From NCBI RefSeq assembly GCF_002117005.1, contig NZ_CP021023.1, positions 2,714,995 through 2,778,994 on the forward strand: a stretch of DNA of 64,000 nt, in the 5' to 3' direction. The stretch is from Sedimentisphaera salicampi. Lineage in GTDB: Bacteria; Planctomycetota; Phycisphaerae; Sedimentisphaerales; Sedimentisphaeraceae. The notes below the pieces were generated by a model. That model was not told where the DNA came from. It did not search any database and saw only the letters and a list, made by a program, of their open reading frames with translations. Of this stretch, positions 1 to 64,000 are shown in pieces (the stretch's first letter is position 1; each line of letters begins with the position of its first letter). Both the position numbers and the translations under genes were made by a program.

Positions 1-2946
1 AATCTAAAGCTCACAGCAGAGAAAAAAGACAGCTACACTGAAACCGCCTCGAATGTGCTGGTTGAGCTTATCTCAGATGAGATCGCTCAGGACTGCTCAG
101 CTTCAAGCGAACCGTTTGATTATCCGAGCGCCGCCGACCCGTGGCTTGCAAGCCTTGAGCCGTATTATTCCGGCCAAGACCTAAGCGGCGCCGGCGATAC
201 TGCGGAGTATCAAAACGAGTCCGGCAGAGACGTTGTAAAATGGCGGCAGATAAGCAAGCTGAGCTTCGCAGAATTCGGCGGGGCTTCTCAGCAAGATTTT
301 CACGATTTTAATGTTGACCCTCCCGGAGATGAGAAAAATATCCCGGACTATCAGGAGTTTTACAAATTCATTCCCGGCAAAGGAGAATACGATGAGCTTA
401 CAGCGGAAGACATAAAGGGGCTCCCCGCAGATGCTGATGGAGACGGCGTGGCCGATGCGAGGTGGTTTGAAATCCCGAATATGAAAACGCAAGCAGGGGA
501 GAGCTATTTCGCAGCAGTGCGGATTATAGACAACTCCGCTATGGTCAACGTGAATACCGCTTACTATAATGACATTGAAAGAATTAGCGGGAATGAGGAA
601 TATAAATATTCCGGCGAGTCTCCGCTATGCGTTGGAATGAATTTCCTGCTCAATACCAATGACAATACTTACGGCGAGCCTTTCTGGTCGGCAGCAGTTG
701 TTCCAGAAGCCGATAATATAGATGATTTCCACAATTCCAGATGCAGCCCGGTAATCCCTGATGGATGGTTCGGCTATACTCAAAACGCAGCGGTAAGGCT
801 CGAAAACACCGCTTCAGGCGGACTTAACTACTATCGTCCATACAGCTTTGATGATGAGTTTGAGCTGAGGCACCGCTTCTGCATAAATTCAAGTTTTACA
901 TCACGCTTTGAATCACTGCTTCCGGCAACCATTGGAGCAGACGAGGATAATCCCGCAAATGACAACTACTGGGGCGATATGTACAAGATGTACGGCGTTG
1001 ACACCCGTGTTTCAGGAGTTGATGCGCTCGAGAGCTGGTATGTGGGTATTTTCGGAGGAGGCGAGATCGATTCAGGCGGCGGCGTGAGAACCGTTAATCC
1101 CGAAAGACGCCATCTCTTTACGACCCTGAGCAAATCTCGCCAGATTACGCCTGATATGAAAGCAAAGGCGTTCACCGAAGAAATCGGAAATGAAGAAGGC
1201 GTTGCCGATTTCGAGTTTGATAATATCAGGCAGGCTGTTTTCAGCGTATTAAATCAAAACCCCCACGAAGAGTTCGGAGCGGGGTATCCGGCAGCAAAGC
1301 TCAGCAATCAGTTTGCCCTGAACCTCCTCGACTGGCAAGACTCCGACACCGAAGGCAGGGAGCATTACGTAACCTCTTCCCAAACCCTTTACTACGGTTA
1401 TGACGGGGCTGAGGAGCTCAAGGATATAACGCTTCACTGCAGCGGAGTTGGTATCTATGAGCATACAGACCCGCAAAATGCAGGCACTGTTCCTGCGGGC
1501 ACATACTATCTGCTTGAATTCTACCACGAAGGAGGTATGGTTGTGGCCCCTGCAAATGAATATGAAATTCGGGTTGTCAGAGGCGGATCTGTTGTTAATG
1601 AGTTTAATTTTTCAGATGTAGTAACTGATGATATCCCCGCAGAAGGGTTTGCCGCAGTAACAAACCTTGCAGATGAGCAGGATGCAGAAGAGATCTTCAA
1701 GGATACCTTCGATTACTACTCCTACCCAGCCCTCTCCCTGCAGAACGGTGATATTGTAAAGGTTTATAAAAAGGACTTCCCTGAATCAGGAGATATTCTC
1801 CTTGTTGACTGGGCAGAGGTTAAGATAAACACCCCAGTTGCCCCTGATGCAGAGAAGTTCCAGAAGAAGGAAGGCCAGCTCGTTGATGAAGACGGCGAGA
1901 ATACCGGCCTCCTGCTCCCTGAATCTTTCGTTCAGGTTAATGCCTTTGCTTTGATTGGGATGGATCTTACAGGCGAGCTGAATAATATCCAGATGCAGCT
2001 CAAACCCTCAAATGAACCGATCTTCTCTCCTGCCCAGATTGTTATGGCGCCGGCGGTTTGTTCCTTTACAAATCAAAACGACCCAAACGATTCTCAGACA
2101 TTTGCAGGCGGGATACAAACTCACCAGCAGAGGGCAGGCTCGCTCGGAGCAGACGGCATATCAATATTCGACAGCTTCGGCCGCTTCGACCTTGCAGACC
2201 ATCGCTATGCAGCCCTTGCAGACGCGTTCACTGCTCTAACCACATTTAGCGACGGCACTAATTACTACGAAACAGCCCCCGCATATGACGGAATTAACAA
2301 TGACGGCGCAAGACTCACAACAGATGATCCATTAAACGACGGCTTAGACAACAACGGCGACGGCAATATAGACGACCAAGACGAAGATTCTGCCCGGTAC
2401 CGAGAAACAGTATCCTACGGCCTAATCAATATAAACACCGCCCCCAAAGCAGTGCTTATGACGCTGCCGTGGGTGGATGAAGAGCTCGCAGAGGCGATAA
2501 TCGCATACCGCGATATGACAGGCGTTGGCATTGGCGAATCCGATGCCCCCGATTATTCCGCAGGCAATACCAGCCGCAGGGATGACAGGGCAGGAGAAAA
2601 AGGCTTCAGCTCAGTATATGAGCTCATCAACGTTACAAACGATGCCGGCCTGACTGATTACGATTTCCAGCAGTTCGCCAAAGACGACCAGAAGCTTTCA
2701 GATTCAGATTATCCCCACATAGACCTCACCGAAGGCTCTGTGATGGATGATTTTGAAGAACGAAATATAATCCTCGAAAGGCTTGCGAATATCACCACTG
2801 TTCGCAGTGATGTGTTTACGGCGTACATATTGGTTAGAGAGGGTATTTCAGGCGTTCAGAAGCGTAAGGTTTGCATAATAGACAGAAGCAGTGTTTGGGA
2901 CAGTACAGACAAACCTGAAATATTTATAAAAGATGTTGAACAGTGA
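1..2946 (+). CDS. GspK-like pseudopilin / helix-hairpin-helix secretion protein (5' partial)
   Basis: The frame is open from base 1, so the real start is upstream; the first start codon inside the window is a GTG at 55, giving 963 residues. Two conserved-looking stretches, VNVNTA (about residue 164) and ININTAPKAVL (about 790) followed by LPWVDEELAEAIIAYRD, resemble the T2SK (GspK) fold, where this segment belongs to a SAM/helix-hairpin-helix-like part of the minor pseudopilin. Asp-rich stretches such as DADGDGVAD (about 125) and DNNGDGNIDDQ (about 765) look like calcium-binding loops. GspK caps the type II secretion pseudopilus, and this protein is much longer than the usual 300 to 350 residues, as is common for planctomycete versions. 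The N-terminal prepilin peptide expected of this family would lie outside the window. It could instead be another large pilus-associated protein. Confidence 0.6.
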   Translation, partial: NLKLTAEKKDSYTETASNVLVELISDEIAQDCSASSEPFDYPSAADPWLASLEPYYSGQDLSGAGDTAEYQNESGRDVVKWRQISKLSFAEFGGASQQDFHDFNVDPPGDEKNIPDYQEFYKFIPGKGEYDELTAEDIKGLPADADGDGVADARWFEIPNMKTQAGESYFAAVRIIDNSAMVNVNTAYYNDIERISGNEEYKYSGESPLCVGMNFLLNTNDNTYGEPFWSAAVVPEADNIDDFHNSRCSPVIPDGWFGYTQNAAVRLENTASGGLNYYRPYSFDDEFELRHRFCINSSFTSRFESLLPATIGADEDNPANDNYWGDMYKMYGVDTRVSGVDALESWYVGIFGGGEIDSGGGVRTVNPERRHLFTTLSKSRQITPDMKAKAFTEEIGNEEGVADFEFDNIRQAVFSVLNQNPHEEFGAGYPAAKLSNQFALNLLDWQDSDTEGREHYVTSSQTLYYGYDGAEELKDITLHCSGVGIYEHTDPQNAGTVPAGTYYLLEFYHEGGMVVAPANEYEIRVVRGGSVVNEFNFSDVVTDDIPAEGFAAVTNLADEQDAEEIFKDTFDYYSYPALSLQNGDIVKVYKKDFPESGDILLVDWAEVKINTPVAPDAEKFQKKEGQLVDEDGENTGLLLPESFVQVNAFALIGMDLTGELNNIQMQLKPSNEPIFSPAQIVMAPAVCSFTNQNDPNDSQTFAGGIQTHQQRAGSLGADGISIFDSFGRFDLADHRYAALADAFTALTTFSDGTNYYETAPAYDGINNDGARLTTDDPLNDGLDNNGDGNIDDQDEDSARYRETVSYGLININTAPKAVLMTLPWVDEELAEAIIAYRDMTGVGIGESDAPDYSAGNTSRRDDRAGEKGFSSVYELINVTNDAGLTDYDFQQFAKDDQKLSDSDYPHIDLTEGSVMDDFEERNIILERLANITTVRSDVFTAYILVREGISGVQKRKVCIIDRSSVWDSTDKPEIFIKDVEQ

Positions 2947-2956
2947 GGCAAACAGA

Positions 2957-2984
2957 TTGACACCTCCGTTAAGCCGGGTATAAT
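2957..2984 (+). promoter_or_regulatory. sigma-70-type promoter for the kinase operon
   Basis: TTGACA at 2957-2962 and TATAAT at 2979-2984, both perfect consensus hexamers with a 16-bp spacer, lie 33 bp before the kinase ATG at 3018 and just after the stop of the GspK-like gene. This implies a short leader of roughly 25 nt. Confidence 0.8.
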
Positions 2985-3017
2985 TTCCCGCTTTTCGGAT
3001 TTTTCTGGTTCATTGAT

Positions 3018-3860
3018 ATGAGAATACCCGGATTCACTATAAGAAAAACTCTCGGCACAGGTGCCAAGAGCACTATTTACGAAGCTCAGGATAACCAGAC
3101 AGGCGATGTCGTAGCACTGAAACGTGTCCTTGTGGAGCAGAATGATGATATGCGCTTTGTCGAGCAGGTGGATACCGAGCTCAAGGTTGCATCGCAGATA
3201 GACCATCAATACATAAGAAAATGCTACAGGGTGATAAAAAGACGCAAGCTCTTGAAAACCACCGAAGTTCTTATGACAATGGAGCTTTTCGACGGCCTCC
3301 CTCTGGACAGTATGAACAGGCTGAGCCTTATAGATGTGATGCTTATATTCCGTATGGCCGCTATCGGTCTAAACGAGATGCACCGCTCAGGATTCGTACA
3401 CTGCGATATAAAGCCAAACAATATCCTCGTAAATATGGGCAAGGGCGAGATAAAGATTATAGACCTCGGCCAGTCCTGCCCAGTTGGCACAGTGAAAGCG
3501 AGAGTGCAGGGCACGCCGGACTATATCGCACCTGAGCAGGTGCGAAAGCAGCCTATTACCCACCGTACAGACGTTTTCAATCTCGGCGCAACTTTCTACT
3601 GGGTTTTAACGGGCAAAAAAGTGCCTACTGTTCTGCCAAAGCAAAACGATATTGCCGCTGGCGTTGGTTTTGAGGAATCCAAAAAGCCTGAAAGCCCAAG
3701 CAAGATTTACAGGAAAATTCCAATGACCCTCTCGAATCTCATTATGGACTGCGTTAATGCCAACCCTGCAGACAGGCCTTCAGGTATGCACCTTTTGATT
3801 TCGAGGCTCGATGATATGATAAAAACAGTAGCTGCAAACAGGAACGGCAAAAATGCATAA
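3018..3860 (+). CDS. cytosolic serine/threonine protein kinase
   Basis: A 280-residue Hanks-type kinase catalytic domain without a membrane segment. Seen in order: glycine-rich loop LGTGAKSTIYEA (about residue 13), the VALKR lysine (about 35), the catalytic loop as HCDIKPNNILV (HRD reads HCD), the magnesium loop as IIDLGQS (DFG reads DLG), and GTPDYIAPEQ in the P+1 region. The key Lys, catalytic Asp, Asn and magnesium Asp are all present, so activity is likely despite the HRD Arg to Cys change, which is typical of kinases not switched on through activation-loop phosphorylation. It has its own strong promoter and overlaps the following metallophosphatase gene by 8 bases, so the pair is probably translated together and may act on the same substrates. 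The ribosome binding site is weak. Confidence 0.9.
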   Translation: MRIPGFTIRKTLGTGAKSTIYEAQDNQTGDVVALKRVLVEQNDDMRFVEQVDTELKVASQIDHQYIRKCYRVIKRRKLLKTTEVLMTMELFDGLPLDSMNRLSLIDVMLIFRMAAIGLNEMHRSGFVHCDIKPNNILVNMGKGEIKIIDLGQSCPVGTVKARVQGTPDYIAPEQVRKQPITHRTDVFNLGATFYWVLTGKKVPTVLPKQNDIAAGVGFEESKKPESPSKIYRKIPMTLSNLIMDCVNANPADRPSGMHLLISRLDDMIKTVAANRNGKNA

Positions 3861-4707
3861 ATCCGCTCAGCAGTATATAGCGTCTTTCAAAGAGGCCTGC
3901 GCCCTCAACAGGCATCAGGCAGTGAGAGACGGGAATATAATAAAGCTTCCTGAGAAAGGCCGCGTGATTGTGGCGGGTGATCTCCACGGCTACGACCCCG
4001 CTTTTGACAAAATAAAGAAATATGCGGATCTCGAGAATAATCCCGATACGCATCTTGTCATTCAGGAGATCGTCCACGGAGGCCCGAAGGATGCCTCAGG
4101 TGGCGGATTGTCTTTCAGGCTGCTCAAAAAGGTGTGCGATTTGAAAACAGCCTTCCCCGAAAATGTGCATATGATTCTCAGCAATCACGACTGTTCCACA
4201 ATTACAGGCTCGGATGTCCTAAAGGCAGGCGAGGAGATGCGCAAGCGGTTCGAAAAAGGCCTCCAAAACACCTTCTCCGAACAATGGGAGGATGTGCTTC
4301 TTGCCATAAAGCAGCTTTTGTTTTATCAGTCTATTGCTGTTAGAACCGAGAATGGATTTTTTATCAGCCATTCTCTGCCTATGGAAAGATTTAAGGATGA
4401 ATTCGAGCAGGATGTATTCTCCCGTCCTCTGCTTATCTCTGATATGAACAGGCCGAATTCTGTTTACTCTCTTACATGGGGCAAAAAGCATTCTACAGAA
4501 TTCCTTACAGAGCTCGCAAAAAAATTAAATACGAAATTTTTCATCCTTGGACACCAAAACTACCCAGAAGGGTATTTGATTTCTCCGCCGAATGCCGTTA
4601 TTATTACCACTGAACACAGCAGCGGCTGTATTTGCGAATTGGATTTGGCGAGAGAATATCAGTTCTCTGAAGTTGTCGAATCTGTAAAAAGATTGAACGA
4701 CCTTTAA
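3853..4707 (+). CDS. calcineurin-like metallophosphoesterase
   Basis: 284 residues. GDLHG (about residue 43) matches the first metal-binding motif of PPP-type phosphatases and related metallophosphoesterases, SNHDC (about 97) stands for the GNHD/E motif, and GHQNYPEG (about 234) provides the later metal-ligand His. The middle GDxVDRG motif is altered to QEIVHGG, so the second metal site is unusual. There is no signal peptide or membrane segment. The gene overlaps the upstream kinase gene by 8 bases and is followed after 12 bases by a glycosyltransferase, which suggests a phosphatase opposing the kinase, possibly controlling the glycosyltransferase. This functional pairing is inference from position only. 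Confidence 0.82.
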   Translation: MHKSAQQYIASFKEACALNRHQAVRDGNIIKLPEKGRVIVAGDLHGYDPAFDKIKKYADLENNPDTHLVIQEIVHGGPKDASGGGLSFRLLKKVCDLKTAFPENVHMILSNHDCSTITGSDVLKAGEEMRKRFEKGLQNTFSEQWEDVLLAIKQLLFYQSIAVRTENGFFISHSLPMERFKDEFEQDVFSRPLLISDMNRPNSVYSLTWGKKHSTEFLTELAKKLNTKFFILGHQNYPEGYLISPPNAVIITTEHSSGCICELDLAREYQFSEVVESVKRLNDL

Positions 4708-4719
4708 TGAGGTAAAAGT

Positions 4720-5940
4720 GTGCACATAGAATGGTATCAGACTGTTTCTTTGGTGTTTGTGATTACGCAGCTCTATTTTCTTGAGTTTATCAGAAGAAAC
4801 AATCAGCATAACCTCAAGCGAAAGGATAAGGACAGCCTGAACGATTACCGCCCCAATGTTTACCTCACTATCCCCTGCAAGGGGCTTGATACTGAGTTCG
4901 AGAAAAATATTTCTGCATTCTTTAAACTGGCCTACCCAAACTATCACCTTTCTTTTGTAGTGGAAAGCGAAGATGACCCGGCTTTCCCTGTGCTCAGCAG
5001 GCTGAAAAGGGAATTTGCAGGCCAAACAAAAGCACTCAGTGTGCAGGTGGGAGTTGCGGGGGTATCAGAAAATGCCTGTCAGAAAACGCACAATATGCTT
5101 CATTCCCTGAAGTTTGTGCCCGAAGATACTGAGGTGCTCGCTTTTGCTGATTCAGATGCAAGGCCTCTTCCCGAATGGCTCGGGAGCCTTGTTCATCCGC
5201 TCAAGCAGGAGAAGAAGGTGGGCGCCAGTACCGGTTATCGCTGGTTTATTCCAATAGATGGGAACATTCCTGTGCTTTTTCTCTCAATACTGAATGCGAA
5301 AGTTGCTCAGATTCTCGGTAAAAGCAGATTCAATCAGGCATGGGGAGGGTCTATGGCAATCCGTAAAGACCTGTTCTACAAGCTTGATCTGCATAAAATC
5401 TGGCAGACCTGCGTAAGCGACGACCTAACCCTAAGTCTTCAAGTGCTCAAAGCTGGATACCGAATCCGATACAGCCCGCTTTGTATGGTTGCCTCATACG
5501 AGGCATTCACTTGGAAAAGGCTTTTCGATTTCATCTACAGGCAGCTGATGATAACCCGCGTTACCTCACCTATTGTTTGGTTTCTCGGTGTTATAGCTTC
5601 GCTCTTTTCAGTTTGCGGCTCTTGGGGGGCTCTTATATACGGGATATACGGCCTTGCAAACTCGCTCCCTTCAGCTTACTATGCCCTCGGCACATCACTG
5701 ATTTTTTTCGCTGCGATGTCAGTTCGGGCATACTGGAGACAGAAAACAATGCAGAACCTGCTCTACAGATACCGCGAGGATATACAGAAATACTCAATCT
5801 ATGATATCACCCTCTCAAGCATAGTTTCGCTTTTTATGATTGTATTCCTTTTTGTATCTGCCTTCGGGCGAACTATAACATGGAGGGGGGTTCGTTATAA
5901 AATGATTAGTGCATACAGGGCAAAGAGAATTAGAAATTAG
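4720..5940 (+). CDS. membrane glycosyltransferase, family 2/21 (ceramide glucosyltransferase-like)
   Basis: 406 residues starting at GTG 4720, chosen because TGAGGTAAAA sits just before it. An N-terminal hydrophobic helix (about residues 5-22) is followed by a GT-A domain: TIPCKG start of the nucleotide-binding fold, DSDARP (about 143, the DxD motif), QAWGGSMAIRKDLF (about 207), VSDDLTLS (about 230, catalytic Asp) and RQLMITRV in place of the Q/RxxRW motif. At least three hydrophobic helices follow at the C terminus. This arrangement matches ceramide glucosyltransferase-type (GT21) enzymes and related GT2 synthases that build glycolipids or polysaccharides at the inner membrane. It is third in the kinase-phosphatase operon. 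The acceptor cannot be told from the sequence. Confidence 0.83.
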   Translation: MHIEWYQTVSLVFVITQLYFLEFIRRNNQHNLKRKDKDSLNDYRPNVYLTIPCKGLDTEFEKNISAFFKLAYPNYHLSFVVESEDDPAFPVLSRLKREFAGQTKALSVQVGVAGVSENACQKTHNMLHSLKFVPEDTEVLAFADSDARPLPEWLGSLVHPLKQEKKVGASTGYRWFIPIDGNIPVLFLSILNAKVAQILGKSRFNQAWGGSMAIRKDLFYKLDLHKIWQTCVSDDLTLSLQVLKAGYRIRYSPLCMVASYEAFTWKRLFDFIYRQLMITRVTSPIVWFLGVIASLFSVCGSWGALIYGIYGLANSLPSAYYALGTSLIFFAAMSVRAYWRQKTMQNLLYRYREDIQKYSIYDITLSSIVSLFMIVFLFVSAFGRTITWRGVRYKMISAYRAKRIRN

Positions 5941-6068
5941 AATACTGTTTTTTTTGAACAAAAATTATTGATTTGAAGTAATTTTGTTGACTGTAAATAC
6001 AGGTTTGGTAACCTTATTTAATTGAAAAACAACTAATTTTAAAAAAATTTTTGGAAAAGGAGAAAGAT

Positions 6069-6440
6069 ATGGCGCTGGAAAGTCTCCACGAACCTGTGGA
6101 AAATTTACCTGAGCAAATCCTTGAGGAGAGAAGAGCTATCTCAAGCCTTATGGAAGAGCTTGAAGCCGCGCACTGGTATGGCGAAAGGGCATCTTGTGCG
6201 AAAGACCCCGAGCTTAAAGAAATTCTTGAACACAACAGAAATGAAGAGCTCGAGCATGCCGCTATGCTTACTGAGTGGCTCAGAAGGAAGATTCCTGCCT
6301 TTGATGAAGAGCTTCAAACCTACCTCAACACAACTGCACCTGTAACACAAATCGAAGATGCAGAAGAAGGGGCAGACCAGCAGGCAGCAAAGAGTGATGG
6401 TTCAAGCCTTAATATTGGTTCAATGAAGAACGGAGGTTAA
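6069..6440 (+). CDS. encapsulated ferritin (EncFtn) cargo protein
   Basis: The ATG at 6069 is chosen because AAGGAG lies 8 bases before it; an in-frame TTG at 6051 overlaps this site and is unlikely. The 123-residue protein has the short two-helix ferritin-like core of encapsulated ferritins: EELEAAHWYGERA with a metal-ligand Glu, then HNRNEELEHAAM with the Glu-x-x-His pair that forms the ferroxidase centre between two subunits. It oxidises Fe(II) for storage inside the encapsulin shell. After an acidic, flexible linker the C-terminal end reads SSLNIGSMKNGG, matching the encapsulin-loading peptide type that docks cargo in the shell. The shell gene follows two bases after the stop, so both are translated from one message. 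Confidence 0.93.
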   Translation: MALESLHEPVENLPEQILEERRAISSLMEELEAAHWYGERASCAKDPELKEILEHNRNEELEHAAMLTEWLRRKIPAFDEELQTYLNTTAPVTQIEDAEEGADQQAAKSDGSSLNIGSMKNGG

Positions 6441-6442
6441 TT

Positions 6443-7243
6443 ATGCCTACTATACTAAAAAGAGAATTTGCGCCCGTTAGCGAAAATGCATGGGCTGAAA
6501 TAGACAGCGAAGCAGCAGATGCTATAAGAAACGTGATCACCAGCAGAAGAGTGGTGGATTTCAACGGCCCATACGGCTGGGAGCTTGGTGCAGTAAACAC
6601 AGGCAGGCTGGAGCTTGAAAGCAAAGGCAAAGATCAGCTCTGCTGGGGAATCAGAAAAACACAGAGCCTCATAGAGGTACGTGAGCCGTTTGTTTTGAAG
6701 CAGATGGAGATCGATAACCTTACCCGCGGCTCAAGCGACGTTGACCTCGACCCTGTACAGGAAGTGGCGTCAAAGGCAGCAGTTTTTGAGGATAAAGTGA
6801 TTTATCAGGGATTCAAAGAAGCCGGCATTACCGGCATTATCGATGCAAGCGAGCACGATAAAATCAAACTTCCTGAATCTGCTTCTAAATACCCTGCCGC
6901 TGCAGCGAAGGCTGTTAAGGCCCTTACATCAGCAGGTATTACCGGCCCGTTCAATCTCGTGCTTTCTGCTGATCAGTATTACGAGCTGATGGGAGCTGCC
7001 GGCGGCGGCTATCCACCTCACAGAACAGTTTCAGACCTTCTCGATGGCGGAGAGATTATACTATCCAAGGCCGTGGAAGGCGGGATTCTGCTTTCTGGAA
7101 GAGGCGGGGATTTTGAGCTCACTGTAGGAAAGGATTTTGCTGTGGGATATGCAAGCCACAATAAAACCGATGTAGAATTCTTTATAACAGAATCTTTTAC
7201 CTTCAGGGTTCTTGAACCTAAGGCTGCTGTAGTGCTCGGCTGA
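6443..7243 (+). CDS. encapsulin shell protein (family 1, linocin/CFP29 type)
   Basis: 266 residues, the normal length for an HK97-fold encapsulin. Characteristic stretches include the N-terminal region that lines the shell interior, NVITSRRVVDFNGPYGW (about residues 30-46), and the C-terminal part with FRVLEPKAAVV. It self-assembles into an icosahedral protein compartment, here loaded with the ferritin-like protein encoded immediately upstream. The GGAGG ribosome binding site lies within the last codons of the ferritin gene. An intrinsic terminator follows at 7270, closing a two-gene operon. No peroxidase or other cargo gene is adjacent, so this is an iron-storage type. Confidence 0.95.
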   Translation: MPTILKREFAPVSENAWAEIDSEAADAIRNVITSRRVVDFNGPYGWELGAVNTGRLELESKGKDQLCWGIRKTQSLIEVREPFVLKQMEIDNLTRGSSDVDLDPVQEVASKAAVFEDKVIYQGFKEAGITGIIDASEHDKIKLPESASKYPAAAAKAVKALTSAGITGPFNLVLSADQYYELMGAAGGGYPPHRTVSDLLDGGEIILSKAVEGGILLSGRGGDFELTVGKDFAVGYASHNKTDVEFFITESFTFRVLEPKAAVVLG

Positions 7244-7269
7244 ATCTAAACATCTTTACAGAAATTCTA

Positions 7270-7300
7270 AGCTGTCGGAGAAAATTCGGCAGCTTTTTTT
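7270..7300 (+). terminator. intrinsic terminator after the encapsulin operon
   Basis: AGCTGTCGG pairs with TTCGGCAGCT (one G-U) across a short A-rich loop and is followed by a run of T. It lies 26 bases after the encapsulin stop codon. Confidence 0.85.
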
Positions 7301-7584
7301 ATGCGCATAAAATCCAAAATTAACGGCTCTTTTTATGCCCTCTTTCTTTCTGTGAAAAAAATAAAAAAAATTGCAAAAAATTTGCTTTGTTAGTGATTTA
7401 TACTTAGGGAAGACAGATAAGTCTTTTGGGAAACTAAATCTAATCTTAAAAAAGAATCTAAAAAGTTGGTTTGTTTTGCTTACAATAAGAAGCTAATCCT
7501 CAGCTATTCATTCAAACAGATGATTGGTGCGGCGCAGAAGCGCTGTTTAATTCTAATATTAAATTATTTTCGGAGGCATTCATT
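7301..7584. other. AT-rich intergenic leader before the Ig/LamG genes
   Basis: No gene seen. A TATACT hexamer at 7399-7404 could be a -10 box, but no convincing -35 lies at the right distance. The ribosome binding site CGGAGG at 7571-7576 serves the gene at 7585. This leaves a long untranslated leader of about 170 bases if the -10 box is real. Confidence 0.35.
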
Positions 7585-9717
7585 ATGAAAAAAGTGCTTT
7601 TAACCTTTCTTTGTTGTTTATTTGCGGCATCCGCCATGGCAGGGGATATCGTCCCTTGGTTCGATGACGGCGATGCTCTCGTGGATTACACCGCTGCTAA
7701 AGACGGTGCAAATGGGGATATTACCTCATTAAATCCCGGCAGCACTATCACGCATGCAGCCCGGATTACTCCTTCCGAGCTGGATGTTACCGAAGAATCC
7801 GGACCGGTTGTAATAATCGAAACCGGCGGAACTCTCCACGGAAGCGGTATTTACATCTGCAACGGTGAGTTTGTATTTGCTCTAAGAACAGGCGGTTCTT
7901 ACGGGGCACGACCCCTGACCGACTTAGACGGAAGTGACGGGGCTGTTTCTGTAGAGATGGGAGAAGCGATAGCTGGGCAGGAAAATAATGTTTATGCCTC
8001 GCTGAATCTGGAAACAGGTATGGTATTGACTTCTGTAAACGGAAACAGCGAAATCCGCTACATAGTCAACGGCGTGAGTTCTGATAATCTTACAGGAAAT
8101 CAGACAGTGGCGTTTCTTGGAGATCAGTCTCTGTCTGTTCATATGGGCGGGCTAAGCAGCCCTGATAATCCTCTGCTTAATACCGATAACACTTGGATAT
8201 TTGATGGTGTTCCCGGTGCGCCCGTGAGAGGCCAGATTTTTGGTATTGATATAAACCCGAATCTTATGGCTAACGATCCATCTCCTGCAACATCAGCTGT
8301 TAATATCGATTCTGATATTATTTCAGAGGTGAGCTTTGACTCTGCTGAAGATCCGGCAAATGCTGGTTCGCAGCACCCCGATGTAACAGGTCATTTCGTT
8401 ACATTCTATCAAGGCATGAACGGCGATCCAAATCTTGGGCTTCCTCCGCTGTACGAAACTTTTGTTCCAGCAGATACTGATCCTATTACTGTGCCCATCA
8501 ATACCCCTGAAACATTCGAGCTTGCTCTCGGACAGGAGGTTTTCTGGAGAGTTGAAGAGCAGGTCAGCGGAGCCCCAGAAGGTGATTCAGCTAATATAGC
8601 AGGGCCTGTATGGAGCTTTGAAACGCTTCCTCCTGTACCTGCTGCTGTTTCTCAGCCGGAAGATCAGGCTGTGTTTGCGGGCGAACAGGCGGTATTTGAA
8701 TTTACCTTTACAAGCAAAACAGCCGCCAGCGCTTCTTGGTACAAGGAGGGCGACCCTGATACCGAGCTGCTTGATTCCGATCCGGATGTAACGATTCAGC
8801 TCGCTCAAAACGGCGATGAATACACTTCAACTCTATCAATTGATAATGCCGAAATTGCAGACCAAGGTTACTACTACTGCCTTGCATCTAATGCTGAGGG
8901 CGATACCCAATCCAGTTCTGCGGCGTTTGGTATTAAGCGGATGGTTGGATACTGGCCTCTTGATGGAGACTATCAGGACTATTCTGGCGAAGGCCATGAC
9001 ATTTTCCCTTACGTAGATCCCGATCCTTCGCAGTGGGTTGATGGAGTAGTTCTATCTGAAACTGGTCAAGCATTAAGCACAATTGACAACAGGGAAACAA
9101 CAGGCGAAACTGCGCCCTTCAATGCTGCTGAATATACAGATGAAATCACCGCATCTCTCTGGCTTAAGTGGCCTGGCACAGATGATTACGGTGAGCTCTG
9201 GCGCGGTATTTTCTGCTCTAATGATGATTCAGCCAACAACTGGTTTCTCGAGCTGGACAACAGAAACGGCCTGCTCAGGGTAAATGCTCCTGGATATGAT
9301 GCTTATCAGTTCGCCCAGATTTCTCCGAATGAGTGGGTGCATATTGCATTCACCTCTTCAGCAGACGAAGTGGGAACGTTCTATATTAACGGCTCTCAGG
9401 TAGCCCAGACAGTTCCGGGAAGATACAGCATCAACGATACCTCCCGCCCTGTTATACTTGGCTGTACCTTCCAAAATTCTTTAGATAATATGATTGAGGC
9501 TGTTATGGATGATGTCCGTCTGTACAACTATGCAATGAGCCCTGAAGATATTGCCGGAATCTATTACGACGTTTCCGGCGAACAGATTTGCGTTAATCCA
9601 GACGCTGAAAACCTCGCTTACGATATAAACGGTGATTGTGAGGTAGGGCTTGAAGATCTGGCTGCGGTATCAGTTGACTGGCTGAATAATATGTTATTCA
9701 CTGCAGCGGCTGAGTAA
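7585..9717 (+). CDS. secreted Ig-like/LamG protein with C-terminal dockerin-like motif
   Basis: 710 residues. A signal peptide is clear (MKKVLLTFLCCLFAASAMAG). The N-terminal 220 residues are of unknown type. An Ig-like domain follows at about 350-455, with ADQGYYYCLASNAEGD as its typical end. Then comes a LamG/concanavalin-like domain at about 455-665, starting RMVGYWPLDGDYQDYSGEG. The end, DINGDCEVGLEDLAAVSVDW, is a single dockerin-like EF-hand repeat. Such proteins are usually surface or extracellular carbohydrate-binding proteins; no catalytic domain is visible. The next gene is a paralogue with the same architecture 47 bases downstream, indicating tandem duplication. Dockerin-like repeats in this lineage are not known to pair with cohesins, so a sorting role is possible but unproven. 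Confidence 0.88.
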   Translation: MKKVLLTFLCCLFAASAMAGDIVPWFDDGDALVDYTAAKDGANGDITSLNPGSTITHAARITPSELDVTEESGPVVIIETGGTLHGSGIYICNGEFVFALRTGGSYGARPLTDLDGSDGAVSVEMGEAIAGQENNVYASLNLETGMVLTSVNGNSEIRYIVNGVSSDNLTGNQTVAFLGDQSLSVHMGGLSSPDNPLLNTDNTWIFDGVPGAPVRGQIFGIDINPNLMANDPSPATSAVNIDSDIISEVSFDSAEDPANAGSQHPDVTGHFVTFYQGMNGDPNLGLPPLYETFVPADTDPITVPINTPETFELALGQEVFWRVEEQVSGAPEGDSANIAGPVWSFETLPPVPAAVSQPEDQAVFAGEQAVFEFTFTSKTAASASWYKEGDPDTELLDSDPDVTIQLAQNGDEYTSTLSIDNAEIADQGYYYCLASNAEGDTQSSSAAFGIKRMVGYWPLDGDYQDYSGEGHDIFPYVDPDPSQWVDGVVLSETGQALSTIDNRETTGETAPFNAAEYTDEITASLWLKWPGTDDYGELWRGIFCSNDDSANNWFLELDNRNGLLRVNAPGYDAYQFAQISPNEWVHIAFTSSADEVGTFYINGSQVAQTVPGRYSINDTSRPVILGCTFQNSLDNMIEAVMDDVRLYNYAMSPEDIAGIYYDVSGEQICVNPDAENLAYDINGDCEVGLEDLAAVSVDWLNNMLFTAAAE

Positions 9718-9764
9718 TCGGCGGTTCAGATAGCAAATACTAACTTTTTTATGGAGAATATAAA

Positions 9765-11936
9765 ATGACGAATATATATAAAATTCTTGTATTTATATGT
9801 TGTCTTTCTGTTTCATCATCACTTTTTGCAGGGGCGATTGTTCCCGGATTTGATGATGCGCAGGCTATGGTCGATTATACAGAAAGGCAGTGCGGCAACG
9901 CCGATGATATGGGGGGCATAACCGGCTCCGGCACAATCACTTTTGCTGCGAAATTCACCCCGTCCGAATCTGATACCACTAAAACAGACGGCCCTGTCGT
10001 TATACTTGAGGTAGGCGGCGTGCATTATGGCAACGGAATCTATATCTGTGATGGTATGCTTACGTTCGCCTCAAAGGGTGCTAACGGAATAGGCGGGACA
10101 GGCAGTTCAATCGACGGCCTGTATGATACCGACGCATCAGACAATACAGCAGCAGTTGCTATGGCTCCTGTTTATCCGGATGTTGAAACAGAGGTTGTGG
10201 CTTCTTTCAACACAAATACAGGCGAGCTGATTGTGCTAATCAACGGCCGGCTTTATACCGAAACAATTACCGGAACATCCGGCACTGCGAATCTCTCAGG
10301 CGATACTTCTGTAACTTTCCTTGGTTCTACTCCGGTAGGCGGCGGAAACTGCTTTGATTACGGCGGCCTTGGATACCCCCAAGACCCCATACCTGAGCTG
10401 CTTGTGCAGGGTAATTCTGACACATTAGCCGGCACCTCCGGGATGGAAATGCGAGGACAGATTTTTAATGATGTTATCGATATGGAGCAGCTTCCGAGGA
10501 ATCCTGTGCCTGCAAACGGGGCAGTAAATGTTGACCCCGCTGCTGTTACTTCGCTTCAGTTTGATACTGCCGGCGACCCGGCTGACACTTCTAACCCCAA
10601 TCCCGATGTTACCGGCCATTTTGTTACAGCATATTCCACTTACGACCCACAAGACCCGAGTAATAATGTTGAAGCGGTGAGTGCATTTATCCCTGCCGGC
10701 AGCGATCCGATGCAGGTTCCAATATCTTTCGCCCTGGGCGAGGAGATCTACTGGCAGGTGGAAGAGCAGATCAGCGGGGCAGCAGAGGGCTCTGCGAGCA
10801 ACATCCTTGGCCCTGTCTGGCATTTCGAGGCTCTACCTGCGATACCTGCTATCACAGCCTCACCTGAGGACGCCGCAGACTTCCCGGGCTCTGAGCTAAC
10901 TTTCAATGCTGCATTTACCAGCAAATCGGCTGCCTCTGTTGAATGGGTGAAGGCAGGAGATCCCGAAATCCTCCTCAATGACAGCGACCCCGATATAACT
11001 ATAACCAGCGGCCAGCACGGTGATAATTACACTTCAACTCTTACTATTGGGAATATTGAAAAGGCCGATCAGGGCGAATATTTCTGCCGCGCGAGCAACG
11101 CTGACGGAAATGCCGATTCTGATTCTGCCAGACTTGGCGTGAAGCGTATGATTGGCTACTGGCCTCTCGACGGCGATTATCTGGACTATTCTGGCGATGA
11201 ACATCACGCAGACCCGAACACCACGCCTCTGGCAAGTCAGTGGGTTGACGGCGTTAACCCTGATATGACAGGGCAGGCACTTGATACAGAGCCTAATGCG
11301 CTCGTGGCAGCTGAGACTGAGCCATTTGTTCCAGCAGAGTTTACTGATGAAATTTCCATTACTCTGTGGCTCAAATGGGCAGGCCCTGAGATAACTCCTA
11401 CAGATTGGACAGGCCTTGTTTGTTCAAAACATCTTGATTTTGAAGATAACTGGTGGTTTGGTCTCGGCTCTGATGGGCAGGTTAATATCAATCAGCCCAA
11501 TTACAACCCTGTTACTGCGCCTGAAGCACACTATCTTACATCAGGTGAATGGGCTTATGTAGCATTAGTGAACAACGAAGATATGCAGGGTAAGCTGTAT
11601 GTTAACGGTTCTCTGGTTGTAGAAGGCGAGCCTTACAAAACTGGCAGGGCTGAACTTCCCGTTCAGCTTATGAGTGATAGGCGTGATGAGGAAGGCGTTC
11701 TTTGGCGTCCTACCTACGGCGTGTTCGATGAGATCAAGATGTACAACTACGCACTCACAACCGAAGAGATTGCTCAGGAGTATTACGATATTACAGGTCA
11801 GGATGGTTTCTGTAAGGATCCGTATTCTCAAGAGCTTCAGTTCGATTTCAATGGAGACTGCAAGGTTGATTTGGCTGATTTCGCTATGATGGCCATAGAC
11901 TGGAACGAATCTAACCTTTATCCCCAGCTCGATTAA
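9765..11936 (+). CDS. secreted Ig-like/LamG protein with dockerin-like motif, paralogue of the gene at 7585
   Basis: 723 residues in the same order as the preceding protein: signal peptide ending near SSLFAGA, an N-terminal domain beginning AIVPGFDDAQAMVDYT (compare DIVPWFDDGDALVDYT upstream), an Ig-like domain ending ADQGEYFCRASNADGN, a LamG domain starting RMIGYWPLDGDYLDYSGD, and a single dockerin-like motif DFNGDCKVDLADFAMMAIDW at the end. The two proteins are clearly homologous over their whole length but well diverged, so the duplication is not recent. The gene probably shares a transcript with its neighbour and ends at an intrinsic terminator at 11966. It probably binds polysaccharide outside the cell; no catalytic residues are recognised. 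Confidence 0.88.
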   Translation: MTNIYKILVFICCLSVSSSLFAGAIVPGFDDAQAMVDYTERQCGNADDMGGITGSGTITFAAKFTPSESDTTKTDGPVVILEVGGVHYGNGIYICDGMLTFASKGANGIGGTGSSIDGLYDTDASDNTAAVAMAPVYPDVETEVVASFNTNTGELIVLINGRLYTETITGTSGTANLSGDTSVTFLGSTPVGGGNCFDYGGLGYPQDPIPELLVQGNSDTLAGTSGMEMRGQIFNDVIDMEQLPRNPVPANGAVNVDPAAVTSLQFDTAGDPADTSNPNPDVTGHFVTAYSTYDPQDPSNNVEAVSAFIPAGSDPMQVPISFALGEEIYWQVEEQISGAAEGSASNILGPVWHFEALPAIPAITASPEDAADFPGSELTFNAAFTSKSAASVEWVKAGDPEILLNDSDPDITITSGQHGDNYTSTLTIGNIEKADQGEYFCRASNADGNADSDSARLGVKRMIGYWPLDGDYLDYSGDEHHADPNTTPLASQWVDGVNPDMTGQALDTEPNALVAAETEPFVPAEFTDEISITLWLKWAGPEITPTDWTGLVCSKHLDFEDNWWFGLGSDGQVNINQPNYNPVTAPEAHYLTSGEWAYVALVNNEDMQGKLYVNGSLVVEGEPYKTGRAELPVQLMSDRRDEEGVLWRPTYGVFDEIKMYNYALTTEEIAQEYYDITGQDGFCKDPYSQELQFDFNGDCKVDLADFAMMAIDWNESNLYPQLD

Positions 11937-11965
11937 CTCTTGCCAAAAATAATTTAACAACATTA

Positions 11966-11996
11966 AAAGAGCCCTCTAAGCAGGGGGCTCTTTTTT
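11966..11996 (+). terminator. intrinsic terminator after the Ig/LamG pair
   Basis: AGAGCCC pairs with GGGCTCT around a CTCTAAGCAGG loop region, followed by TTTTTT. It is 29 bases downstream of the stop at 11936. Confidence 0.9.
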
Positions 11997-12149
11997 GTAT
12001 CCAAATAATAAACAGTACAAGATTCTTTCGGAATATTTTTTAAGCATTTCGTAAAAACACTAATTCAGCGGATATAGAGAGTAAGATAGAAATGCGGTTT
12101 AAGTGTCGTAATGTGAACCTAATAGTGTTTAATAAAAAGGATTTATGAA

Positions 12150-13448
12150 ATGGCGGCAAAATTAAAGCTAACTATTCTTGTTTTGTGTTCTCTGATGATG
12201 CCCTGCTTTGCTGGCGACTTGGATTTTCTGGAAGGCGGCGAAATTCAGCCCGAAGGCTGGATAAAAGAGCAGATGCGTCTTGACCTTGAACAAGGGTATT
12301 ACGGAGAGTATGACAAGGTCAACCATACAGTTACCCATAATCTGTTTGTCAAAAAGGATAGAATCAGCGGAGAAAGATATTACGGCCTTAAATGCTGGTG
12401 GAGCGGCGAGCACGAGGGCTACTGGAAAGACGGTGTTCTGCGTATGGCCTTCCTTTCCGGTCATAATGCCTACAAGGAAAAAGCGATTGAATGGCTTGAT
12501 GAGATCGTGGCGGCTCAAGACCAATACATCGGGATCTACAAGGCAGGAAACGAGCCGAATACCCGTTTCAATCATACCGGATTGAATGGTGAGCTTTGGA
12601 CTCAGAGCCGAATTTTTCAGGCTCTTATAGCAGGGTATGAGTTTACAGGAGATCAGAAATACTTTAATGCGGTAAAAAAGGCTGTTGATCTAACCATAGC
12701 CGAAGACCCCGGAAACTATTTTAATGCAAAAAAAGGGGGTGCAAGCCATGGAGTTGGATTCTTTGATACGCTCTGGTATCTCCATAATGAAACAGGAAAT
12801 GAGAAATATTCCTCTTACGCTGTAAAGCTCTACAACGATTTCAATACAGGCACGCCCCGAGACGATGACCTCAAAACCGATATCCTCCTGAGCAACAAAT
12901 ATTTCCAAACACACGGAGCTCATATAGCAGAGGGGTTCTTTGTTCCGCAGTTTATCGCTTCTCTAACTGATTATGAGAAGTATGATAAGGCCGCAGACAG
13001 GGCTCTTGAGAAGCTCAAATACCACCTCACCCCGAGCGGGGCGATGGTATGTGCGGAGAATGTTAAAGGCAGCCCCGGCACAGCGGATGCCGGCTATGAG
13101 TACTGCGGGATTGCTGAATTAGTCCAGTCGCTCACAAAACTTACTGCCTTAACAGGCAAGGCTGAAGTTGCTCAGATTGCAGAAGAAATGACACTAAACG
13201 CAGGTCAGGGGGCTCGTTTGCCTGTTCTAAAAGGCGTTTCTTATTTAAGTACGGATAACAGAATTGCCGCATCCCCAGAGGGCCACGGACAGCGCCATGC
13301 TGTCAAGTCCTGGTTTAAAGTTGACACTTTTCTTTTCTCTTTTCTATTACGATTTAACGATATATTCCGTAGTGGAGGGAGCCCGAAGGGCGACCGGAAC
13401 GGAGGAATATATCACGCTGCCAAGTGCACCGCCTCTGGTATTCGATAG
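12150..13448 (+). pseudogene. GH127 (DUF1680) beta-L-arabinofuranosidase-like enzyme, N-terminal fragment cut by IS3
   Basis: Residues 1-383 (12150-13298) are genuine GH127 sequence with a signal peptide ending near PCFAGD. From 13301 onward the frame reads into the insertion sequence and stops at 13448, adding about 49 foreign residues. GYEYCG places Glu317 and Cys319, matching the Glu and first Cys of the zinc-thiolate site of characterised GH127 enzymes. The rest of that site, a Cys-Cys pair, is on the fragment after the insertion. GH127 enzymes release terminal L-arabinofuranose from plant or algal glycans. The truncated product lacks half the active site and should be inactive. Joining bases 12150-13300 directly to 14710-15433 restores one uninterrupted frame of about 624 residues. 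Confidence 0.9.
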
Positions 13449-14164
13449 CCTAATGCTGCATGCGGGCGGCGGGTATTATAAAGCAACACCGCTTGTTTTA
13501 CTGCCTCATAGGCATGTTCCTTTTTCGCAAAGGTATTGCACAAACCATATTCATGTTTCATTATTCCGTTAAGCCGCTCTGCCTTAGCATTTTCATAACA
13601 ATGTTTATCTTCTGTCATGCTGATACCAATACCAGCTTCTTGGAGCATATCAATATAAGCATTGCAGCAGTACTGGCAGCCTCGATCGGAATGATGAACC
13701 GCCTTTGCTGAGGTGGGGATCTGCTTCAATGCTCGGTTCAAGGCTCTTAAACAACCCTCGGCCTCAAGACTATCACTGCAATCATAACCTATGACCTTGC
13801 GGCTGAAGGCATCCATTACAAGAGCAAGATAGACAAAACCCTGATCGGTGCGTATATAAGTTATATCACTTACAATTGCCTCATTTGGGCCTTGCAGATT
13901 CATATCTTTAAGCTTATTACTATAGACCCGAAACCTGTGCCGGCTGTTAGTCGTTGAGGTGCTGCGTCTTTTAGGCTTGATCAGCTTATTAAACTTGCCC
14001 ATCAAATCGAAAAACCGATCTCGACCTATACTAACCCCCGCTTCTGATAAGTCCTCAGATATCAGCGACAAGAGCTTTCTGCAGCCTAATTGAGGCTGCA
14101 AGGAACGCTCCTGGTTTACCAAATCCATTATAAAAGCCTCATCAATAAGCTGCTTTTGACGCAC
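13412..14164 (-). CDS. IS3-family transposase OrfB (DDE integrase domain)
   Basis: 250 residues counted from a GTG at 14164. The rve-type catalytic core is complete: first Asp in SDITYI, second in HHSDRGCQY, and the Glu in ENAKAERLNG with the usual spacing. The frame remains open upstream to beyond 14299, overlapping orfA, and includes TITEICCASGISRQYFYK, so the product is most likely made as an OrfAB fusion by a -1 frameshift rather than from the GTG. It catalyses cut and circularisation of the element. No frameshift or stop breaks the core, so the element looks intact and possibly active. Confidence 0.92.
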   Translation of the reverse strand: MRQKQLIDEAFIMDLVNQERSLQPQLGCRKLLSLISEDLSEAGVSIGRDRFFDLMGKFNKLIKPKRRSTSTTNSRHRFRVYSNKLKDMNLQGPNEAIVSDITYIRTDQGFVYLALVMDAFSRKVIGYDCSDSLEAEGCLRALNRALKQIPTSAKAVHHSDRGCQYCCNAYIDMLQEAGIGISMTEDKHCYENAKAERLNGIMKHEYGLCNTFAKKEHAYEAVKQAVLLYNTRRPHAALGYRIPEAVHLAA

Positions 14165-14226
14165 TTTACGAGTCTTATAAAAATACTGGCGGCTTATGCC
14201 TGATGCGCAGCATATTTCAGTTATGG

Positions 14227-14643
14227 TTACTTTTTCTTCCTTTTCTGAAGCCCTTTTGTAAGCCTTGTGTGCCGTTTCGTATCTAGTTTTTTTTTGACTT
14301 CTTCACTGTCCAAGCCAAACTGCTCACAGGTAACTTCAAATCGAGAATCACTTACAAGCTTTTCTAAATAAGCATCTGCGAGAGCTTCTTTCAGCTCTTT
14401 GTTCTCTGCTTTTAATTGCTTTAACCGGTCATGTTCATCTGGTCTTTCCACGCGTATCCTCTTTGGTATTAAATGGTTTCGGCCGTATTTCTTAAGCCAA
14501 CGCTTAACGGTGTGGCTTCCTGCTATTCCATAACGAATATTGGCTTCATTTATACATGAGAGTTTACCAGATTCAAGCTCATTTACCACTTGCAACTTAA
14601 ATGCTTCACTATAACGAGTGCCTGTAGGTCTTTTGTCTTTCAT
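14227..14643 (-). CDS. IS3-family OrfA (HTH, leucine-zipper region)
   Basis: 138 residues. The N-terminal part, GTRYSEAFKLQVVNELESG and YGIAGSHTVKRWLKKYG, is the usual OrfA helix-turn-helix that binds the terminal repeats. A coiled-coil stretch follows (DRLKQLKAENKELKEALADA). Two possible -1 slip sites are present in the overlap with orfB: a run of nine A followed by C at 14286-14295, and GAAAAAG at 14230-14236 next to the orfA stop codon. Either would give the fused transposase. Confidence 0.9.
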   Translation of the reverse strand: MKDKRPTGTRYSEAFKLQVVNELESGKLSCINEANIRYGIAGSHTVKRWLKKYGRNHLIPKRIRVERPDEHDRLKQLKAENKELKEALADAYLEKLVSDSRFEVTCEQFGLDSEEVKKKLDTKRHTRLTKGLQKRKKK

Positions 14644-14709
14644 AAATATTCCTGAAATTTAATTAACATCTATTCTGATATCTGTCAACTATACTCAGGA
14701 CTAGACAGC

Positions 14710-15433
14710 ATACGCATCCTTCCATAAAGTTGCTGCCTGCTGCACCCTCAATGCAGGACGCCTTATGCCTTATTATGTTGAAGGTATGTGGATGAGAAGC
14801 CAAGAAGGGCTCACTGCCCAGCTATTAGGCCCATGCACTGTTAATACATCTGTGAAGGGAACGAAGGTGCAGGTTAAAGAGATAACGGCTTATCCGTTCT
14901 CTGATAAGATTGAGTTTGCTGTTTCTCCTGAGAAACCTGTTGAGTTTGCTCTGTCTCTGCGTATTCCTGAAGCAGCCGAAGGAGTGAAGATCTCCGGCGC
15001 GAAGCAGTTCCACCGTAAAGGCAATTATCTCACGATTAAGCGTACTTGGGAAAGCGGCGATAAATTTACTGTTTCGTTTGATTTTCCGATAGATATTATC
15101 AAGGATGATCCCGATTCACAGTATTATTTCCAAAGAGGTCCCCTTGTTTATGTTCTGCCCATTGACTATGAGATGGAGCTTCTGCCGGAGGGCAAGGTGT
15201 ATGACACAAAGGCGACAGACCGAACAGGGTGGAATTATAAGCTTCCCCGCAAACCGGAATTCTTCTGTGAGAAGATTCAGGGCGATTATTTGCACCCTTG
15301 GGCAAAGCCGTCTGTTCAGCTCTCAGGCAAAATGCTTAATGAAGAGGGCGAGCTTGTTAATGTGAATCTAAAGCCAATCGGTTCAACGGTCCTTCGCCGC
15401 ACAAGCTTTCCAATGGAATCAAAGCAGGATTAA
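14710..15433 (+). pseudogene. GH127 enzyme, C-terminal fragment after the IS3 insertion
   Basis: The interrupted frame resumes at 14710 with YASFHKVAACCTLNAGRLMP; the first ATG in frame is 14765, giving a possible 222-residue product. The Cys-Cys pair (residues 394 and 395 in the reconstructed protein) is the nucleophile/zinc-ligand pair of GH127, separated from the EYC motif by 75 residues, close to the spacing in characterised enzymes. The remainder forms the C-terminal beta domain. Without its own promoter and without the N-terminal (alpha/alpha)6 barrel, it is presumably nonfunctional. An intrinsic terminator follows at 15474. Confidence 0.9.
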
Positions 15434-15473
15434 GGAAGCTGAGTAGTTCTAAGCAAATTCTATTAGAAATAAT

Positions 15474-15508
15474 GCTGCCGCAGGTGAGAGCTTGCGGCAG
15501 TTTTTTAT
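15474..15508 (+). terminator. intrinsic terminator after the GH127 gene
   Basis: CTGCCGCA pairs with TGCGGCAG around a GGTGAGAGCT loop and is followed by TTTTTTATTTT, 40 bases after the stop at 15433. Confidence 0.92.
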
Positions 15509-15630
15509 TTTGTATAATTTCACCTTTGGCTAATCGCTTCATTAAAAGGCTTAATGTTGGTTGATTTTCCCGCACAGGGAAGAATGTTTTAATAAACTCA
15601 GCAAAATTTCAAAAAATTATATTTTTATCC

Positions 15631-15659
15631 TTGACTGTCTCCGCCCCTGTCGATATTAT
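15631..15659 (+). promoter_or_regulatory. strong sigma-70-type promoter of the ribosomal protein operon
   Basis: TTGACT at 15631-15636, a 17-bp spacer, and TATTAT at 15654-15659, preceded by an A/T-rich stretch (15601-15629) that could serve as an UP element. It lies 210 bases upstream of rpsJ, leaving room for the structured leader. No other strong promoter was seen before rpsJ. Confidence 0.85.
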
Positions 15660-15666
15660 CTTAGCT

Positions 15667-15800
15667 CTTCACAGCCGAAGCGAGCACAGTTAGTAATACT
15701 GTGCGTATCGAGTGGGGCTATTTGCACGCAGGGCTGAGCAGTCTTGCAGGCTTATATCATCCCCGCTTACTTACCAGACCTTACGGTGCGCTTGGCTGAA
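15667..15800 (+). promoter_or_regulatory. structured leader RNA upstream of rpsJ (candidate autoregulatory element)
   Basis: Between promoter and rpsJ the transcript can fold into a branched structure. A closing stem pairs CAGCC/AAGCG (15672-15682) with CGCTTGGCTG (15789-15798). Inside it, GCACAGT (15684-15690) pairs perfectly with ACTGTGC (15698-15704) around a 7-base loop, and AGTGGGG (15711-15717) pairs with CCCCGCT (15761-15767). Ribosomal protein operons commonly carry leaders bound by one of their own products (L4 in the S10 operon of enterobacteria). Whether this leader is bound by S10, L4 or another protein is inference. It does not resemble a known riboswitch to the eye. Confidence 0.55.
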
Positions 15801-15869
15801 GTTAGAAGAAAATTTTTACTTTTAGTTAATGCCTCCGGCATATATTAAGCTGAAATTCTAAGGAAAATT

Positions 15870-16184
15870 ATGGCAGCTGAAGTTGAAAAAATACGTATCC
15901 GTATGGAAGCATACGACCACAAAGCCCTCGACGGCTCTGCGAAAGAGATTGTTGAGCAGGCGAGGCGGACAAATGCAAAGGTATCCGGCCCTGTTCCGCT
16001 TCCTACAAGGATAGAGCGCTACACCGTTCTTCGCAGTCCTCACGTGAACAAAAAAGCTCGTGAGCAGTTTGAGATTCGTACTCACAAAAGGCTTATCGAT
16101 ATTCTCGAAGCCAACAGCAGAACTGTAGAGGCTCTCAACAGATTGGTCGTTCCAGCGGGTGTATTTGTAAAGATCAAGGCCTAA
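15870..16184 (+). CDS. rpsJ: 30S ribosomal protein S10
   Basis: 104 residues, normal length; first gene of the S10 cluster. It is recognised by [14 protein letters not shown] at the N terminus, [29 protein letters not shown] in the middle (quoted in parts: GPVPLPT and RSPHVNK), and the C-terminal [11 protein letters not shown]10 sits in the head of the small subunit and also joins NusB in antitermination. AAGGAAAATT precedes the ATG. It follows the leader at 15667 and is separated by 47 bases from rplC. Confidence 0.97.
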
Positions 16185-16231
16185 AGAGAAAACAAGCTTT
16201 ACTTAAGGCTGAGAACTGAAGGAAACGTAAA

Positions 16232-16891
16232 ATGACAATGTTGCTAGGAAAAAAAGTGGGCATGACAAGGATTTATGATGATGACGGGAGCATCAAGCCC
16301 GTAACAGTCATAGAAGCCGGCCCCTGTATTGTTACACAAGTAAAAACCGAGCAGACAGACGGCTACGAAGCCGTGCAGATTGGTTTTGATGATATAAAGC
16401 CTTCACGAGCTAAGAAGCCTATGGTTGGTCATTATAAAAAGGCCGGCGCAGCTCCGAAGAAGTTTGTTCGTGAGATGAGGCTGAAAGGTGATTCCGGATC
16501 CGACTTTGAGCTTGGACAGCAGATCAAGGTAGATGTTTTCGACGGAACAAAATACGTTGATGTTGTAGGCACTAGCAAAGGTAAGGGTTTTGCCGGCGGT
16601 ATGAAAAGGCATGGCTTTGGCGGTTTCCCAGCTACACACGGTACTGAAAGAAAACACCGTGCCAATGGCTCGCTCGCAAGTTTTGCCAGTGATGCCGGTA
16701 AAGGCGGAAACATCAAAAAAGGTAAGAAAATGTCCGGCCATACCGGAAACGTCAAAGTTACTACAAAGAACCACGAGCTGGTGAGCATTGATTCAGATAA
16801 GAATCTGCTTGTAGTAAAAGGGGCGGTTCCAGGCCCTTCAGGCGGATATGTAATTGTGAAAACAGCCAAGACCGCTAAGAATAAGCAATAA
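16232..16891 (+). CDS. rplC: 50S ribosomal protein L3
   Basis: 219 residues. LLGKKVGMTRIYDDDG begins the protein, and the conserved loop GKGFAGGMKRHGFGG with ATHGTERKHR reaches toward the peptidyl transferase centre. L3 is one of the two proteins that start assembly of the large subunit. The ATG at 16232 follows GAAGGAAAC; a second ATG at 16238 is possible. It lies 17 bases before rplD. Confidence 0.97.
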   Translation: MTMLLGKKVGMTRIYDDDGSIKPVTVIEAGPCIVTQVKTEQTDGYEAVQIGFDDIKPSRAKKPMVGHYKKAGAAPKKFVREMRLKGDSGSDFELGQQIKVDVFDGTKYVDVVGTSKGKGFAGGMKRHGFGGFPATHGTERKHRANGSLASFASDAGKGGNIKKGKKMSGHTGNVKVTTKNHELVSIDSDKNLLVVKGAVPGPSGGYVIVKTAKTAKNKQ

Positions 16892-16908
16892 AACAGGAAG
16901 CCGATAAA

Positions 16909-17526
16909 ATGATTGACGTTACTGTATACAATAAAGACGGCCAGCAGGTAGATACGATTTCGGTAAGCGAAGAATCGTTTGGTGGCGAGGTTCGCTATCC
17001 GCTGCTGAAGCAGGCAATCGTGATGTACCATGCTAACAAACGCGTAGGTACTGCGGCAACCAAAAGCCGCGGTATGGTTGCTGGTTCTTCAAAGAAGCTT
17101 TTCAGGCAGAAGGGCACCGGTAATGCACGTGTTGGTAATATGAGAACCCACAAGCGAGTAGGCGGCGGTGTAGCATTTGCCAAAAGTGTTAGAGATTTCG
17201 GCAAGAAAATGCCTAAGAAGCAGAGGAATATCGCTTGCAAAAGCGCATTGCTCGCAAAGCTTCAGTCCGGTTCAGTGTCTGTGATAGATGAGCTCTCTTT
17301 CAGCGAACCTAAAACAAAGGAAATGGCCGGCATACTGAAGAATCTAAACATAGACAGAAGCTGCCTTGTTACACTCGGGGATTATGATACGAATGTGTAT
17401 AAGTCAGCAAGAAATATTCAGAAAATTGATGTAGCTGCCCTGAAAGACTTAAATGCCGGCGAGATCTGCAATAAGCAGAAGCTCCTTTTTACTAAAGAGG
17501 CATTTGATAAGCTGCTTAATGGTTGA
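16909..17526 (+). CDS. rplD: 50S ribosomal protein L4
   Basis: 205 residues, usual length. The loop that lines the exit tunnel is visible as FRQKGTGNARVGNMRTHKRV followed by GGGVAFA. L4 binds 23S rRNA domain I and in some bacteria represses its own operon through the leader RNA; the structured leader before rpsJ makes this a candidate here. AGGAAG precedes the ATG. Confidence 0.96.
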   Translation: MIDVTVYNKDGQQVDTISVSEESFGGEVRYPLLKQAIVMYHANKRVGTAATKSRGMVAGSSKKLFRQKGTGNARVGNMRTHKRVGGGVAFAKSVRDFGKKMPKKQRNIACKSALLAKLQSGSVSVIDELSFSEPKTKEMAGILKNLNIDRSCLVTLGDYDTNVYKSARNIQKIDVAALKDLNAGEICNKQKLLFTKEAFDKLLNG

Positions 17527-17572
17527 GCGGAAGATTTGAACACGTATAAACCTGATTCGACAAGGTGAAAAA

Positions 17573-17851
17573 GTGGATTATTGCAACGTAATCATAAAGC
17601 CGATAATAACCGAACAGAGTATGCATTTTGCTACGAGCAAAAATGCCTATGCCTTTGAGGTTAATAAAAAGGCGAACAAATTACAGATTCGCAAAGCTAT
17701 AGAGGATATCTATGGCGTTAAAGTTGAAAAGGTTCGCACGATGAACCGCAAGGGCAAAGCCCGCAGAAGAGGACGCAGTTTCGGGATGACTGCAAGCTGG
17801 AAAAAGGCTGTGGTTGTTCTAAATGAGGAAGACAGAATAGACCTGTACTAA
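17573..17851 (+). CDS. rplW: 50S ribosomal protein L23
   Basis: 92 residues from a GTG start with an AGGTGAAAA site just before it. NVIIKPIITEQSMHFAT and the C-terminal RRGRSFGMTASWKKAVVVL fit L23, which rings the tunnel exit and docks trigger factor and SRP. It is slightly short but complete. Confidence 0.95.
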   Translation: MDYCNVIIKPIITEQSMHFATSKNAYAFEVNKKANKLQIRKAIEDIYGVKVEKVRTMNRKGKARRRGRSFGMTASWKKAVVVLNEEDRIDLY

Positions 17852-17873
17852 AAAAGTGGATTAAGGCATTACT

Positions 17874-18728
17874 ATGGCTATTAAAACATATAAACCAACA
17901 AGTCCGGGAAGAAGGTATTCTTCTGTAATTGATTACAGAGCTGTTCTGACTACAGACAAACCAGAAAAGACGCTCTGTAAAAGATTGCGTAAAAGCGGCG
18001 GAAGAAATCATCACGGAAGAACAACCTGCCGCTTCAGAGGCGGCGGCGCAAGAAGGATATACCGCTTCATCGATTTCAACCGTGATAAAGATGGCATCAG
18101 CGCAGAGGTTCAGAGCGTTGAATACGACCCGAACAGAAACTGCTTTATCTCTCTGGTGGAGTATGAAGACGGGGAAAAAAGATACATACTTTCTCCACGC
18201 GGATTGAATGTGAATTCAAAGATTATCAGCGGCGAGAATGTTGAACCGGTAGTGGGCAATGCTATGCCACTGAAAAATATACCGGTAGGCGTTGCTGTTC
18301 ACAATATAGAGATGAATCCCGGTCAGGGCGGCAAGCTCGTTAGAAGTGCCGGGGGCACAGCAAGAGTTATGGCTAAAGAAGGCGGCTGGGCAACCATTAT
18401 CCTCCCCAGCGGCGAGATGAGAATGGTACGTGTTGAGTGCCGTGCTACAATCGGCCAGCTCGGAAACAGCGACTATCAGAATGTGCGTATCGGCAAAGCC
18501 GGAAGAAAACGTCATATGGGACGCAGACCTCACGTACGAGGCAAGGCTCAGAACCCTGTTTCTCACCCGATGGGCGGTGGTGAAGGCAGGAGTAACGGTG
18601 GGCGTCATCCCTGTTCTCCAACCGGCAGGTTTGCCAAGGGCGGAAAGACCCGCCATAAAAAGAAACAGAGCGGTAAAAGAATAATCAGGCGTCGTAAGAA
18701 CAACCGCGGCGAGCAGTTGGTTCTATAA
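17874..18728 (+). CDS. rplB: 50S ribosomal protein L2
   Basis: 284 residues. The conserved GRNHHGRTTCRFRGGGARR near residue 40 and the C-terminal HPMGGGEGRSNGGRHPCSP, containing the His implicated near the peptidyl transferase centre, identify L2. A lysine/arginine-rich tail follows. L2 is essential for subunit joining. It sits 22 bases after rplW. Confidence 0.97.
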   Translation: MAIKTYKPTSPGRRYSSVIDYRAVLTTDKPEKTLCKRLRKSGGRNHHGRTTCRFRGGGARRIYRFIDFNRDKDGISAEVQSVEYDPNRNCFISLVEYEDGEKRYILSPRGLNVNSKIISGENVEPVVGNAMPLKNIPVGVAVHNIEMNPGQGGKLVRSAGGTARVMAKEGGWATIILPSGEMRMVRVECRATIGQLGNSDYQNVRIGKAGRKRHMGRRPHVRGKAQNPVSHPMGGGEGRSNGGRHPCSPTGRFAKGGKTRHKKKQSGKRIIRRRKNNRGEQLVL

Positions 18729-18756
18729 TCCAATAGTGATAAAAAGGTGAAGTTTA

Positions 18757-19020
18757 ATGGCAAGATCGCTGAAAAAAGGTCCTTTTGTAGATGACCATCT
18801 CCTTGAGAAGGTCGCACAGCAGATGGAAGCTGGAACAAAAAAGCCTGTTAGAACATGGTCTAGAAGGTCAACAGTTATTCCTGAGTTCGTAGGCTATACC
18901 TTCGAAGTGCATAATGGACGCAGCTTTGTAAAGGTTTTCATAACAGAAGATATGGTTGGGCATAAGCTTGGTGAGTTTGCTCCAACTCGAACCTTCAAAG
19001 GCCATGGTACTCGTCAATAA
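18757..19020 (+). CDS. rpsS: 30S ribosomal protein S19
   Basis: 87 residues. [18 protein letters not shown] and the C-terminal [17 protein letters not shown] are standard S19 signatures. It forms a complex with S13 in the subunit head. AAAAAGGTGA precedes the ATG. Confidence 0.97.
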
Positions 19021-19058
19021 TATTCGGTTTACACCGGAGATATACATTAAGGTTTGCT

Positions 19059-19610
19059 ATGTTAAACGTTAGAAGACTAAACGAAATAATCGATGACAGC
19101 TCTTTGGAAGTGGAAGATTTTGCTTCCACTCTGGATATCAATGCAGCATGTTCTCCAGTTAAGGCTGTTAAAAACTGGAAAAAAGGGCTTATGAAGCCCC
19201 AGCCTAAGGATGATGATATTGATGCGCTGGCAAACAAACTGGAAGTTGATGCATCTGAGCTGAAGGCTTGGAAAGCAGCGTTGAGATATGCCCCGCAGTC
19301 TGCCCGCAAGGTTAGGCTTGTCGCAGACCTTATCAGGGGAAGGCATGTGCGTGATGCTGAAGATATTCTCAAATTTACCCCCAAGCGTTCTGCTGCAATG
19401 GTTCTTCAGGTGCTTAAGAGTGCAGTGGCAAATGCAGATGAGGCAGAAGCCGATGTTGAAAGCCTTTACGTTGCAGAGGCCCGGGTTGACGGGGCTGGAA
19501 GACGAATCGGGACGAAGGGTTTTATACCTAAAGACCGCGGTAGAGCCCATCCTATAAGGAAAGAGGCTTGTCATATTCACGTTACGGTTGCTCAAATAAC
19601 AGAGGAATAG
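19059..19610 (+). CDS. rplV: 50S ribosomal protein L22 with an N-terminal HTH-like extension
   Basis: 183 residues, about 70 more than usual. The L22 core begins near residue 75 (ALRYAPQSARKVRLVADLIRG) and runs to the end, including the tunnel beta-hairpin region VDGAGRRIGTKGFIPKDRGR. The added N-terminal segment contains VKNWKKGLMKPQPKDDDIDA followed by LANKLEVDASELKAW, which resembles a Cro/C1-type helix-turn-helix (W..G...P....I..LA..L.V....L). Similar long L22 proteins are known to me from Phycisphaerae-type planctomycetes. The start ATG at 19059 follows AAGGTTTGCT; no internal start with a better site precedes the core, so the extension is probably real. Its role is unknown. Confidence 0.92.
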   Translation: MLNVRRLNEIIDDSSLEVEDFASTLDINAACSPVKAVKNWKKGLMKPQPKDDDIDALANKLEVDASELKAWKAALRYAPQSARKVRLVADLIRGRHVRDAEDILKFTPKRSAAMVLQVLKSAVANADEAEADVESLYVAEARVDGAGRRIGTKGFIPKDRGRAHPIRKEACHIHVTVAQITEE

Positions 19611-19616
19611 ATTAGT

Positions 19617-20339
19617 ATGGGTCAGAAAACATCACCAGTTGGTTTCAGAACGGGAATTAGGCTTGATTGGCAGAGCACGTGGTTTGCCCCTAAAGCAAAC
19701 TACGGCGATTTTATCGTCGAAGACTGCAAAATAAGAGAATTTGTTGAAGAACGATTCAATAATCAGCCTCCTTACTCAGCCGTAGCGAAAACTGAAATTG
19801 CAAGAACACGCAATGAAGTGAAGGTAACTCTGCATACTGCAAGGCCGGGAATGGTAATTGGCCCGAAGGGTGCTGAGGTTGACAAGGTTAGAGAAGAGAT
19901 CGAAGCGCTGATCAACAGGAAAGTCAGCGTGAATGTAGTGGAAATCAAGGAAGCCTCGCTCAATTCAAAGCTCGTTGCAGATTCAATAGCGATGCAGCTT
20001 AGCAGAAGGGCATCTTTCCGCCGAGTAATGAAAATGCAGTGTGAGGCGGTAATGAATGCCGGAGCGAAAGGCGTTAAAATTATTGTTTCCGGCCGTCTGG
20101 GCGGTGCTGAAATGGCAAGAAGAGAAACTCAGAAAATGGGTTCTATTCCGCTTCAGACAATCGACGCCAATGTTGATTACAACAACTCTATCGCCCGTAC
20201 AACATACGGTACTATCGGCGTTAAGGTGTGGATTTTCAAAGGAAAGTTTGGCGAAGAGATTCAGCCGGATAACAAAGGACGCAAGCCCAGAGGCGGCAAA
20301 GGCGGCGGAAGAAGAAATAAACCGAAAAGAAACGGCTGA
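19617..20339 (+). CDS. rpsC: 30S ribosomal protein S3
   Basis: 240 residues. MGQKTSPVGFRTGIRLDWQS begins the protein. A KH domain with GMVIGPKGAEVDKV (GxxG as GPKG) and the C-terminal domain with ETQKMGSIPLQTIDANVDY identify S3, which helps form the mRNA entry channel. A basic tail ends it. It is six bases after rplV. Confidence 0.97.
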   Translation: MGQKTSPVGFRTGIRLDWQSTWFAPKANYGDFIVEDCKIREFVEERFNNQPPYSAVAKTEIARTRNEVKVTLHTARPGMVIGPKGAEVDKVREEIEALINRKVSVNVVEIKEASLNSKLVADSIAMQLSRRASFRRVMKMQCEAVMNAGAKGVKIIVSGRLGGAEMARRETQKMGSIPLQTIDANVDYNNSIARTTYGTIGVKVWIFKGKFGEEIQPDNKGRKPRGGKGGGRRNKPKRNG

Positions 20340-20383
20340 TTTTAGATAGAAACTAACACTTATTACAGTGCGAGGATATTGCT

Positions 20384-20806
20384 ATGGCTTTAATGCCGAA
20401 AAGAGTTAAATACCGCAAGCAGCAGCGGGGAAAAAATAGAGGAAACGCCACACGCAACAATACAGTTGCTTTCGGCGAATACGGGATACAGTCTTTGGAG
20501 CATTCCTGGATTACTGCAAGGCAGATTGAGGCCGGCCGTGTTGCCGCTACTCACTACCTGAGAAGACAGGGAACTATCCATATTAGAATTTTCCCTCATA
20601 AGTCTTTCACCTCAACGCCTCTTGAAACTCGTATGGGTAAAGGTAAAGGTGATATTGAGGGCTGGGTAGCTGTGGTTAAGCCCGGTACAGTGATGTTCGA
20701 GATCTCAGGTGTTGATGAAAAACTTGCCCGTGCAGCTCTTGCCAGGGTAGCTCAGAAAATGCCTATAAGGTGTCGATTCGCTCAAAGAAAACACTCAATG
20801 GCGTAA
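20384..20806 (+). CDS. rplP: 50S ribosomal protein L16
   Basis: 140 residues. [38 protein letters not shown] and the following [11 protein letters not shown] are typical of L16, which contacts the A-site tRNA. Length and order are normal. GCGAGGATATT precedes the ATG. Confidence 0.97.
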
Positions 20807-20818
20807 GGTGGTATGCAG

Positions 20819-21016
20819 ATGAAAGCTTCAGAATTAAGAGAACTAAAGACAGAAGATTTGCCTTCAAAGCTCAAAGAGTTTCAGAAGAAACTTTACGAGC
20901 TGAGGATGCAGTCTGTTACAGAGAACCTTGAAGATAAATATGCAATATCAAAATGTCGCAAGGATATTGCCAGAGTTAAGACAATTATTAGAAAAAATCA
21001 GTTGAAGGCTCAATGA
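20819..21016 (+). CDS. rpmC: 50S ribosomal protein L29
   Basis: 65 residues beginning MKASELREL. The ATG at 20819 is preferred to the one at 20813 because AAGGTGG (20805-20811) is then 7 bases away instead of 1. Two helices, typical of L29, which sits by the tunnel exit. Its stop codon overlaps the start of rpsQ. Confidence 0.93.
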   Translation: MKASELRELKTEDLPSKLKEFQKKLYELRMQSVTENLEDKYAISKCRKDIARVKTIIRKNQLKAQ

Positions 21017-21276
21017 TGGAAGGCAAGGTATTTAAAACTAGACGCGGGACGGTGGTCAGCCGCAGCGGTGATAAGGCTATAAGGGTGCAGATTGATTATA
21101 ATGTCAAGCATCCAGTATATGGCAAATACGTAAAACGCCGCACTAAACTCGGCGTTCACGATCCACAAAACGCAGCCAGTGTAGGCGATATTGTCGATAT
21201 TGTTGAGTGCAGGCCAATCAGCAAGACCATAAGCTGGCGTCTTGTCGGCCTCGTTGAACAAGCAAACATTAAATAA
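21013..21276 (+). CDS. rpsQ: 30S ribosomal protein S17
   Basis: 87 residues. [20 protein letters not shown] and [20 protein letters not shown] are the S17 OB-fold; the more common form of the last motif is HDE..A..GD.V.I.E.RP. The start overlaps the rpmC stop (ATGATGG); the second ATG at 21016 is equally possible. It binds 16S rRNA early in assembly. Confidence 0.95.
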
Positions 21277-21293
21277 TCGGTGAGGACACTCAA

Positions 21294-21683
21294 GTGATAC
21301 AGCAAGAGACAATGTTGGAAATAGCCGATAACAGCGGCGTGAAAACTGCTCAGTGCATCAAAGTCCTTGGGCACAGCGGTACAAGCAAAGGCAAATATAC
21401 AAGGCCTGCTGCTTCTGTCGGTGATATCGTTAGCGTTACTGTTAAGAGACACCTGCCGACCTGTCAGCTCAACGAGAAGAAGGTTTACAAGTGTGTGATT
21501 GTTCGGACAAAAGCACCTTTACGCAGGCCTGACGGCAGCTATGTACGTTTCGACAGCAATGCAGCGGTTATGATTGATGCGGACAACAATCCCATCGGTA
21601 CTCGAATCTTTGGTGCGGTAGCCAGAGAGCTTCGTGAGAAGAACTTTATGAAAATAATTTCACTTGCCAGTGAAGTAGTTTAA
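21294..21683 (+). CDS. rplN: 50S ribosomal protein L14
   Basis: 129 residues from a GTG start, supported by GGTGAGG upstream and by the family start [37 protein letters not shown] is near the C terminus. L14 forms an intersubunit bridge and binds the silencing factor RsfS in other bacteria. It carries about 8 residues more than the usual 122. Confidence 0.96.
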
Positions 21684-21694
21684 GAGATACAAAT

Positions 21695-22024
21695 ATGGCA
21701 GCACGTATTAAAAAAGGCGATCGAGTAGTAGTAATAAGCGGCACTAATAAAGACCGCAAGGGCGAAGTGCTCAGGGTTATGAATTCTGAGAAAGTGATTA
21801 TTGAAGGCGTGAATCTTGCTAAAAAGCACGTTCGCCCATCTCAGAAGCACCCGCAGGGCGGACAGATAACTGTTGAACAGCCGATTCACATCAGCAATGT
21901 GATGCCTGTGAACCCGACTACAGAAAAAGGTGCTCGAGTAAGATTCGTTGAACAAGAGGGCGGCAAAAAGCGTGTTGCTCTCGATGGAACTGAGCTTGGT
22001 GTAGTACGCAAGCCGAAAGCTTAA
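21695..22024 (+). CDS. rplX: 50S ribosomal protein L24
   Basis: 109 residues with an N-terminal KOW motif (KKGDRVVVISGTNKDRKGEV). L24 initiates large-subunit assembly together with L3. It is spaced 11 bases after rplN and 14 before rplE. Confidence 0.96.
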   Translation: MAARIKKGDRVVVISGTNKDRKGEVLRVMNSEKVIIEGVNLAKKHVRPSQKHPQGGQITVEQPIHISNVMPVNPTTEKGARVRFVEQEGGKKRVALDGTELGVVRKPKA

Positions 22025-22038
22025 AGATAGGTACGTAA

Positions 22039-22578
22039 ATGGCACGACTGAAAGATCTATATAAATCTAAAATTGCTGCACAAATGCAGGAGAAATTCGG
22101 TTACAAGTCTGTTATGGCAATACCGAAGCTCGAGAAGGTAGTTTTGTCTATGGGTGTGGGCAACGCAATTCAGGACAAGAAGTACCTCGATCAGGCAGTG
22201 AAAGACCTTACTTCGATCTCGGGGCAGAAGCCGCTGGTATGCAAGGCCAAGATCAGCGTTTCAAACTTCAAGCTCCGTGCAGGTGAGCCGATTGGGTGCA
22301 AGGTAACTCTCAGAGGTGAGAGGATGTACGAATTCCTTGACAGGCTTATAAACCTTGCAATTCCAAGAGTGAAAGACTTCCGCGGTCTGAGCACAAAAAG
22401 CTTTGATGGGAGAGGCAACTACTCTATCGGTTTTGCAGAGCAGAGCATTTTCCCCGAAATTGATTCGGTGAATATGTTTGCCCCTCAGGGTCTGAATGTA
22501 ACTTTTGTTACCACAGCGGATACCGATCAGGAGTGTCGTGAGATGCTTACGATGTTTGGTATGCCCTTTAAAAAATAA
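22039..22578 (+). CDS. rplE: 50S ribosomal protein L5
   Basis: 179 residues, normal size. [37 protein letters not shown] and the C-terminal [19 protein letters not shown] identify L5, which binds 5S rRNA and the P-site tRNA. Confidence 0.97.
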
Positions 22579-22595
22579 TGTTAACGGAGTGATCG

Positions 22596-22781
22596 ATGTC
22601 AACAAAGGCACTTGAAAACAAAGTAAAAAAGAAGCCCAAATTCAGGGTACGCGGATACACAAGATGTGAGCTCTGCGGAAGATCCAGAGCTGTTTACAGA
22701 AAGTTTAAGATTTGTCGTATTTGTTTCAGGAAGCTTGCCAATGAAGGCAAAATTCCTGGCGTGAAAAAGACAAGTTGGTAA
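22596..22781 (+). CDS. rpsN: 30S ribosomal protein S14, zinc-binding type
   Basis: 61 residues with [20 protein letters not shown], the two CxxC pairs that hold zinc in the short S14 type (rpsZ form). It ends [11 protein letters not shown], as is usual. ACGGAGTGATCG precedes the ATG. Confidence 0.97.
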
Positions 22782-22812
22782 TGCAGAATTATTCCACTAC
22801 GGAGTTTTATAG

Positions 22813-23211
22813 ATGAGCTTAAGCGATCCAGTTGCTGATATGCTGACGAGAATAAGAAATGCTGTTATGGTGAAGCAAAATGAAGTAACCGTAAAAGCAA
22901 GTAAAGTATGCGAGGGTATTGCCCAGGTGCTTTTGAGTGAAGGGTTCATAAAAGAATATGACCGCATTGAAGACACAGGGCAGGGTATTCTGCGCATAAA
23001 ATTGAAATATTCTGAGCTGGGCACACCGGTTATCACTGATTTGCAGAGAGTCAGCACCCCGGGAAAAAGGGTTTACGGCTCCGTTGAGGATCTGCCCAGA
23101 GTGCTTGGCGGATTGGGCGTGTCAATCGTTTCAACAAGCCAAGGCGTGTTGAGTGATGTTAATTGCCGCAAGAATAAAATTGGCGGCGAAATTCTTTGTA
23201 CGGTGAGCTGA
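22813..23211 (+). CDS. rpsH: 30S ribosomal protein S8
   Basis: 132 residues. DPVADMLTRIRNAVMVKQ begins the protein, and the C-terminal half carries VSIVSTSQGVLSDVNCRKN and GGEILCTVS. S8 binds the central domain of 16S rRNA and represses the spc operon in enterobacteria. It is three bases before rplF. Confidence 0.97.
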   Translation: MSLSDPVADMLTRIRNAVMVKQNEVTVKASKVCEGIAQVLLSEGFIKEYDRIEDTGQGILRIKLKYSELGTPVITDLQRVSTPGKRVYGSVEDLPRVLGGLGVSIVSTSQGVLSDVNCRKNKIGGEILCTVS

Positions 23212-23214
23212 ATT

Positions 23215-23781
23215 ATGAGTCGTATCGGAAGAAAACCTATAGATTTACCCTCCGGAGTGAGTGTAGAAGTTGGCTCGGGCAAGGTCAAAGTAAAAGGGCC
23301 TAAAGGCGAGCTCTCGGAAAATGCTTACTCGGGCATAGACATTAAAGTTGAAGACAGCAGTGTTGTTTTTGAAAACACGAATCCTGCAGACAGAAAACTG
23401 CAAGCGATGTTTGGAACAATGAGGGCTCTGGTAAACAATATGATTACCGGCGTTACCAATGGCTTTTCAAGAGAAATGCAGATCTTTGGTACTGGTTTCA
23501 ATGTTAAGGAACAGGGCGGCAAGCTTATCCTCAATGTTGGTTACTGCCATACTGTTGATATACCTGTGCCAAAAGGCATATCGATTGAGATCAAAACCGC
23601 AGCCACAAAAGGTAATGATGTTCCCGCTGTGTTTACTATTTCCGGAATTGACAAGCAGCAGCTTGGTCAGTTTGCCGCAAACGTTAGAGCGGCACGTCCG
23701 CCGGAGCCGTATCAGGGCAAAGGTGTGCGTTATGCTGATGAATTTGTACGCCGCAAGGTCGGCAAGGCATTTGCATCCTAA
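23215..23781 (+). CDS. rplF: 50S ribosomal protein L6
   Basis: 188 residues, about ten longer than average. It begins MSRIGRKPIDLPSGVSVEV; the C-terminal signature is PEPYQGKGVRYADEFVRRK. L6 sits near the GTPase centre. It overlaps nothing and is followed by a 36-base gap to rplR. Confidence 0.97.
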   Translation: MSRIGRKPIDLPSGVSVEVGSGKVKVKGPKGELSENAYSGIDIKVEDSSVVFENTNPADRKLQAMFGTMRALVNNMITGVTNGFSREMQIFGTGFNVKEQGGKLILNVGYCHTVDIPVPKGISIEIKTAATKGNDVPAVFTISGIDKQQLGQFAANVRAARPPEPYQGKGVRYADEFVRRKVGKAFAS

Positions 23782-23817
23782 TTCGGCAGGTTAAAAAATT
23801 TGTTTCGGGCTTGAAAA

Positions 23818-24183
23818 ATGAGATATAAAAGACTTAAGCAATCAAATAGAAGGCGTAAATACAGAGTAAGGAAGAAGGTTAAAGGTGATTCTGACCGCCC
23901 TAGACTCTCTGTGTATCGCTCAAATAAAAATATTACAGCTCAGATAATTGATGACCGCAGCGGGGTTACCCTCGCATCTGCGAGCACCATGCAGGAAGCT
24001 TTGAAAAAAGACATTGGTCATGGCGGCAACGCCGAAGCAGCGAAGACTGTCGGCGAAACTCTGGCTAAGCGTGCTTCCGAAGTGGGGATTAAGCTTGTAA
24101 GATTCGATCGCGGTGCATACAGATATCATGGCAGAGTTAAGGCTTTGGCTGATGCTGCCAGAGAAGCCGGACTTGTATTCTGA
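23818..24183 (+). CDS. rplR: 50S ribosomal protein L18
   Basis: 121 residues. A basic N terminus is followed by [20 protein letters not shown] and the C-terminal [20 protein letters not shown]. It carries 5S rRNA into the large subunit with L5. Normal order before rpsE. Confidence 0.97.
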
Positions 24184-24207
24184 ATTTAACGTTAGCGGAG
24201 ATATAAA

Positions 24208-24714
24208 TTGGCTAAAGCATCAGATAATTATACAGCACAAAGCGATTCGGCATTTGAAGATCAGGTGGTTAAGATATACCGCTGTGCAAAAGTTGTTAAA
24301 GGCGGCCGTAAGTTCAGTTTTGCTGCACTTGTCGTCGTTGGAGACAGAAACGGCACAGTAGGAATCGGCTACTGTAAAGCAAATGAGGTGCCGAATGCGG
24401 TAGAGAAGGCCGTTAAAGAAGCCCGTAAGAATACGGTGAAAGTGGCTTTGAACGAAGGTACTATAACCCATGAGGTTGTCGGGAAATGCAGGGCAACGCA
24501 AGTAAGATTGCTCCCTGCCAGCTCGGGTACTGGAGTTATTGCAGGTTTGAGCAGCCGTGCTGTTCTCGAGCTTGCAGGTGTCCACAACGTTCTAACTAAG
24601 ATTTATGGGAGCACTTCTCCCAAGAACGTGGTTAAAGCAACTCTCGACGGGTTGTGCAAACTCAAAAGCAGAGAAGAAGTAAAATCTCTTCGCGGTGTGG
24701 AACTTGAAATCTGA
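24208..24714 (+). CDS. rpsE: 30S ribosomal protein S5
   Basis: 168 residues from a TTG start with AGCGGAGATATAAA before it. KVVKGGRKFSFAALVVVGDR, GTVGIGYCKANEVPNAVEKA and LPASSGTGVIAG are S5 signatures. S5 contributes to decoding accuracy and mRNA unwinding. The gene is followed directly by rplO: the rpmD (L30) gene that usually lies between them is absent, as in many planctomycetes. Confidence 0.96.
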   Translation: MAKASDNYTAQSDSAFEDQVVKIYRCAKVVKGGRKFSFAALVVVGDRNGTVGIGYCKANEVPNAVEKAVKEARKNTVKVALNEGTITHEVVGKCRATQVRLLPASSGTGVIAGLSSRAVLELAGVHNVLTKIYGSTSPKNVVKATLDGLCKLKSREEVKSLRGVELEI

Positions 24715-24734
24715 AAAAGGTGGTGAAAGTCGCT

Positions 24735-25184
24735 ATGTTGAGTCACGAGATAACGAAAAATGCCGGCAAAAATAAGGCTCCTTCCCGTATTGGAAGAGGC
24801 CGAGGCAGTGGAAATGGAAAAACTGCTGGCCGAGGACATAAAGGACAGAAATCCAGATCTGGGCACTCCCGCAAGGCAATGTTTGCCGGCGGTAACATAC
24901 CTGTATTCCGCAGGCTTCCCAGAGTTGGCTTCAGCAATTATCATTTTGCTAATAACTACGAAATTGTGAATGTAGTTCAGCTTGAGAAGTACTTCGAAGA
25001 CGGCTCTACCGTTGGCGTGGAGCAGCTCGCAGAGCATGGTCTTGTTGGAAGTTCTGCAAGCAGGGTCAAGATTCTTGGTGATGGACAGCTTACTAAGAAA
25101 CTGACAGTACAGGCGCATAAATTCAGCAAAAGTGCACAGGAAAAAATATCCAGCTGCGGCGGTACGGCAAGTGTCGTGGCCTGA
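24735..25184 (+). CDS. rplO: 50S ribosomal protein L15
   Basis: 149 residues from the ATG at 24735, chosen over an in-frame GTG at 24720 because AAGGTGG lies at the proper distance. GRGRGSGNGKTAGRGHKGQK and GGNIPVFRRLPRVGFSN are typical of L15, a late-assembly protein spanning the large subunit. It is 22 bases before secY. Confidence 0.96.
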   Translation: MLSHEITKNAGKNKAPSRIGRGRGSGNGKTAGRGHKGQKSRSGHSRKAMFAGGNIPVFRRLPRVGFSNYHFANNYEIVNVVQLEKYFEDGSTVGVEQLAEHGLVGSSASRVKILGDGQLTKKLTVQAHKFSKSAQEKISSCGGTASVVA

Positions 25185-25206
25185 GGCTGTAAATGAGGTG
25201 TGAGTA

Positions 25207-26568
25207 ATGTTCAGCAAGTTAGTAAACGTTTTCAAGATACCTGACCTACGCAAGAAGATACTGTTTACAATAATGCTGCTATGCATTTACAGGGTAGGAT
25301 TCCATATCCACGTGCCCGGAACAGATAATGAAGTGATTCAGCAGCAGACAAGCAGCAGGGATTCTTCTTCGCCTCTCGGCAGAATGGCCGAGACGATGCA
25401 GATGTTTACAGGCGGTACGCTGAGCCGGAGTTCACTCTTCGGGCTTGGGATTATGCCTTACATCTCTGCTTCAATTATCTTGATGCTTCTGGGGGAAGTT
25501 TGGGAACCGCTTAAAAAGCTCAGGCAGGAAGGTATGCAGGGGCAGCGAAAAATACAGGAGTACACCCGATATCTCACGGTGCCCTTGTGTGTGATTCAGG
25601 CCCTTATGATAATGACGTGGCTAAGGTCGATGGGCGGTATATATCCCGGAATGGAGTTTTCTACCACTCTGCTCGGGGTTATAGGTATGACCGCCGGCAC
25701 ACTCTTTTTGATGTGGCTCGGCGAACAGATAGATGAATACGGTATTGGAAACGGCATCAGTCTTTTGATTATGGCTGGTATCCTTTCGAGAATGCCGGGA
25801 ACAGTGGTTCAGGTCGCTCAAAATTCTACCTTACAGGTGGGGGCTATCGAAGGCCAGTACGGGCCTGGCAAGATTATGTTTATTGTTGCCGCTTTCCTCT
25901 TTGTGGTAGCGGGGGCGATCCTCATTACTCAGGCACAGAGAAGAATACCAATACAGCAGGCACGTCAGATGAGAGGCCGCAGGATGGTTGGCGGAGTTCG
26001 CCATTATCTGCCGTTGCGTGTTAATCACGGCGGCGTAATGCCGATTATCTTTGCCTCAAGTTTGATGATGTTCCCGGGAATCATAATAGATCAGATTGCC
26101 AAGATTGGTACGCTGGGAGGAAGTCCGGTTATGATGTACCTTGCAGGTGCGTTTACTCCGCAGGCCTGGACATACAACTTCGTTTATATTGTAATGATCT
26201 TTGCTTTCTCATATTTCTGGACTACTGTACAGTTCCAGCCGAAAGATTTGGCGAAAAGCCTTCGTGATCAGGGCAGTTTTGTGCCAGGGCTTCGCCCGGG
26301 GCACAGAACCGCAGAATATCTTGAGAAGGTGATGACAAGAATTACATTTTACGGGGCATCTTTCCTCGCAGTGATTGCTGTAGTACCTCAGCTTGTTACA
26401 ATCCTTATGGGTGTTGACTGGGTAGTAGCTTCCTTCCTCGGAGGTACCGGTCTTCTGATTGTGGTAAGTGTTTCGCTTGATCTTGTTCAGAGAATTGAAT
26501 CCCAGCTCGTAATGCATAATTATGAAGGATTCTCCGATTCAGGTAAGATTAAAGGTGCAAGAAGATGA
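25207..26568 (+). CDS. secY: protein translocase subunit SecY
   Basis: 453 residues with about ten hydrophobic helices. The plug and early helices include FTGGTLSRSSLFGLGIMPYI; the cytosolic loop before helix 7 reads QARRIPIQQARQMRGR-like (QRRIPIQQARQM) and ends with LPLRVNHGGVMPIIFA. SecY forms the protein-conducting channel with SecE and SecG. Its last four bases overlap adk (ATGA), so the two are translationally coupled, the normal spc-operon arrangement. Confidence 0.97.
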   Translation: MFSKLVNVFKIPDLRKKILFTIMLLCIYRVGFHIHVPGTDNEVIQQQTSSRDSSSPLGRMAETMQMFTGGTLSRSSLFGLGIMPYISASIILMLLGEVWEPLKKLRQEGMQGQRKIQEYTRYLTVPLCVIQALMIMTWLRSMGGIYPGMEFSTTLLGVIGMTAGTLFLMWLGEQIDEYGIGNGISLLIMAGILSRMPGTVVQVAQNSTLQVGAIEGQYGPGKIMFIVAAFLFVVAGAILITQAQRRIPIQQARQMRGRRMVGGVRHYLPLRVNHGGVMPIIFASSLMMFPGIIIDQIAKIGTLGGSPVMMYLAGAFTPQAWTYNFVYIVMIFAFSYFWTTVQFQPKDLAKSLRDQGSFVPGLRPGHRTAEYLEKVMTRITFYGASFLAVIAVVPQLVTILMGVDWVVASFLGGTGLLIVVSVSLDLVQRIESQLVMHNYEGFSDSGKIKGARR

Positions 26569-27209
26569 TAGTAATACTCGTAGGTCCGCCGGGAGCAGGA
26601 AAAGGAACTCAGTGCAAGAAACTGGTTGAACAGTTTGATATGAAGCACCTTTCCAGCGGAGATATATTCAGAAGCGAGATTGCCGGCAAAACAGACCTCG
26701 GCCAGAAGGCCAAGCAGCACATAGACAAAGGTGAGCTTGTGCCCGATGAGCTTGTTATAGATATGATGATTTCAGCCGTTAAGAATGCCGATTACAACTG
26801 CATTCTCGATGGATTCCCGAGAACTCTGCCTCAGGCGGAGCAGCTCGATAAAGCTCTCGAAAAGGAAAATACCAAAATTGATGCTGTGATTGAGCTCGCT
26901 GTCAACGACGAAACAGTTGTCCAGCGGATTTCCAAACGCAGAGTCTGCCCAGACTGCGGGGCTGTGTATCACCTTGAAACTATGCCTCCAATGCAGGATG
27001 GGATATGCGATAAATGCGGCAGCAAAATTATCCAGCGGGATGATGATAAGAGGGAAGTTGTTCTTGAAAGACTCGAAACTTATCATAAAATGACTGAACC
27101 GATCATCTCGCATTACAAAGATGCGTCTGCTGCTTATATTGAAATAGATGGCTCACAGCGGCCCGAAGCGATAACTAATGATATCGCTCAAAGGTTGAAA
27201 GAAGCATAG
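26565..27209 (+). CDS. adk: adenylate kinase, zinc-lid type
   Basis: 214 residues. P-loop GPPGAGKGTQ at residue 7, the NMP-binding helix region SSGDIFRSE, DGFPRTLPQAEQL, and a LID with four cysteines (CPDCG and CDKCG), which bind zinc in many bacterial enzymes. It converts AMP and ATP into two ADP. It overlaps secY by four bases and is followed after three bases by map. Confidence 0.97.
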   Translation: MIVILVGPPGAGKGTQCKKLVEQFDMKHLSSGDIFRSEIAGKTDLGQKAKQHIDKGELVPDELVIDMMISAVKNADYNCILDGFPRTLPQAEQLDKALEKENTKIDAVIELAVNDETVVQRISKRRVCPDCGAVYHLETMPPMQDGICDKCGSKIIQRDDDKREVVLERLETYHKMTEPIISHYKDASAAYIEIDGSQRPEAITNDIAQRLKEA

Positions 27210-27212
27210 GGA

Positions 27213-27989
27213 ATGGGTTTTTCCATTAAAAATAGCAGCGAAATTGAAAAAATGCGAGTTTCAGGCGGAATTGTCCGCAAGGCTCTTGAAAATGTAAGAA
27301 GTATCTGCAAGCCCGGTGTAACAACCGCAGAGCTTGATGAAATAGCTGCTAAAACTGCTGAAGAAGTAGGTGCGGCAACGCTCTTTAAAGGGCAGAAATC
27401 TCCGCATACTCCCAAGCCGTTTCCCGGTGCTGTATGTGCTTCGGTAAACGAGCAGGTAGTACACGGCATCCCCTCCAGCAGGGTTGAGCTCTCTGAGGGC
27501 GATATTGTGAGCGTTGATTTCGGCGTAAAGCTTGATGGTTATTGCGGAGATTCAGCCGTTACGATTGCCGTAGGCGAGGTTTCCGCTCTCAAGCGTAAAC
27601 TGATGGACGTTACTAAAGCAGTTTTGGATATTGCTATAAATAATATGGCTCCCGGGAAGAAATGGAGCGGGATAGCTGCTCAGATGCAGGCAAAGGCCAA
27701 GTCTGAGGGGTTTTCCGTGGTGAAAGAGCTTGTAGGCCATGGCATCGGCAAGGAAATGCACGAACCCCCGCAGGTGCCGAATTTTGTTGATAGATTTACG
27801 CTCAACAACGATTTCACCCTTAGAGAAGGGATGGTAATAGCTGTTGAGCCGATGATAAACGCCGGCAGAGGCGCAGTTAAAACTTTAAGAGACGGCTGGA
27901 CAGTGGTAACCAGAGATGGAAGACCAAGCGCTCATTTTGAGCACACTATAGCTGTTACAGCCTCCGGATGTGAAGTGATGACTGGATAA
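27213..27989 (+). CDS. map: methionine aminopeptidase, type I
   Basis: 258 residues. All five metal ligands are visible: Asp in [17 protein letters not shown] (two), His in [10 protein letters not shown], Glu in EGMVIAVEP and Glu in FEHTIAVT. It removes the initiator Met from new proteins at the ribosome. The ATG follows a weak site, TAGGGAATG. It is followed by infA after 14 bases. Confidence 0.96.
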
Positions 27990-28003
27990 CTGAAAAGGTT
28001 ACT

Positions 28004-28219
28004 ATGGGTAAGAACGACGGAATAAGAATCGAAGGTAAAGTGCTTGAAGCTATGCCGAATGCTGTTTTCAAGGTTGAGCTTGAAAATGGACATCAGATTG
28101 AGGCGCATGTTTCAGGTAAAATGAGGATGCATTTTATTCGTATCCTTCCCGGAGATACTGTAGTAGTAGAAATGAGTCCATACGACTTAAGTAAAGGTCG
28201 TATTGTTTTAAGAAAATAG
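28004..28219 (+). CDS. infA: translation initiation factor IF-1
   Basis: 71 residues, an S1-like OB fold: [37 protein letters not shown] and [14 protein letters not shown] are conserved. IF-1 occupies the A site during initiation. It lies in the usual place between map and rpmJ. Confidence 0.97.
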
Positions 28220-28258
28220 AACGCCGCATAAGCGGCCATTTAGCGGACAGGTGCTGAT

Positions 28259-28375
28259 ATGAAAGTTAGAAGTTCAGTAAAGCGTATCTGTGAAAGTTGC
28301 AAAATTATAAAGAGGAAGGGCGTGATCAGAGTAGTCTGTTCTGCCAATCCGCGTCATAAGCAGAGACAGGGCTAA
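28259..28375 (+). CDS. rpmJ: 50S ribosomal protein L36
   Basis: 38 residues, [20 protein letters not shown] and so on to HKQRQG, with the zinc-ligand Cys residues (CESC, a later Cys) and His of the zinc-binding L36 type. ACAGGTGCTGAT precedes the ATG. It lies between infA and rpsM, as is usual. Confidence 0.95.
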
Positions 28376-28400
28376 CCCTTTAATTTCGTAAGGAGCAATT

Positions 28401-28784
28401 ATGCCTCGTATAGTCGGTGTAGATGTACCAAACAATAAACAAATATTCTATTCTCTTCTGTATATACACGGAATCGGGAAACATTATTCGAAGAAAGTCC
28501 TTGAAAAGGTTGGTATAGAACCAACCCGCAGGGCTGACCAGCTTACTGATGAAGAGCTCACGAAACTCTCTCAGCTTATCACTGATAAGTATGAGATTGA
28601 AGGCCAGCTCAGAAGGAAAGTTGTTCAAGATATTAACAGGCTCAAAGAGATTGGCTGTTACAGGGGCTTCCGTCATAAAAGAGGCCTGCCCTGCCGTGGA
28701 CAGCAGACACAGTGCAACTCCCGCACGCGTAAAGGCAAGAAGAAAACAGTTGCAGGCAAGAAGAGTGTTAAGGCGTTACGCTGA
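28401..28784 (+). CDS. rpsM: 30S ribosomal protein S13
   Basis: 127 residues. It begins MPRIVGVDVPNNKQIFYSL. The C-terminal signature reads RGLPCRGQQTQCNSRTRKG, where most bacteria have RGLPVRGQRTKTNARTRKG, so several substitutions lie in the tail region that contacts P-site tRNA. S13 forms intersubunit bridges in the head. AGGAGCAATT precedes the ATG. Confidence 0.96.
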   Translation: MPRIVGVDVPNNKQIFYSLLYIHGIGKHYSKKVLEKVGIEPTRRADQLTDEELTKLSQLITDKYEIEGQLRRKVVQDINRLKEIGCYRGFRHKRGLPCRGQQTQCNSRTRKGKKKTVAGKKSVKALR

Positions 28785-28816
28785 ATCTGTGAATTTATTA
28801 GCAGGATAATATTTAA

Positions 28817-29197
28817 ATGGCTAAAGCTACTAAAAGAAAAACAAGAAAAAATGTACCTAAGGGTGTGGTGCATATTAAATCTACCTTCAACAACACCGTG
28901 GTAACTATCACCGATATGGAAGGCGCATCTCTCTGCGCTGCTTCAGCCGGACAGATGGGATTCAAGGGCTCAAGAAAGAGCACACCTTTTGCCGCTCAGA
29001 AGGCCGCTGAAAAGGCTGCTACTGAAGCAAAAAGGCACGGGCTTAGAGATGTTGAAATTCAGGTGAAAGGACCGGGGCAGGGAAGAGAATCAGCTATTAC
29101 TGCGATTCAAAGCTCAGGGATCAGAATTTCATCTATTGAAGACGTAACACCTATACCGCACAACGGCTGCCGTCCTCCGAAACGCCGCCGCGTGTAA
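28817..29197 (+). CDS. rpsK: 30S ribosomal protein S11
   Basis: 126 residues. [38 protein letters not shown] and the C-terminal [18 protein letters not shown] are standard. S11 sits in the platform and binds mRNA near the E site. In most bacteria rpsD (S4) follows; here the next gene is rpoA, so rpsD lies elsewhere or outside the window. Confidence 0.97.
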
Positions 29198-29303
29198 GGT
29201 GGTTCAAATAAAGCTTTATTAAAAATATGGATTACAAGTAACAGATTGCATTTTCCGGTTTGCCGACCGGTTATGCGGGAACCTTGTTTGAAGAGGCAAT
29301 AAT
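29198..29303 (+). promoter_or_regulatory. gap between rpsK and rpoA with a small hairpin
   Basis: A 106-base gap at the place where rpsD is usually found. It contains the hairpin CCGGT-TTGCCG-ACCGG at 29255-29270 without a T run. It could be a processing or regulatory element; there is no gene. Confidence 0.3.
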
Positions 29304-30299
29304 ATGCGTATAACTTGGAGAGGCATCGAACTGCCTACAAAGTTCGAGATTGACAAAGAAATATCGAATGTGTATTACGGCAGGTTTGTCGTAGAGCCGT
29401 TTGAAAGAGGCTTCGGTACTACAATCGGTAACAGCCTGAGGCGTGTTCTGCTTTCCTCGATTGAGGGAGCAGCGGTAACACGTGTAAAGATTCACGGAGT
29501 GGATCACGAGTTTACAACTATACCGGGCGTTCTCGAAGACGTTACCGACATCATCATCAACATCAAGAAGATTGTCCTCAAGCTTCAGGGCAGCGGCGAG
29601 AGAAAAATAAAACTCACTGCCAAGAAAAAAGGCCCTGTTACAGCAGAAATGATCGAAACCGATCAGTACGTGGAAATAGTTAATAAAGACCACGTGATTT
29701 TCAACCTAACCGAAGATAAAGAGGTTGAAATGGAAATGACAGTCCAAAAGGGCAGAGGATACTGGGCTGTTAAAGACCGGATCGCTGATTTGGACAGGTT
29801 TGATCAGGAAGTGGGTAATATTGAAGTTGATGCCCTCTTTTCCCCGATAGTACGTGTGCGCTACAATACTGAAGATACAAGAGTTGGCCAGCGTACAAAT
29901 TACGATAAGCTCATCCTCGAAGTTTGGACAGACGGTACGACAACTCCGCAGCTTGCGGTTATTGAGGCCGCCAAAATTCTTCGCAAACATATTAACCCGT
30001 TCACCCATTTCAGTATTCCGGGCGAAGAGGTCGTTGACGGCGAGCTCGTGGTTCAGGATTCTGAGAAAAAGGGTGAGGATGAAGAGCTCAACAGGAAGCT
30101 TGATATGCCGATCGGCGATCTTGAGCTGTCTGTGCGTGCAGGTAACTGCCTTGAGTCTATAAAGCTCCAGACAGTAAGAGATCTGGTTCGGTATAACGAA
30201 AGCGATCTTCTCAAGGTTCGAAGCTTCGGGAAGACCTCGCTAAGAGAGATAAAGAGAAAGCTTGAAGAGCTTGGTTTGTCTCTTGGAATGGAAGTATAA
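29304..30299 (+). CDS. rpoA: DNA-directed RNA polymerase subunit alpha
   Basis: 331 residues. N-terminal dimerisation domain with GRFVVEPFERGFGTTIGNSL, RRVLLSSIEGAAVTRVKI and the C-terminal domain (about residues 255-330) with GNCLESIKLQTVRDLVRYNE and FGKTSLREIKRKLEELGL, which binds UP elements and activators. AGAGGCAATAAT precedes the ATG. Alpha nucleates polymerase assembly; linkage to the ribosomal genes is the usual alpha-operon arrangement. Confidence 0.97.
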   Translation: MRITWRGIELPTKFEIDKEISNVYYGRFVVEPFERGFGTTIGNSLRRVLLSSIEGAAVTRVKIHGVDHEFTTIPGVLEDVTDIIINIKKIVLKLQGSGERKIKLTAKKKGPVTAEMIETDQYVEIVNKDHVIFNLTEDKEVEMEMTVQKGRGYWAVKDRIADLDRFDQEVGNIEVDALFSPIVRVRYNTEDTRVGQRTNYDKLILEVWTDGTTTPQLAVIEAAKILRKHINPFTHFSIPGEEVVDGELVVQDSEKKGEDEELNRKLDMPIGDLELSVRAGNCLESIKLQTVRDLVRYNESDLLKVRSFGKTSLREIKRKLEELGLSLGMEV

Positions 30300-30365
30300 G
30301 AGCAGAGCCTCTTATTAGCGTTTTGATATAATAATGAAGTTATAAAGATATAAGGGATCAGAACA

Positions 30366-30944
30366 ATGCGTCACCGTGTAGCAGGACGTCATTTAGGCAG
30401 AACATGCCAGCACCGTACAGCGATGCGTAGAAATATGGCCAGCTCCCTTTTTGAGCACGGCAGAATATGCACTACTCTGGAAAAAGCCAAAGAGGTAAAA
30501 CCGTTTGCAGAAAAGCTTATTACGCTTGCCAAGAAGGGCGACCTCGCCTCTCGCAGGCGTGCGATTTCTCTTCTGGGCGATAGAAATATCTTCGAAGAGA
30601 AAGACGGCGTAAATCAGAGAGTGGGTACTGTTGTAGGAAGGCTGTTCAGCGATATTGGGCCGAAATTCATAGACCGCCCGGGCGGTTATACAAGAATTAT
30701 CAAGCTCGCAAAGAGACGCCTTGGAGACAGCGGAAGCCTCTGCTATCTTCAGCTCGTTGAAGAAGAGCTTGAATTCAAAGAGAAAAAATCGGCACCAAAA
30801 AAATCTCAGCCCCAACAGGCTGAACCTCAAATGCAGGCTCAGGCCGTTGAAGCTGAAACGCCTACGGCTGAAGAGCTCGCTGAAGACCAGCAGGCAGATA
30901 CTTCAGAACAGGCCGAAGAAGAAAGCAAAGAAGACAAGAGCTGA
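30366..30944 (+). CDS. rplQ: 50S ribosomal protein L17 with an acidic C-terminal extension
   Basis: 192 residues; the L17 core is about the first 125 (MRHRVAGRHLGRTCQHRTAM, RNMASSLFEHGRICTTLEKA). The remaining 65 residues are Gln/Glu/Ala-rich (from KKSAPKKSQPQQAEP onward), low in complexity and probably disordered. The core binds near the tunnel exit. The extension may be lineage specific. Confidence 0.95.
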   Translation: MRHRVAGRHLGRTCQHRTAMRRNMASSLFEHGRICTTLEKAKEVKPFAEKLITLAKKGDLASRRRAISLLGDRNIFEEKDGVNQRVGTVVGRLFSDIGPKFIDRPGGYTRIIKLAKRRLGDSGSLCYLQLVEEELEFKEKKSAPKKSQPQQAEPQMQAQAVEAETPTAEELAEDQQADTSEQAEEESKEDKS

Positions 30945-30953
30945 TTCGACCTT

Positions 30954-31370
30954 ATGGACTGTGTATTCTGTAAAATCATTGCAGGGCAGATACCCTGCAG
31001 CAAGGTTTATGAGGATGATAACGTGCTTGCGTTTATGGATATCAATCCGCTCGCTGAGTATCATACACTCGTAATACCGAAAGAGCATTTTGAGTTTTTG
31101 TGGGATTGCCCGGCCGAGCTCTCAGCGGCCATTGGTTCGGCTTTGCCTAAGATAAGCAGGGCAGTTCAGAAGGCTTCAGGCAGCGATGGGTGCAATGTGC
31201 TCAACAACAATGCTTCCGCCGCCGGGCAGGCAGTACCGCATATACATTTCCATATAATTCCTCGATTCGAGAACGACGGGGTGTTCACCGAATGGCCTGC
31301 AAAACAGCTCGCCCCAGAGAAGGCGCAGCAGGCCGCAGAGAAAATCAAAACCCTGATCGATGCTGAGTGA
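30954..31370 (+). CDS. HIT family nucleotide-binding hydrolase (HinT-like)
   Basis: 138 residues. CVFCKIIAGQIPCSKVYEDD starts the protein and HIHFHIIPR is the histidine triad HxHxHxx near residue 97, which hydrolyses phosphoramidate or dinucleotide substrates such as AMP-lysine. It starts 10 bases after rplQ and is the last gene before the terminator at 31480, so it is probably cotranscribed with the alpha operon. Confidence 0.93.
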   Translation: MDCVFCKIIAGQIPCSKVYEDDNVLAFMDINPLAEYHTLVIPKEHFEFLWDCPAELSAAIGSALPKISRAVQKASGSDGCNVLNNNASAAGQAVPHIHFHIIPRFENDGVFTEWPAKQLAPEKAQQAAEKIKTLIDAE

Positions 31371-31440
31371 ATAAGAAAAAAGTCACAGCCATCTCATAGA
31401 AGCCCAAAATATAGGATGTTTCTTTAAAGTTAGCGGGGTT

Positions 31441-31465
31441 AACATTTTCATTTTAATACCCTTTC
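31441..31465. repeat. 25-bp direct repeat copy 1 (identical to 33257-33281)
   Basis: Identical over 25 bases to the ribosome-binding and start region of the beta-helix gene at 33267. On the minus strand this copy also has GAAAGGG before an ATG, opening a 22-codon frame (31391-31456) that starts MKML like the real gene and then differs. It is probably the remnant of a duplicated gene start. Confidence 0.7.
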
Positions 31466-31479
31466 TTAAAGACAATTAC

Positions 31480-31516
31480 AGCTTTTCTGCGGCGAAGCGG
31501 AAAAGCTTTTTCTTTA
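31480..31516 (+). terminator. intrinsic terminator of the ribosomal/alpha operon
   Basis: AGCTTTTCTGC (31480-31490) pairs with GCGGAAAAGCT (31497-31507) with one G-U pair, loop GGCGAA, followed by TTTTTCTTT. A-rich sequence before the stem may let it also work on the minus strand, facing the gene ending at 31578. Confidence 0.88.
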
Positions 31517-31577
31517 ATTTAAAAATTTTTTCCCTGAGCCAATAAAAGACTCTCTGTTCAAAAAGGCATAGAAAAAC

Positions 31578-32180
31578 TCAGTTTAGAGACTGTTTCAGCG
31601 GCCATGCGTCTGGGCAGTAGTCCAGCCAGTAGTCTGCTAAAATTGCGCAATCTATCATATCGACATTAAAATCGTTGTTCAGATCTGCTTGAGCTGCTCC
31701 GCTCAGCCAGTTATCTGCCATATTCAGCAGATCTTCATTACACACTCTGCACGCCTGCACGGCATCGAGCACAGAGAAATTTATCCAGCCGATATTCTCT
31801 CCCCAAGCCCAGCCGGCAAACTCACCTTCCGTATCAATGGTTACTCCGCCGTGGGTTGGTGCAAAATTGATCCAGCCTGCGTTCTCAGCCCATGCGAAGC
31901 CTGAAAGATTCCCGCTGCCGTCATTTTCAATGCCTCCATAGCTTGAGGGCGAGAGGTTGATCCAGCCGATATTCTCCGCCCAAACAAACCCTTCAACCGA
32001 ATCAGAAGACACGTGAACACCGCTGCCCTGAGCGGGCTGGAAATTCAGCCAGCCTGCGTTTTCGCTCCATGCATACTGACTGCCGTCGTCGTATGGGTCT
32101 ATATTTTCAGCAGAAACAGGCAGCCCAGCAGAGAAAAACAGAAAGGCAATCACAGAAAAACTTTTTACATAAGTATTCAT
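31578..32180 (-). CDS. secreted GWINF-repeat protein with dockerin-like C terminus
   Basis: 200 residues. A signal peptide ends near GLPVSAEN. Four repeats of about 35 residues follow, each with a W(S/A/G)EN(A/I)GW(L/I)N core (for example FAWAENAGWINFAPTHGG and WAWGENIGWINFS). The end reads DLNNDFNVDMIDCAILADYW, a single dockerin-like EF-hand motif. These repeats probably form a small beta-propeller or beta-prism-like surface domain, but no function is known to me. It lies on the opposite strand to the ribosomal operon, next to a second secreted repeat protein, and has TTTAAG-AAAGGAA-like bases just before the ATG. Confidence 0.82.
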   Translation of the reverse strand: MNTYVKSFSVIAFLFFSAGLPVSAENIDPYDDGSQYAWSENAGWLNFQPAQGSGVHVSSDSVEGFVWAENIGWINLSPSSYGGIENDGSGNLSGFAWAENAGWINFAPTHGGVTIDTEGEFAGWAWGENIGWINFSVLDAVQACRVCNEDLLNMADNWLSGAAQADLNNDFNVDMIDCAILADYWLDYCPDAWPLKQSLN

Positions 32181-32214
32181 TTAAGTTCCTTTCTATCTAA
32201 TTAGCTTTGCTGGA

Positions 32215-33267
32215 TTAAGGTGCATGATTAGTCCCAACCGTACTGCCTAGGGAATATATATTGTTGTTGTTGCCCACGGCACAATTGCTGTCTATGTAGC
32301 CGTTTTGGCAGAAAATTCCATAAGTGGCATTTTCGAAGGCAGTATTGTCAATAATGAGGCTGTTGCCTCCGCTTTGTATCCCGGCCATTCCATTATTCCT
32401 GGCAGTGTTGCTTTTTATCACTGACCCCTGTCCTGCGTGAATCCCGTTTCTCTCGTTTGAAGAAAAAACATTACCTTCAATTCTGCAAGCATCTGCAGAT
32501 GAAGTTGTAATTCCATGCTCTTCATTACCTGTACATACATTATCTATCAAAATAGAATTGCCGTTATTAACTAGTATCCCATCCTCTCCGTTATCACAAC
32601 ATCTGTTTCCTTTTATTAAATCATTGCCATAGGTAAATATTCCTTTACCTCCGTTTCCGGTGCATATATTATTCCTTACTGTTCCTCCGCCGTGGAGCAC
32701 AATACCATCGTTGCTGTTGTCTCTGATTATGCAGTTTTCAACGGTATGCCCCTTGCCGTAAAGAGTAATTGCATTACAACTATAATGCCCCGAACCGGTA
32801 TTTGAAATATGGACATTTGATATTCTGTGTCCTCCAGCGTTTGAATCACTGTTGTGCTCGACTATTCCGCGGGCAGAGAAGCCTGTAACAGTTCCGTTCG
32901 ATATGCTAACATTCCGGCAGCTCTGCATTATAATTCCGCTGATACCTGTAGAACCTTCTTCAGCTGATAGCGTGCAGCCGCAGAGATCAATTGTAACGTT
33001 ATTAACGCCTGAGCTAATATAGATGCCGGTTGAGGAGCATACTCTATTGCCGGTTAGGTAGTAGGAGCCCGATTCGTAGATATCGAATGTATCAACCGGA
33101 GTTTCTGAGCCCGGGATTGGGATTCGCGGCTCAACCTCATCAAGGGTTTTCATTGTCCCCGAGGAGGGAGGTGCGGAGGGCTCAAGCTCGCCGGCAGACA
33201 AAGCTGCTGGGAAACTCAACAAAAGAAGAGATAAAAAGAGATTTGCCGATTTACATAACATTTTCAT
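32215..33267 (-). CDS. secreted parallel beta-helix (pectate-lyase/NosD-like) protein
   Basis: 350 residues. The signal peptide ends near FPAALSAG. From about residue 70 to the end, short repeats of about 22 residues follow the right-handed beta-helix pattern: GIYISSGVNNVTIDLCGC, NCIIRDNSNDGIVLHGGG, GNRCCDNGEDGILVNNG and so on, with Asn ladders. Such domains bind or cleave acidic polysaccharides, but many in environmental bacteria are non-catalytic. No dockerin motif is seen. GAAAGGG lies 8 bases before the ATG. It may be cotranscribed with the gene at 32180, 34 bases downstream. Confidence 0.85.
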   Translation of the reverse strand: MKMLCKSANLFLSLLLLSFPAALSAGELEPSAPPSSGTMKTLDEVEPRIPIPGSETPVDTFDIYESGSYYLTGNRVCSSTGIYISSGVNNVTIDLCGCTLSAEEGSTGISGIIMQSCRNVSISNGTVTGFSARGIVEHNSDSNAGGHRISNVHISNTGSGHYSCNAITLYGKGHTVENCIIRDNSNDGIVLHGGGTVRNNICTGNGGKGIFTYGNDLIKGNRCCDNGEDGILVNNGNSILIDNVCTGNEEHGITTSSADACRIEGNVFSSNERNGIHAGQGSVIKSNTARNNGMAGIQSGGNSLIIDNTAFENATYGIFCQNGYIDSNCAVGNNNNIYSLGSTVGTNHAP

Positions 33268-33281
33268 TTTAATACCCTTTC
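33257..33281. repeat. 25-bp direct repeat copy 2 (identical to 31441-31465)
   Basis: Covers the ribosome binding site and first codons of the beta-helix gene on the minus strand; see the first copy. Confidence 0.7.
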
Positions 33282-34006
33282 ATAAAACAACTCTATTAAA
33301 TCTGCAGCAGCCTGTTTACTGCAAACCAAATTCTATATTCTTTTTTGATTTTGGTGTCATCAATCAGAGTGCAGAAAGATGTAGATTTAACCAATACTGT
33401 GGAGCTGTTAAACAACATCTAAAGCCAAACTAAGTGTATCAAATTCAAATGTTCATTTCAAGCAATTTCTTATTACTTCTTTTGCGGAGGTTCTTTGAGA
33501 GACAATATTTTTGGGCAAAGCTTTTTAAAGCCGAATCTATCCGCTTGTTTTCCGCCTTCGGCGGACAGGCTCTTCGCCTTCGGCGGACTCCACGCACGGC
33601 TCTGATTGTCTTTAGTATTACGCAGCGATTTCACGATACGAAATATTTAAACCGAGCCACGCATGAATCCGCCTTCGGCGGAGGAATAAGTGGACAAAAG
33701 GCAATGAGAAGGGAATAGGCAAAAGTTTTTTTCGCAGAATTTTTACGCTGCCCAGGCGGGCGCTCGCGCAGGTTCGCCCCTACTCGCCAACGAAACCCGC
33801 AGACAAAAAATCCTTAGCGAGTTTTCCGTCTTCGGCGGACTGGCTCAGTGAATAGACAGCAATAAATTCTGCAAAGCATTGCAGCATGATTATTTGCATT
33901 TTGCCGAAAAATAATTCCTCACATCCACCCATGAGTCTAAAATTTACTGGAAATTGAATTGGCGAAATGTATAATTCCGCATTCTAATTTCACAAGAGGT
34001 ATAGAA
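33282..34006. other. gene-free stretch with GC-rich repeat units
   Basis: About 700 bases without a convincing gene. It holds several copies of CCGCCTTCGGCGG-type palindromes (33552, 33575, 33670, and an altered one at 33827) and a 120-bp dispersed repeat (33575-33696). The 94-codon frame at 33434-33718 runs through these repeats and is not considered real. Confidence 0.6.
33575..33696 (+). repeat. dispersed 120-bp repeat with GCCTTCGGCGG ends, copy 1
   Basis: Shared with 61464-61590 in inverted orientation. Common stretches include GACTCCACG..CGGCTCTGATTG, CGCAGCGATTTCACGA, TTTAAACCGAGCCACGCATG and AATAAGTGGACA. The GC-rich palindromes at both sides suggest a MITE- or REP-like non-coding element. 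Confidence 0.75.
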
Positions 34007-34564
34007 TTGAAGGCTTTAGCAAGAGAAACTTTAAAAGTAAACAAGCTCAAACTCAGGCTTTACGAAAAGCCGCTTCATCCGGAGCTTTTCGATGTGCGCA
34101 GGCGTATTATGGAACAATCTCCAGCCTGCGGGATCGACCTCTGGATCACCGGCTGTTCTCACCTGATAAGTCTGCACGGGCATAAATTCTGCGTTACCGA
34201 ATTCCTCGGCACTGCAAGACAGAAACAACTCCCCGCCGGCGAGATTGACAGCTTCCGGCTCAAAGGAACTAAATATCACTCCTACAGCCTCGCTGGGGGT
34301 TTGGTTAAATATCAGACAGAATTCGGGATTGAATCGGTATCGGAAAATGTGTATTCCTATATCGCAGACGAGCTCAAGGATTCCGCAGCCAATAACGGGA
34401 ATCTTTTTATGTACACCAACTCCGAGAGCGGGACGCTTGTAAGGCCGTTTTCGTATGCCTCGATTTGGAAAACTGCCGATAAGGTGCAGCTTTCAGTATG
34501 CCACGGCTACCCGGCGGAAATGAAGGTGCTCAGGACGCTCTCTCTATTCGAAATTCAGCGATAA
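34007..34564 (+). CDS. conserved-looking protein of unknown function
   Basis: 185 residues from the TTG at 34007, preferred because AAGAGGT lies 6 bases before it; a TTG at 33959 would add 16 residues but has no site. No signal peptide or membrane helix. Recognisable features are an N-terminal basic region, RLYEKPLHPELFDVRRR, and DLWITGCSHLISLHGHKFCV in the middle with His and Cys residues. It faintly recalls the DUF2617 group of uncharacterised proteins, but I cannot confirm this. It stands alone, followed by a hairpin at 34565. Confidence 0.7.
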   Translation: MKALARETLKVNKLKLRLYEKPLHPELFDVRRRIMEQSPACGIDLWITGCSHLISLHGHKFCVTEFLGTARQKQLPAGEIDSFRLKGTKYHSYSLAGGLVKYQTEFGIESVSENVYSYIADELKDSAANNGNLFMYTNSESGTLVRPFSYASIWKTADKVQLSVCHGYPAEMKVLRTLSLFEIQR

Positions 34565-34585
34565 GGGAAAAAGCTTATTTTTCCC
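34565..34585 (+). terminator. hairpin after the gene of unknown function (weak terminator)
   Basis: GGGAAAAA pairs perfectly with TTTTTCCC around GCTTA, starting at the stop codon. There is no T run beyond the stem, so termination is uncertain. Confidence 0.45.
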
Positions 34586-34677
34586 GCTTCTAAGTTCGGC
34601 CCCAGCAAGTTTGCTTTGTGGTGTTAACTTCAAATGCTTTATATCACTTTCGAGAAGGGGGCTGTTAAAGTTTGTGC

Positions 34678-34706
34678 TTTTGAACTGGTAATGGAGTGTA
34701 TATAAT
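34678..34706 (+). promoter_or_regulatory. putative promoter of the CPBP protease gene
   Basis: TATAAT at 34701-34706 with TTTTGA (34678, 17-bp spacer) or TTGAAC (34680, 15-bp spacer) upstream; 38 bases before the ATG at 34745. Confidence 0.55.
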
Positions 34707-34744
34707 CAGCCGGATTTAACAATTTTTGAAAGCGAAAATAATAA

Positions 34745-35605
34745 ATGGACTCCGCTGTTTACTCAATATTCGGATCTTTCTACATAATCTGGCTAGCTGC
34801 GGCAGGCTTTGCCGGCATTAAATGGGCATTTGATACCGGGCTGGGCGTACGAGCTTTGCGCAAGCTACCGCCGTGGCACAGGATTCAGCCGCTGGGGTCT
34901 GTTCTTCTAGCTGCGGGCAGCTATATCATCCTCGCCTCGGCATTTTCCGAAGGACTGAAGGTGGTTTTGGAAGATGAGATGCTTGCCCAGCAGATTGGGA
35001 TGGCTTCTGCTGGGATAATTACAATCATCTTTCTTGAATTATACTTTCGATCTTTTCAGTCTGAGGGCATATCTGCTCTTGGGTTGGATTTTCGTAATTT
35101 CTGGGGCAGATTTAAATCAGCCGGCAAATTCATCCTCACAGTTTATCCGTTTATCTCTCTTAGTGTGGTTCTCACTACCCACCTGTTAAGCCTTCTGACT
35201 GATAATTTTCAGCCCCAGAACCACCCCTTCATAGACGATCTGCTCCAAAAAAGGCAGGACGGAAATTTCCTGATAGCGAGCATTGCGGCAGGCGTTAATA
35301 TTGTGTTGGTGGCTCCGTTTGTGGAAGAAACAATTTTCCGCGGCCTCGTTCAAAGCGGGCTCAATTCAGCAACGGGAAGGCGAGGGCTGCCGATATTGAT
35401 TACATCTGCGATTTTCGCTGTTGTTCACGGGGCAGGCGTTTGGACGCACTGGCCTGCGCTTATGCTGTTCTCGTTAGTGCTTGGATACGCCTACGAGAAA
35501 AAACGCTCCCTTCTGGTGTGTATTCTCCTGCATTCGATGTTCAATTTTATAAGCCTCTCGCTCAGCTTTTTATCTGGAGATCTATACAAGCTCACTGGCG
35601 GATAA
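34745..35605 (+). CDS. CPBP family intramembrane metalloprotease
   Basis: 286 residues with about seven hydrophobic helices. The CPBP (CAAX protease / bacteriocin-processing, ABI) motifs are present: EETIFRGLV (about residue 193), FAVVHGAG (about 223) and LLHSMFNF (about 262), supplying the Glu and His residues of the membrane-embedded active site. Bacterial members may process peptides or defend against them; the substrate is unknown. It is followed after 59 bases by mfd, which seems to have its own promoter. Confidence 0.9.
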   Translation: MDSAVYSIFGSFYIIWLAAAGFAGIKWAFDTGLGVRALRKLPPWHRIQPLGSVLLAAGSYIILASAFSEGLKVVLEDEMLAQQIGMASAGIITIIFLELYFRSFQSEGISALGLDFRNFWGRFKSAGKFILTVYPFISLSVVLTTHLLSLLTDNFQPQNHPFIDDLLQKRQDGNFLIASIAAGVNIVLVAPFVEETIFRGLVQSGLNSATGRRGLPILITSAIFAVVHGAGVWTHWPALMLFSLVLGYAYEKKRSLLVCILLHSMFNFISLSLSFLSGDLYKLTGG

Positions 35606-35609
35606 ACTT

Positions 35610-35638
35610 TTGAAAACTCTTTCGCAAAATATGATTAT
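35610..35638 (+). promoter_or_regulatory. putative promoter of mfd
   Basis: TTGAAA at 35610-35615, 17-bp spacer, GATTAT at 35633-35638; 27 bases before the ATG at 35665, which is preceded by AAAGGTTAAT. Confidence 0.5.
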
Positions 35639-35664
35639 GTTTATATTATTCCTTAAAGGTTAAT

Positions 35665-38600
35665 ATGAATCCCTGCGAAGAGAAAATCATAGAGGCCGCC
35701 CAGTCTGTAAAAGGGCGGATTGTATGCACGGGAAGCTGGGGAGCCTATCCGTCTTGGCTGGCGGGAAGGCTTTCTGAAACGCTTGACCGCCCAATTCTGA
35801 TTGTGCACCCGCACATAGAGGATTCAGACTGCGCAGCCGATGAGATTCACTCCTTCATCTCAAAGCAGCCCATGTTTCTGCCTGCATGGGAAGGCGAGCA
35901 GGATCTCAGCGATTCTGTAGGCGAAACGGCGGCAGAGAGGCTCAAGGCCGCCGCGAAAATCCCAGAGCTTTCAGCAGGTGATGTGATGTGCGCCTCTGTG
36001 CAGGCATTATCCCAGCCTCTGCCCGATCCGGAAGGTCTCGAGGCCGATGCGCTTTCGATAAGCTGCGGGAAAAATCTCGAACCTGAGCTTGCTGCAAGCT
36101 GGCTCGCTGATCAGGGCTATGAGCCCTGTGAAGCAGTGGATGCTCCGGGCGAATTCGCAAAGCGCGGCGGCATCCTCGATATCTACCCGCCCGCTGCCGG
36201 CATCACAGACGCCCAAGGCCAAGAAGAAAAAACAAGGCCGATACGGATTGAGTTTTTCGGGGATGAGGTGGAGACAATCCGATACATCAATCTGGACAAC
36301 CAAACATCCGAGGGGGAGATCCAGAAGGCGGAGATCTATTCACGTATTCAGCCGATGCCCGAAGGCGGATTGAGCGTGTTTGAGCTGTTAAGAAAGGATG
36401 CCGTGATTATCTTTGCAGAGCCATCAGAGGCCTCTGAGGTGCTTCAGGCATACTTGAGCAGGGTATCGGGAAGCGGGAAATACTTCACTTTCAGCCAGAT
36501 TTACAAAGCCGCCTCGGAGCTCTGCCTGATTGAGGTGAGCAGATTCGGCTCGGCAGGCGGGGAGGAAAACCACATCCAGCTTTGCGTTGAGAGCATAGAT
36601 AAATACAAAGCTGAGGCAGGTTCGGTGCTTGAGAAAAGCCAGGAGGCGCTCGGCAGGCTCTGCGAGCAGGCAGAAACCGGCGAGGAGGTACTGCTTTTCT
36701 GCGAATCAGCCGGGCAGATCAAACGAACTAAGCAGCTCATCTTATCCCAGCGAAGCTCTGTGCCGGAAAATCTGCACATAAAAATAGGCTATGTTCGCGA
36801 AGGCTTCTCCAGCAGGCAGGAAGGGCTCACGGTAATAGGTCATCACGAAATTTTCGCACGCGAATTTGTTCGAAGGCGGGCTGCAAGAATTCGAAGGTCT
36901 GCCGGCGTGCATTCGCTTTCGGATCTCGCCTCGGGCGATTATGTAGTGCATCTTACAAACGGCATAGCAATCTACCGCGGCACAAAGATCATCGAGCAGA
37001 ATCAGTGCCCGAGGGAGCATATGATCCTCGAATTCGCAGACGAAGCGAAGATATTCGTGCCTGTGGAGAATATAAGCCTCGTGCATAAGTATATTGGCTC
37101 GGGGGGGATGAAGCCGTCGCTGAGCAAGCTTGGAGGCAAACGCTGGTTCAACCAGAAGAAAAAGGCCTACGATGCTGTGATGGATATGGCATCGGAGATG
37201 CTTGAGCTTCAGGCAAAACGAAACGAGGCAGGGGGCTTTGCCTTCTCGCAGGACTGCGACTGGCAGCGGGAGTTTGAAGATGCATTCCCCTATCAGGAAA
37301 CACCCGACCAGATAAAGGCCATAGAAGAGATCAAGGCCGATATGCAGAGCCCGAAGCCGATGGAGAGGCTCCTCTGCGGTGATGTGGGCTACGGTAAAAC
37401 AGAAATCGCAATGCGGGCGGCGTTTAAGGCCGTTCTCTCCGGCAAGCAGACCGCTCTTCTCGCCCCAACCACAATCCTCACCATCCAGCACGCAAACACT
37501 TTCAGAAACAGGTTTGCCGGCTATCCTGTGCGGATAGAGGTGCTCAACAGATTTATCTCCGCAGGACGGGCAAAAGAGATAATCGAGCAGAGCAGAGCTG
37601 GCAGAATCGACATCCTCATCGGCACACACAGGCTCTTATCGAAAGATATCGCGTTTGCCGATTTGGGGCTTCTGATTATCGATGAGGAGCAGAGGTTCGG
37701 CGTGGAGCATAAGGAGAAGCTCAAAAAGCTCAAGGTGAATGTGGATATCCTCTCGCTCTCAGCAACTCCGATACCGCGCACGCTGCATATGTCTCTTATG
37801 GGCATCCGCGATATCAGCACGCTCTCCACCCCGCCTCTGGACAGGAGAAGCGTTGCAACATCAATCCACCGCTACGACAATTCCCTCATAAAGCAGATTA
37901 TCTCAAGGGAGCTTGCGAGGGAGGGGCAGGTGTTCTTTTTGCATAATATCGTTAAAACAATCGACAAAACCGCAAACCTCCTCCGCGAGCTTTTCCCTGA
38001 TTCGAATATAGCCGTTGCCCACGGACAGATGAACAAAAAGAGGCTCGAAAAGTCAATGCTCGATTTTGCAATGAAGAAAATCGATATCCTCGTATGCAGC
38101 ACGATAATCGAATCGGGCATTGATATACCAAACGCAAATACGATCGTGATAAACAATGCAGACCGCTTCGGCCTCGCCCAGCTCCATCAGCTCCGCGGCA
38201 GGGTGGGCAGGTTCAAACGAAAGGCAAGAGCAGAGCTGCTGATCCCGCCGGACAGACCAATCACACCTGTGGCGGCAAGAAGGCTCAAGGCGATTGAGGA
38301 GTATTCTGAGCTCGGAGCGGGCTTCCAGATTGCGCTGCGCGATTTGGAAATAAGAGGGGCGGGTAATATCCTCGGGGCTGAGCAGTCCGGCCATATAGAC
38401 ACAGTGGGCTATGAGCTTTACTGCCAGATGCTCAAGAATGCGGTAAAGCAGCTCAAAGGCGACCATACTATACCCAAACCAGAAACCTCGCTCAATCTTG
38501 GATTCAGCGCATACATCCCCAAAAACTACATCCCCTCAGATAAGCAGAGGCTCGGGGCATATCGAAAGGCCGCTGAAGCTGAAACGCTTGAAGACCTGCT

Positions 38601-38907
38601 CCTCCTTGAAAAAGAGCTCAAAGACCTCTTCGGCAAGCTCCCAGAGCAGGCTGTCTGGCTGATTGATCTGGCAAAGATTAAGCTCAGGGCATCTGAGAAC
38701 CTGATAGCGAGAATCAAGGCTCAGGGGCAGGATCTCGTGTTCACATTCAGCCCGCAGGCAGACGACTCCAAAGCAGCCGACATCTTCAACAGAACCTCGC
38801 GCAGGGTTACAGCGGTTGACAAGAAGACCGTGCATGTCCGCCTGAGCAAACACCACTTCGAACCGCCCACAATTCTCGCATTCCTCAGAAAGCTTTTCAG
38901 CTGCTGA
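35665..38907 (+). CDS. mfd: transcription-repair coupling factor
   Basis: 1080 residues, slightly short for Mfd (about 1150). The N-terminal UvrB-like part is followed by the CarD-like RNA polymerase-interacting domain (about 415-490, DLASGDYVVHLTNGIAIYRG), the helicase core with Walker A GDVGYGKTEIAMR (about 572), DEEQ in IIDEEQRFG (about 672), SATPIPRTLHMS and RGRVGR (about 850), and the C-terminal TRCF domain. Mfd removes RNA polymerase stalled at DNA lesions and recruits UvrA. Every motif is intact. The next gene begins 94 bases downstream with its own promoter. Confidence 0.97.
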   Translation: MNPCEEKIIEAAQSVKGRIVCTGSWGAYPSWLAGRLSETLDRPILIVHPHIEDSDCAADEIHSFISKQPMFLPAWEGEQDLSDSVGETAAERLKAAAKIPELSAGDVMCASVQALSQPLPDPEGLEADALSISCGKNLEPELAASWLADQGYEPCEAVDAPGEFAKRGGILDIYPPAAGITDAQGQEEKTRPIRIEFFGDEVETIRYINLDNQTSEGEIQKAEIYSRIQPMPEGGLSVFELLRKDAVIIFAEPSEASEVLQAYLSRVSGSGKYFTFSQIYKAASELCLIEVSRFGSAGGEENHIQLCVESIDKYKAEAGSVLEKSQEALGRLCEQAETGEEVLLFCESAGQIKRTKQLILSQRSSVPENLHIKIGYVREGFSSRQEGLTVIGHHEIFAREFVRRRAARIRRSAGVHSLSDLASGDYVVHLTNGIAIYRGTKIIEQNQCPREHMILEFADEAKIFVPVENISLVHKYIGSGGMKPSLSKLGGKRWFNQKKKAYDAVMDMASEMLELQAKRNEAGGFAFSQDCDWQREFEDAFPYQETPDQIKAIEEIKADMQSPKPMERLLCGDVGYGKTEIAMRAAFKAVLSGKQTALLAPTTILTIQHANTFRNRFAGYPVRIEVLNRFISAGRAKEIIEQSRAGRIDILIGTHRLLSKDIAFADLGLLIIDEEQRFGVEHKEKLKKLKVNVDILSLSATPIPRTLHMSLMGIRDISTLSTPPLDRRSVATSIHRYDNSLIKQIISRELAREGQVFFLHNIVKTIDKTANLLRELFPDSNIAVAHGQMNKKRLEKSMLDFAMKKIDILVCSTIIESGIDIPNANTIVINNADRFGLAQLHQLRGRVGRFKRKARAELLIPPDRPITPVAARRLKAIEEYSELGAGFQIALRDLEIRGAGNILGAEQSGHIDTVGYELYCQMLKNAVKQLKGDHTIPKPETSLNLGFSAYIPKNYIPSDKQRLGAYRKAAEAETLEDLLLLEKELKDLFGKLPEQAVWLIDLAKIKLRASENLIARIKAQGQDLVFTFSPQADDSKAADIFNRTSRRVTAVDKKTVHVRLSKHHFEPPTILAFLRKLFSC

Positions 38908-38913
38908 ATTTTA

Positions 38914-38941
38914 TTGACACCGCTCAGGCTTTCAGTACGAT
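38914..38941 (+). promoter_or_regulatory. putative promoter of the prepilin-like gene
   Basis: TTGACA at 38914-38919, 16-bp spacer, TACGAT at 38936-38941, about 60 bases before the ATG at 39002. Confidence 0.6.
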
Positions 38942-39001
38942 ACCCCGCTCAGTTTTTGTGAAACAAAAGAACAAAACCGAATTAAACCGGACTTCAGCAA
39001 T

Positions 39002-39694
39002 ATGCACAAAAAAGGATTCACTTTAATAGAGCTTCTTGTGGTAATAAGCATCATAGCCCTGCTGATGAGTTTTCTGATTCCAGCGCTCGCTGAGGCGAGG
39101 GATGTGGCCAAGCGAACCGTATGCAGCAGCAATCTCAGGCAGATTGCCGCAGGCTCGGAGATGTACACGCAGGACAACGGGCTTGAATATATGGCAGGCG
39201 GAGATCCCCTGCCTTCAGGAGTATGGCTCTGGATGGGGCGGGGCTTCAGGGGATACGTAAAGCCTTATCTCGATAATCAGGAAGGCAGAACGAGCGTTCT
39301 TTCCTGCCCGGGAGACCGCACAGCAGAGAATAAATACGAAGCCACAAGCTACGCATACTCAATGAGCTTCTACCACAGCCCCGAGCAGATCAACTCCATC
39401 TCCAGCGTAGCGGGCACTTGGTCTGGTGAGCTTGAGGCGGTGCCGCAGAAGGCCGGCAGCGCATCGCATCCCTCGCAGAAGATTATGTTCGGCGAGTGGT
39501 ACAGCAATCACGAAGAGATCGAAAGCGGCGACGACGGCGGCTGGTGGTGCTGGGATGGAGCGAGGAATTTCCTCTTCGCAGATACGCACGTGGATTTTAT
39601 TAGAGCAGAAGATCTCGAAACAGCCAATGACGAGCTTCCAGACCCGAACGTTACAAGAAACGGCATCAAAGGCATTGATTACACGGGCAAGTAG
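39002..39694 (+). CDS. prepilin-type N-terminal cleavage/methylation protein (type II pseudopilin-like)
   Basis: 230 residues. [20 protein letters not shown] is a textbook type IV prepilin signal: cleavage after Gly5, methylation of Phe, Glu at mature position 5, then a hydrophobic helix. The C-terminal [16 protein letters not shown] corresponds to the H-x9-DG-type ending of the large planctomycete prepilin-like group, with DTHVDF in the place of DGHV. Cys residues (CSSNLRQ, LSCPGD, WWCW) may form disulfides. These proteins occur in tens of copies in planctomycete genomes and are thought to join pseudopilus-like surface structures. It stands alone between mfd and a rhamnosidase gene. Confidence 0.9.
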
Positions 39695-39945
39695 AGACGC
39701 CTGGTAAGGGGAGGATTGTTCTGGGTTCGGGCAGAGGTTCAGCTTCACCGCGTTCGAGCTTTCAAAATGCTGATTTTTCACCCACTTCTTTTTATGCCTT
39801 TCCGATCTGCATTTGCTTTCAATAACTCACCCGTGGTTGTCTGAGCTTGAGAACCTTTAGAGCTGCTTCTTTGATGTTTGCAATTTATCTTTGATTGGGT
39901 AAATTGTAGTTAAATATTTCAGGTTAGAATCAGGGAAGGTTAATT

Positions 39946-42177
39946 ATGAGCTCCATTTACAAGATGCCGGCCAGCCGGCGAAGGGTATTGTTTTTTGCAT
40001 CATCGTTTCTTTTGATTTTCAGCGCAGGTACCGCTGGGGCGGAGGGTTTCTTTGCCCAGCCCTGCGGGCAGACTGTTGAATACATCCGCGAGCCGGCTGA
40101 AGGCGTGCAGATATCAGACCGAAAGCCCGAATACTCTTGGATTGTCCCGCAAGAGGCGCAATATCAGAAGGCCTATCAGATTATCGTATCCTCAAGCATA
40201 CCAAGCATCAACCGCAGCAAAGGCGATATCTGGGATTCGGGAAAAGTTCTCAGCGATAAGTGTGTAAATATCGAACACGCAGGCAAGTCGCTGGAGCGGG
40301 GCTCTGAATACTACTGGAAGGTTCGCATATGGGACAGCAGGGGGCGGGTTTCGCTTTATTCTCCCGTGCAGAAGTTCGCTGCGGGCGATAGAGGCGAGCC
40401 GGTTTCCACGCAAAATTCCTTTCAGATTGAACATATAGCCCCTGAATCCTCGAAGAAAATCTCCCGCAACACATATTTTTTCGATTTCGCCAGAGCAGCC
40501 TTCGGCTCTGTTACTCTCAAATACCAAACAGAGAAGCACGAAACATTAAAAATAAGGCTCGGCGAGAAAAGCTCCGGCGGCAGGGTGGATACAAATCCGG
40601 GCGGTTCAATCCGCTATAAGCAGGTTGAGATCGAGGTTTCTCCGGGCTGCAGGGAGTATGAGGTTGAGCTCCCCGCAGACACGCGGAACACCGGCAGCCG
40701 TGCAGTGAAGCTGCCCGAATCTTTCGGCGTTGTTATGCCGTTCAGGTATTGCGAGATTATCGGCGCTTCATCTGAAATTACCGAGGATGATATCAGGCAG
40801 AAGGCCTTCTTCTACTACTTCCAAGATAATGCAAGCGCGTTTTCCAGCTCCAGCAAAACCCTCAACAAGGTTTGGCAGTTGTGTAAATATTCCATAAAAG
40901 CCACATCATTCGCAGGCCTGTATGTTGATGGAGACAGAGAAAGAATCCCTTACGAGGCGGATGCATATATTAACCAGCTCAGCCATTACTGCACCGACAG
41001 AGAGTATGCAATGGCCAAACAGACGATCGAGTATTTTATGGATCACCCAACTTGGCCTACAGAGTGGATACTGCATACTGCTATGATGGTTTATCAGGAT
41101 TACATGTACACAGGCGATACCGAGCTGATAGAGAATTATTATGATATTTTAAGGCATAAGAGCCTTATAGCTTTGGCAAGGGAAGACGGGCTTATCTCCA
41201 CTCAGACTGGCAAAGTAACTGATCAGCTCCTGCGGGATATAGGATTCGACCCGGTTCCTGAAAAAGGCCTTGGAGACATCGTTGACTGGCCGCCCGCCCA
41301 GAAAGACACCGGCTGGAAGCTCGCAACCGAGCAGGGCGAAAGAGACGGCCATCAGATGCTGCCGATTAACACGGTGGTGAATGCGTTTTTCTGCAGGAAT
41401 ATGCAGATTATGGCGGAATTTGCCGAGATACTCAATAAGAAAAAAGACCGAAGGCTCTTCACCAGTATGGCTGCGAAGGTGAAAGAGGCGATTAACAGTA
41501 AGCTCTTCGATAAAGATAAAGGGATATACATTGACGGCGAGGGAGCAACGCATTCTTCGCTGCATTCAAATATGCTGCCTTTGGCCTTTGATATTGTGCC
41601 CGAGGAGCATAAGAAGTCTGTGGCGGAATTTGTTGAATCAAGGGGGATGGCGTGCAGCGTTTACGGGGCTCAGTATCTCCTGCAGGGGCTCTTCAAGGCG
41701 GGCAAATCTCAATACGCCCTGAGCCTTATCACAGCCAAAACCGACAGGAGCTGGTGGAATATGATAGAAGCCGGCTCCACAGTAACCCTCGAAGCTTGGG
41801 ACCTGAAGTATAAGCCAAATGCTGATTGGAATCATGCATGGGGCGCAGCGCCGGCGAATGTAATCCCGCGATGGCTATGGGGGATTCGCCCGAACAGTCC
41901 GGGCTTTGAGTCTGTGGTAATCCAGCCGCAGCTTGCAGGTCTGGAGCGAACCAAAATCAAAATGCCCACTATTAGAGGCTCCGTTGAATGCAGCTTTGAG
42001 AAAACCGCCTGCGGCAGGAATTTTTCAATCAAACTCCCCGCAAACACCGACGGAATATTCCGCCTTGATGATATTGAAAATAAGGCTGTTTTCCTGAGCG
42101 GGAAGGAGATTAAGGCAGAAAAGGGGGCTGTTGAAATAAGCGCGGGAAAAAATGAAATAACCATAAAAAACGATTAA
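39946..42177 (+). CDS. secreted alpha-L-rhamnosidase (GH78-like)
   Basis: 743 residues. A signal peptide ends near SAGTAGAEG. The N-terminal Fn3/Ig-like segment reads ISDRKPEYSWIVPQEAQYQK and continues with DIWDSGKV, as at the start of GH78 enzymes. The (alpha/alpha)6 barrel includes YVDGDRERIPYEADAYINQL with the acidic residues of the active site, and EAWDLKYKPNADWNHAWGAA near its end. A C-terminal beta domain follows (GFESVVIQPQL). It would cleave terminal L-rhamnose from plant or algal polysaccharide. The active-site motif is DRERIPYE rather than the commoner DCPQRDERxGW, so it belongs to a diverged subgroup. TTGTTGGGTAA-like promoter sequence was not found; the ATG follows GGGAAGGTTAATT. 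Confidence 0.88.
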   Translation: MSSIYKMPASRRRVLFFASSFLLIFSAGTAGAEGFFAQPCGQTVEYIREPAEGVQISDRKPEYSWIVPQEAQYQKAYQIIVSSSIPSINRSKGDIWDSGKVLSDKCVNIEHAGKSLERGSEYYWKVRIWDSRGRVSLYSPVQKFAAGDRGEPVSTQNSFQIEHIAPESSKKISRNTYFFDFARAAFGSVTLKYQTEKHETLKIRLGEKSSGGRVDTNPGGSIRYKQVEIEVSPGCREYEVELPADTRNTGSRAVKLPESFGVVMPFRYCEIIGASSEITEDDIRQKAFFYYFQDNASAFSSSSKTLNKVWQLCKYSIKATSFAGLYVDGDRERIPYEADAYINQLSHYCTDREYAMAKQTIEYFMDHPTWPTEWILHTAMMVYQDYMYTGDTELIENYYDILRHKSLIALAREDGLISTQTGKVTDQLLRDIGFDPVPEKGLGDIVDWPPAQKDTGWKLATEQGERDGHQMLPINTVVNAFFCRNMQIMAEFAEILNKKKDRRLFTSMAAKVKEAINSKLFDKDKGIYIDGEGATHSSLHSNMLPLAFDIVPEEHKKSVAEFVESRGMACSVYGAQYLLQGLFKAGKSQYALSLITAKTDRSWWNMIEAGSTVTLEAWDLKYKPNADWNHAWGAAPANVIPRWLWGIRPNSPGFESVVIQPQLAGLERTKIKMPTIRGSVECSFEKTACGRNFSIKLPANTDGIFRLDDIENKAVFLSGKEIKAEKGAVEISAGKNEITIKND

Positions 42178-42283
42178 CAGCTAATCTGATACATTCCTCA
42201 GAATACACAGATTGCTCAGATTTGATGTAGGAAAATTTCATTTTATAAGCGGAAATTAGCCCCGATTAGCGGTTCGGGGCAAG

Positions 42284-42408
42284 GATTTACAGGATGAGAT
42301 AAAGATTTCATATTAAATTTAAATTGGCTTTCTCCATCAAAAGAACTTATCTTAAATCATTAGTGAAAAATTAGTGTAAATTAGCGGCTGAAAAAAATAT
42401 TCCCCTCC
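42284..42408 (+). repeat. direct repeat of about 122 bp, copy 1
   Basis: Matches 42601-42722 almost base for base: GATTTACAGGATGAGATAAA, TTGGCTTTCTCCATCAAAA and TTATCTTAAATCATTAGTGA are common to both. Confidence 0.85.
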
Positions 42409-42477
42409 GCTTCCTCCGCTATCTCCGTGTAAAAAATACAATTTAAACATTGGAGAAGAGTTTGGTATTGCGGTGAA

Positions 42478-42577
42478 ACGTTCTTCCGGCAGAGAGCTTT
42501 CCCTCATTTATGAAAATGTTTTCTCTGATGTAAAAGAGAGTTAAACATCGGAGGAATCGGAGCAATCGGAGGGAGAC
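42478..42577 (+). repeat. dispersed 95-bp repeat, copy 1 (second copy at 61762-61855)
   Basis: Both copies contain CGTTCTTCCGGCAGAGAGCT, AAAATGTTTTCTCTGATGTA and AAAGAGAGTTAAACATCGGA, followed by GGAG..CAATCGGAGGGAGA. Non-coding. Confidence 0.8.
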
Positions 42578-42600
42578 AAGAAATTAGACAGGATTAACAA

Positions 42601-42722
42601 GATTTACAGGATGAGATAAAGATTTCATATTAATTTTAAATTGGCTTTCTCCATCAAAAAAACTTATCTTAAATCATTAGTGAAAAATCAGAGCTGATTA
42701 GCGGCTGAAAAATATCTCCCTC
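42601..42722 (+). repeat. direct repeat of about 122 bp, copy 2
   Basis: Second copy of the segment at 42284, differing at a few positions (for example AATTTTAAATTGG against AAATTTAAATTGG). Confidence 0.85.
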
Positions 42723-42844
42723 CGCTATCTCTCCGCCTGCGTCGGAAAACCCGCTAAAGATTTTTTAAAAATTAACTTGAAATTAACTTTTTTGCTGGTA
42801 AATTTTGAAGAGGAAGAAGATTTTAATTTATCAGGAGTTTTAAA

Positions 42845-43759
42845 ATGAGATTTTCAAAGGTGTTATTGAGCGTTTTCCTGTGTATTTCAATAATGTGCAG
42901 TTCTTTTGCAGAGTGGGATCCTGCCTTCGATCACGATGGAAACGGGGTAATTGGTATTGGCGATTTTGCCATGCTTGCCGCACACTGGCTGGAGTCTGAG
43001 AACTCTAATCCCGCCGGGATGACCTGGGTTTATATTGATGATGACGGCTCTAATATGAAAGATTATGATGGCAATCCCATCGACGGCCACGGCGGCTTTA
43101 CCGGCTATATGAGCAAGTATGAGACGACCAACGCCCAGTACTGCCAGTACCTCAACGATGCCCTTGCCTCGGGCGGTGTTGACATAACCGGCGGCGATGT
43201 TTACGGCAGCAGCGGGAGTTATTCAGGCCAGATTTACTACGATATGGACTCTTCTTACGCCCAGATTTCATACTCAAACGGCTCTTTCTATGTTGAAACC
43301 CGAGAAGGGTATGACATGAGCGAGCATCCTGTAGTGGAGGTAAGCTGGTATGGAGCGATTGGCTTCTGCGAATACTACGGCTACAGGCTCCCCACAGAGT
43401 GGGAGTGGCAGGCTGCGGCAGACTACGACGGCTCATATACCTACGGCTGCGGAACAACGATTAATCAAAGCAAAGCTAATTATTACGATAGCGGCTGTGC
43501 AAATCCGCTCGGCCTATCGGGCTATCCATATACAACCCCGGTCGGCTATTACCCAGCCTTCGGCTACGGCCTGTGCGATATGGCGGGAAATGCTTGGGAG
43601 TGGACAAACTCTATCTACAGCGGAAGCTTTCGTGTTCTCCGCGGCGGCAGCTGGCGCTACTACGACTACTTCTGCACCGTCTCGTACCGTTACAACAGCA
43701 GCCCGCACTATCCCAGCAGCTTTCTCGGGTTTCGGGTAGTGCTTGATTTGCCCAATTGA
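42845..43759 (+). CDS. secreted dockerin-like / formylglycine-generating-enzyme (SUMF1) fold protein
   Basis: 304 residues. The signal peptide ends near MCSSFAEW. Next is a single dockerin-like EF-hand motif, DHDGNGVIGIGDFAMLAAHW (about 29-48), at the N terminus here rather than the C terminus. The rest is an FGE/SUMF1-type domain: MSKYETTNAQYCQYLND, RLPTEWEWQAAA, DMAGNAWEWTN and GFRVVLDL. In true formylglycine-generating enzymes GGSYMCHRSYC carries two active-site cysteines; here the same place reads GGSWRYYDYFC, so the first is replaced by Tyr and only the second remains. It is therefore probably not a sulfatase-activating enzyme but a carbohydrate- or surface-related member of the fold. 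It stands alone. Confidence 0.85.
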   Translation: MRFSKVLLSVFLCISIMCSSFAEWDPAFDHDGNGVIGIGDFAMLAAHWLESENSNPAGMTWVYIDDDGSNMKDYDGNPIDGHGGFTGYMSKYETTNAQYCQYLNDALASGGVDITGGDVYGSSGSYSGQIYYDMDSSYAQISYSNGSFYVETREGYDMSEHPVVEVSWYGAIGFCEYYGYRLPTEWEWQAAADYDGSYTYGCGTTINQSKANYYDSGCANPLGLSGYPYTTPVGYYPAFGYGLCDMAGNAWEWTNSIYSGSFRVLRGGSWRYYDYFCTVSYRYNSSPHYPSSFLGFRVVLDLPN

Positions 43760-43917
43760 AAAGTGGTTTTTCAACGGGATAAATAGGCTTTGCCACGCCC
43801 CGAATAAAACGGAGTTTTCGACGGGATATATAGGAGCAATACTCCTGCGGGGTAAAGATTTTCTTTTGCTGTTTTAGAGTTTAGAGAAAACTGGGATTTG
43901 CCAGATACAAGCTGCCG
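43760..43917. other. intergenic stretch with a short imperfect tandem repeat
   Basis: TTTTCAACGGGATAAATAGG (about 43768) and TTTTCGACGGGATATATAGG (about 43813) are near-identical units 45 bases apart. No gene is seen. Confidence 0.5.
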
Positions 43918-44049
43918 TTATTTGTACTGCTTTCTCATCTTAGCGGACGGGATGGCGAGCTGATCACGGTATTTGGCAACGGTTCTTCTTGCGATTTTGA
44001 TGCCCTTTTTCTCCATCTCCTCGCATAGCTTCTTATCGCTGAACGGCTT
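43918..44049 (-). pseudogene. duplicated 3' end of rpoN (132 bp)
   Basis: Identical base for base to 50920-51051, the last 132 bases of the intact rpoN gene, including the stop codon. It encodes the final 43 residues with the RpoN box ARRTVAKYRD. Identity stops exactly at the stop codon on one side (43917 differs from 50919) and after 44049 on the other. The fragment lacks a start and the rest of the gene. With the intact end it flanks the efflux operon as direct repeats. Confidence 0.93.
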
Positions 44050-44098
44050 GGGCTTATTGAAGATAATGGCACTCCCTTTCTATCCTTAAATTAACCAT

Positions 44099-44428
44099 TT
44101 ATACGGCATTCTCTCCGCGTTCATTGCTGCTGATTCGAACGGCATCATCCAGAGGCAATACATAAATTTTCCCATCGCCGCGAAGCCCTGTATGGGCAGC
44201 TTTGGCAATTGCCGAGAGCACTTTATCCACTAAATCATCATGGCAGGCTATTTCCAATTTGATATGCGTTTTTGTTTTGAGCGAAATTTCTCGGTCATTC
44301 ATGCTGCGGTCTCTTCCAAAGCCTTGTACTTCTGTGGAGCTGGCGCCCGTAAGACCTTCAATTTTATGTAATGCGAGAATTACTGCATCCAGCATATTAG
44401 GTTTGACAAAAGCGATTATCATTTTCAT
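44099..44428 (-). CDS. PII-like signalling protein linked to a heavy-metal pump
   Basis: 109 residues from the ATG at 44428, chosen because AAGGAGATTCGAA lies just before it. MKMIIAFVKPNMLDAVILAL begins a PII fold. In the T-loop, SSTEVQGFGRDRS takes the place of the usual region with the uridylylated Tyr, which is absent here. RGDGKIYVLPLDDAVRIS matches the PII C-loop region. A PII group found next to CusA/CzcA pumps (PII-NG) is known from the literature. It is the last gene of the efflux operon, 14 bases after cusA, so it may sense the metal or nucleotide state; this is inference. Confidence 0.88.
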   Translation of the reverse strand: MKMIIAFVKPNMLDAVILALHKIEGLTGASSTEVQGFGRDRSMNDREISLKTKTHIKLEIACHDDLVDKVLSAIAKAAHTGLRGDGKIYVLPLDDAVRISSNERGENAV

Positions 44429-44442
44429 TTCGAATCTCCTTT

Positions 44443-47400
44443 TTATTCCAATTCCATAATCTGTTTCGGAGTAAACCACTTATACAACGCCGGTATTACC
44501 AGCAGGGTGAGTATTGTAGAAGTTACCAGTCCGCCAATAACAACCATTGCCAGCGGCTTCTGCACTTCGCTTCCTGTCCCGGAAGAAAGAAGCAGCGGAA
44601 CAAGCCCCAGAGCAGTGGTTCCGGCAGTCATCAGTACCGGCCGCAAACGCATACATGCCCCTTGAACAGATGCCTCATCAATCGGCAAACCCTTTGACGT
44701 TAACTGATTAAGGTAAGTTACCAGAACCATCCCGTTTTCCAGTGCAATCCCGAACAATGCAATGAATCCGATTGAAGCAGGAACAGAAAAATTCTCGCCG
44801 AAAAGCCACAGGGCAGCAACCCCGCCAACCAGTGCCAAAGGTATATTAAGAAGAATAAGCAGTGTATTTGAAATCCTTTTAAAATTAATATAAAGCAGTA
44901 AAGCGATAATTGACAAGGTAACCGGAATTACAACCGCTAAACGTTTGTTTGCTTCCTGCTGCAATTCAAATTGGCCTCCCCATGAAATAAAGTAGCCTGG
45001 AGGCAAACTAATCTCAGAATTGATTTTCTTTTGCGCATCTTCAACGAAACTTCCTATATCGCGCCCGACTACATTACACTGTACCGAAAGATATCGCTGA
45101 TTGTTTTCACGCAATATCTGCCGGGGACCAATTACTTCTTTGACAGCCGCCAGTTCATCCAGCGGAACTCGTTTCCCATCGGGAGTTTCTGCAATTATAT
45201 TTCGAATAGCTTCAGGAGTGGCTCTGGCTGACTTTTTATATCTGACATAAATATCGAATCGCCGAATACCTTCAAATATCTGCCCGGCTTCAACCCCGCC
45301 AACTGCCGCTTCTATAACTTCCTGAATTTCGCTAATATTCATGCCATAACGAGCTGCTGCTCGACGGTCAGGACGAATAACAAGCTGCGGGGCACCTATC
45401 ATTTGCTGTACCTGCACATCAGCTGCCCCGTTTACATTTCTGATTACTGCTGCGATTTCGTCCCCTTTGGATTTCAAAGTATCCAGTTCGCCGCCAAATA
45501 ATTTCACTGCAAGTTCAGCCTTTACACCACCGATAAGCTCATCAACTGAAAGCTGTATGGGCTGGGTAATGTTGGTCTGAACGCCGGGAAAGCCTTTGAG
45601 CTTTTCTCGAATTTTCGCCTCAATATCAAGCTGGTTTCGGGCATCTGTCCATTCTGATTTGGGCTTGAGGATCACGTTCATATGACTTACATTTACCGGT
45701 GCTGAATGCGCTCCCACTTCACCTCGACCAATCCGGCTTACAACTTCCGTAACTTCGGGGATCTGAAGAAAGCGTTTTTCCAAAAGCATCACATTACGTT
45801 TCGATTCTTTTATGGAAGCCGAAGGTGCAAAAGTTAGATTGACCATAATATCACCTTCAAGCAGCCTCGGAGTAAATTCACTGCCGAGTTTCGGATAAAT
45901 TGTTGCGCCCAAAATCAGCAATGCGGCGGCTATAATTACAGTAATATAACGGAATTTAACGAAGAACTTGACCAAAGGCCGATAAGGTTTGAGCAGAATT
46001 CGGACAATAAGAGGCTCGCCTTTCTTTTCAGCTGATTTTTCTCCCTTCTTCTTTACGGGGCGTTTCATAAGGATACTGCACAAAGCCGGAGCTTGCAAAA
46101 CGGCATATATCAAAGAACCCAAAAGCGCCAAAGCGACTGTGGCTGCAAGAGGACGGAATGTTTTGCCTTCCACGCCTTGCAGAGTGAACAGGGGGATAAA
46201 AACAAGAATTATAATCGAAATAGCAAACACGATAGGCCGGGCAACCTCAAAGCAGGCTCTTGAAACAACGTGCCTTCGCGGCTCATCCGGTTCGGCCTCG
46301 CTTAACATTCTGTCAACATTTTCCACTACTACAATTGTCCCGTCAACAAGCATCCCAATCGCAATTGCAATTCCGCCAAAAGTCATCAGATTGGCCGAAA
46401 GCTCCAGATATTTCATAGCAATAAAAGTAAACAGTACAGAAAAGGCCAGTGCAACCGAAACAATGACACTCGGCCTGAAGCCTCCCATAAACACAAAAAC
46501 AACAATAACAACAAGAATTACGCCCTGCAATAAAGCATTCCTGACTGTATCCAGAGAAGCATCAACGATTGTTTTCTGTTCATAAAAAGGAACAATTTTC
46601 ACTCCATCGGGCAGGCTCTTTTGGATTTCCCTTATTTTTTCCTGCACGCGTTCTATCACAGTGGATGAATTTGTACCGATCAGTTTAACCACCATGCCGG
46701 CAACGACTTCTTCTGTTCCATTCCGGGTCTGCAGGCCGCGGCGGATAGCCCCGCCGACCTTAACTTCTGCGACATCGCTAATGTGTACCGGTCTGCCGTC
46801 GACAGTTTTGACAACGATGCTTTTTAAATCTGGAATACCTTCGGCAAGCCCTTCAGAACGCACGATAAGCTGTTCACCGTTCTGTTCAAGAAACTGCGCT
46901 CCGACATTAAGATTATTCTCATTTACGCGTTTGATTACTTCATTGAGAGTCAAGTCATAGCGAATCAGCGCATCCGGATCTACGACTATCTGGAACTGCT
47001 TTTCATGTCCTCCTATGCCTAAGACCTCTGTAACCCCAGAGACAGTTTGAAGATTGAATTTAACGATCCAGTCCTGAATTGTCCTCAGCTCAGTCAGGGA
47101 GTATTTGCCGGAGGTATCTTTTAAGTAATAGTAAAGAATCTGTCCCTGTCCTGTTGCTATCGGGCCCATCTGAGGATCTCCGAATCCTTCAGGAATTTCA
47201 TCGCGAGCTTCTTGCAGTTTTTCTCCGACTAACTGGCGGGCAAAATAAATATCTGTTCCATCCTCAAAATAAATGTTCACAACGGACAGTCCAAAATTTG
47301 ATACCGACCTGATTTCGGTAACTTTTGGCAGCCCAGTCATCTTTGCTTCCACGGGATATGTAACGTATTTTTCTACTTCTTCAGGTGCCAGCCCATCAGT

Positions 47401-47556
47401 TACTGTAAAAACCTGCACAAGAGATGGTGATACATCGGGAAAGGCATCGACAGGCAGTTCATTGAGACTTTTAATTCCAAAAGCTGCTGCCAGCAGAACC
47501 GACAATACTACCAGCAGCTTATTGCATAATGACATTTCGATTATTTTCTTCAGCAT
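44443..47556 (-). CDS. CusA/CzcA family heavy-metal RND efflux pump
   Basis: 1037 residues from the ATG at 47556, which has CAGGAGCAAGCA before it; an upstream in-frame start at 47592 would overlap cusB more and has no site. Twelve hydrophobic helices and two large periplasmic loops follow RND organisation. MLKKIIEMSLCNKLLVVLSV starts it, PVDAFPDVSPSLVQVFT follows, and AIGMLVDGTIVVVENVDR in helix 4 contains the proton-relay Asp typical of the heavy-metal group. It exports Cu/Ag or Zn/Co/Cd ions with the adaptor and outer membrane channel encoded just upstream. Which metal cannot be decided without the periplasmic Met residues being mapped. Confidence 0.93.
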   Translation of the reverse strand: MLKKIIEMSLCNKLLVVLSVLLAAAFGIKSLNELPVDAFPDVSPSLVQVFTVTDGLAPEEVEKYVTYPVEAKMTGLPKVTEIRSVSNFGLSVVNIYFEDGTDIYFARQLVGEKLQEARDEIPEGFGDPQMGPIATGQGQILYYYLKDTSGKYSLTELRTIQDWIVKFNLQTVSGVTEVLGIGGHEKQFQIVVDPDALIRYDLTLNEVIKRVNENNLNVGAQFLEQNGEQLIVRSEGLAEGIPDLKSIVVKTVDGRPVHISDVAEVKVGGAIRRGLQTRNGTEEVVAGMVVKLIGTNSSTVIERVQEKIREIQKSLPDGVKIVPFYEQKTIVDASLDTVRNALLQGVILVVIVVFVFMGGFRPSVIVSVALAFSVLFTFIAMKYLELSANLMTFGGIAIAIGMLVDGTIVVVENVDRMLSEAEPDEPRRHVVSRACFEVARPIVFAISIIILVFIPLFTLQGVEGKTFRPLAATVALALLGSLIYAVLQAPALCSILMKRPVKKKGEKSAEKKGEPLIVRILLKPYRPLVKFFVKFRYITVIIAAALLILGATIYPKLGSEFTPRLLEGDIMVNLTFAPSASIKESKRNVMLLEKRFLQIPEVTEVVSRIGRGEVGAHSAPVNVSHMNVILKPKSEWTDARNQLDIEAKIREKLKGFPGVQTNITQPIQLSVDELIGGVKAELAVKLFGGELDTLKSKGDEIAAVIRNVNGAADVQVQQMIGAPQLVIRPDRRAAARYGMNISEIQEVIEAAVGGVEAGQIFEGIRRFDIYVRYKKSARATPEAIRNIIAETPDGKRVPLDELAAVKEVIGPRQILRENNQRYLSVQCNVVGRDIGSFVEDAQKKINSEISLPPGYFISWGGQFELQQEANKRLAVVIPVTLSIIALLLYINFKRISNTLLILLNIPLALVGGVAALWLFGENFSVPASIGFIALFGIALENGMVLVTYLNQLTSKGLPIDEASVQGACMRLRPVLMTAGTTALGLVPLLLSSGTGSEVQKPLAMVVIGGLVTSTILTLLVIPALYKWFTPKQIMELE

Positions 47557-47572
47557 TGCTTGCTCCTGTTTA

Positions 47573-48838
47573 TCAATGATTATGACCGCCAAACGATCCT
47601 TTGTTCAATTCTGCCTTTAGAGTAAAGGTGTTTCTAACTGCGATAGTTTGCCCGAGATCTAAGCCTGAAACCACTTCGACATGCGTTTCGCTGCTTCTGC
47701 CGGTTTGAATATGGCTAGGCTTAAACCCATGCTCGGCTTTTATAAAAACAACTTTTTCCTCGCCGATGTTTTGTACGGCCGTTTTGGGGATCACAAGATC
47801 CAGCTCAGTATCTGCTGTTTTAATCTCTCCGACTACGAAAAGCCCAGGACGCCACTTGCCGCTTGAATTATCCAGCACAACACGGGCTGATGCAGTGCGC
47901 GTTGACTCTTCAACAATAGGGCTGAGATAATCCACAACACCTCGAAATTCTGCCGATATCTTATCAGCGTGGATAGTAACATTCTGGCCTTTCTGTACAT
48001 CTGCCAGATTTTTTTGGTAAACAGTAAGAATAGCCCAGACCGTATCGAGGTTGGCCACTTCAAATATATCCGAACTCGTATCCACAAGCTCCCCGCGAGT
48101 AATATGTTTATTAATTACAGTGCCGTCAAAAGGAGCTGTTATTTCATATTGGGTATAACTGGCATCAGGGAGAATTGGCAGTTTCTCCATATATTCCTCA
48201 TCAAATCCCAAAGCATAAAGCTGCTGCTCGGCGTTATTAAGATTTATCTTTGCCTCGGCATAGGCTTGTCTGGCATCAAGATAATCCTGTTCGGATGAGA
48301 CTTTCTTTTCCCATAGCTTCTTTTCACGGTCATAAGCAGCCTTTGTCAGTTCGAGCTGCTGCAGCCCTGATAAATATGCGCTTTTGGCATCTGCAAGCTC
48401 TCTGCTTTCAAGCACAGCCATAACCTCTCCCTCTTTGACATGATCACCGAGATTAGTATTCACTTTTTTAACAATACCGCCCACACGGGGAACAATATGC
48501 GCAAGCTTATCGGGATGGAGTCTGATTTCACCGGGCAATTTTACTTTTCTATGCAGTTTCCCTTGCCCTGCCTTTGCTGTTTTAATCGATAATTCGGAAA
48601 TCTCCGCATCGGTCAACTCGATATGTCCGCCTTCTTCTTCGCCGTGCTCGTCATGGTTTGCACTGCTTTCGGCATGGTCATTATGTTCTCTGTGCTCAAT
48701 ATCAGATTCGCCTGAATGAGTGCTCTCAACATTTTGGGAATGTCTCATAAGTTGAAAGGTAACTGCAATACCCAGCAGTAATCCCAAGAATAAAGCCAAG
48801 ACAGTTATAATTGTATTTTTAATCGAATGTTCTTTCAT
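47573..48838 (-). CDS. periplasmic adaptor (membrane fusion) subunit of the efflux pump
   Basis: 421 residues from the ATG at 48838 (CGGAGAAATAAT before it). One N-terminal hydrophobic helix (about 6-28) is followed by a His/Glu/Asp-rich stretch (HREHNDHAESSANHDEH) that may bind metal. The barrel-sandwich and alpha-hairpin regions follow: VGGIVKKVNTNLGDHVKEGE, a coiled coil (about 150-220) and FDGTVINKHITRGELVD. This is the CusB/CzcB family that links the inner membrane pump to the outer channel. It begins two bases after the cusC-like stop codon and ends 16 bases before the pump gene. Confidence 0.92.
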   Translation of the reverse strand: MKEHSIKNTIITVLALFLGLLLGIAVTFQLMRHSQNVESTHSGESDIEHREHNDHAESSANHDEHGEEEGGHIELTDAEISELSIKTAKAGQGKLHRKVKLPGEIRLHPDKLAHIVPRVGGIVKKVNTNLGDHVKEGEVMAVLESRELADAKSAYLSGLQQLELTKAAYDREKKLWEKKVSSEQDYLDARQAYAEAKINLNNAEQQLYALGFDEEYMEKLPILPDASYTQYEITAPFDGTVINKHITRGELVDTSSDIFEVANLDTVWAILTVYQKNLADVQKGQNVTIHADKISAEFRGVVDYLSPIVEESTRTASARVVLDNSSGKWRPGLFVVGEIKTADTELDLVIPKTAVQNIGEEKVVFIKAEHGFKPSHIQTGRSSETHVEVVSGLDLGQTIAVRNTFTLKAELNKGSFGGHNH

Positions 48839-48839
48839 A

Positions 48840-50195
48840 TTATTTCTCCGTATGAATTGTTTGCCCTGTAAGGCGTTCAATATTTACTTTTGCCTTGTGA
48901 TAAGAAACTAAAGAATCAATGTAAGATTCTTCAGCCTCGAATAAGGTTCTCTGGGTGTCCAGCACAACAAGGTATTCAGCCTTGCCTTGTTCATACGCTT
49001 CTCTTGCGGCTTGAAAGGCAGCTCGGGCTCCGGTAAGAACATCCTGTTTGGTTTTTACTGCCTGAGTATAAGAATTGCTCAACCAGCTGTACGTCTCAGA
49101 GAGCTGACTATAGATTTGGAGCTCGGCGTTTTTTTGTAATTGATGCGTCTTGAGCTTATCATTTATTGCAGCAAGTTTATTGCCCTGATTTCTGTCATTA
49201 AGTGGTAAGGGAACAGAAAACCCTACGAAAAAGGAATTATCGCCTGTTTCGTTGGAACGTTTCACTCCGGCGCTCAAAGTAATATCCCTCCTCTCGCGAG
49301 CATCCTCCAAATCTATCATGGCGTCTGCTCTGTCAAGTTTTGTCTTCCAGCGGGCGATATCAGGATTGTTTTCAATCTGTTCTTTAAGCTTGGAAAAGGC
49401 GGGAACTGGTTCAATACCCTCAAGCTGCCCCTGAGCTTTTGTGAAAATTGGAGCGTCTGCCGACCAGAACGAAACCAGCTTTTTCCGAGAGGATTGCAGG
49501 TTCTGTAAAGCCTGATTGTATTGAATTTCCAATTTTGCTTTCAACACCTTCGCCTTCTCCTGCTCAATCGGGGCATCTTTACCTGCCTCTACTCGTTGAG
49601 AAACTGTTTCAACAAGTTTCTCAGATAACGTTAATAATTCCTGATTTAGAGACAGAGTTCTCTGCGCCCCTAATACTTCCACAAAGGCATTGGCGGCACT
49701 GGTGAATACATCCAGCCGTATAGACTTATAATCCCATTCTGCCAACTCTCTTTGCAGAGAAGCGGCTTTCTTTCGCTTTTGCGCCTTATCAGCAAGCTCT
49801 ATTAACTGGCTGATCGAAATAACGGTTTCAGCAGCATCAAAGCCGCTTTTGCCTCCAGTGCCGCCGATTTCCTCTACCTCTACGCCTACTTCAGGGTTGG
49901 GCAAGAGGCCAGCCTGCAAAGCTCTCGCCTCATCTGCCCTTATCTGATATGAATAGGCCTTTAGTTTTGGATTTTTCATCAATGTTAAAGAAAGGGCATC
50001 TCTAAGAGTCAACACATCATTTGGCTCAGAAATCTTATACTCATCAGAATCATCCACTGAGCTCTCTGGCAGCACATTAGAAATATTTGTTTTCTGCTCT
50101 AAAGACTGGTTCCTCGAAAAAACGGCTTTACTGGCGGATTCACCGCAGCCGGCCAACAAAATTATTGATAGCAATGGAAATAATATCTTAACCAT
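48840..50195 (-). CDS. TolC-like outer membrane efflux lipoprotein (CusC/CzcC)
   Basis: 451 residues. LLAGC at about residue 14-18 is a lipobox, so the protein is lipid-anchored to the outer membrane. Two TolC-type repeats follow, each with long amphipathic helices (LRDALSLTLMKNPKLKAYSY starts the first). It forms the exit channel of the tripartite pump. The order cusC, cusB, cusA, PII-like reads with the minus strand, with minimal gaps. Confidence 0.9.
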   Translation of the reverse strand: MVKILFPLLSIILLAGCGESASKAVFSRNQSLEQKTNISNVLPESSVDDSDEYKISEPNDVLTLRDALSLTLMKNPKLKAYSYQIRADEARALQAGLLPNPEVGVEVEEIGGTGGKSGFDAAETVISISQLIELADKAQKRKKAASLQRELAEWDYKSIRLDVFTSAANAFVEVLGAQRTLSLNQELLTLSEKLVETVSQRVEAGKDAPIEQEKAKVLKAKLEIQYNQALQNLQSSRKKLVSFWSADAPIFTKAQGQLEGIEPVPAFSKLKEQIENNPDIARWKTKLDRADAMIDLEDARERRDITLSAGVKRSNETGDNSFFVGFSVPLPLNDRNQGNKLAAINDKLKTHQLQKNAELQIYSQLSETYSWLSNSYTQAVKTKQDVLTGARAAFQAAREAYEQGKAEYLVVLDTQRTLFEAEESYIDSLVSYHKAKVNIERLTGQTIHTEK

Positions 50196-50305
50196 AAAGG
50201 TCTCCCAAAATAGTAGTTCGAACTATACACGGCCGTTAAAAAGGCAGCGAAGGTAAAGTGTCTCCGCAGTTTTAAGGCTAATTAGATGTAATAACTATTT
50301 TGGGT

Positions 50306-50743
50306 TTATGCTAAAATGATGATTTTACGAAGGAAGGTAAGGGAGGGGTTAACCGAAGATGAAAACTCTGAAGTAAGCTGGAATTTAGAAAAGCTGAAAT
50401 TTCTGAGAGTCGGAGCTAAAGAGACAGGCAGCGCCGAGGTTATAGATTTGACTTGATTGTCTTTTTCAGATGTGTTTATATACTTTTTGAAAATTTGCGT
50501 GTCAACACAAGGACCGCAGCTGGAATTGCTGTATGAATATGGTTGTATGGAATATGAGTGAGGCTTCGTTATAGAAATGACCGTGTTAGAGATGCTGCAA
50601 GAGTTGTTGACAGTAAATTCTACCTTGCTGTGGCCATCATGCGATTTACAATGCACAAACCCCTGAGCATTGCTGAATATGAACATAATACCTACAAGAA
50701 GAAGCATTTGTATCTTGTAAGTTTTTATGCTTTTGGTTTTCAT
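50306..50743 (-). CDS. small secreted protein upstream of the efflux operon
   Basis: 145 residues, AT- and Ser-rich. The N terminus is hydrophobic and resembles a signal peptide (LLLVGIMFIFSNAQG). The mature part starts FVHCKSHDGHSKVEF and contains SSCGPCVDTQIF, a pattern (H-C...DGH...CGPC) that occurs in small proteins of heavy-metal efflux operons elsewhere; Cys and His suggest metal binding. It lies 110 bases before the channel gene on the same strand and probably shares its transcript. Function is not established. Confidence 0.7.
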   Translation of the reverse strand: MKTKSIKTYKIQMLLLVGIMFIFSNAQGFVHCKSHDGHSKVEFTVNNSCSISNTVISITKPHSYSIQPYSYSNSSCGPCVDTQIFKKYINTSEKDNQVKSITSALPVSLAPTLRNFSFSKFQLTSEFSSSVNPSLTFLRKIIILA

Positions 50744-50790
50744 AAATTATAAATCGCCGCTAATAATAATTTTGCAGAATATTTGCCTAA

Positions 50791-50820
50791 AGTTAAGCAG
50801 CTTGAACAAGCTGAACAACT
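50791..50820. promoter_or_regulatory. palindromic operator candidate upstream of the efflux operon
   Basis: AGTT-N3-CAGCTTG-AA-CAAGCTG-N3-AACT is a symmetric 30-bp site (every specified base mirrored), 48 bases before the ATG at 50743 on the minus strand. Its place fits a repressor or MerR-type activator of the efflux genes. No regulator gene is nearby. Confidence 0.5.
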
Positions 50821-50919
50821 CTATTTTGCTTGAGAAACGGCTTAAGTCAAGAAAAGTTCAGAAAAGAGAGGGCTACGAATTGGCAGCAATGCGCATTGTC
50901 TGCACACTTTTAGACCGTC

Positions 50920-51051
50920 TTATTTGTACTGCTTTCTCATCTTAGCGGACGGGATGGCGAGCTGATCACGGTATTTGGCAACGGTTCTTCTTGCGATTTT
51001 GATGCCCTTTTTCTCCATCTCCTCGCATAGCTTCTTATCGCTGAACGGCTT
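50920..51051 (-). repeat. 132-bp direct repeat, rpoN 3'-end copy (partner at 43918-44049)
   Basis: This is the functional copy. Identity to the remnant is complete over 132 bases, offset 7002, with the boundary on the downstream side exactly at the stop codon. Confidence 0.93.
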
Positions 51052-52389
51052 AGCTTTATCTTCTTGTTCGATAACCTGTTTGAGCACCTCTTTCACAGAT
51101 TCAGCCCCCTTCGACTCGCCGTCTTCAACGCCCTCAAGCCTGCCGCTGCTGAAAAAATCTCTCAGCGGGACAATCCCATTGGGACACATCGCATACTTGC
51201 CCGAAACCGCCCTCGAAACCGTAGCGATATGTACGCCGATATAATCAGCAATCTCCTGCATAGACAGCGGGACAAGGGCGATCCTTCCTTTAACGAAGAA
51301 ATCCTTCTGCTTTTTCACGATATACGCAGCTATCTTAAGCAGAGTTTCCCTGCGCTGGGCGATGGCCTCAATGAGCCATCTCGCCGAACGTAAATTCTCC
51401 TGAAGATACTTCTTCGTTTCAGAAGGCGTGTTTTTATCCGCCGCCATCTTCTCGTAATACTCGCTCACATTCAGCGGCGGGAGAGCCCCGCTTGCAAGCC
51501 GCACGATATAATCGTCGCTCTCGGGGTCTTCCTCTACGATAATATCCGCCTTAATCGGGGCATTATCCATCTCCTGCCCGAAAAGAAGCCCGGGGCTTGT
51601 ATCAAGATGAGAGAGATATTTTATAACCTCCTGCAGTTCATCCATTTCGCAGCCGAGCTTTCTGGCAAGCTCGGGCAGATGGTTGGCTATGAGCATATCG
51701 TAATGCTCGCGCACGGCCTTTTCAGCGAGAGGGTTTGGCGAATCATCCTGCTCTATCTGAATCAGAAGGCATTCCCTGATGCTTCTCGCCCCAACACCCG
51801 CAGGTTCGAGCTGCTTTATCAGCTCATGGGCGTTTTGGATAATCTCAGAGCTGAATTCGGTAGAATCTTCAATCTCCTCGAGCTCGGTATTGAGATAGCC
51901 CCTCTCATCGAGGCTTCTGATGATGTATTCGCCCGCCAGAAACGTTTCGCTGTCTATATTGAAAAGCCGCCACTGATCCAGCAGGTGTTCTTGAAGTGAG
52001 ATCCCAGAATCTGCTGTGTTTTGCAGGGCGTCCATTTTTGGGTCTTCATCCGAATCATACTTCGCCGGCACATAATTTTCCTCATCCCCGTCAAAATCGC
52101 CCGATAAGCTATCAAGCCTTTCGAACGAATCGGATGTGTTATCAGGGGATACATCCAGCTCCTTTTCATCGAAGGAATCTTCAGTTTGCTCAAGAACCTC
52201 TTCGGGGGCATCAACGCTCTCTGCGCTGTCAACCTCGAGCACAGGATTGCTGCTCAGCTCGCTTGCAACCTTCTGTTCGAGGGCCATAAGCGGCATCTGC
52301 AGAACCTCCATAGACTGAAGCATCGCCGGTGTGAGCTTCATCTGGAGTTCCTGTTTGAGCTGTCCTGTTAGTTGGAGTTCCATTGCCAT
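50920..52389 (-). CDS. rpoN: RNA polymerase sigma-54 factor
   Basis: 489 residues. Region I, Gln- and Leu-rich, begins MAMELQLTGQLKQELQMKLT; an acidic region II follows (about 60-130); the core-binding and DNA-binding region III ends with the RpoN box ARRTVAKYRDQLAIPSAKMR. SMQEIADYIGVHIATVSRAV is the helix-turn-helix that reads the -12 element. Sigma-54 needs AAA+ activators to open promoters. Its 3' end is duplicated at 43918-44049, and the efflux genes lie between the two copies. The gene is preceded on its strand by about 170 bases before the next gene. Confidence 0.96.
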   Translation of the reverse strand: MAMELQLTGQLKQELQMKLTPAMLQSMEVLQMPLMALEQKVASELSSNPVLEVDSAESVDAPEEVLEQTEDSFDEKELDVSPDNTSDSFERLDSLSGDFDGDEENYVPAKYDSDEDPKMDALQNTADSGISLQEHLLDQWRLFNIDSETFLAGEYIIRSLDERGYLNTELEEIEDSTEFSSEIIQNAHELIKQLEPAGVGARSIRECLLIQIEQDDSPNPLAEKAVREHYDMLIANHLPELARKLGCEMDELQEVIKYLSHLDTSPGLLFGQEMDNAPIKADIIVEEDPESDDYIVRLASGALPPLNVSEYYEKMAADKNTPSETKKYLQENLRSARWLIEAIAQRRETLLKIAAYIVKKQKDFFVKGRIALVPLSMQEIADYIGVHIATVSRAVSGKYAMCPNGIVPLRDFFSSGRLEGVEDGESKGAESVKEVLKQVIEQEDKAKPFSDKKLCEEMEKKGIKIARRTVAKYRDQLAIPSAKMRKQYK

Positions 52390-52501
52390 TTTTTATGCTT
52401 CCAGTGTAGTTAGATTCCAACCAGATTTTACCCCTGAGACGCTCTAAATCAAAGGAAAACTGAAAGCAAAAAATCTGCGGCTGTCTCTAATAAGACAAAT
52501 T

Positions 52502-52533
52502 ACTGTGCTGCCTTTGAATAAAGACAGCACAGT
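52502..52533 (-). terminator. hairpin between the GH2 gene and rpoN (possible terminator)
   Basis: ACTGTGCTG-C-CTTT pairs with AAAG-A-CAGCACAGT around GAAT, a stem of 13 pairs with one mismatch, 24 bases after the GH2 stop. The following bases on the minus strand (AATTTG) give only a weak T run. Confidence 0.5.
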
Positions 52534-52557
52534 TTAAAGTGCAAAAAATGGTATGGA

Positions 52558-54879
52558 TTATTTGACTATTTTGTCAATGCTCACATCCAGAAGCTCAAAG
52601 TTTATTGTGCTGTCAACTTCAATCTTGAGCTTATGCCCGCCCTTGCTCAAAAGCCCGCACTGCTGTTCGGTAAGCTGAACGCAGGTTATGCGGGTTTCTT
52701 TCTTTTTGTGCCTTGAGAGGTCATCGTATATTAGATTATCATCAATGTAAACCTTCAGGTAGCCGAATTTGTCTTTCTGATGCTCGCTGCGGAGCTTAAC
52801 ATTTATAACCGCCTGCTTGGGTTTTTCATCAACATCAAATTCTGTTGAGTAAACCGCTGATTCGTATTTAGATAGATTTCTGATCTCATCACTGTCTGCC
52901 GAGATAGGAAATTGAATCTTTTGTCCTTTATGTTTCCACTCGCTCTGGAAGGAAAAAATCTTCTGCCTTTCCTGAACGGGCTGATAAAGCACCTGATGAA
53001 TCTGATTTAGCCTTTCGGGATCAATCTTGCTCACTTTTCTGTCGAAAGTGAGCCAGCCATTCTGTTCGTGCCGCATATCAGTAAGCTGAGTATAAACGGC
53101 CCCTGAGAGCCCGAAATAACGCTCCTGAGCGAGCGTTTCGATGAACCGCTGGTAATGTGTTGCCATATTTTTCTGCGAAAAAAGAGGTCGCTTAATATCG
53201 GTTACAAAGTCCCTGTCTGCTGAGTCTGTATTAGATCGCATTCCGCCCCTGCGGTCTTTGCCTTCAACCTTGAAGTCCGGATTATCCGGCAGGGCAGGCT
53301 CTGGATACTGCACCCAGTTATTCCCCTTAATTGGTACATTAAATCCGCCAATCTCACCCATAACAACTGCTCTTTTACTCTCTTCTGATGGGGCGGTTGC
53401 AGCTGGGAAGCGGGAATATTCGTGAAGGTCTCTGATATCGCCGAGGTTGTCAAAATCTGTCCAGCCGCTGGCTGCGGAAACAAGATACTCAGGTGAAAGC
53501 ATGCTCTCTGCCTTCTTCACGATTCTTTCTGTGTCGTGCTGCCCCCAGGCTTCGTTGAACACAATCCATTTTAGAATTGACGGGTGGCAGTTCAATGAAT
53601 CAACTAGCTCTTCCTGCTCGCTGAACCACCGTTTGCTTTCTTGAGCATCAATTTTCTGCTTAGGGAAAGGCTTGTTGCATACAAAATCCTGCCAAACAAT
53701 AAGCCCGAGGCGGTCACAGTGGTAGTACCAGCGGGATGGGTTGCGTTTGATATGCAGACGCACCATATTGCAGCCAACTTGCTTGAGGTATTCGAGTTCA
53801 AAAACAATCGCTTCTTCTGTTGGCGGAGTTAAAACGCTTCTCGGCCAGTAGCTCTGGTCGAGCGGGCCGAACTGGAAGAGCGGTTCGCCGTTGAGAAGTA
53901 TTTGCGGGCCCTTGCGGGTAGGGTCTATCGAAACATCACGCAGTCCGCAATAGCTTGCGAAACGGTCTATAACCTTTCCGCTCCTTTCCAATGCAACTTC
54001 TATATCGTAGAGGTGCGGATTATCCGGTGTCCAGCCTTTGGGATTTTCTATAAACAATTTAATCTCTTTATTTACTGGAGCTTTCTTTTCAGCGACAACA
54101 TCCCCGTCGTCAAGAATTTTAATCTTGGCATTAGTCTCTGAAGCCGGGCTGTCCGCTGTTTCTATAAACATACTCACCATGGATTTCTTAAGGCTTGCGT
54201 TTATGTCTAAATCCACAGCTCCCCCTTCATTTACCGGCTCAAGCCAGACAGTCTGCCATATACCGCTGCTGTTTGGATAGTTTGAATTCCAATGGTTTGG
54301 ATTGCCTTGCTTGCCGCAGCTTGTGAAAAGCTCCATGCCCGAATTATCCCAAACACGAACAACAAGCTCCTGACGGTCATCTTTGTTGATGAAATCTGTA
54401 ATATCAAAAGAAAACGGGCTGTATCCGCCTCTGTGCCTGCCGACCTTCTTTCCGTTTATGTAAACCACTGTTTCCCAATCTGAGGCCTGAAAATTAAGCA
54501 TTATACTCTTGCCGCCCCAGCTTTTGGGTACGGTAAAGCTCCTTTTGTACCACATCCAGTCATCAAGGGTAATTTGCTTATGAACGCCTGAAAGCTGCGA
54601 TTCAAAGCAGAAAGGCACGAGGATCTTTCCGCCCCATTCTTTCGGCTCGCCTTTACCTTTTGGAGCTATTGCATAATCCCATTTCCCGTTGAGATTTTTC
54701 CATTCACTGCGTACAAGCTGGGGGCGGGGATATTCGGGAAGCGGATTATCCTTGCTTACCTTACTGTCCCAAGGCGTTTGGACAGGGGTATTCATATCTG
54801 CCTTCGCCGCCGGCAGCAGATTAAGAATAAAAGTAAGAATAAGCATTTGATTCAAAACATTGGTCCTTGGTAAAGCCAT
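52558..54879 (-). CDS. secreted glycoside hydrolase family 2 enzyme
   Basis: 773 residues. A hydrophobic segment ending LLPAAKADM suggests export. The sugar-binding jelly roll comes first (NLNGKWDYAIAPKG, LVPFCFESQLSG, YKRSFTVPKSWGG), then an Ig-like domain and the TIM barrel with FNEAWGQHD as the acid/base Glu (about residue 443) and MGEIGGF as the likely nucleophile Glu (about 505). YTQLTDMRHEQNGWLTFDRK is close to the family's YTQxTDxExExNG. A C-terminal beta domain (about 655-773) with no clear match follows. The substrate could be beta-galactoside, glucuronide or similar; it is not decided by sequence. AAGGAGACCTAAAAG precedes the ATG. Confidence 0.92.
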   Translation of the reverse strand: MALPRTNVLNQMLILTFILNLLPAAKADMNTPVQTPWDSKVSKDNPLPEYPRPQLVRSEWKNLNGKWDYAIAPKGKGEPKEWGGKILVPFCFESQLSGVHKQITLDDWMWYKRSFTVPKSWGGKSIMLNFQASDWETVVYINGKKVGRHRGGYSPFSFDITDFINKDDRQELVVRVWDNSGMELFTSCGKQGNPNHWNSNYPNSSGIWQTVWLEPVNEGGAVDLDINASLKKSMVSMFIETADSPASETNAKIKILDDGDVVAEKKAPVNKEIKLFIENPKGWTPDNPHLYDIEVALERSGKVIDRFASYCGLRDVSIDPTRKGPQILLNGEPLFQFGPLDQSYWPRSVLTPPTEEAIVFELEYLKQVGCNMVRLHIKRNPSRWYYHCDRLGLIVWQDFVCNKPFPKQKIDAQESKRWFSEQEELVDSLNCHPSILKWIVFNEAWGQHDTERIVKKAESMLSPEYLVSAASGWTDFDNLGDIRDLHEYSRFPAATAPSEESKRAVVMGEIGGFNVPIKGNNWVQYPEPALPDNPDFKVEGKDRRGGMRSNTDSADRDFVTDIKRPLFSQKNMATHYQRFIETLAQERYFGLSGAVYTQLTDMRHEQNGWLTFDRKVSKIDPERLNQIHQVLYQPVQERQKIFSFQSEWKHKGQKIQFPISADSDEIRNLSKYESAVYSTEFDVDEKPKQAVINVKLRSEHQKDKFGYLKVYIDDNLIYDDLSRHKKKETRITCVQLTEQQCGLLSKGGHKLKIEVDSTINFELLDVSIDKIVK

Positions 54880-55000
54880 CTTTTAGGTCTCCTTGGTTAA
54901 TTATTTTTCTTTACCTCTACTATACCATTATTGCTTTGATTTTTACATTTTTTCCAAAAAAATATTCAGCAATAACTTCCCTCCAACTAAGTTAGGTGCC

Positions 55001-55029
55001 AAAAAAAGGCAGGCAAATTAATGCCTGCC
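55001..55029 (-). terminator. intrinsic terminator of the capsid-module operon
   Basis: On the minus strand GGCAGGCA pairs with TGCCTGCC around a 6-base loop and is followed by seven T, 13 bases after the stop of the lipoprotein gene. It closes a six-gene operon. Confidence 0.9.
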
Positions 55030-55041
55030 CTGCGCCTTTGC

Positions 55042-55623
55042 TTATTCGGCGGCGTCTTTCACCTGCCGCACGATTTGTTTTGTGGATTTGCTTTGCGCTG
55101 CTTGCGCCTCGCTGAACGGTATTTTCGTATGCGGCTGGTTTTTCTTCATTATCTCATTGCCTTTAACGACTTCCTCAAGGGCCTTTAGTTTCTTTCGTAC
55201 CACAGAAGCCGCAGCAGCTGCCTTTGCGGCACCAGCCCCGCCGAAGATGCCGAAAAGGGCAATCCCCAGATTTATAAGCGGATCGAATAGGCTTCCGCTA
55301 TCCGCTCCAGCGGCTGCCTGAAGCTTTGCTTCTTGGGCAATCAGGCCTGCCGAGCCGGATCTGAGCGAATCGGGGCTCTCCGCGTAAGCGGGTTTCTCCG
55401 GAGTGCCCATAAACTCCGCTACTGCCCTTTGCTGCCTTGATGCAAGAGCCGCAAGCTCTTTGATTTTCTCGCTGCCTTCGGCTTCTGCCTGTTTTTCTGT
55501 GAGTCCGATTGTTTGCCCCAGCAGGTGGGCGTTTTGCTTCTGAACCTCGCCCGGGGCGAGCCTGAAGGCCCCGCAGCCGCCTGCAAATAATGCTGTCAGT
55601 ATGATTACGGTTGATTTTTTCAT
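55042..55623 (-). CDS. small lipoprotein at the end of the phage-derived module
   Basis: 193 residues. FAGGCGAFR is a lipobox (Cys about residue 17). The mature part is rich in Ala, Gln and Glu, with a hydrophobic stretch GIALFGIFGGAGAAKAAAAA near residue 120 and a Lys-rich end. It overlaps the next upstream gene by four bases (ATGA). In phages an outer-membrane lipoprotein beside a membrane coiled-coil protein can be a spanin pair, but this protein is larger than typical o-spanins and its role is unknown. Confidence 0.7.
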   Translation of the reverse strand: MKKSTVIILTALFAGGCGAFRLAPGEVQKQNAHLLGQTIGLTEKQAEAEGSEKIKELAALASRQQRAVAEFMGTPEKPAYAESPDSLRSGSAGLIAQEAKLQAAAGADSGSLFDPLINLGIALFGIFGGAGAAKAAAAASVVRKKLKALEEVVKGNEIMKKNQPHTKIPFSEAQAAQSKSTKQIVRQVKDAAE

Positions 55624-55883
55624 TTGCTCATCTCCTTCTGCATTTCAATCTCGTTTTCTAAAACTGCAATTTCCTCCCCCAGTTCGGCCTGCCTCCTGCT
55701 GAGAACCTCAAATTTCCCAGCGGAGCTTTGCTGCTGGAGCTTTATCATCTCCACATCTTTCTGAAGAGAAGTGATCCTTGTTTGCAGGTCGCTCCATGTG
55801 CCGATTATCAGACCGCCGAGGACGATAAGCTGGCAGGCCGTACGCACTGCCGAGAATATATTTGCCATAGACATAATCCTCAT
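55620..55883 (-). CDS. single-helix membrane coiled-coil protein
   Basis: 87 residues. One hydrophobic helix (about 16-29, QLIVLGGLIIGTWS) is followed by a coiled coil to the end (SLQKDVEMIKLQQQ and RRQAELGEEIAVLENEIEMQ). Start and stop both overlap neighbours by four bases (ATGA), so translation is coupled. It might be an i-spanin- or holin-like lysis protein of phage origin; this is inference from shape and place only. Confidence 0.65.
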   Translation of the reverse strand: MRIMSMANIFSAVRTACQLIVLGGLIIGTWSDLQTRITSLQKDVEMIKLQQQSSAGKFEVLSRRQAELGEEIAVLENEIEMQKEMSK

Positions 55884-56536
55884 CCCCTTTCAAGATCGCC
55901 GCAGGCAAAGCAATATTTCCGCTGTTTGCCTTCGGCATTCTTCATTTCTACAATAAGAGCCTGTTTGCTTCTTTCGAAGAGCTCTTCGTACATCTCCCGC
56001 TTATCTGAAAGCAGAGCCTCATCCGCATCGGGATTGCCGCACTGAGCGCTTAGCATAAGCTGGCAGAGAGTTCCTGCTGCGGCGCAGTTGGCAGCGAGCC
56101 TCTGATCGATAATATCTTCGATGCCAAACTCCGCATCGCTGATTGCAGGCCTTATGCTCATAAGCGAGCAAAGCTCCATCGAAACCGCCTCAATCACCGC
56201 GCTGAAACTTGCAATCAAAAGATTCAGAGAGCCTATGCTGAATAGTTCTTCCGCCTGCATCCCCTGAGCGGCCGGCGGGGCGATTGTGAGCTGGTTTGAG
56301 CCGTCGCAGCTCAAAACGCTGAAATAGCCTTCAAAACCGCTTTCAGGTTCATTCACGTAAACAGCGAAACCTTCCTGAACGCCTGCGGAAATAAAATCCA
56401 CGCCTCCGCAGGTTAGTGAGCTTCCCGATATGCTCGCTCCGCTCCCGCGCACCATTATAAACTGCTCAAGCCCTTCCGCTTTGAATATCCTGCTCTCAAG
56501 GGCCAGAAGGTCGCGGTCTTTGCAAAGCATTGTCAT
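55880..56536 (-). CDS. phage-module protein of unknown function
   Basis: 218 residues. No signal peptide. The N-terminal part (TMLCKDRDLLALESRIFKAE) and beta-rich middle (VRGSGASISGSSLTCGGVDF) are followed by helical segments with several Cys. I do not recognise it. Its position just after the capsid gene is where phages often encode head-completion or connector proteins. It overlaps the next gene by four bases. Confidence 0.65.
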   Translation of the reverse strand: MTMLCKDRDLLALESRIFKAEGLEQFIMVRGSGASISGSSLTCGGVDFISAGVQEGFAVYVNEPESGFEGYFSVLSCDGSNQLTIAPPAAQGMQAEELFSIGSLNLLIASFSAVIEAVSMELCSLMSIRPAISDAEFGIEDIIDQRLAANCAAAGTLCQLMLSAQCGNPDADEALLSDKREMYEELFERSKQALIVEMKNAEGKQRKYCFACGDLERG

Positions 56537-56596
56537 TTTATATCTCCTTGCTTAAAGAGCCGCCCCGAGGCTTTACCCCGAAGCGGCTGGTTGAAA

Positions 56597-57745
56597 TTAT
56601 ACGAGGCCTGTAATGATGCCGTGCGCCTGCTGATTCTTGAGTTCAAGCGTGTATTCACCTATAAGCTCGCCGCGTTCATAGTCCCCGCTGGAGGCCAGCG
56701 GCTTGAAGTGCATACTTCTGCCGGTTAGAGGAAGAACGCTTATCCGCGAGGAATCGAGCAGGAGGATTGTGCCGCTGGGAACCCATCTGGAGAGAATCAC
56801 CCTGCACACGCCGAAATCGCTTTCGTACATCTGAACACCGCTGCGCACTCTGGTTTCCTCCGAGCCGTACCAGCGTGAGCCTTCAAGGAAGGAGTTTATC
56901 CTTCGCTTCTGAGCCCCGCCTGCTACGATCATATCCACATTCCCGCAGCTTTTCTCCCATATCTGACGCAGAGCCCAGTTGAGCATATTCTCAGTGAGCA
57001 CGTCTCCATCCGGAACCTCCTGCGAGCCGGCCTGAAACACGTTTGTCTGAATATGGCGGATTATCCCCTGCATCGTTCTTGCTTCTGAAGCGCTGCCTGC
57101 CGGGGAAGACTGACCCATAGCCCCGTTTATCACGGTATTTTCCAGATCCCTGAGCAGTTCACGAAGACGCATCTGCTTTTGATAGTCCATCTCTTCGGCT
57201 ATGCCGATGTGGTCTGCTGCCATATTAGACCCGCTCACCTCAACGCCTGCGGTGAATATCTGAGTCCAGTTGCCCTGTCTTATCCTGTTTGTGAAGCGGC
57301 TTTCGGGAAAATCTTCGCCTTCCACTGCCGAAGGGCCGATTATATTGATTCTCTGGCCGTCTTCGACTGCTTCAGGAGATGTTCCTCCGTAGCCTCTAGC
57401 AACGTTAAGCGTGCTTCCTGTTTTGCTGGTTATAAGCATCACCTCTGCAGAGCCTTCGAGCTGAATCTGATCGTTCACGCGAAACTTTGAAACATCAGCA
57501 ACATCGAATTCCGGACAGCTTGTGGGCATAGTGATATTCTGATCGTTTACTGCATCACTGTTTGCCAGCAGGCTGTCTTCAAGCCATTCGTGAAATGTGC
57601 TGCGGGCTTCTCGCTGCGGGTCTCCGATTTCGCTGAGCAGAGGCGTTTCATAAGGCGAAACGATCCCGATAATATCAGACACGTCTTCAGCTATTTCAGG
57701 AAGGCCTGTTCCTGCTGAGAAAGCTGCTTTTCCTGTAAAACTCAT
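56597..57745 (-). CDS. SU10-type major capsid protein (DUF5309)
   Basis: 382 residues. The N-terminal stretch IIGIVSPYETPLLSEIGDPQ matches the SU10/DUF5309 major capsid family, where the S-P-x-E-T-P motif is highly typical, and the rest has the length and beta-rich look expected of an HK97-fold capsid protein. The C terminus ends in YTLELKNQQAHGIITGL. It lies after a scaffold-like gene and portal gene. No prohead protease gene is present in the module. It has a normal ribosome binding site (AAGGAGTAAATT). Confidence 0.85.
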   Translation of the reverse strand: MSFTGKAAFSAGTGLPEIAEDVSDIIGIVSPYETPLLSEIGDPQREARSTFHEWLEDSLLANSDAVNDQNITMPTSCPEFDVADVSKFRVNDQIQLEGSAEVMLITSKTGSTLNVARGYGGTSPEAVEDGQRINIIGPSAVEGEDFPESRFTNRIRQGNWTQIFTAGVEVSGSNMAADHIGIAEEMDYQKQMRLRELLRDLENTVINGAMGQSSPAGSASEARTMQGIIRHIQTNVFQAGSQEVPDGDVLTENMLNWALRQIWEKSCGNVDMIVAGGAQKRRINSFLEGSRWYGSEETRVRSGVQMYESDFGVCRVILSRWVPSGTILLLDSSRISVLPLTGRSMHFKPLASSGDYERGELIGEYTLELKNQQAHGIITGLV

Positions 57746-57761
57746 AATTTACTCCTTTGCT

Positions 57762-58163
57762 TTAAAAGTTTGATTTTTCTGATTTCTGCCGGCGGAGCCT
57801 CATATATTCGCTAACTGCTGCGGGCTTGCCGGTTTGGGCTGCTTTTTGGGCAGCTCCGTCGAGCTGGTTTACTGTTTGTTCAGCCGCCTGAGCCACATTG
57901 CTCCGAAACTGCGAGGGCCTGCTTCCGAAAAGATAGGCCTTTTTCTCCTTCAGCCCGCTAACCAGTTCTTCTGGCTTCATTTCGGGATTATGCTTTTGTT
58001 TCTCTCTGCAAAGTGCGAGCCCTGCATCAAGATCAATAATCCCATTTTCAGCGAGCGATCTGGCAGCCTGATTTTCAAACTTCAGCCGTTCGTTCTCAGC
58101 TTTGAGCTTCCCGCTGAGTTCGCTGCCGCCATCCGGCGGATTGTTTTGGTTCTTCTCTTCCAT
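57762..58163 (-). CDS. scaffold-like phage protein
   Basis: 133 residues, charged, with an N-terminal coiled coil (LSGKLKAENERLKFENQAAR) and a basic C terminus (EYMRLRRQKSEKS). This composition and its place between portal and capsid genes fit a head scaffolding protein. No sequence motif proves it. Confidence 0.65.
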   Translation of the reverse strand: MEEKNQNNPPDGGSELSGKLKAENERLKFENQAARSLAENGIIDLDAGLALCREKQKHNPEMKPEELVSGLKEKKAYLFGSRPSQFRSNVAQAAEQTVNQLDGAAQKAAQTGKPAAVSEYMRLRRQKSEKSNF

Positions 58164-58211
58164 GATAAATCTCCTGCTTAACTGTAATTATTAGATTTTG
58201 AGGCCGGCGAT

Positions 58212-59597
58212 TCAGCCCGTTTTCTCTTCCGAATAAGCCTTAAATTCGCTAAAGACCTCCTCCTCTGGAAGCCCTGCCTCTTTCTTGAGGATAGCTTCAT
58301 TAAGCTTATCGGTAGTGTTTTCGGGCAGAGGATCGGCAAACACGACCTCCACTTTCCTTTCTTCTTCGCTGGTTTTAACGATGCCTGCTGCATCAAATGC
58401 AAGCAGTAGCTTGCGGCAGAGCTGTTTTATTCCGTCGCCGTAAGCGGCTTTCCTGCGTTCATTTTTGCTGAGCATCCCCATAAGCGTCATTTTCAGGGCA
58501 ACCGCGCTGGATAGATTCCCGATTTTTCCGCGTATCACCCCGGCGGCCAGCGGGGTTACTCCGCTTATCTTGTCCATTGCTGCACGTATCTGGTCTATGT
58601 GGCTCTCCTCGCCGGGGCAGGCGGAGTCTCCCCCGAACTGTTCAATGGTGGCATCCTGATTCCAAGTGTGCCAAATTCGCCCAGGCATAATCTCTTTTGG
58701 GCCAGGGTCTTCAAGGCCTTTGGCCAGATAGAGCTTGAAAGACTGCATCGTAACGCGGAATGCCCTGTCGCTCAGGCGGGTGTTCAGCTCGTCCTGCAGG
58801 GCTATAAGCTCCGCTACATCGCTTGCGCCCTCATAGCTCTGCGGACGGCTGATGTTTTGTATGTGTACCACCGGCAGCTCTGGAATCCGGCAGGGCAGTT
58901 CGCTTACAAGCCGGCCGTTGTGAAACCGCTGGAGAAGCTCGGGGCTGAAAAGCTCTGTTACCTGAATCTGTTTTCGAGTTATCCCGCCTGCCCCAGAATT
59001 TCCGGCCTGATTGACGTCCATGCGGAAATTCTGCAGATAGCAGTTGATTCTGCCTGAATCGCCTTCCTCAAGGATGGGCAGAGCCCTTTCAGCTGGCACA
59101 AGATCCAGCTTTATGTCTCTGGGGGCGGAATTTTTCTCGAAGAGCCCTTCAAGACGCAGAAGGATATCAACAAAGCCGTACACGCTGCCCAGAAGGGCGA
59201 GGCTCATAAAGAATTCACTCCCGCCGTTTGCCTCAAAAACCTCGTTTAGAAGCGATTCGATTCGGCGGCCTTTATTCCTGCTTTCTGAAAGGCTTTTGAT
59301 TCGAATCTGCCTGCCGAAGAGGAAATCGTTCATCGAATTTATTCGCCAGCCGATGTCGTTTTCGATTACGATCTCCTTTTGTCTGATTCCCTTCTCTGAA
59401 TTGCCACGGATACGTTCTGGGAGGCCTTGAATTTGTGCCTGCTGCATTTGGCCGGCGGCAGAGTTGTATCTGCGGTTGCTGTAATACTCGTAGAGCCTGC
59501 GGAATTCTCTCGCTCTTGCCGGCTGGTATTTTTCTATCAGCCAGCGGAGGAAATCAGCGTTTACTCCGCAGCCGAGCTTTGAAAAATCAAATTCCAT
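58212..59597 (-). CDS. phage portal protein (SPP1 gp6-like)
   Basis: 461 residues. KYQPARAREFRRLYEYYSNR near the N terminus, NDIGWRINSMNDFLFGRQIR in the clip/wing region, and SGVTPLAAGVIRGKIGNLSS with SAVALKMTLMGMLSKNERRK in the later helices resemble the SPP1/gp6 portal family. The portal is the dodecameric ring through which DNA enters the head. No terminase gene lies upstream, as would be expected in a complete phage. The start ATG has AGGAGAAGGAAAA before it. Reading frames in the module show no damage. Confidence 0.8.
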   Translation of the reverse strand: MEFDFSKLGCGVNADFLRWLIEKYQPARAREFRRLYEYYSNRRYNSAAGQMQQAQIQGLPERIRGNSEKGIRQKEIVIENDIGWRINSMNDFLFGRQIRIKSLSESRNKGRRIESLLNEVFEANGGSEFFMSLALLGSVYGFVDILLRLEGLFEKNSAPRDIKLDLVPAERALPILEEGDSGRINCYLQNFRMDVNQAGNSGAGGITRKQIQVTELFSPELLQRFHNGRLVSELPCRIPELPVVHIQNISRPQSYEGASDVAELIALQDELNTRLSDRAFRVTMQSFKLYLAKGLEDPGPKEIMPGRIWHTWNQDATIEQFGGDSACPGEESHIDQIRAAMDKISGVTPLAAGVIRGKIGNLSSAVALKMTLMGMLSKNERRKAAYGDGIKQLCRKLLLAFDAAGIVKTSEEERKVEVVFADPLPENTTDKLNEAILKKEAGLPEEEVFSEFKAYSEEKTG

Positions 59598-60181
59598 TTT
59601 TCCTTCTCCTAAAATTGTCCTCTAAAAACAGGGCTCAAAAAAAAACCCCTTTCACCCTAAGGGCTGATGTTAATCTTTTGCGCGGAAAATTTTCGATTTG
59701 ATGAGAATTAGAGGTTCTGTAAATGCCTGATTAGCAGGAGGTAAGGGAATTTTAATCTTTTTTCATTTTTTCCTCTTCTTGATCGCAGAAAAGGCCTTTT
59801 TAAGGGTCGTTTAATGAGAAAAGCAGATTTATTCTTGATGCGTGGCAGAGCTGCAAGTCCGCCTGCGGCGGATAGCGAGTGGCAAAATCAGGACTTGACA
59901 TCATTAGTGAAAAATTAGCGGGGATTAGCGGTTAGTAAATCCTTAGTGCTGCTTAGCGCTGCTTAGTGGCTTATAAATCTCAGTGCTGATTAGCGGTTAG
60001 TAAATCCTTAGTGCTGCTTAGCGCTGCTTAGTGGCTTATAAATCTCAGCGGGGATTAGCGGCTAAAAAATTTTCTCTCCGCCTTTTCCTATATTAAATAT
60101 TTATCCTGTGAATCCTTGCCCCGTAGCCAAAGCGGTTCGGGGCTGTTAATCCTGTCAAAAAAATATCTCCCCTCTGTGCCC
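59598..60181. other. gene-free region before the IS110 element, with tandem repeats
   Basis: No gene is seen. From about 59838 it consists of short dispersed units, a 65-bp tandem repeat (59923-60052) and an 86-bp unit (60098-60183) that is shared with 61875-61961 and continues directly into the IS110 left end. Confidence 0.65.
59923..60052 (+). repeat. 65-bp tandem repeat, two units plus a partial third
   Basis: Units start at 59923 and 59988, with a partial one at 60053. Each contains GATTAGCGGTTAGTAAATCC, TTAGTGCTGCTTAGCGCTGC and TTAGTGGCTTATAAATCTCA. Units are nearly identical. Confidence 0.9.
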
Positions 60182-60183
60182 CT
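60098..60183 (+). repeat. dispersed unit shared with 61875-61961 (left part of the IS110 target)
   Basis: TATTTATCCTGTGAATCCTT, GCCAAAGCGGTTCGGGGCTG and AATCCTGTCAAAAAAATATC occur in both copies with few differences. In the other copy the sequence continues with CCCCTCTGTGTTCCTCTGTG without interruption; here the IS110 element is inserted after CCCCT. Confidence 0.9.
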
Positions 60184-60190
60184 TGTATGA

Positions 60191-60218
60191 TTAACTTTAT
60201 GTTATTTGATGCTATAAT
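60191..60218 (+). promoter_or_regulatory. internal promoter-like sequence at the IS110 left end
   Basis: TTAACT (60191-60196), 16-bp spacer, TATAAT (60213-60218). It could transcribe the non-coding region and transposase from the inserted element. Confidence 0.45.
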
Positions 60219-60405
60219 AAGCTTAAGTTCTATGGTTCGGGTTTCTTGGTGCGGCAGCTGCCGCACCAAGAAACAGCAGCGGTGAGTTCGATTTGTGCTT
60301 TGGGATATATAAGCCCGTACGGAGTGTGATCCGCCGCTGCTATCTTCGTTAAAATCCGAACAGTCGCATGGGACATTATATAATGAGCCCGAATTGCAAG
60401 AAAGG
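60198..60405 (+). ncRNA. candidate IS110 bridge RNA
   Basis: The 5' region folds as a bridge RNA should. A first hairpin is a perfect 34-bp palindrome (60241-60274). A second stem pairs AGCAGCGG (60275-60282) with CCGCTGCT (60334-60341). Inside it, GGG (60302-60304) and CCC (60314-60316) close a loop; a similar GGG/CCC loop lies at 60370-60390. Guides by eye: TGTGCTTT (60294-60301) pairs with the target left side plus core C; GTACGGAG (60317-60324) with core CT plus CTGTGT; ACAGTCGC (60360-60367) with the right element end ACAGTCAC; TGCAAG (60395-60400) with CTTGTA of the left end. Several are G-U pairs. Boundaries are estimates. Confidence 0.72.
60241..60274. repeat. perfect 34-bp inverted repeat in the IS110 5' region
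   Basis: The two 17-base arms starting GTTTCTTGG and ending CCAAGAAAC are exactly complementary with no spacer. It forms the first stem-loop of the candidate bridge RNA. Confidence 0.9.
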
Positions 60406-60409
60406 ATAA

Positions 60410-61393
<984 letters not shown>

Positions 61394-61463
61394 ATACTTG
61401 ACTTTTAACACAGTCACTCTGTGTTCCTCTGTGGTTAATATATATCTTTTCCCTCCGTACTGC

Positions 61464-61590
61464 TGTCCACTTATTTCGCCCCGCCTGCGGCGGGCCTACA
61501 TGCGTGGCTCGGTTTAAACATTAGTTTCGTGAAATCGCTGCGAAATACTAACGTCAATCAGAGCCGCACGTGGAGTCCGCCGAAGGCGGA
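61464..61590 (-). repeat. dispersed 120-bp repeat, copy 2 (inverted relative to 33575-33696)
   Basis: Reading on the minus strand: TCCGCCTTCGGCGGACTCCA, CGGCTCTGATTG, CGCAGCGATTTCACGA, TTTAAACCGAGCCACGCATG and AATAAGTGGACAG match copy 1 in the same order. The two copies differ at scattered positions. Confidence 0.75.
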
Positions 61591-61761
61591 AAGCAAGCGG
61601 ATACATTCGTAGCTCGTAGCAAAATCATTAGTGAAAAATTAGTGTTGATTAGTGGCTGAAAACATCTCTCTCATATTTTTTTCCTCTCCCCTCCGTTTCC
61701 TCCGTTTCCTCCGTGTAAAAAAAACTGTCCAACATCAGAGCAGGATTATGTATTGCTTTTA

Positions 61762-61855
61762 AGCGTTCTTCCGGCAGAGAGCTTTCCCTCTCATTTATAA
61801 AAATGTTTTCTCTGATGTAAAAGAGAGTTAAACATCGGAGCAATCGGAGGGAGAG
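61762..61855 (+). repeat. dispersed 95-bp repeat, copy 2
   Basis: Partner of 42478-42577. It is followed by the same GCAATCGGAGGGAGA end. Confidence 0.8.
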
Positions 61856-61874
61856 AATGATATATCACATTTAA

Positions 61875-61982
61875 ATATTTATCCTGTGAATCCTTGCCCC
61901 GCAGCCAAAGCGGTTCGGGGCTGTAAATCCTGTCAAAAAAATATCTCCCCTCCGTGCCCCTCTGTGTTCCTCTGTGGTCAAT
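61875..61982 (+). repeat. uninterrupted copy of the IS110 target unit
   Basis: Matches 60098-60183 and then continues through CGTGCCCCTCTGTGTTCCTC, so it shows what the IS110 insertion site looked like. It differs from the occupied site at one base of the left target (CGTG for TGTG). Confidence 0.9.
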
Positions 61983-62029
61983 TTCTTTTTTTTTACCACT
62001 GAGGGCTCGGAGGATCACGGAGGAGGATT
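61949..62029. repeat. inverted-repeat element (CCTCYGTG ... CACGGAGG), copy a
   Basis: CCTCCGTGCCCCTCTGTG with TTCCTCTGTGGT on one side and ACCACTGAGGGCTCGGAGG with ATCACGGAGGAGG on the other are largely complementary around a T-rich loop, so the unit can form a long hairpin. Similar units lie at 62450, 63380 and 63457. Confidence 0.75.
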
Positions 62030-62046
62030 ATATTCTTAAAGAGTAT

Positions 62047-62427
62047 TTACAGAACAAGGCTTTCCAGCCCATTTCTCAGGTGAGTTACGTTGAAATTCAG
62101 CAGCAGCCCCTTATTTATGCCGGCGAGCTTCATATATGACAGCAGCTGCGCTTTATGTATTTCTTTTAGCTCTGAAATGCTTTTTAGCTCAACAATTATC
62201 TTATCCTCAACCATAATATCTATCCTGTAGCCGCAGTCGAGCCTGCAATCTTTATATACTACTGGCAGCGGCTTTTCCCTCTCAAAACTGATGCCGTTAA
62301 TGTGCAGTTCATGGCAGAGACACTGATTATATGCTGATTCTAAAAGCCCGGGACCTAACACACTATGCACATTCATCGCGCATCTAATAACCTTCTCTGA
62401 AAGCTCTCCATGTTTTAAGACACTCAT
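62047..62427 (-). CDS. GxxExxY family protein
   Basis: 126 residues. GPGLLESAY is the name-giving G-x-x-E-x-x-Y motif (about 27-35). The core, FEREKPLPVVYKDCRLDCGY followed by RIDIMVEDKIIVELK, has the Asp and ExK arrangement of a PD-(D/E)XK nuclease-like fold (PDDEXK_3), and QLLSYMKLAGINKGLLLNFN ends it. The family is widespread in planctomycetes and Bacteroidota and often lies alone between repeats; its function is not known. Here both sides carry the inverted-repeat elements, so it may be carried with them. Confidence 0.92.
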   Translation of the reverse strand: MSVLKHGELSEKVIRCAMNVHSVLGPGLLESAYNQCLCHELHINGISFEREKPLPVVYKDCRLDCGYRIDIMVEDKIIVELKSISELKEIHKAQLLSYMKLAGINKGLLLNFNVTHLRNGLESLVL

Positions 62428-62449
62428 AATAACCTCAATTAAAAAAAAA

Positions 62450-62531
62450 CCTCTGTGCCCCTCTGTGTTCCTCTGTGGTCAATTTCTTTTTTTTCTACCA
62501 CTGAGGGCTCGGAGGATCACGGAGGAGGATT
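62450..62531. repeat. inverted-repeat element, copy b, with an empty IS110-type target
   Basis: Same structure as copy a. Its left arm contains TGTGCCCCTCTGTGTT, identical to the reconstructed IS110 target, with the CT core at 62461-62462. Confidence 0.75.
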
Positions 62532-62551
62532 AATATATTATATTTAAAAAA

Positions 62552-62625
62552 CCTCTGTGCCCCTCTGTGTTCCTCTGTGGTCAATATATATCTTTTCTCT
62601 CCGTGGTTAATATATATATTTCCCT
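62552..62625. repeat. partial copy c of the inverted-repeat element
   Basis: Only the CCTCTGTG-side arm is present, including another exact TGTGCCCCTCTGTGTT (core CT 62563-62564). It is followed by a TATATATCTTT stretch and CCGTGGTTAATATATATAT. Confidence 0.65.
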
Positions 62626-62647
62626 CTGCGGCGGATGTTTTTTCTGG

Positions 62648-63277
62648 TTAGCTGAAGTATGCCCTTACTTTGTTTCCTGCTCTTTTGGCCATAACTCCCA
62701 GTGCCCCAACCCCGAACATCAAAGCAGTCATTGGTTCCGGGACTACTTCGTATTGGTGCATAGGAGAGTAAAAGTCTCTTCCGAAAGTTCCTCCTTCTTG
62801 TCCAACAAAAGCATTCTGAACTGCTGTATCTCCCAGAACTATTCTTGCATCAGTTTCTGGATCGTAACCTTCGATTCCATCTGTTTCTAATAACGATGTT
62901 GGAACTGAAACAGTTAATGCTAAATCATTTGTTGCGGAGTCGGATGTCCATTCATCGTAATCAAATCCAGCCCAACCAGCATTATGATTCAAACTTAATC
63001 CGCCTTGGCTGTCCTTAGCTGCATTCCAGCCATTGTAAACTTCTCCAGTTGGGGGATTCATAATAGAAGTTTGTAGTTCATTTACTATATCTTCAACAGT
63101 TTTACCTGAATTACAACCTAATTCACATAGTTGTTGTGCTAAATCTCCAAAAATACCTTTATCAAATGTTGCAGAATTGTATATTGCGCCTGGATCGTTG
63201 TTTGTAGCAGTTAAGTTTAAATAAACATTGCTACCTCCTGCTGGAAAATTCTGTGAGTTTTGATTAACATAAGCCAT
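62648..63277 (-). CDS. PEP-CTERM sorting-domain protein lacking a visible signal peptide
   Basis: 209 residues. The C terminus, VVPEPMTALMFGVGALGVMA followed by KRAGNKVRAYFS, is a PEP-CTERM signal: VPEP, a hydrophobic helix and basic residues; it directs exported proteins to exosortase. The N terminus, MAYVNQNSQNFPAGGSN, has no signal peptide, which such a protein needs, so the 5' part is probably lost or the start misplaced. The middle is Asp/Asn-rich with no known domain. The next copy to the right shares its last 95 residues nearly unchanged. Confidence 0.7.
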   Translation of the reverse strand: MAYVNQNSQNFPAGGSNVYLNLTATNNDPGAIYNSATFDKGIFGDLAQQLCELGCNSGKTVEDIVNELQTSIMNPPTGEVYNGWNAAKDSQGGLSLNHNAGWAGFDYDEWTSDSATNDLALTVSVPTSLLETDGIEGYDPETDARIVLGDTAVQNAFVGQEGGTFGRDFYSPMHQYEVVPEPMTALMFGVGALGVMAKRAGNKVRAYFS

Positions 63278-63379
63278 TGCTGCCCGCCTTTACAATTACT
63301 CTCGCCGCAAAAGTTTTCGGTTAATATACACGTTCCGCTCCATTATATGCTTTTAGTCTTCAACTCCAAGCTTTTTGTT

Positions 63380-63435
63380 CCCTCTGCGCAATTTTTTTTC
63401 TACCACTGAGGAATCGGAGGATCACGGAGGAGGAT
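63380..63435. repeat. inverted-repeat element, copy d (shortened)
   Basis: CCCTCTGCGCAATTTTTTTT followed by CTACCACTGAGGAATCGGAG and GATCACGGAGG: the same arms as copy a with a shortened left side. Confidence 0.65.
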
Positions 63436-63456
63436 TAATATATTATATTTAAAAAA

Positions 63457-63560
63457 CCTCTGTGCTCCTCTGTGTCCCTCTGTGGTTAATATATATATCT
63501 TTTGTCTGCGTGCTTAATGTTTTTTTACCACTGAGGGCTCGGAGGATCACGGAGGGGGAT
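63457..63560. repeat. inverted-repeat element, copy e
   Basis: Left arm CCTCTGTGCTCCTCTGTGTC and right arm ACCACTGAGGGCTCGGAGGA. The loop region holds TTAATATATATATC and CTGCGTGCTTAATG. Confidence 0.7.
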
Positions 63561-63664
63561 TTATAATTTTAAATTCATAATTCATATTTTATTACCTCCG
63601 TGCCCCTCTGCGAGCCTCCGTGGTTAATATATATCTTTCCCTCTGCGGCGGATGTTTTTTCTGG

Positions 63665-64000
63665 TTAGCTGAAGTATGCCCGTACTTTGTTTCCTGCTCT
63701 TTTGGCCATAACTCCCAGTGCCCCAACCCCGAACATCAAAGCAGTCATTGGTTCCGGGACTACTTCGTATTGGTGCATAGAAGAAGGAATATCAAATCCT
63801 GTTGTAGTAACTCCAACAAAAGCATTCTGAACTGCTGTATCTCCCAGAACTATTCTTGCATCAGTTTCTGGATCGTAACCTTCGATTCCATCTGTTTCTA
63901 ATAACGATGTTGGAACTGAAACAGTTAATGCTAAATCATTTGTTGCGGAGTCGGATGTCCATTCATCCATATTTCTATCCCCATTATGATTCAAACTTAA
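63665..64000 (-). CDS. second PEP-CTERM protein copy (5' end outside the window)
   Basis: The frame is open to the window edge (LSLNHNGDRNMDEWTSDSATND is read in parts from 64000 downward), so the gene continues beyond 64000. Its last 95 residues are nearly identical to those of the copy at 62648, including VVPEPMTALMFGVGALGVMA, with one divergent patch (VGVTTTGFDIPSS against VGQEGGTFGRDFYSP). The tandem offset is 1017 bp, and the downstream sequence is also shared, so this is a recent duplication. Confidence 0.8.
   Translation of the reverse strand, partial: LSLNHNGDRNMDEWTSDSATNDLALTVSVPTSLLETDGIEGYDPETDARIVLGDTAVQNAFVGVTTTGFDIPSSMHQYEVVPEPMTALMFGVGALGVMAKRAGNKVRAYFS

Follow-up and report, generated by a model that had tools for sequence, protein, structure and literature searches.

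A phage-derived capsid operon and a separate terminase locus in Sedimentisphaera salicampi: a probable GTA-like DNA-packaging system

Known GTAs have tails. Their formally classified families come from Alphaproteobacteria and Brachyspira, and in the alphaproteobacterial type I agent, RcGTA (Rhodogtaviriformidae), head and packaging genes are kept in the host genome, inherited vertically, distributed over several loci and conserved over the long term (PMC9662315). The locus described here, from Sedimentisphaera salicampi (Planctomycetota; Phycisphaerae), resembles RcGTA in these respects; however, it belongs to another phylum, encodes an SU10-type capsid, depends for its terminase on a separate operon and shows no recognised tail genes. 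A further likeness is found in BaGTA of Bartonella and BhGTA of Brachyspira, which represent independent domestications of tailed phages, and the large terminases (TerLs) of the three known GTAs are themselves 14–20% identical to one another (PMC9662315). A 2024 review pointed out that new GTAs are hard to find since they resemble defective prophages (PMC11841831). In the titles and abstract openings of the papers searched on Planctomycetes, Planctomycetota and Phycisphaerae, no GTA description was found.

The nearest sequenced phages share 22–31% identity with the capsid, portal and TerL proteins of the system. SU10-type phages such as Sporosarcina phage Lietuvens and Bacillus phage phi18-2 have capsids of the same SU10_MCP family, but these are complete phages, and their capsid identity is at most ~31%. 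The IMG/VR viral contig L032 carries relatives of both TerL and capsid (35% capsid identity) and is a possible viral cousin, although its two genes are linked in a longer phage-like gene array, unlike the arrangement found here. In contrast to the phage values, capsids of distant hosts inside the class are 50–60% identical. Together with the vertical trees and the selection described below, this difference in identity argues for a phage-derived, domesticated system. With a probability of roughly 0.78, the operon supplies the head module for such a system, vertically inherited, GTA-like and split between loci, with DNA packaging as its activity. The host genome does hold phage-derived head, portal and terminase genes, one of the properties by which a GTA is judged; the system is reduced, in that no tail genes were recognised, is known here from its genes, and is therefore termed GTA-like rather than filed as a GTA.

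The capsid operon and its surroundings

Within the window, that is, the whole 64,000-nucleotide stretch of the S. salicampi genome (G000) that was analysed, an ORF check of the sequence confirmed six intact frames, all on the minus strand, at 59597–55042 (Table 1). This agrees with the original prediction, in which six intact genes in one direction, several of them overlapping by ATGA, had been described; the overlaps join the last three genes, encoding the 218-, 87- and 193-aa proteins, and the strong terminator placed behind them was recovered as well.

Table 1. Features of the capsid operon, and repeats near the capsid and terminase loci (window positions unless marked L103)
Feature	Position	Strand	Remarks
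Portal protein gene	58212..59597	-	461 aa; SPP1_portal PF05133, phrog_64
Scaffold-like gene	57762..58163	-	133 aa; weak PF06810; lies between the portal and capsid genes
Major capsid protein gene, SU10/DUF5309 type	56597..57745	-	382 aa; PF17236
Probable head-completion/adaptor gene	55880..56536	-	218 aa; position only
N-terminal membrane segment and coiled-coil gene	55620..55883	-	87 aa; weak phrog_1863
Lipoprotein gene	55042..55623	-	193 aa; signal peptide with lipobox
Intrinsic terminator	55006..55031	-	10-bp stem, 6 GC pairs, T run
Leader/promoter region	59598..59768	-	G295 alignment ends at 59768; genus-conserved
Repeats near the loci	59923-60183, 61417-61961, 42284-42726, 33569-33916; L103 2600-3600, 14500-17000		

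Alignment with the same-genus genome G295 ran end to end over window 55001–59768 (83.7% over 4.77 kb) and broke off at both ends of this stretch, so that the unit can be delimited as the operon together with a leader of ~170 bp and the terminator. Conserved blocks are visible in the leader; no clear leader motif common to the whole order was found, and a candidate motif upstream of the portal gene, promising to the eye, did not outscore shuffled sequence at a length of 14 bases and did so only slightly at 18. The GC content of the operon is 51.9% versus 46.1% in the rest of the window, and a second GC-raised stretch (50–53%) lies at window 36000–42000.

The operon flanks differ even between same-genus genomes. 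An IS110-family transposase gene (DEDD_Tnp_IS110 and Transposase_20) is situated at window 60413–61393, in an AT-rich stretch ~0.8 kb upstream of the portal gene. Apart from it, no mobility genes were seen directly beside the capsid or terminase locus, and no integrase was recognised in window 50–64 kb or beside TerL. A PDDEXK_3-family nuclease-like gene is found at window 62047–62427, followed at 62444–64000 by duplicated genes with 82% identical DNA and PEP-CTERM-like protein ends (weak matches, below cut-off), while in the sister genome G295 an FHA-domain gene comes after the lipoprotein gene on the same strand (L104 13065–13970).

The portal and DUF5309-type capsid that had been proposed for the operon were both borne out by matches well above family cut-offs, with PF05133 (E 4e-17) and the PHROG portal family phrog_64 (E 7e-24) in the first case and SU10_MCP PF17236 (E 1.5e-85) in the second. 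The scaffold-like gene has a weak match to Phage_scaffold PF06810 (E 0.015) that falls short of the curated cut-off; its profile family is present in 40 loci, and its place in the operon is kept in relatives. For the 218-, 87- and 193-aa proteins, no clear family emerged from Pfam-type and PHROG profile searches. The 218-aa product is probably a head-completion or adaptor protein, a role read from position, with its gene lying directly 3′ of the capsid gene in most relatives; its AF2 model (pLDDT 42) was too poor for use. The last two genes do encode, as anticipated, a membrane coiled-coil protein and a lipoprotein, the latter with a visible lipobox. The 87-aa protein matches phrog_1863 weakly (E 2e-4) and some lysis families more weakly still, and a TM-coil protein at the same position closes the operon in relatives, so that it is a candidate for a lysis function, as holin or inner spanin, or for a membrane anchor. 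Homologues of the 193-aa lipoprotein, a candidate outer spanin or anchor, close the operon in G295, G127, G142, G157, G209 and G289. No protease or endolysin was identified for the system.

Distribution, terminase and inheritance

The host genome forms one contig of 3.19 Mb, in which the capsid gene is present in a single copy. A block found only once had been named at the outset as the sign of a plain prophage remnant, and the survey gave the opposite outcome: of 150 genomes sampled from the class, 72 carry the capsid, nearly always as one full-length intact copy, and of the 23 from the window's order, 20 do, host genome included. Across the phylum it was found in 35/246 genomes, concentrated in Phycisphaerae and in the family f27. 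Capsids of the class are mostly 49–63% identical to that of the host, and the identity reaches 91% within the genus. Since half of the sampled class is without the capsid, the system is either dispensable or often lost. The capsid gene is truncated or split in G185, G220 and G246. In G185 a stop was also flagged inside the TerL match, capsid and terminase both being damaged, which suggests that the two are decaying jointly.

The absence of a terminase, claimed in the original prediction, holds for the window and fails for the genome, where a TerL gene lies at G000:C1:2083151-2084518, ~686 kb from the capsid operon. It was found with the TerL of the relative G127 as query and had been missed by the generic TerL profile phrog_2. 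The TerL carries Terminase_6C/6N domains and gives a profile match to solved large-terminase structures. In most of the order's genomes, a TerL profile detects a frame of ~500 aa. ATPase and nuclease residues are common to six aligned TerLs of the order; additionally, Walker A, in the form searched, was recognised in most of 30 TerLs, G000 included, the rest being fragments or variants. The Terminase_3 profile gave a single match, in G157, to a different terminase. The G127 query has matches in 91 of the 150 class genomes (83 strong, G000 among them), and the terminase is present in 22/23 genomes of the order. Capsid and strong TerL occur together in 70 of the 150 class genomes, the capsid alone in 2, TerL alone in 13 and neither in 65 (Fisher p 1.7e-26), which means that the terminase accompanies 70/72 capsids.

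Upstream of the G000 TerL are found genes for a sigma-like HTH protein, an ABC ATPase, a GNAT-like protein and a 124-aa product, as well as rpiB. The 124-aa gene is a small-terminase candidate because a relative of it precedes a TerL in the viral contig L185. The ABC ATPase and GNAT-like genes (L103 7303–8668) precede the terminase in several relatives too; they match successive parts of one PHROG profile, phrog_11143, and in some relatives they are apparently fused as one longer gene. Short interspersed repeats, 75–97% identical, lie near both the capsid and the terminase operons (Table 1), and these might have separated the two loci.

Trees of capsid, TerL and RpoB were built for 25 genomes with FastTree only, RpoB being the sole host marker. 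The TerL tree has 17/22 splits in common with the RpoB tree (Mantel r 0.86) and the capsid tree 11/22 (Mantel r 0.79), while label shuffles never gave more than 2 common splits. Both genes have been inherited vertically with the host; however, as the agreement between capsid and RpoB is partial, some transfer between lineages is possible. Between G000 and G295, dN/dS is 0.105 for the portal, 0.104 for the scaffold-like gene, 0.087 for the capsid, 0.079 and 0.084 for the genes of the 218- and 87-aa proteins, 0.133 for the lipoprotein and 0.093 for TerL, and dS is 0.60–1.11 in the operon versus 0.62 in RpoB. In six other close pairs, dN/dS ranges over 0.036–0.092 for the capsid and 0.083–0.149 for TerL. 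Purifying selection thus acts on the terminase as well as on all six genes of the operon, and the initial argument that intact frames speak against decay is strengthened by the range of 0.079–0.133 across the block.

Gene orders in relatives and tail-side genes

Neighbouring terminase and tail genes in relatives had likewise been proposed as a pointer to a plain prophage remnant. A neighbouring terminase and putative tail-side genes were found in some relatives, but these belong to the same vertically inherited family, and the order is likely ancestral. In G252 and G260, TerL lies directly before portal, scaffold and capsid, and this is the arrangement regarded as likely ancestral; in G315 it comes after a short capsid operon, and in G295 the TerL operon is ~10 kb from the capsid operon. 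In G289, G375, G346, G323 and L188, the 218-aa gene is separated from the membrane/lipoprotein pair by three genes called c1, c7 and c6, and also by c12 where the sequence reaches. The position after a tape-measure gene and a small gene is the usual place of tail-hub genes, and in the viral contigs L189 and L192 a relative of c12 follows a tape-measure-like gene, recognised by eye, and a small gene. From these positions we infer that c1, c6 and c12 are putative tail-side genes. PHROGs gave no annotation for the c12 neighbours in the viral contigs, neither c12 nor c1 obtained a reliable match when profiles were searched against the PDB, and the structure model of c12 (pLDDT 44) was too poor to define it.

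The c12, c6 and c1 profiles match in f87 (except G369), in f88, in G289 and in G323, and gave no match in G000, G295, G127, G142, G209, G283 and G310, nor in G057, G316 and G369; the host's own genus and family are thus without a match. In G157, weak c12 pieces only were detected, on other contigs, and in G002 (family f4) c1 is present, with c6 and c12 absent; f93 genomes show a similar reduction. The reduced forms keep portal, scaffold, capsid and terminase, and usually the membrane-coil and lipoprotein pair. Set against the host tree, these profile absences suggest several independent events, in which the putative tail-side genes would have been lost repeatedly.

Proposed mechanism and alternative explanations

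In the proposed mechanism, the capsid and terminase operons would be switched on together, a scaffolded procapsid would assemble on the portal, and the terminase would pack chromosomal DNA into it. The 218-aa protein would close the portal, the membrane coiled-coil protein and the lipoprotein could help release, presumably by lysis, or anchor the heads, and DNA might finally be transferred to other cells. Co-regulation finds no support in the sequence, since the conserved leaders of the capsid and terminase operons have no common word of at least 8 bases. Additionally, packaging of all of the system's own genes in one head is implausible because the two loci are so far apart (~686 kb).

As a sub-case of the domesticated-head explanation, tail-less heads could pack DNA without injecting it and serve to transfer it, to export it when the cell lyses, to protect it, or to fill some other role in the cell. 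This version can be held tentatively, at somewhat less than even odds. It is consistent with the empty c1, c6 and c12 profiles in G000, G295, G127, G142, G209, G283, G310, G057 and G316, with the similarly reduced f93 genomes and with the portal, capsid, adaptor-like gene and terminase remaining under selection. However, the placing of c1, c6 and c12 on the tail side is itself conjectural, the structure models are too poor to define c12, and unrelated tail genes may lie elsewhere. If it is true, the selected function would be independent of injection into a recipient. The repeated tail-side absence opens to testing the long-standing question of what the host gains from particles if not injection.

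Among the options listed in the original prediction, a gene-transfer-like particle or a host-used capsid is supported by vertical inheritance, selection and the co-occurring terminase, and a decayed prophage or phage satellite is disfavoured by the single copy, the class-wide presence, the host-like trees and the purifying selection. Phage-type genes without a full phage, and damaged copies in relatives such as G185, G220 and G246, are what would be expected of an integrated phage whose operon is drifting after the loss of tail, terminase and lysogeny functions. This account is nevertheless very unlikely, considering that all six genes are under purifying selection, that a single intact copy is found across many genera, that the trees track RpoB and that a matched terminase exists elsewhere in the genome. 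RpoB-like trees combined with purifying selection make a decaying or recently arrived prophage a poor fit, and this candidate was rejected because recent insertion, patchy presence and relaxed selection were not found, nor an integrase in window 50–64 kb or beside TerL. An active or satellite mobile element spreading by transfer, either a capsid-forming satellite or an undescribed temperate phage, would explain why the flanks differ within the genus and why repeats occur close to both loci, and the full operon is present on the IMG/VR contig L188, which may itself derive from a host genome. Such an element is very unlikely, as neither an integrase nor a replication gene was seen beside either locus, the trees are host-like, dS equals that of host genes, there is one copy per genome, and the position beside argS is fixed in f27. 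The capsid-forming satellite in particular was rejected on vertical inheritance and on the lack of a recognised integrase beside the two loci.

An encapsulin-like protein compartment made from the capsid would likewise have a host-retained shell whose protein belongs to a phage capsid family. However, the portal, the scaffold-like gene and a terminase with conserved motor motifs, all of which are kept, are needless for an enzyme compartment, and the operon is without a cargo enzyme gene. This reading is very improbable, and it was rejected on account of the portal in the operon and the co-inherited terminase.

Returning to the domesticated packaging system, a class-wide head-plus-terminase system together with a related one in f27 would widen the range of domesticated phages. 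In f27, a family outside the class, the operon has a divergent portal and related scaffold and capsid genes and lies beside argS in nine genomes, and a TerL of the same family is found at a separate place in 10/12 genomes. The f27 system may go back to an ancestor at the level of the phylum or to a transfer long ago.
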